In this document: positions 1 through 13,630 of the stretch, piece by piece
Layout: the number at the start of each line of letters is the position of its first letter
Numbering within the stretch: position 1 is the stretch's first letter
Assembly (NCBI GenBank): GCA_021129445.1
Contig: JAJOLG010000041.1
Span: forward strand, 1 to 13,630
Source of the DNA: Candidatus Altimarinota bacterium
GTDB lineage: Bacteria > Patescibacteriota > Gracilibacteria > GCA-2401425 > JAJOLG01
DNA length: 13,630 nucleotides
Direction: 5' to 3'
Made by a program: the position numbers and the translations under genes
The notes under the pieces: generated by a model
What the model was told of the DNA's origin: nothing
Database searches by the model: none
The model's input: the letters and a program-made list of their open reading frames with translations, nothing else

Positions 1-9
1 TTAATGGGA

Positions 10-18
10 TGTGGATAA
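10..18 (-). promoter_or_regulatory. DnaA-box consensus (TTATCCACA)
   Basis: The minus strand reads TTATCCACA, the exact 9-bp DnaA-box consensus. A second exact copy lies at 4422-4430. A GC-containing 9-mer like this is expected well under once in this much AT-rich DNA, so two copies are suggestive. Binding itself is inferred. Confidence 0.4.
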
Positions 19-160
19 GAATGTTTTTGAAGTTTAATTATTTTTTTGCACATAATGTGGGGGGTTGTACAATTTATTTTTTATTTATTAAAAATCTAGC
101 GATTTTTAATTAAAATTTAATTTAATTATTTTTGCTTTTTGTGCATAACGTGGTTTTAAT

Positions 161-292
161 TTACACATTAACTAATTCTATTTCCATATTTATTAATTTT
201 TGTTTCAAATTATCTATTATATTTTCATTATTATCTGTTTGTTTTACTAAAATAGTAAAAGATTTTTTTCTAATTTTGTCATTTTTAATTAT
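161..292 (-). other. Short open frame, possible gene remnant
   Basis: Downstream of the Fic gene, in another frame, about 43 codons are open down to a TAA at 161-163. The encoded residues look protein-like (it ends NMEIELVNV, with a short charged amphipathic stretch before that), but there is no ATG near its beginning and a stop lies immediately upstream at 293-295. It may be the tail of a decayed gene or just chance. I recognise no family. Confidence 0.2.
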
Positions 293-308
293 TTAAAAAT
301 TTTTTAAA

Positions 309-1432
309 TTACCTAAATAATTTTACATAATTCTCAAATACAAAAATTTTATGTCTTTTAAATCAAGTAACTTCATTTAAAACTCAATTTTCAATAAGTA
401 ATTTTATTAAACTATTTACTATTGCAGGTGCAGCTCATAAAACTAAAACTAATTCTTTACTTGAAACTATAGGTTTTGAATAAAGGTATTTCATAATTTT
501 ATTTATGTTTTCAGACTTGGATCAAAATCATAAAATTTTTTCATCAATATCTTTTTTTAATCTAATTATTTCGCTAAAAGTATTTAATGAGGACTTACAA
601 GTTTCAATAATTCAAGTTAAGAAGAATTTTATAAAATGATTTATATCGTTAGAATCTCTGGCGACAGTTAAAGCGTCATAATAAGCTCATCTATTTCTTT
701 CAAAAAAATCTGAAATATATAAAACTGGTTTTGAAATTATTCTTTTTTCTATTAAATAAAGAATAATCATAAGTCTTCAAATTCTTCAATTTCAATCTAA
801 ATAAGGATGAATTGTTTCAAACTGATAATGGGCAATTGCAATTTTTATAAGTTCTGGAATTTCTAAATAATCATTGTGTAAAAAATTTTCAAAATCACTT
901 ATTAAATCAGATAAATCATCTTTATGAGGTGGAATAAAAAAAGCATTTTTTAAACTTGTTCATCAAATCCAATTTTGACTTCTTCTAATATCTCAAGGAT
1001 TTTTATTCTTTCATCTAGCTCAATCTAAAAGAATTTTATGAATTTGTGAAAATAATCTAAAAGATAATGGTGTATTCTTTAACTCTTTTATTCAAAAATT
1101 TAAAGATTTAATATAATTTTGAACTTCAATTGTATCATTTTTTTCTTCAATTGTTTTTTCAAAATCTTCAATAAATAAATCATCAAATTCTGTTTTTGTT
1201 CATTCTATTTTACTAGATTTTATAGCTTCTTTTCAAATATGCATTGAAATAAAAAAATCAATATCTGGAAGAAAACTAGAAAAACTTTCCAGTTTTCAAA
1301 GCTCTAAATTAGCTTTTTCTAGTAAAATATTATTTTTTTATCATCCCAAAAAAAATCAGTATTTATCAAAGATGGTAAAAAACTTTTATACTCAAGTTGT
1401 TCTTTCCAGATTCATGATTTAAATTTTTGCAT
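309..1432 (-). pseudogene. Fic-domain protein AMP-transferase, frameshifted near the 5' end
   Basis: Fic proteins transfer AMP (or related groups) from a nucleotide to Ser/Thr/Tyr hydroxyls of target proteins. The core motif HPYLDGNGRIGR (His about residue 209 of the repaired product) matches HxFx(D/E)GNGRxxR, with both motif glycines encoded by TGA. Upstream, SSKIEG fits the (S/T)xxxE(G/N) inhibitory helix of class II Fic proteins. The N-terminus (EYKSFLPSLI) and C-terminus (KIFVFENYVKLF) also resemble standalone Fic proteins. From the ATG at 1432 the frame runs about 33 codons, through FFWDDKK, and then hits TAG. The family sequence resumes (ILLEKANLELGKL) in another frame at a 7-nt A run (1333-1339). 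One added base would restore a 374-aa protein. Otherwise the first in-frame ATG is at 1244, giving 311 aa without the N-terminal part. The cause may be mutation, slippage or a sequencing error. Restriction remnants lie upstream. Confidence 0.88.
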
Positions 1433-1434
1433 TT

Positions 1435-1605
1435 TTTTAAATTATATTTTTTATATTTTAATTATTCTTATATATTTAAAATATACAAGTTTATATTTTA
1501 ATTTTTCCAATTTTTTTAAAATATAAACATTCTTATTTTAATTTTTCGCTAAAATTTAAAATATAATATTTTATAATTTAAATTTTGGTGTCTTTTTAAA
1601 ATATA
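1435..1605. repeat. Degenerate 40-bp periodic array upstream of fic
   Basis: TTTAAAATATA occurs exactly at 1475, 1515, 1555 and 1595, always 40 bp apart, with a weaker fifth unit at 1435. About 18 bp into each of the first units is a partly inverse element, TATTTTAATTTTT. In the unit at 1475 the two form a perfect 10-bp inverted repeat (TTAAAATATA, 6-nt spacer, TATATTTTAA). Similarity decays through the units, and the last copy overlaps the reading frame of the hsdR remnant. The array lies directly before the fic start codon. It could be an operator array, since 40 bp is close to four helical turns, or a diverged minisatellite. The conserved core is too short and degenerate for a CRISPR repeat. 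Confidence 0.6.
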
Positions 1606-1800
1606 AATTGTAAAAAAATCTTTTCACTTAAAAACTCTCGTTTATCTTCAAACAATTTGTTTATATTCAACAATACTTCAAATATTTCTATCAAGAATAA
1701 TATTTCTCACATTTAATGTATCAACTCAAGTTGTAAGTATTTTAGAACTTGTTAAAATTACAGGAATATCTTTATCATTATCTTGGAATTTTTCTAAAAA
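1588..1800 (-). pseudogene. Remnant of type I restriction enzyme R subunit (HsdR) helicase domain
   Basis: A frame different from that of the overlapping dipeptidase end encodes DIPVILTSSKILTTGVD, then NIILDRNIGSIVEYKQIVGR. These match helicase motifs V and VI of HsdR-type superfamily 2 translocases (family pattern: LLTTGVD, a short spacer, efkQiiGRGTR). Where GRGTR is expected, the glycine codon is TAA (1642-1644). After this stop the same frame continues with family-like TRVFKGKDFFTIYILK. So this is a roughly 70-residue fragment of a protein normally around 800-1000 residues, without Walker A, DEAD box or nuclease. It is squeezed between the dipeptidase gene and the 40-bp array. A TGA-to-TAA or GGA-to-TAA change would explain the nonsense codon. 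A related DEAD-box helicase is the alternative source. Confidence 0.72.
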
Positions 1801-2576
1801 TCCACAGGCCCATACAAATACTCATTTTTTCAATAAAACTTCGCCCAATACGAATCTCAATATGCAAAATGCCACCACTCCGACGGTAAATTTGAAAACC
1901 CAAAACTCAACATTGTATCTGTTAAAAATTCGCGATTTTTCCTTTGTTTATCAGTAATTTTTGAAGTAAATAAACAGGAAATTTCTCACGGATAATTTAT
2001 CGGCGAACCCATATCAACATATCTTCAATCCGCATGAAATAAGTCTAAATCCACTGCTCATCAAGTTGTATGCGGTGAAATATATCTATTTGGATCGGAA
2101 ATAAACTCAATTGTTTTTTCATAAATCTGATCTTCCGGCAAATCAGAATTTTTAGATTTCATAAATTCAAAAATTTTTTCAAATAATTTTTTCTGAACTT
2201 CAAGCGGTCTGTATCAAATTTTTAGAACCAAATAAAATCATTTTGATTTAAAAAATTTATCAATTTCCAAAATTTTTTCTGCAACACTTTTTCTCAAAAA
2301 AATTCAAAAATCAGGATTTTTTTCCAAATACTTTTGCATTTCAACATTTTCCAAATTTATAATTTCATCAATATCTTTATTTCAAGTAAAAATAATTTCA
2401 TCATGCCAAAATTCCTGAATTGCAATTTCTGATTTTGTCACTTTCACCATTTCCTCATTTTTCGTTTTTTCAGAAACTTTTAAATCCGTGTAAATATCAT
2501 TATGAATGTAAAAAAATTTTTTTACATCAAGTGGAATGTTTGCAAAATCAACATCAAAATTTATAATATTTTTCAT
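1794..2576 (-). CDS. VanX/DdpX-type D-alanyl-D-alanine dipeptidase (peptidase M15)
   Basis: This is a 260-aa zinc dipeptidase expected to cleave D-Ala-D-Ala, a peptidoglycan precursor or turnover product. The signature is clear: GYRP at 121-124 (substrate-binding Arg), SPHTTGGAVD at 167-176 (zinc ligands H169 and D176), and EWWH at 233-236 (catalytic Glu233, zinc ligand His236). Several glycines, including both in TTGG, are encoded by TGA. I see no signal peptide, so it is probably cytoplasmic. VanX and DdpX are about 190-205 aa, so the N-terminal 60-70 residues are an extension. It starts 3 nt after the 548-aa gene and is probably co-transcribed. In the absence of vanH/vanA-like genes, resistance is less likely than recycling or use of cell-wall dipeptide from itself or a host. 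It ends in TAG, while most genes here end in TAA. Confidence 0.9.
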
Positions 2577-2579
2577 AAA

Positions 2580-4226
2580 TTATTTTAAAATTTTTTCTAA
2601 CTTAAATGAATAAAAAAGTAAATTCAAAAAATTTTCTAAATTTTTCTCATCTGCAAATTTTTTTTTCATATCAAAAAATTTTTTATCAATTCAATCAGAA
2701 ATTCTTATTCAATCAATTTTATTCAATCTTTCTTCAATATTTTGAAAAATATTATCAAAAGAATTTACAAATTTTTCTTCATTAAATTCTGGGATTTTTA
2801 AATTATTTTGCAAAAAATTTGCAGTCTGATCTTTTGCAAAATCTCATCAAATTATCTGCATTTTAAACATATCATCAGGGATTGACCCAGACGACCCAGC
2901 CAAATTTTTTCAATCATTATCTCAATTTTCATCAAAAGTATCAAAAATTCACAATCACAAAATTACATTTTTAACATAATTTTGTACAGCCTCTGTATTT
3001 TTTCATTTTTTTTCAAAAAATTTTTCAACAGACTCTGCCGCTAATTCACGATATCATCTTTCTGATCAAATATGCAAACTTCATCAAATTCACATCAAAA
3101 AAATTGACATATTTCAAGACAAATTGTAATTCTCACAATTTCAAGATAACAAAGAAAATCATTCGTTTTTCTCAATTTTTTCAGGATTTTTCATTTTTCA
3201 TTTATAAAAAACAATTTCTCAATTTTCTTTGTAAACAAACAAATCTTTTTTTATTCAATTTTCTTGAAAATCCATTATTTTTACAGGTCTTCATCACGAT
3301 TTTTCCAAATTTTTTTCAAAAAATTCTTCAAAAAAACCTTCTCATAAATTTTCATCTTCTAAAATTTTTTTCACAGATTCAGAAAATTTTTTTATAGTTT
3401 CTAAATTTTTATATGAATTTTGAAAATTTATTTTTCAATTATTTAAAATTTTTTTCTCTTCCAAAATATCTTTTTTCTCTCAAAAATTTTTTGAAATAAA
3501 AATACTCAAAACTGAATTTTGAAATTCTCAAAACATTTCAGGCTCAGAAAATCAATTTAAATATTTTTTCTGCATTAAATTTCTTTGAAAATTCTTTTTA
3601 ATTTCAATTGAATTTGATAAAATTTTCTCCCTGAACAAAAAAGAAATTATTTTATTTTCTAAATTTCTCTCCTGCTCTGGAAAATTTTTTATTTGCTCAG
3701 AAAATTTTTCATAAACTCATAATTCCTGTAAAATATTTTTAAAAAACTCCAAAATTTTTTGATTAAAAACATTTTTTTCAAGAGCGGAAACATATAAAAA
3801 TTCATCAAAAATTTCATTTGCAAGTTTTATTTTTTCTTTTACAGAAAAATTTTTTACAGAATTTCATTTTTCCAAAATTAAAAAAAATAAATTTTTTCAT
3901 CAATTTTTTTTTGATAATTTAACATTTGGAAAACCTTTTATTCATCATCAATTCATAATATCCAAATAATCAATTGTGATATTTGAATCTATTCAATCTG
4001 CAATTTCAGCCTGATTTACAAGCGAACTCACACGATATGATCAAATTCAAAATTCGTCAGGATGAAAACAAGAATTTATAAATTCTCATCACAAAATTTC
4101 ATTAACTTGATTTAATCAATCAAGTTGTAGTTCTTGAATTCCTTTTTTAATTCAAGGATTAACATCTTCTCAAAAATTTTCCTTTAATTTTTTAACAATA
4201 TTTTCATTATTTTCCAAAATTTTCAT
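2580..4226 (-). CDS. Hypothetical protein, 548 aa, first gene of a unit with the dipeptidase
   Basis: I do not recognise a family. Read with TGA as glycine, the frame is open for 549 codons. The product is Lys/Glu/Asn/Phe-rich with no signal peptide or convincing membrane segment. The N-terminal 100 residues contain HPDEFGIGSYRVSSLV and a Gly-rich turn (MNGGGIKGFP). The middle is long, charged and helical-looking. The C-terminal third holds a better-conserved-looking block (IFLMGIGGSLHIGSERG, then YRELAAESVEKFF) and ends with another helical stretch. Around 3245-3304 a different frame, bounded by an A6 and an A7 run, gives a more natural sequence (GGRPVKIMDFQENG with TGA glycines) than the continuous frame does. 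That hints at two compensating homopolymer indels. The start at 4226 is the first ATG that gives this frame. Tight coupling to the dipeptidase suggests a shared envelope-related role, but this is inference only. Confidence 0.75.
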
Positions 4227-4245
4227 ATTTCATAAATTATTTTAT

Positions 4246-4330
4246 AAAAATAAAAAACTCCGCATTGCAGAGTTAATTTTAACTTTTTTTATTTTTTTAC
4301 AAAAAAATTAACCCTGCTTTTTCGGAGTTT
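4246..4330 (-). terminator. Leader hairpin with U-tract, attenuator-like
   Basis: On the minus strand an outer 8-bp stem (AAACTCCG with CGGAGTTT, 4323-4330 and 4255-4262) encloses short internal loops and a 14-bp inner stem (GCAGGGTTAATTTT with AAAATTAACTCTGC, 4304-4317 and 4267-4280). The one non-Watson-Crick pair is G-U in minus-strand RNA but A-C in plus-strand RNA, favouring function on the minus transcript. The 3' arm runs into TTTTTTATTTTT, as in intrinsic terminators. It ends about 20 nt before the start codon at 4226, so it sits in the leader of the 548-aa gene and could attenuate it. Confidence 0.6.
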
Positions 4331-4421
4331 GTAAATGCATCAGCCAAATATTTTTTATAAAATTTTTCATTGAGTAATTTTTAAAGATTTTTTTAAAAAT
4401 GTCAAAATAAAAAAAACTATT

Positions 4422-4441
4422 TTATCCACATTTTTTCCACA
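4422..4441 (+). promoter_or_regulatory. Two adjacent DnaA-box-like sites
   Basis: TTATCCACA (4422-4430), an exact consensus, is followed after 2 bp by TTTTCCACA (4433-4441), one mismatch away. The start-to-start distance is 11 bp, about one helical turn, which would place both on the same DNA face. They lie in the divergent region between the 548-aa gene and ftsA. They could be part of a replication origin or a DnaA control point for ftsA. Confidence 0.5.
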
Positions 4442-4534
4442 ATCACCAATACAATACTCTTTATTTATCAATTTTTTACCTGAGTAAAAAATGTGTACAA
4501 CCTTTTATTTAAGCTAAAAAACTCAAAAAAAAAC

Positions 4535-4563
4535 TTGCGTTATTTTTTTTACTTTTCTATTTT
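4535..4563 (+). promoter_or_regulatory. Candidate sigma70-type promoter of ftsA
   Basis: TTGCGT (4535-4540), a 17-bp spacer and TATTTT (4558-4563) form a reasonable -35/-10 pair, which would give a 5' leader of about 105 nt before ftsA. In such AT-rich DNA chance matches are common, so confidence is low. Confidence 0.3.
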
Positions 4564-4578
4564 TTAAAAAAGTTTTTT

Positions 4579-4587
4579 TGTGGAAAA
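4579..4587 (-). promoter_or_regulatory. DnaA-box-like site near the ftsA promoter
   Basis: The minus strand reads TTTTCCACA, one mismatch from the DnaA consensus and identical to the site at 4433-4441 but inverted. It lies just downstream of the candidate ftsA promoter, where binding could influence ftsA transcription. Confidence 0.3.
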
Positions 4588-4675
4588 CTCGAAAAAATTT
4601 TTTCAAAAAATAAAAATAAATACAAAAAAATTATTAAAAACAAGAAAAAAAATTCTTAAATAATTTTTTAAATAC

Positions 4676-5914
4676 ATGTCAAAAGACCACATAATCGCAG
4701 GGATAGATATTTGAAGCTATAAAATCAGAACAATTATTTGAGTAATTGATGAAGGTAGACCAACTCCACACATTATTTGAACAGGTGTTGTTTTTTCAAA
4801 TTGAATCAGAAAATGAAAAATTGTTGACTTAAAGGAGCTTGTAGATAACATAAATGCTTCACTTGAAGAAGCAGAAACCGTTTCTTGAATACCGGTTCAA
4901 CAAGCATTTATTTCAATTTCAAATAGTCAAATTGCAAGTTTTGAATCAAAATGAGTAATTGCAATTTCCTGAAATGAAATTACAGAAGAAGACCTTCAAA
5001 GGGCTTTGGAATCTGCAAAAAATACAACTCCAATTGAACCATGAATCGAAGTTATTGATGTAATTGCAAAAAATTATTTTATAGATAATTGATCAGCAAT
5101 TACAAACCCGGTTTGACTTTCTTGAACTAGACTTGAAGCATTTGCTGAAATTATTACTTGAACTGAATCTGCACTTCAAAATATCAAAAAATCAATAAAT
5201 CAAGTTTGAGTTGAAATTGTAAAAATGGTTCCAGCAACAATCGCAAGCAATACTGCGGTTTTGACAAAAAAACAAAAAGAAATTTGAGTTGTAAATATTG
5301 ATATTTGATCATCTTCAACTTGAATTTCTGTTTATGAAGAATGAGTTTTGCTTTATTCTTGATGAATTCCAGTTTGATGAGAAAATGTGACAAACGATAT
5401 TGCAATTTGAACAAGATCTTCAATTGAAACTGCTGAGAAGCTAAAAATTGAATTTTGAGATTTAATTTCAACAAATCTAAGAGAAGAAATTGATTTAGCA
5501 CAACTTTCTGAGGTTGACAGCTGAAAAATTTCAAAAAAACATTTAAATGAAATAATCAGGGCAAGATACGAAGAAATTTTTACAATGGTAAATCATGAGT
5601 TAAAAACAATCTGAAAAGATTGAATGTTACCTTGATGAATTGTAATTACTTGATGATGAGCAAAAATTGAATGACTTGAAGAAATTTGTAAAAATATCAT
5701 GAATTTACCAGCACAAATTTGATTTCCATGCGAAATTACAACTGTTGTTGATAAAATAAATGACCCAGAATATGCAACTGCTGTTTGATTGATAAAATAT
5801 TGATCAGAATTTTGAGAATGATGATGAGGATTTGATTTTTGAAATGTTTTATGATGATTTTCAGGATTTTGAGAATGAATTTGAAAATGGTTGAAATCTT
5901 TGTTGCCGAGTTAA
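4676..5914 (+). CDS. ftsA: Cell division protein FtsA
   Basis: This is a 412-aa actin-like ATPase that tethers FtsZ to the membrane and recruits the divisome. The N-terminal phosphate-1 motif is GIDIGSYKIRT (9-19). The 1C-region motif NPVGLSGTRLEA (144-155) matches the NPIGLSGVRLE pattern of FtsA. The phosphate-2 motif is NIDIGSSSTGISVYEEG (207-223), and the adenosine-binding motif is GIVITGGGAKIEGL (321-334). After a Gly-rich linker (about 379-399) it ends with a short amphipathic helix GIGKWLKSLLPS, the expected membrane-targeting sequence. Length is normal for the family. Nearly all glycines are TGA; the GGG at residue 9 is one exception. The ATG at 4676 puts the first ATPase motif at the usual distance; no Shine-Dalgarno precedes it. 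ftsZ follows after 159 nt. Confidence 0.97.
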
Positions 5915-5999
5915 AAATTTTATTAAAAAAATAAATATCGTTTAAGAATTTAAAAATATAGATTTTTATATGAAATAAAAGACAAAGACATGTTAATAT

Positions 6000-6040
6000 A
6001 TTTTTATAAAGCGGATTCGAGATGAAGTATTTATAAAAAT
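6000..6040 (+). other. Hairpin in the ftsA-ftsZ intergenic region
   Basis: The 159-nt gap between ftsA and ftsZ contains an 11-bp A/T-only inverted repeat (ATTTTTATAAA at 6000-6010, TTTATAAAAAT at 6030-6040). It encloses a 19-nt loop that is the only GC-richer part of the gap (GCGGATTCGAGATGAAG). There is no U-tract directly after it, so it is not a typical terminator. It could be a processing or stability element, or a protein site setting FtsZ level relative to FtsA. The rest of the gap is A/T-rich with no other signal I can support. Confidence 0.4.
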
Positions 6041-6073
6041 TAAATAAATAAACAATAAATTAATAAATAAACT

Positions 6074-7213
6074 ATGGCTGATCTACTAAAAGAAATGATG
6101 AATAAAAAATCATGAGCAAAAACAACAAATTGACCAACACAAGTTACACCATGAATAGCTCCAAATGCAAACATTAAGGTTGTTTGAGTTTGATGAGCTT
6201 GATGAAATGCATTAAATAGAATGGTTGTTGCATGAGTTGATTGAGTGCAATTTATTGCGATGAATACTGATGCACAAGCACTTACTTCTTCACAAGCTGA
6301 GAAAAAAATTGCAATCTGAAAAGCTGCAACAAGATGACTTTGAGCTTGATGAAATCCAGAAGCATGAAAAACTGCTGCTGAGGAATCAAGAGAAGAAATT
6401 AAAAGTGCACTTGATTGAGCAGATATGATTTTTATTACTTGTGGTTTGTGATGATGAACTTGAACATGAGCTGCACCAGTAGTTGCAGAAATCGCAAAAG
6501 AAATGTGAATTTTAACAATTTGAGTTGTGACAAAACCATTTTCTTTCGAAGGTCAAAAAAGATGAAAACAAGCTGCTACATGATACGATGAGCTAAAATG
6601 AAATGTTGATACACTTATCACAGTTCCAAATGACAGAATTTTATCAATTATTGATAAACAAACACCACTTACAGAAGCTTTTATGGTAATTGATGATGTT
6701 TTAAGACAAGGTATCGCATGAGTTTCCGAGGTTATTACTTGAAACTGATTGATAAATGTGGATTTCGCAGATGTTAAATCTGTAATGCAAAATGCAGGTT
6801 CTGCTTTGATGTGAATTTGATACTGATCTTGAGAAAATAGAGCTGCCGATGCTGCAAGATGAGCAATCGATTCTCCTCTTTTAGAACTTTCAATTAATTG
6901 AGCAAAATGAGTTTTAATAAATGTGACTTGATGATCTGACCTTTCAATGTTTGAAGTTGATGAAGCTGCAAAAATCATCACAGAAGCCGTTGATCCAGAA
7001 GCAAATATTATTTTCTGAGCGGTTATTGATGAAAAATATTCTTGAGAATTAAAAGTTACAGTTGTTGCAACTTGATTCTCAGAAGAAACACAAAATATTG
7101 CAAAGCCAAAAGTTACTCCTGCAATGAAAAGAATGTGAATTTGAAGAAGAACTCCTCAAAATCAGCAAGACGATTTAGATGTTCCTGCTTTTATCAGGAA
7201 GGCAATTAAATAA
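6074..7213 (+). CDS. ftsZ: Cell division protein FtsZ
   Basis: This is a 379-aa tubulin-like GTPase that polymerises into the division ring. The N-terminal nucleotide-binding segment is KVVGVGGAGGNALNRM (35-50). The tubulin signature GGGTGTG is at 126-132, followed by AAPVVAEIA. The T7 synergy loop NVDFAD (228-233) supplies the catalytic Asp residues for the neighbouring subunit. After a short linker comes the conserved C-terminal peptide [13 protein letters not shown] (367-379), which binds FtsA. About 44 of 48 glycines are TGA and four are GGT; all five glycines of the signature motif are TGA. Length and domain order are normal apart from a short C-terminal linker. The ATG at 6074 is preceded by A/T-rich sequence without a Shine-Dalgarno. 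An intrinsic terminator follows 20 nt after the stop. Confidence 0.98.
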
Positions 7214-7232
7214 TCACACTAGTTTATTTCAA

Positions 7233-7265
7233 AAAAGACCTTAAATTTATTTAAGGTCTTTTAAA
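7233..7265 (+). terminator. Intrinsic terminator after ftsZ
   Basis: A 13-bp perfect stem (AAAAGACCTTAAA with TTTAAGGTCTTTT, 7233-7245 and 7250-7262) with a 4-nt loop starts 20 nt after the ftsZ stop, with A's before it and U's within the 3' arm. It separates the division genes from the envelope genes. Confidence 0.85.
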
Positions 7266-7317
7266 AATTTGCCTTTTTAAAAAAAATTTTTTGAATTTTG
7301 AAAAATAAAAAATCAAT

Positions 7318-7959
7318 ATGAATATTTTTCTTCAAATCAACCACGCAATATCAGAATTTTTAATCTGATTAGTTTTAACAAATAATGCACAAAATTTTGT
7401 AAAATTTTTTGCAGATTCGCCCATTTTTTTCCTACCATTTTTTTTTGTATTCTACTGGATTTATTACGAAAAATTTTATAAAACAGACAAAAAATTTTCT
7501 CAAAAAATAAAAAATTTTTTCTCCAAAAATGAAAAAATTTCAATCAAAGAAAAAAAAAATTGACTGCTTTTGATGGTTTATTCAATAATCTTTTGAGTTT
7601 CAATAAATTTAACAATCCAACTATTTTTCTTTTTCGATAGACCTGAACTTTTAATTACACCAATTTTACAACACATCCCAGATGCTTCATTTCCATCTGA
7701 CCACTCTACAGTATCATTTGCATTTTTATTCTGATTATTTTTCGCAGGATACAAAAAAATATTTTGGACATTTTTACCATTCGTTATCCTGATGAACACA
7801 GCAAGAATTGCCGGATGAGTGCACTGGTTTTTTGATATTTTAGCTTGAATAATTATTTGATTTTTTGTAGTTTTAACAATTTTTAAAAATAAAAATTCAA
7901 AAATTATTGCAAAATTAAATGATTTTTTTATAAATTTAGCAAAATTTTTTAAGCTTTAA
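7318..7959 (+). CDS. PAP2-family lipid phosphatase, BcrC-like (probable undecaprenyl-diphosphatase)
   Basis: This is a 213-aa polytopic membrane phosphatase, probably dephosphorylating undecaprenyl diphosphate to recycle the lipid carrier of wall and surface-glycan synthesis. The three PAP2 motifs are present: DRPEL (107-111; the distal Lys of KX6RP is Gln here), SFPSDHS (124-130, with the PSDH form seen in BcrC proteins), and RIAGGVHWFFDILAG (163-177), with the catalytic His in GVH and the Asp after it. Hydrophobic segments lie near 35-50, 81-106, 132-145, 148-160 and 174-187, with a basic loop at about 51-80. It lies 105 nt after ftsZ, behind a terminator, and leads a tight three-gene unit. 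PgpB-like phosphatidylglycerophosphatase activity is the alternative. Confidence 0.9.
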
Positions 7960-7962
7960 ATT

Positions 7963-8145
7963 ATGAAAAATACACTTTTTTGAATCGGTATTTTTATTAT
8001 CTGACTTGTAATCTGATTTTTTCTAGGAGTTGCAAAAAATTTCCAAATCAATGTTTGACTTGATAAAACACTTTGAAATTGAGTAAATTCAGTATTTGAA
8101 AACTATTTTAATGCACCACAAGAAATTTTTAATTTATTTAAATAA
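7963..8145 (+). CDS. Small membrane protein, 60 aa, unknown function
   Basis: I do not recognise a family. One N-terminal transmembrane helix (about residues 4-25, GIGIFIIGLVIGFFLGVA) has a small-residue pattern suited to helix packing. It is followed by a short soluble tail rich in Asn and Phe. Five of its glycines are TGA, so it would be missed under the standard code. It starts 3 nt after the phosphatase stop, and its TAA overlaps the next gene's ATG (TAATG), which implies co-transcription and perhaps translational coupling. A helper of the phosphatase or of the glycan polymerase/ligase is possible but inferred from position only. Confidence 0.7.
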
Positions 8146-9479
8146 TGCTTGAAAAAATTTTAAAAATCTCGATTTTTTCCTTTTTATTCACTGCAAGTTT
8201 TCAGTGAATAAATTTTTTTATTTGAACAGAAAATTCATTTTTTTCATGAAATTTTTCAAAATTTTCTTCAATAGTTTTCACACTTTCTGATATTTTTTTA
8301 TTTTTGAGTATTTTTTTATTTTTATTGATAATTTACAAGAAAAATTACATAAAAAAGAAAAAATTTTTTAATTTTTGAGAAAATTTTTTAGAAAATTTCT
8401 GAAACAAAAAACTAAATTTTTTATTCTTTTGACTTGTATTTTCCGCATTTTTAACATCATTTTTCATCCAAAATTTTGAAAATTTCCTTATTCATATTTC
8501 GATTTTATTAAAATTTTTTTGAGCCTGATTTTTAATTTTTTACATTCCAGAAAAAATTTTTTCTAAAAAAGAAATTTTGAACACACTTATTTTCTCCTTC
8601 TCAATCCAAAGTTTTATCGCATTTTATCAAGTTATTTTTCAAGCACCGGTTTGATTATTTTTCCTTTGAGAAAATAATTTTTGAGAAAATTTAAACGGAG
8701 TTGCAAAAATATGAGATTTTATTCGCTGATACTGAGCACTTTCTCATCCAAATATTTTATGATTATCTTCGCTAATTCTATACTTTTTAGCAAGAAAATC
8801 ATCTTTAAATTTTTTAAAAAATTTGATGATAATCTGAATTTTTTTCTCATTTTCCAAAACTGCAATAATTTGATTTTTCATCTTAAAATTTTACGAAAAA
8901 ATTTTTTTACACGAGGAAAAAAAATTTTTTGATTTAACAAATTTTTTCAATCCACAAAAAAAATTTTTTTACAATAAAATAAAAATTTTTTATACAATTT
9001 TTTATTCATCAATATTTTTCTCAATTTTTTTCTTCGTTTGAGATAAAATTTTAATGAGATTTCAAAATTTTTTTGGAATAGGTTTTCAAGAAAGAATTTT
9101 ACAATTTGAAATCGCTGAAAAAATTTTTGTAAAAAACTTGGAAAATTTTAATTTATTTTGAATTGGATTTTGAAATTTTACTCTACAAATGCAAAATTTT
9201 ACAGATAAAATTTTAAAACCTTGGGAATTTCAGCCAGTTCACAATTTTTTCATTTTATTTTGAACAGAAGTTGGAATTTTCGGATTAACAATTTTACTTT
9301 TTTTAATGTCATTTTTGTTTTTTAAATCAACAAAAAAACCTTCTGAAAAGATTTTTTTGCTTTTACTTTTATTTTTTTGAAGTTTTTTTGACCATTTTTT
9401 ATTAAGTTCTACAATTGGAATTATTTTATTTTGGACAATTTTAAAAAATTTTAATTTTTTTGCAAAAATTCCTTCATAA
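8145..9479 (+). CDS. O-antigen ligase/polymerase-like membrane protein (Wzy_C/WaaL superfamily)
   Basis: This is a 444-aa polytopic membrane protein, almost wholly hydrophobic and very Phe-rich, with roughly ten or more membrane segments. Two hallmarks of the Wzy/WaaL superfamily are visible: GYGALSHPNILG (195-206), and in the second half GIGFGNF (about 341-347) followed by QPVHNFFILFGTEVGIFGL (363-381). The latter corresponds to the family's conserved large periplasmic loop, with the VHN histidine, and the next helix. Such proteins polymerise or ligate lipid-linked glycans on the outer membrane face. This fits the upstream lipid-carrier phosphatase. The start codon overlaps the previous stop (TAATG). 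The 3' end overlaps the convergent helicase gene by 29 nt. The precise role (polymerase, ligase or protein O-glycosylation) cannot be told from sequence alone. Confidence 0.88.
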
Positions 9480-12400
9480 ACTCAAATTTCTTACTCATTT
9501 TTACTAAAATTTGATCAATATTTTCATCTCAAAATTCTTCAACTCAAATTTTACTTATTTCATCAACCTCATATTTCAAATCATCAATTTTATCCAATCA
9601 AACAAAACTTTCTCATAATATTTTCATTTTATGAAGTGGAAATTTTGAAATAAAATTCAAAAACTTTTCATCAAAATTTTTCATATTCAAAGAAGGAATT
9701 TTTCTCGCAAAATTCAGGATTTTACTTTTTTGAACCTCCAAATCTTCTTCATTAAAAAATTCATTTAAAAGTCAATAAACTGATTCATACAACCCATTTG
9801 CATTTTTTAAATTTGCAATTTCTGATTGAACCACCTCCTCTTCTTGAATTAAATTTTCAACTTTATTTTCTAAATTTTCAATATACTTTTTCAATTCATT
9901 TTTTAAATTCTCATCTCAAAAACTTAAAGACAAATGTTTAATTAAAACAAAAACTTTTTCTGCATCGTCAAAATTTCATAAAATTTTTGCAAATTTTTCT
10001 AAAATTTTCTCATCATTTTTATCTGAAATTTTTATTTTTTCTCAGTGAAAAACAATTCAAATAATCAAATTTGAAAGAAATTTTTCAGTAAAAACTACAT
10101 TTTCTTTTTTAGAAAAAACAATTTTTTCAAAATCAATTTTTTCAATTCTTTTTCTAAAATTTAAAACAAAAGACTCAAATCAAATAATTTTATTTTTTAA
10201 AATATGTAATTGATGCATTTTTGAATTATCATCCTTGATTTTTATTTTTTTATCAATCAAAGAAACAAAATCATTAAAAGATTTTTTTCAAGAATAAAAT
10301 TTATTTTTATTTACAAACAAAAGATTTTTCATTCATTTTTTAAATTTAATTTTTTGCTTTTCCGTAAAATCGCATTTTTCAAGCAAAAAATCAATTTTTT
10401 TTACCAGAGAAAATAATTTATTGGCTTTATTTAAAACATCTAATGTTTTAATAATTGGATCAGACAGCAACAACTCATCATTTTGATAAACTCACAAACA
10501 AAAATTACTAAAAGAAAATTTTCATGTTTCTTGTAAAGTTTTTAATTCATTTACAAATGATTTTGTTGAAGTTTTTTTCTTTATGCACTGCATTAACTCT
10601 GCATTTTTACTATCTAAATCTTCAAATTCCTGTTTAATTTTTAATTTAAAAATATTTCACTCTTTCGAATTTTTAATATTTTTCAAAAAAATAATCAATT
10701 TTGAATAATCAAATGAATTTTCTTCTAAAAATTTTATAATTTCATCAAAATTTTCTAAATTTATTTTTTCAATTTTTTCTTGATTTTCATCAAAAAAATC
10801 TACAATTTCTTTAATCTTTTTAGAAAATTCATTTGATTTTTTCACACTTTCAAAAAAATCATCTTTGTTAGAAAAATTATTTTCTTGATGGACAATAATC
10901 TCTTCTCAATTTAAAAATTTTTGAATCTCTTCATCAGAAGATTTAATAAAATTTTTAAGAATTTCATCATCTTCAATAAATTTTTTTACATTTTCATCCT
11001 TATTTTCAGGATTTATCTTTGGAGAAATTTTAATTGTTATTTTTTGTAAAAGTCTCACAAAAACATCTCTGTCATAATTTTCTCATAAAGTTTTTATAAA
11101 ATTTCAAACAAGCTGATTTTTTTCGATCAAAAAATATGGAAGCCAATTTGTTGCCAAATATTTTTGCTTTTCATCTTTATTTACAATAAATTTTGGAACT
11201 TCAAAAGTATCTCATGAAACATCAATCTGAAATTTTCTATTTTGTAAATCTGATTTTTTAGGAATATATTCAGAATACTCTTTTGACTGATAAAGTTCAA
11301 TATCTCATGGCTCTATTTGTGTCAAAAATGACAAAATATTTTTATCATCTTTATCTTCCAAATCTGCTCAAATAATAAAAGGTGTTCAGATATAAGCCAT
11401 TCCAAAATGAATATCCAAAAATGATCTATCACTATTTTCAAATTCCAATTTATTTTTTCAGAAAAAATCTTCAAATTTTTTACTTCAAACTGCTGAATAA
11501 ATATTGTGTAAATATCAAGAAAGCAAACTTTTTGAAATTTTTTCTTTTCTTTCTTTTTCTTCAAAATCACTATTTAAAGATTTTTGAAATTTTTCATTAT
11601 TTTCCAAATTTTTAAAAATTTTTTCAACTCTATTTCAAATAGAAATTAAACTTTTAAAACTCAATCAAATTTCTTCAATTTCCTCTCAAACAATATCAAT
11701 AAACCTTGCCTTTCAATCAAGCGATTTAAAATAATTTATCAATTTTCAATCAATTCACATATTTTGAAATGTTGCCAAAATATTATCATCTATTTTTGTC
11801 GAATATAAAATATCATAAATTTTTTTGTAAATATCCAAATCTGAGAAATTTTTATCAAAAAAATTAGCTTTAAATTTCTTAAAATTAAATTCTTTTTTCA
11901 CAAATCAATTTTCCTCAATAATCGAAGTCATTAAAATCACATCTTCTGCAACTCACAAATCAATTGCTTCCAAAATACACCTCGCATTAAATGCTCAAAT
12001 TGGCAGTTTTAAAGCATCAAATCATAATTTTGTAAGTTTTTCATTTTTTGTAATCAATCAAACCTCCTTCAAATTTTCATAAGATATTTGCAACTTTTCT
12101 CTATTTGGTTTGTAAATATAATTATTTACACCTCTTGTCTCATTACTTAAAATATTTTCTCAAAATAAAATTTCTGATAAAATTTTTCTTTCATCAACCT
12201 TAATTTCAACACTTGATTTTGACTCCAAATCAAGTTCTTTAAGTTTTTTTCATCAAGTGTAAATGGCAATTCCATCTTCTTTTCTTCAAGCTCTTCATCT
12301 ATTTTGCATGTATGCATCGTGACTTATCGCCTCCTTCATCAAAATTGGAATTCAATCTTCATTGAAATATTGATTTTTTTGCAATCAATCATCGATAACC

Positions 12401-13380
12401 GAATTTATATCAATTGTAATTCAAGTTCTTGCTGCATTTGTTGCCACAAAAATTTTTTGCCCATATGAATTTTTTAAATTTTCTTCCAAAACGGACTGAG
12501 AAACCTGTGAATGAAACTCAAAAACCTGAATATCGTTTCACAATTTTTCTTGTAATTGTTTTATTGTTTTTGCAATTTCTGCTTTTCACGGCTGGAAAAT
12601 CAAAATACTTTTTCATTTTTGATACAAATCAATAGCTTCATCGACAGCATTTTTTTCATTTTTTTCAAAATCTTTTATCGGAAAAGTTCTTCATTCAACT
12701 CTTAAAACTGGAACTTCTTTTGATAAAATTTTCATCCTGTCCAAAAGTAAATCAAGATAATTATCAGAAATTGTAGCTGATGCTCAATAAATTTTTACTC
12801 TATTTGGAAATTTTTTTGCTAATTTTAAAATTTTTGAAAAATAAAAAATAAAATCTTCTGATTTTTCATGAATTTCATCCAAAACAATATGAAGATTTTT
12901 TGTCGAAGACTGCAAAAATCTCTCAAAATTTCATAAACTCAAATTTAAATATTCAAGTCAATAAGTATGAAATCACAATTGAGTTCTTCATTTTTCAGAA
13001 TTTCATTTTCAAGTTCTGTATCAAACTCATCAATTTCAAAGTGCATAATAAGGATTTCAAGTTTTACAATACATTATTTTTGACACATAAGAAGCTGTTC
13101 ATATTGTCGCAGAAACAAGTGGAATATTGGTGATTACAATATCGTCTGGATAAACCTCATGAATCATTTGTGGCAACTCAGTTGTTTTTCACGACCCAGT
13201 TTCTCAAATTAAAACCGAACAAACTCATCATCTTATAACATCTTTGATTTCTTGCTCATATTTTCTAACAGGAACATCAAGAGAATTTGTAATAATTTCT
13301 TTTCTTTCCGGTTCTGTAATTATTTCTCAATCTGGTAAAATTAGGGAATAATTGTCTTCAATAGGAAAATTTTCTTTCAT
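9451..13380 (-). CDS. DEAH-box ATP-dependent helicase, HrpA/HrpB-like
   Basis: This is a 1309-aa superfamily 2 helicase of the DEAH/RHA group, probably acting on RNA or ribosome-bound mRNA. The motifs are in order: Walker A GETGSGKTT (59-67, followed by ELPQ as in HrpA), DEIH (168-171), SAT (201-203), TNAARTGITI (314-323, motif V) and QNRGRAGR (359-366, motif VI). A region resembling the winged-helix/ratchet domain follows at roughly 430-490 (FNARCILEAIDLG). Length is close to E. coli HrpA (about 1300 aa) and much longer than HrpB. Beyond about residue 500 the protein is mostly charged, Asn/Lys/Glu-rich and helical-looking; I cannot recognise the HrpA C-terminal domain there. The frame is open throughout with TGA as glycine. 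The ATG at 13380 lies 21 nt downstream of a good -10/-35 pair. The 3' end overlaps the convergent glycan gene. Confidence 0.92.
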
Positions 13381-13406
13381 AATGTAAAATTATTGAATAA
13401 GATATT

Positions 13407-13435
13407 AAAATAATGTAAAAATTTTTAAAAGTCAA
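13407..13435 (-). promoter_or_regulatory. Probable sigma70-type promoter of the helicase gene
   Basis: On the minus strand TTGACT (13430-13435), a 17-bp spacer and TATTTT (13407-13412) match the -35/-10 consensus well. Transcription would begin about 20 nt before the ATG at 13380, leaving a very short leader without a Shine-Dalgarno. Confidence 0.5.
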
Positions 13436-13581
13436 TATAAAATTTTTTATTGAACAAAAAAAATTTTTAATATTTAAAAAAATCAATCAATAGAAGAATC
13501 TTTTAATTAAACTTCCACCACCAAAAAACACCTCAGCAAAAATTTGACAAACCCATTTTTTTCAAAAAAATAACCATAATC

Positions 13582-13630
13582 GTCCCTATCGTCTAGCGGT
13601 CAGGACATCGCCCTCTCACGGCAAAATAGG
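13582..13630 (+). tRNA. tRNA-Glu (anticodon CTC), 3' end cut off by the window
   Basis: The acceptor 5' strand GTCCCTA, the D arm GTCTAGCGGTCAGGAC and the anticodon loop CTCTCAC (anticodon CTC) are typical of bacterial tRNA-Glu. The anticodon stem pairs TCGCC with GGCAA, leaving one C-A mismatch at 28-42. The T arm and acceptor 3' strand lie outside the window. It is transcribed divergently from the helicase gene. Confidence 0.88.

Follow-up and report, generated by a model that had tools for sequence, protein, structure and literature searches.

Near-complete use of UGA as a glycine codon in a Candidatus Altimarinota genome, and its probable second origin

Reassignment of UGA from stop to glycine (genetic code 25) has been reported, in a survey of 42,109 genomes, only in the Gracilibacteria/JAEDAM01 lineage (PMC13092985), and a 2026 review likewise restricts it to that lineage and traces it to the lineage's last common ancestor (PMC13293708). 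A change of CGA and CGG from Arg to Trp has also been described in Absconditabacteria (Shulgina and Eddy 2021, PMC8629427). Elsewhere in Patescibacteriota, the family JAKLIH01, which belongs to another class, has reassigned UGA independently, although to Trp rather than Gly (PMC13092985). Here we describe a genome, Candidatus Altimarinota GCA_021129445.1 (a 77-contig assembly, hereafter G000), that resembles the code 25 bacteria in reading UGA as Gly, in stopping at UAA and UAG, in its low GC content and, as in some of their members, in a probable use of CGG for Trp. It differs from them in lying outside their clade, beside a standard-code genome, and in the extent of the change: over 20 core genes, UGA makes up 95% of all Gly codons, whereas none of the 18 sampled members exceeds 72%. 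The window is the whole stretch analysed, 13,630 nucleotides of contig JAJOLG010000041.1; genome-level codon data come from 17 contig stretches, picked for tRNA or marker matches. The comparison set includes 18 genomes of known code 25 families (Absconditabacteria and Gracilibacteria, GTDB JAEDAM01) and G001, the sole other sampled genome of the same GTDB order.

Glycine at UGA in the window and the genome

Translated with table 25, the window yields nine long genes, all ending in TAA or TAG, whereas the longest ORF under table 11 is an antisense frame of 142 aa. The Gly codons of these genes are TGA in 261 of 295 cases (88.5%), with 12 GGT, 14 GGA, 8 GGG and no GGC. On the minus strand lie a Fic/DOC family protein (309..1244; 311 aa in code 25; PF02661 at 59.5 bits and PF13784 at 46.4 bits) with 18 TGA and no GGN Gly codons, whose frame is broken at the 5' end; a VanX-like D-Ala-D-Ala dipeptidase of peptidase family M15 (1794..2576; 10 TGA, 3 GGN; stop TAG), which scores 65.1 bits against PF01427 in code 25 and 48.5 in code 4; a 548-aa protein of no recognised family (2580..4226; 42 TGA, 5 GGN); and a 1309-aa DEAH-box helicase resembling HrpA/HrpB (9451..13380; 66 TGA, 6 GGN). 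The plus strand carries ftsA (4676..5914; 412 aa; 46 TGA, 5 GGN), which exceeds the cut-off of TIGR01174 at 347.7 bits, and ftsZ (6074..7213; 379 aa; TIGR00065 at 428.8 bits), in which 44 of 48 Gly codons are TGA and the other four GGT. These are followed by a PAP2-family phosphatase resembling undecaprenyl-diphosphatase (7318..7959; 7 TGA, 2 GGN), a small ORF of 60 aa (7963..8145; 6 TGA, 2 GGN) and an O-antigen ligase-like (Wzy_C) membrane protein (8145..9479; 22 TGA, 7 GGN), which reaches 27 bits against PF04932, under the cut-off, and in code 4 matches no family.

The TGA codons fall on the invariant glycines of unrelated families. To illustrate, the FtsZ stretch GLGGGTGTGA (6443-6472) is written GGT TTG TGA TGA TGA ACT TGA ACA TGA GCT, so that all five Gly of the tubulin signature GGGTGTG (6449-6469) are TGA, and five more occur in GVGGAGGN (6185-6208). 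TGA also occupies every Gly of helicase GRAGR (12306-12283), Fic DGNGR (797-774), VanX TTGGA (2072-2049) and FtsA TGGG (5645-5662). The exception is the helicase Walker A motif GETGSGKT (13206-13183; TGA GAA ACT GGG TCG TGA AAA ACA), in which one Gly is GGG. Seven proteins were scanned against Pfam with TGA read as Gly and again as Trp, and every one of them scores higher with Gly, for instance 167.5 versus 86.9 bits for Tubulin, 114.3 versus 49.8 for FtsA, 126.7 versus 81.3 for FtsZ_C, and 43.6 versus no match for Helicase_C.

The same holds when TGA is aligned as X to standard-code relatives. One test of this kind found Gly at 141 of 148 conserved TGA columns and Trp at none. Across 20 ribosomal and RNA-polymerase proteins, 269 UGA columns were alignable, and the conserved ones were Gly in 165 of 172 cases and never Trp, while TGG, for its part, falls on Trp in 11 of 13 conserved TGG columns of the core proteins. 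Over the sampled stretches, ORFs of at least 150 aa cover 1.2% of the sequence in the standard code versus 77% with TGA as sense, and their stops are TAA (124) or TAG (17). Thus UGA is a sense codon for Gly in this genome, and UAA and UAG are its only stops. The reading of UGA as Trp or another residue, or of in-frame TGAs as pseudogene stops, has in its favour only that, among changes of UGA in bacteria, code 4 is the most frequent, and we reject it as virtually excluded, given the lack of Trp at conserved TGA columns, the far lower code 4 Pfam scores, the Trp columns already held by TGG, and a TGA content that fills core genes genome-wide.

UGA accounts for 80-91% of Gly codons in each of 16 sampled contigs, and for about 86% over these and the window together. 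In the 20 core genes, the next-highest genome after G000 stands at 72%. UGA has therefore nearly wholly displaced GGN, and the takeover is the most complete among the sampled genomes. An earlier note, made from the letters of the window, had called UGA the preferred and near-complete glycine codon and had given the FtsZ count as above; both statements agree with the codon counts, motifs, scores and columns. Its claim that TGA sits on the invariant Gly of the named motifs holds for every motif, apart from the GGG in Walker A. Two of the checks that it proposed, re-calling genes with table 25 and aligning the products to families, place TGA columns on Gly, and the contrary signs that it listed (UGA on Trp columns, UGA at gene ends, an intact RF2) did not appear. 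One sampled contig, C21, is a standard-code contaminant, the sole foreign contig found in the sample.

Release factors and tRNAs

RF2 was not found in the G000 assembly in a search with a 16-sequence RF1/RF2 alignment, and tRNA-Gly(UCA) is not among the 26 tRNAs of its 77 contigs. RF1 is likewise missing, as are tRNAs for Met, Glu, Leu(UAA) and Arg(UCU), so these two absences, the other signs that the note had proposed to look for, carry little weight. Many RF1 sequences of this class carry GGQSVN, which makes a simple GGQ pattern a poor search for release factors. In genome G016 RF1 seemed to be missing, but UAG serves there as a stop, which speaks against a code change.

G001 has an intact RF1, an intact RF2 with the SPF motif, and a normal tRNA set, with no UCA or CCG tRNA among the loci read. 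Its core genes (the same set as for G000) contain no TGA versus 284 GGN Gly codons, and UGA serves as about 9% of its stops. G001 is a standard-code genome.

Phylogenetic placement and the origin of the reassignment

The earlier note had taken code 25 to place the organism in Absconditabacteria or Gracilibacteria. This placement is not supported, as both the trees and the GTDB order set G000 with standard-code G001, outside the code 25 clade. Trees were built from ribosomal proteins, RpoB, FtsZ, a combined set of 1880 columns and 20 proteins (4426 columns), with no outgroup from another class. The G000 markers lie on three separate contigs (the ribosomal operon on C4, rpoBC on C27 and ftsZ on C17). 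The ribosomal-protein tree (LG+C20) joins G000 to G001 at 99/96 and sets the 18 code 25 genomes on one side of a branch supported at 99/99. RpoB alone recovers the code 25 clade without G000 (97/94), and the FtsZ tree resolves only the pair G000 and G001 (91/91), not deeper placement. In the 20-protein tree, with TGA masked, the pair receives 100, and C20 gives the same result. The combined tree is unchanged when every TGA is masked, and its key groupings persist under Dayhoff-6 recoding. The two genomes share 58% identity, and their branches are long. AT-richness should draw G000 to the AT-rich code 25 genomes, and hence composition bias would work against this result. Mixed binning was ruled out as a cause because the phylogenetic signal sits in the TGA-rich core genes themselves.

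G000 is thus nested among standard-code lineages, which requires either that UGA was gained as Gly twice or that a single gain was followed by about five reversions. We consider it very probable that the reassignment in G000 is a second, independent one, on the branch leading to it after the split from G001. The likely first step would be an AT-driven rarity of UGA stops, as in G001, and RF2 would then have been lost. A tRNA-Gly(UCA), charged by the ordinary GlyRS, may have been gained next, with mutational and translational takeover of the Gly codons by UGA coming last. Within this scenario, it is possible, although somewhat doubtful, that the tRNA was acquired by transfer from a code 25 bacterium or phage; such relatives are known in the same class, and their phages have been described (PMC10746230), but no tRNA-UCA was recovered, and hence there is no ancestry to read.

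That G000 is instead a divergent member or sister of the JAEDAM01 clade, with UGA as Gly inherited from their common ancestor, would fit the identical reassignment, the similar AT-rich composition and the CGG-to-Trp change also reported in that clade (PMC8629427). Nevertheless, a single clade of all UGA-Gly genomes is rejected by AU tests across data sets whenever G001 is included (p from 0.0002 to 0.048): p=0.027 for ribosomal proteins, 0.018 for RpoB, 0.00077 for the combined 1880 columns and 0.0002 for the 20 proteins (TGA masked, under the simple LG+G4 model), the borderline value of 0.048 coming from the smaller data set with TGA masked. When G001 is left out, the union is not rejected (p=0.108, 0.125), although the free tree still keeps G000 outside the code 25 clade. 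As several data sets and treatments put G000 with G001 or other standard-code genomes and hold the 18 code 25 genomes together without it, and as its own GTDB order contains a standard-code genome, we regard common inheritance as improbable. Least credible of the histories is one in which the ancestor of the whole class already read UGA as Gly, the standard-code lineages returned it to stop, and G000 is a relic. With midpoint rooting the root adjoins family f12 in several trees, but about five reversions around G000 would be needed, and every one of these lineages would have had to recover RF2 and clear its genes of UGA-Gly codons.

If a second origin is correct, UGA-to-Gly becomes a replicated event instead of a single one, and one can ask which steps recur among AT pressure, RF2 loss, the origin of the tRNA and a linked change of CGG. 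For that question the standard-code sister G001 would provide the 'before' state. Code 25 would then be unusable for placing an organism, and pipelines that allow for only codes 4 and 11 will translate lineages such as this one wrongly.

CGG and CGA codons

CGG probably encodes Trp in G000, judging from its tRNA and from the few CGG sites available. The tRNA(CCG) carries the Trp identity elements A1:U72 and G73, as described in Absconditabacteria (PMC8629427), and, again as there, CGG occupies the invariant Trp of the LeuRS motif SRQRYWG, a position that is Trp in four of four PDB chains among the matches listed. CGG elsewhere aligns with Trp in PcrA and Tyr in UvrD; a site in AlaRS is uninformative, the listed PDB homologue having Asp there. 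It is fairly likely that both changes, UGA to Gly and CGG from Arg to Trp, are convergent second occurrences, in a Patescibacteria lineage apart from Absconditabacteria and Gracilibacteria, in which UGA has replaced GGN almost wholly. Unlike in Absconditabacteria, where CGA has moved to Trp along with CGG, only CGG appears changed in G000; CGA appears to stay Arg, on the evidence of one RecG site at which it falls on an Arg of the closest PDB homologue.

UGA as a glycine codon in the window and across the genome

Translated with table 25, the window (all of contig C17, 23.4% GC) yields nine good genes, all ending in TAA or TAG, with FtsA and FtsZ passing their equivalog cut-offs; under table 11, the longest open reading frame is 142 amino acids and lies antisense to ftsZ. 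TGA outnumbers GGN by 261 to 34 across the nine genes (44 TGA and 4 GGT in FtsZ), and Pfam scores of the window proteins fall or collapse if TGA is read as Trp. The proposal of the earlier note that in-frame TGA encodes glycine across positions 309-13380 is thus borne out, as is use of code 25 by the organism. The motifs it quoted were checked codon by codon and hold with one correction: in the Walker A motif GETGSGKT of the helicase, the second of three Gly is encoded by GGG.

The assembly, G000, comprises 672,893 bases in 77 contigs and is 94.8% complete. TGA accounts for 80-91% of Gly codons in 16 of the 17 other contigs sampled, and reading frames of at least 150 amino acids cover 1.2% of the sampled DNA with the standard code versus 77% with TGA as sense. 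Contig C21 (L070), GC-richer than the rest at 30.7%, uses the standard code (4 TGA versus 231 GGN) and is a binning contaminant. So that writing Gly would not bias the result, each TGA was entered as X when FtsZ, seven ribosomal proteins and RpoB were aligned with standard-code relatives. Gly has a mean frequency of 0.757 over the 213 TGA columns, which exceeds chance, and occupies 141 of the 148 columns conserved at 90% or more, with Trp in none. AGA columns match Arg similarly, at 0.70, so the TGA signal is as clear as that normally given by a sense codon. With TGA aligned as Gly in 20 ribosomal and RNA-polymerase proteins, Gly occupies 165 of 172 conserved columns, Trp again none.

UGA as glycine, including proteomic proof, is already known (PMC4032931). 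In 20 core proteins of G000, 408 TGA and 22 GGN codons give a TGA share of 94.9% (77 of 79 in RpoB), whereas among 18 genomes of known code-25 families the share is at most 72%, and in several below 4%. Reassignment is therefore near complete, as had been claimed, and extreme relative to known code-25 genomes. Usage within that one clade spans a wide range, from below 4% in G087, G105 and G111 (families f20 and f21) to 71% in G101 (f21).

Placement and origin of the reassignment

Membership of the Absconditabacteria/Gracilibacteria, which the earlier note had drawn from the code, is not supported, as trees join G000 to G001, a standard-code genome and the only other one sampled from its order. 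In the ribosomal tree (L3-L4-L23-L2-S19-L22-S3, contig C4; also run with LG+R4), a branch with support of UFBoot 99/SH-aLRT 99 sets the 18 code-25 genomes off from the rest; G000 groups with G001 (99/96) and then with families f3 and f16 (100/98), all standard-code. RpoB (contig C27) likewise sets G000 apart from the code-25 clade (97/94), and FtsZ from the window pairs G000 with G001 (91/91), named code-25 FtsZ forming a separate clade (100/99). The combined tree (1880 columns) agrees with the ribosomal tree and is unchanged with every TGA masked; Dayhoff-6 recoding plus masking of these data gives 94.2/96 for G000 with G001 and 97.6/99 for the code-25 clade. Twenty proteins (4426 columns, TGA masked) give 100 for both groups under LG+G4 and C20. 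Being AT-rich, G000 would be biased towards the code-25 genomes, which are AT-rich as well; the observed placement goes the other way.

The AU test rejects a topology that unites every UGA=Gly genome, for the ribosomal (p=0.027), RpoB (p=0.018), combined (p=0.00077), combined TGA-masked (p=0.048) and 4426-column TGA-masked (LG+G4, p=0.0002) data. With G001 left out, the best tree still keeps G000 outside the code-25 clade, but the AU test loses significance (0.108, 0.125). The argument thus relies on a sister relationship between G000 and G001, which GTDB classification also backs. G001 has both RF1 and RF2, the latter with an SPF motif, no in-frame TGA in the same 20 core genes, and, in the loci read, an ordinary tRNA set lacking a UCA anticodon; TGA ends 7 of its 76 reading frames. 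Elsewhere in the class, in-frame TGA occurs in families f12, f15, f20 and f21, and TGA-rich FtsZ in named records is labelled Candidatus Gracilibacteria or Patescibacteria group.

A 2026 review restricts UGA=Gly to JAEDAM01 (the GTDB name for Absconditabacteria plus Gracilibacteria), with one origin (PMC13293708), and a survey of 42,109 genomes reports it only there (PMC13092985). If UGA=Gly had been gained once and kept in G000, about five reversions would be required. Two separate gains are the simplest account, and a second origin in the G000 lineage is the explanation with the best support; we found no report of one among open-access journal papers, the scope of our search.

Decoding apparatus and CGG codons

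By analogy with SR1, RF2 would have been lost when UGA stops were rare, a Gly tRNA with anticodon UCA would have appeared, and UGA would then have taken over from GGN. GlyRS charges the tRNA-Gly(UCA) of SR1 (Campbell et al. 2013, cited via PMC13293708). Neither RF2 nor RF1 was found in the G000 assembly, nor was tRNA-Gly(UCA) among the 26 tRNA genes detected, from which Met, Glu, Leu(UAA), Arg(UCU) and Thr(UGU) tRNAs are missing too. ARAGORN, run independently on the stretches searched, recovered the identical 26, so the search was sensitive. Most of the missing set, namely RF1 and these five tRNAs, is indispensable to any cell; the assembly is incomplete there. In G016, another genome compared and rated 100% complete, only RF2 (G016:C15:39897-40226, L203) and no RF1 was found; TAG is still a stop.

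The window contains no CGG, and in other stretches the codon is rare, at 29 among about 59,000 codons. In LeuRS (G000:C3, L061:11337-13832) it falls on an invariant Trp, that of SRQRYWG (4/4 PDB homologues shown), and in PcrA/UvrD on Trp or Tyr in 3/4 homologues shown; CGA in RecG falls on Arg. The tRNA(CCG) at G000:C5:3026-3102 (L063) carries A1:U72 and G73, which are Trp identity elements, unlike the Arg tRNAs of G001, which have A73. Judged from these few sites, CGG is probably Trp and CGA probably Arg in G000; CGA/CGG=Trp is already known in Absconditabacteria (PMC8629427). A second tRNA with a CCA anticodon (G000:C8:1944-2019, L065) has C1:G72, A73 and G37, unlike tRNA-Trp.

Other features of the window

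The 548-residue protein at 2580-4226 has no Pfam or NCBIfam match. The Fic N-terminal region runs on upstream of the annotated start in a different frame (1245-1420), so fic is broken there, by decay or sequencing error. Beside it on the minus strand is a Helicase_C domain fragment (1642-1878), possibly left over from a gene for restriction or defence, and between the two lie about four AT-rich, 40-nt direct repeats (1417-1607) with partly palindromic units.

What the first reader, a model, noticed from the sequence alone, without database searches (positions are those of the whole stretch)
4246..4330. Long leader hairpin with U-tract before the 548-aa/VanX unit
A 22-bp interrupted stem, whose single non-canonical pair is G-U only in minus-strand RNA, ends in a U-rich tract about 20 nt before the start codon. 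No upstream minus-strand gene needs terminating here, because ftsA diverges. This suggests premature termination as regulation, perhaps by a ligand, protein or RNA.
Basis: partly seen in the sequence, partly recalled or inferred. Interest (0 to 1): 0.6.

Follow-up and report, generated by a model that had tools for sequence, protein, structure and literature searches.

The report
Likely attenuator hairpin before orphan gene
A recoded Gracilibacteria-type bacterium has, just before an orphan gene linked to a cell-wall peptidase gene, an RNA hairpin with a U-tract that is built like a transcription stop signal and has a competing partner upstream, so it is probably a transcription attenuator, a known kind of switch whose signal and conservation could not be established here.

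Summary
On the minus strand, 4330-4255 folds into a stem of 8 + 14 pairs with one G-U pair, followed by a U-tract (4257-4246), 19 nt before the start codon at 4226. It is the strongest non-tRNA hairpin with a U-tract in 374 kb of this genome. Of 36 strict terminators in the sample, 30 follow a same-strand gene. Only two sit in a divergent leader, and only this one has a strong upstream alternative partner (z -5.4, next -2.0). Premature termination (attenuation) of the 548-aa/VanX-like unit is therefore the best explanation. The long stem itself also ends on the U-tract, so the default would be OFF, and readthrough needs something to block the outermost 5' segment. A 20-codon ORF ending in the 5' arm could place a ribosome there, but such an ORF is expected by chance. 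Conservation was untestable: the 548-aa protein has no relative in 353 class or 379 phylum genomes. A start site downstream of the hairpin is not excluded. Verdict: a well-formed candidate attenuator, new member of a known kind, signal unknown.

The parts
4255..4330 (-). Long interrupted leader hairpin (8 + 14 pairs, 5x4 interior loop)
   Evidence: -25.5 kcal/mol for the hairpin alone; z -5.6 for the leader
4323..4330 (-). Segment 1, AAACUCCG; pairs with segment 4 in the long stem, weakly with segment 2
   Evidence: 5' arm alone -2.6 kcal/mol
4310..4317 (-). Segment 2, GCAGGGUU (pairing continues with AAUUUU to 4304); pairs with segment 3
   Evidence: (I13)
4267..4274 (-). Segment 3, AACUCUGC; shared by the long stem and the compact terminator
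4256..4263 (-). Segment 4, GCGGAGUU; pairs with segment 3 (terminator) or segment 1 (long stem)
4256..4274 (-). Compact intrinsic terminator hairpin 3:4, 8 bp, -8.6 kcal/mol
4246..4257 (-). U-tract UUUUUUAUUUUU
4308..4370 (-). Possible 20-codon leader ORF MKNFIKNIWLMHLQTPKKQG, stop inside the 5' arm; weak, chance not excluded
4377..4405 (-). Promoter-like TTGACA-17-AAAAAT, would start RNA near 4370; weak consensus match only
2580..4226 (-). 548-aa orphan ORF, first gene of the presumed unit
1794..2576 (-). M15 D-Ala-D-Ala dipeptidase-type (VanX-like) gene, 3 nt after the 548-aa gene

Best explanation
The hairpin is a leader terminator (transcription attenuator) acting on the minus-strand 548-aa/VanX-like unit. 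RNA polymerase starting upstream, perhaps at the TTGACA site with a start near 4370, makes a leader of about 145 nt. By default the RNA folds into the long stem (1:4 plus 2:3) or the compact 3:4 hairpin; both end on the U-tract and release the polymerase about 20 nt before the start codon. Readthrough happens when something occupies segment 1 and leaves segment 2 free, so that 2:3 forms and segment 4 stays unpaired. A ribosome on the short leader ORF is one candidate; an RNA-binding protein or a small RNA is another. Shown by computation: the stems, the competition, their rarity in this genome, and the orientation of terminators. Inferred: transcription through the leader, termination, co-transcription with the VanX-like gene, regulation, and its signal.
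For: Stem beyond chance (z -5.6) and extreme in the genome. 30 of 36 strict terminators in 374 kb follow a same-strand gene, so intrinsic termination is in use; only 2 lie in divergent leaders in the sense direction, with none expected in shuffles. Segment 3 has a strong upstream partner: -8.4 kcal/mol against -1.2 in shuffles, z -5.4, next best of 36 is -2.0. Strand asymmetry: the long stem and the compact hairpin each contain one G-U pair that exists only in minus-strand RNA, and the U-tract follows only on that strand. Position and orientation fit the published description of 5' terminators (PMC2965389).
Against: The competing long stem also ends on the U-tract, so it is not a simple antiterminator. 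No start site is mapped: leaders in this genome show A-rich sequence and TATAAT-like peaks within about 40 nt of the start codon, so a start downstream of the hairpin is possible (TATAAA at 4245-4240). No relatives, hence no covariation. The leader ORF is of a length expected by chance in this A+T-rich sequence, has no homologue in the sampled sequences and no run of one codon.
Confidence: 0.52

Rival explanations
1. An ordinary terminator for an independent short minus-strand transcript (a small RNA, or spurious divergent transcription from the ftsA promoter region), which insulates the 548-aa gene that has its own start downstream.
For: The spacer is 449 nt and A+T-rich with several weak promoter matches; terminators in this genome normally end transcripts. 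A TATAAA lies at 4245-4240 and genome leaders seem short.
Against: No Rfam RNA and no ORF of 60 aa or more on the minus strand in the spacer. It does not explain the strong alternative partner of segment 3, which no other terminator in the sample has.
Confidence: 0.22
2. A specific form of the best explanation: the attenuator is ribosome-mediated in the trp/his manner, the ribosome's position on the 20-codon ORF 4370-4308 deciding between 1:4+2:3, 2:3 and 3:4.
For: Segments 1 and 2 lie within the last codons of an ORF whose stop (4310-4308) is at the end of segment 2; four mutually pairing segments exist.
Against: A 20-codon frame is not rare here (own rough estimate 0.2 per frame) and a second frame over the same stretch is open too. 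No run of diagnostic codons, no amino-acid biosynthesis gene downstream; the genome shows no Shine-Dalgarno use that could mark a start.
Confidence: 0.15
3. A relic: a terminator left by a decayed gene or mobile element and now without function or recently exapted, as described for 'mobile attenuators'.
For: Such exaptation is documented (PMC2965389); the frame ending at 4297 (...YLADAFTNSEKAGLIFL) looks less random than its surroundings.
Against: The element is unique in this genome and absent from viral contigs; translations of the spacer show no protein-like remnant upstream of that frame (only part of that tblastn output was printed).
Confidence: 0.13
4. A DNA-level element (cruciform or a part of a replication origin) next to the DnaA-box triplet at 4422, 4433 and 4587-4579.
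For: The only cluster of three TTWTCCACA sites in the assembly lies 90-260 nt from the stem.
Against: G-U pairs and U-tract favour RNA of one strand; third-position skew of the plus-strand genes at 7318-9479 is negative, so there is no lasting skew change at the spacer.
Confidence: 0.05

Closest known systems
E. coli trp-type ribosome-mediated attenuator
   Same: Four segments with 2:3 and 3:4 as alternatives, a U-tract, and a short ORF overlapping the first segments
   Different: Here 1:4 closes around 2:3 and also ends on the U-tract; no run of regulatory codons; no amino-acid biosynthesis gene; stop codon at the end of segment 2, not between 1 and 2 (trp layout partly from own knowledge)
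5' terminators / premature terminators (Naville and Gautheret 2010, PMC2965389)
   Same: Intrinsic terminator in a leader, sense orientation, close to the start codon
   Different: Gene families there were called from recurrence across species; this one has no known orthologue
Mobile attenuators (exapted terminators of insertion sequences, PMC2965389)
   Same: A terminator in front of an unrelated gene
   Different: Single copy in this genome, no transposon remnant found

Membership tests
Leader intrinsic terminator (premature terminator) | Stable hairpin directly followed by a U-tract | tested here: met
Leader intrinsic terminator (premature terminator) | Lies upstream of a gene in sense orientation with no upstream same-strand gene to end | tested here: met
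Leader intrinsic terminator (premature terminator) | Lies within the transcribed leader (start site upstream) | not testable with these tools
   only a weak promoter match; leaders appear short genome-wide
Leader intrinsic terminator (premature terminator) | Alternative structure that would allow readthrough | tested here: inconclusive
   2:3 pairing is strong but the full long stem also reaches the U-tract
Leader intrinsic terminator (premature terminator) | Recurrence or covariation in relatives | tested here: inconclusive
   no relative of the 548-aa protein found, so no alignment possible
trp/his-type ribosome-mediated attenuator | Leader ORF overlapping the first pairing segments | tested here: inconclusive
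   ORF 4370-4308 present but expected by chance
trp/his-type ribosome-mediated attenuator | Run of codons for the regulating amino acid | tested here: not met
   MKNFIKNIWLMHLQTPKKQG
Known riboswitch, T-box or leader family | Reaches the gathering score of an Rfam family | tested here: not met
   best leader match Phe_leader 21.9 bits against a cut-off of 55

The most novel reading that the evidence does not exclude
A three-state attenuator in which the position of a ribosome on a leader ORF selects between two different terminator folds and one readthrough fold, in a bacterium with TGA read as glycine and no Shine-Dalgarno use, controlling an orphan gene and a cell-wall dipeptidase.
Probability: 0.1. 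Interest if true: 0.55.

Novelty: new member of a known kind. Interest (0 to 1): 0.32.

Why it matters
My few literature searches found no described attenuator in Gracilibacteria-type bacteria. If real, it would show that these reduced, recoded, apparently Shine-Dalgarno-free genomes keep regulated intrinsic termination, and it would tie a cell-wall dipeptidase unit beside the ftsA/ftsZ cluster to a specific signal. As it stands it is a well-formed candidate of a familiar type.

Tried and rejected
Homologues of the 548-aa protein: none in genome contigs, 353 class genomes, 379 phylum genomes or viral contigs, and a single-sequence structure model of mean pLDDT 36.7 is uninformative. DNA similarity of the leader in 40 relatives: only short, mostly A/T-tract matches. 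Relatives' ftsA loci: the one same-order relative has a co-directional ORF just upstream of ftsA, so no leader comparison was possible there. Other copies of the arm in the own genome: none. Arm pattern in viral contigs: none. Rfam: nothing above gathering score; sub-threshold matches to microRNA and Phe_leader models are what any long hairpin gives. Loose DnaA-box clustering (TTWTNCACA) is about what chance gives; only the strict form is unusual.

Full report
The window is contig C17 of a 672,893-base, 77-contig genome. Reading TGA as glycine (table 25) gives intact genes: on the minus strand a Fic protein (309-1244), an M15 D-Ala-D-Ala dipeptidase-type gene (1794-2576) and a 548-aa orphan (2580-4226); on the plus strand ftsA (4676-5914) and ftsZ (6074-7213). 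The orphan and the dipeptidase genes are 3 nt apart and presumably co-transcribed (inference).

Observation. The minus-strand RNA 4330-4255 forms the stem described: 14 inner pairs (4317-4304 with 4280-4267) and 8 outer pairs (4330-4323 with 4262-4255) around a 5x4 interior loop, with one G-U pair, G4313-U4271. It folds far better than shuffles (z -5.6) and better than the plus strand. A U-tract, 4257-4246, follows. No other non-tRNA hairpin with a U-tract in intergenic stretches of 374 kb of this genome is as stable. Scored as a leader, it is third of 85 by z, so strong leader structure is rare but not unique (L072 1662 is another).

A compact 8-bp terminator, AACUCUGC-AAU-GCGGAGUU at 4274-4256, ends on the same U-tract. 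Its 5' arm (segment 3) is also the 3' arm of the inner long stem, and its 3' arm (segment 4) is also the 3' arm of the outer stem. Four segments therefore compete: 1 (4330-4323), 2 (4317-4310), 3 (4274-4267), 4 (4263-4256). Energies: 1:4 plus 2:3 -25.5, 3:4 -8.6, the 5' arm alone -2.6 kcal/mol. The long stem and the compact hairpin each hold one G-U pair that only minus-strand RNA can make, which favours a role as RNA of this strand (direct reading of the sequence).

Is it unusual? With a strict definition, 36 terminators were found in the intergenic DNA of the 374-kb sample. 30 follow the end of a same-strand gene, 4 are antisense to both neighbours, and 2 are in divergent spacers in the sense direction, one of them this one; shuffles give none there. 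For each terminator I measured how well its 5' arm pairs with the 70 nt upstream: this one stands alone (z -5.4; the next is -2.0). Intrinsic termination thus appears to be used in this genome, and this terminator is the only one sampled that is built with a competing partner.

Mechanism. I favour premature termination by default with conditional readthrough. The long stem also reaches the U-tract, so 2:3 acts as an antiterminator only when segment 1 is kept out of pairing. A ribosome on the ORF 4370-4308 (MKNFIKNIWLMHLQTPKKQG) could do so, since segments 1 and 2 are its last codons, but such an ORF is likely by chance and carries no diagnostic codon run. A protein, small RNA or ligand is equally open. 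The genome shows no Shine-Dalgarno enrichment (9 of 246 genes against 16 in a control stretch).

Limits. No start site is mapped. Leaders in this genome show A-rich sequence in the last 18 nt and a modest excess of TATAAT-like sites within 40 nt of the start (part of that excess follows from the A-richness itself), so a start downstream of the hairpin, for instance from TATAAA at 4245-4240, is possible; the stem would then end another short transcript or have no RNA role. Conservation could not be examined: the 548-aa protein has no detectable relative, the dipeptidase relatives found are 40% identical or less and the same-order genome gave no match, and ftsA in that genome has a co-directional neighbour upstream.

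Comparison. The best class label is a 5' or premature terminator (PMC2965389). Of the trp-type criteria (the trp description is in PMC13178558), alternative pairing and U-tract are met, the leader ORF is undecided and the codon run is not met. No Rfam family applies.

Verdict: a real, non-random, well-formed candidate attenuator of a known kind; unproven in function and with an unknown signal.

Noticed in passing
window 4422-4430 (+), 4433-4441 (+), 4579-4587 (-): Three strict DnaA-box-like sites (TTWTCCACA) in the ftsA upstream spacer, the only such triple in the assembly (33 sites in 673 kb); could be a DnaA-controlled ftsA promoter or an origin part, but no lasting GC-skew change is seen.
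   Followed up: partly
window 1-160; G000 C53:1-77, C19:13081-13210: A repeat (96% and 78% identical copies) sits at or near the ends of three contigs and carries further DnaA-box-like motifs and GTGCATAACGTGG-type motifs; probably what broke the assembly.
   Followed up: partly
window 4676-5914 (ftsA), against L027-L055: This genome reads TGA as glycine, yet its closest FtsA relatives (about 50% identity, including the one same-order genome) have no in-frame TGA, while other TGA-reading families of the class are more distant; a possible separate recoding event.
   Followed up: no
own genome, 246 genes: No Shine-Dalgarno core enrichment upstream of genes; instead A-rich sequence from -18 to -3.
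   Followed up: partly
window 8183-8212 (+): A perfect 11-bp hairpin with a U-tract lies 38 nt after the ORF ending at 8145 and inside the first codons of the listed ORF 8145-9479, so the true start of that gene may be further downstream.
   Followed up: no
L072 1544-1661 (G000 C36): Another divergent leader with a strong hairpin (z -5.5) and a U-tract about 32 nt before a 127-aa ORF.
   Followed up: no
window 2580-4226 (-): 548-aa protein without Pfam or NCBIfam match and without a detectable relative in 353 class and 379 phylum genomes.
   Followed up: yes
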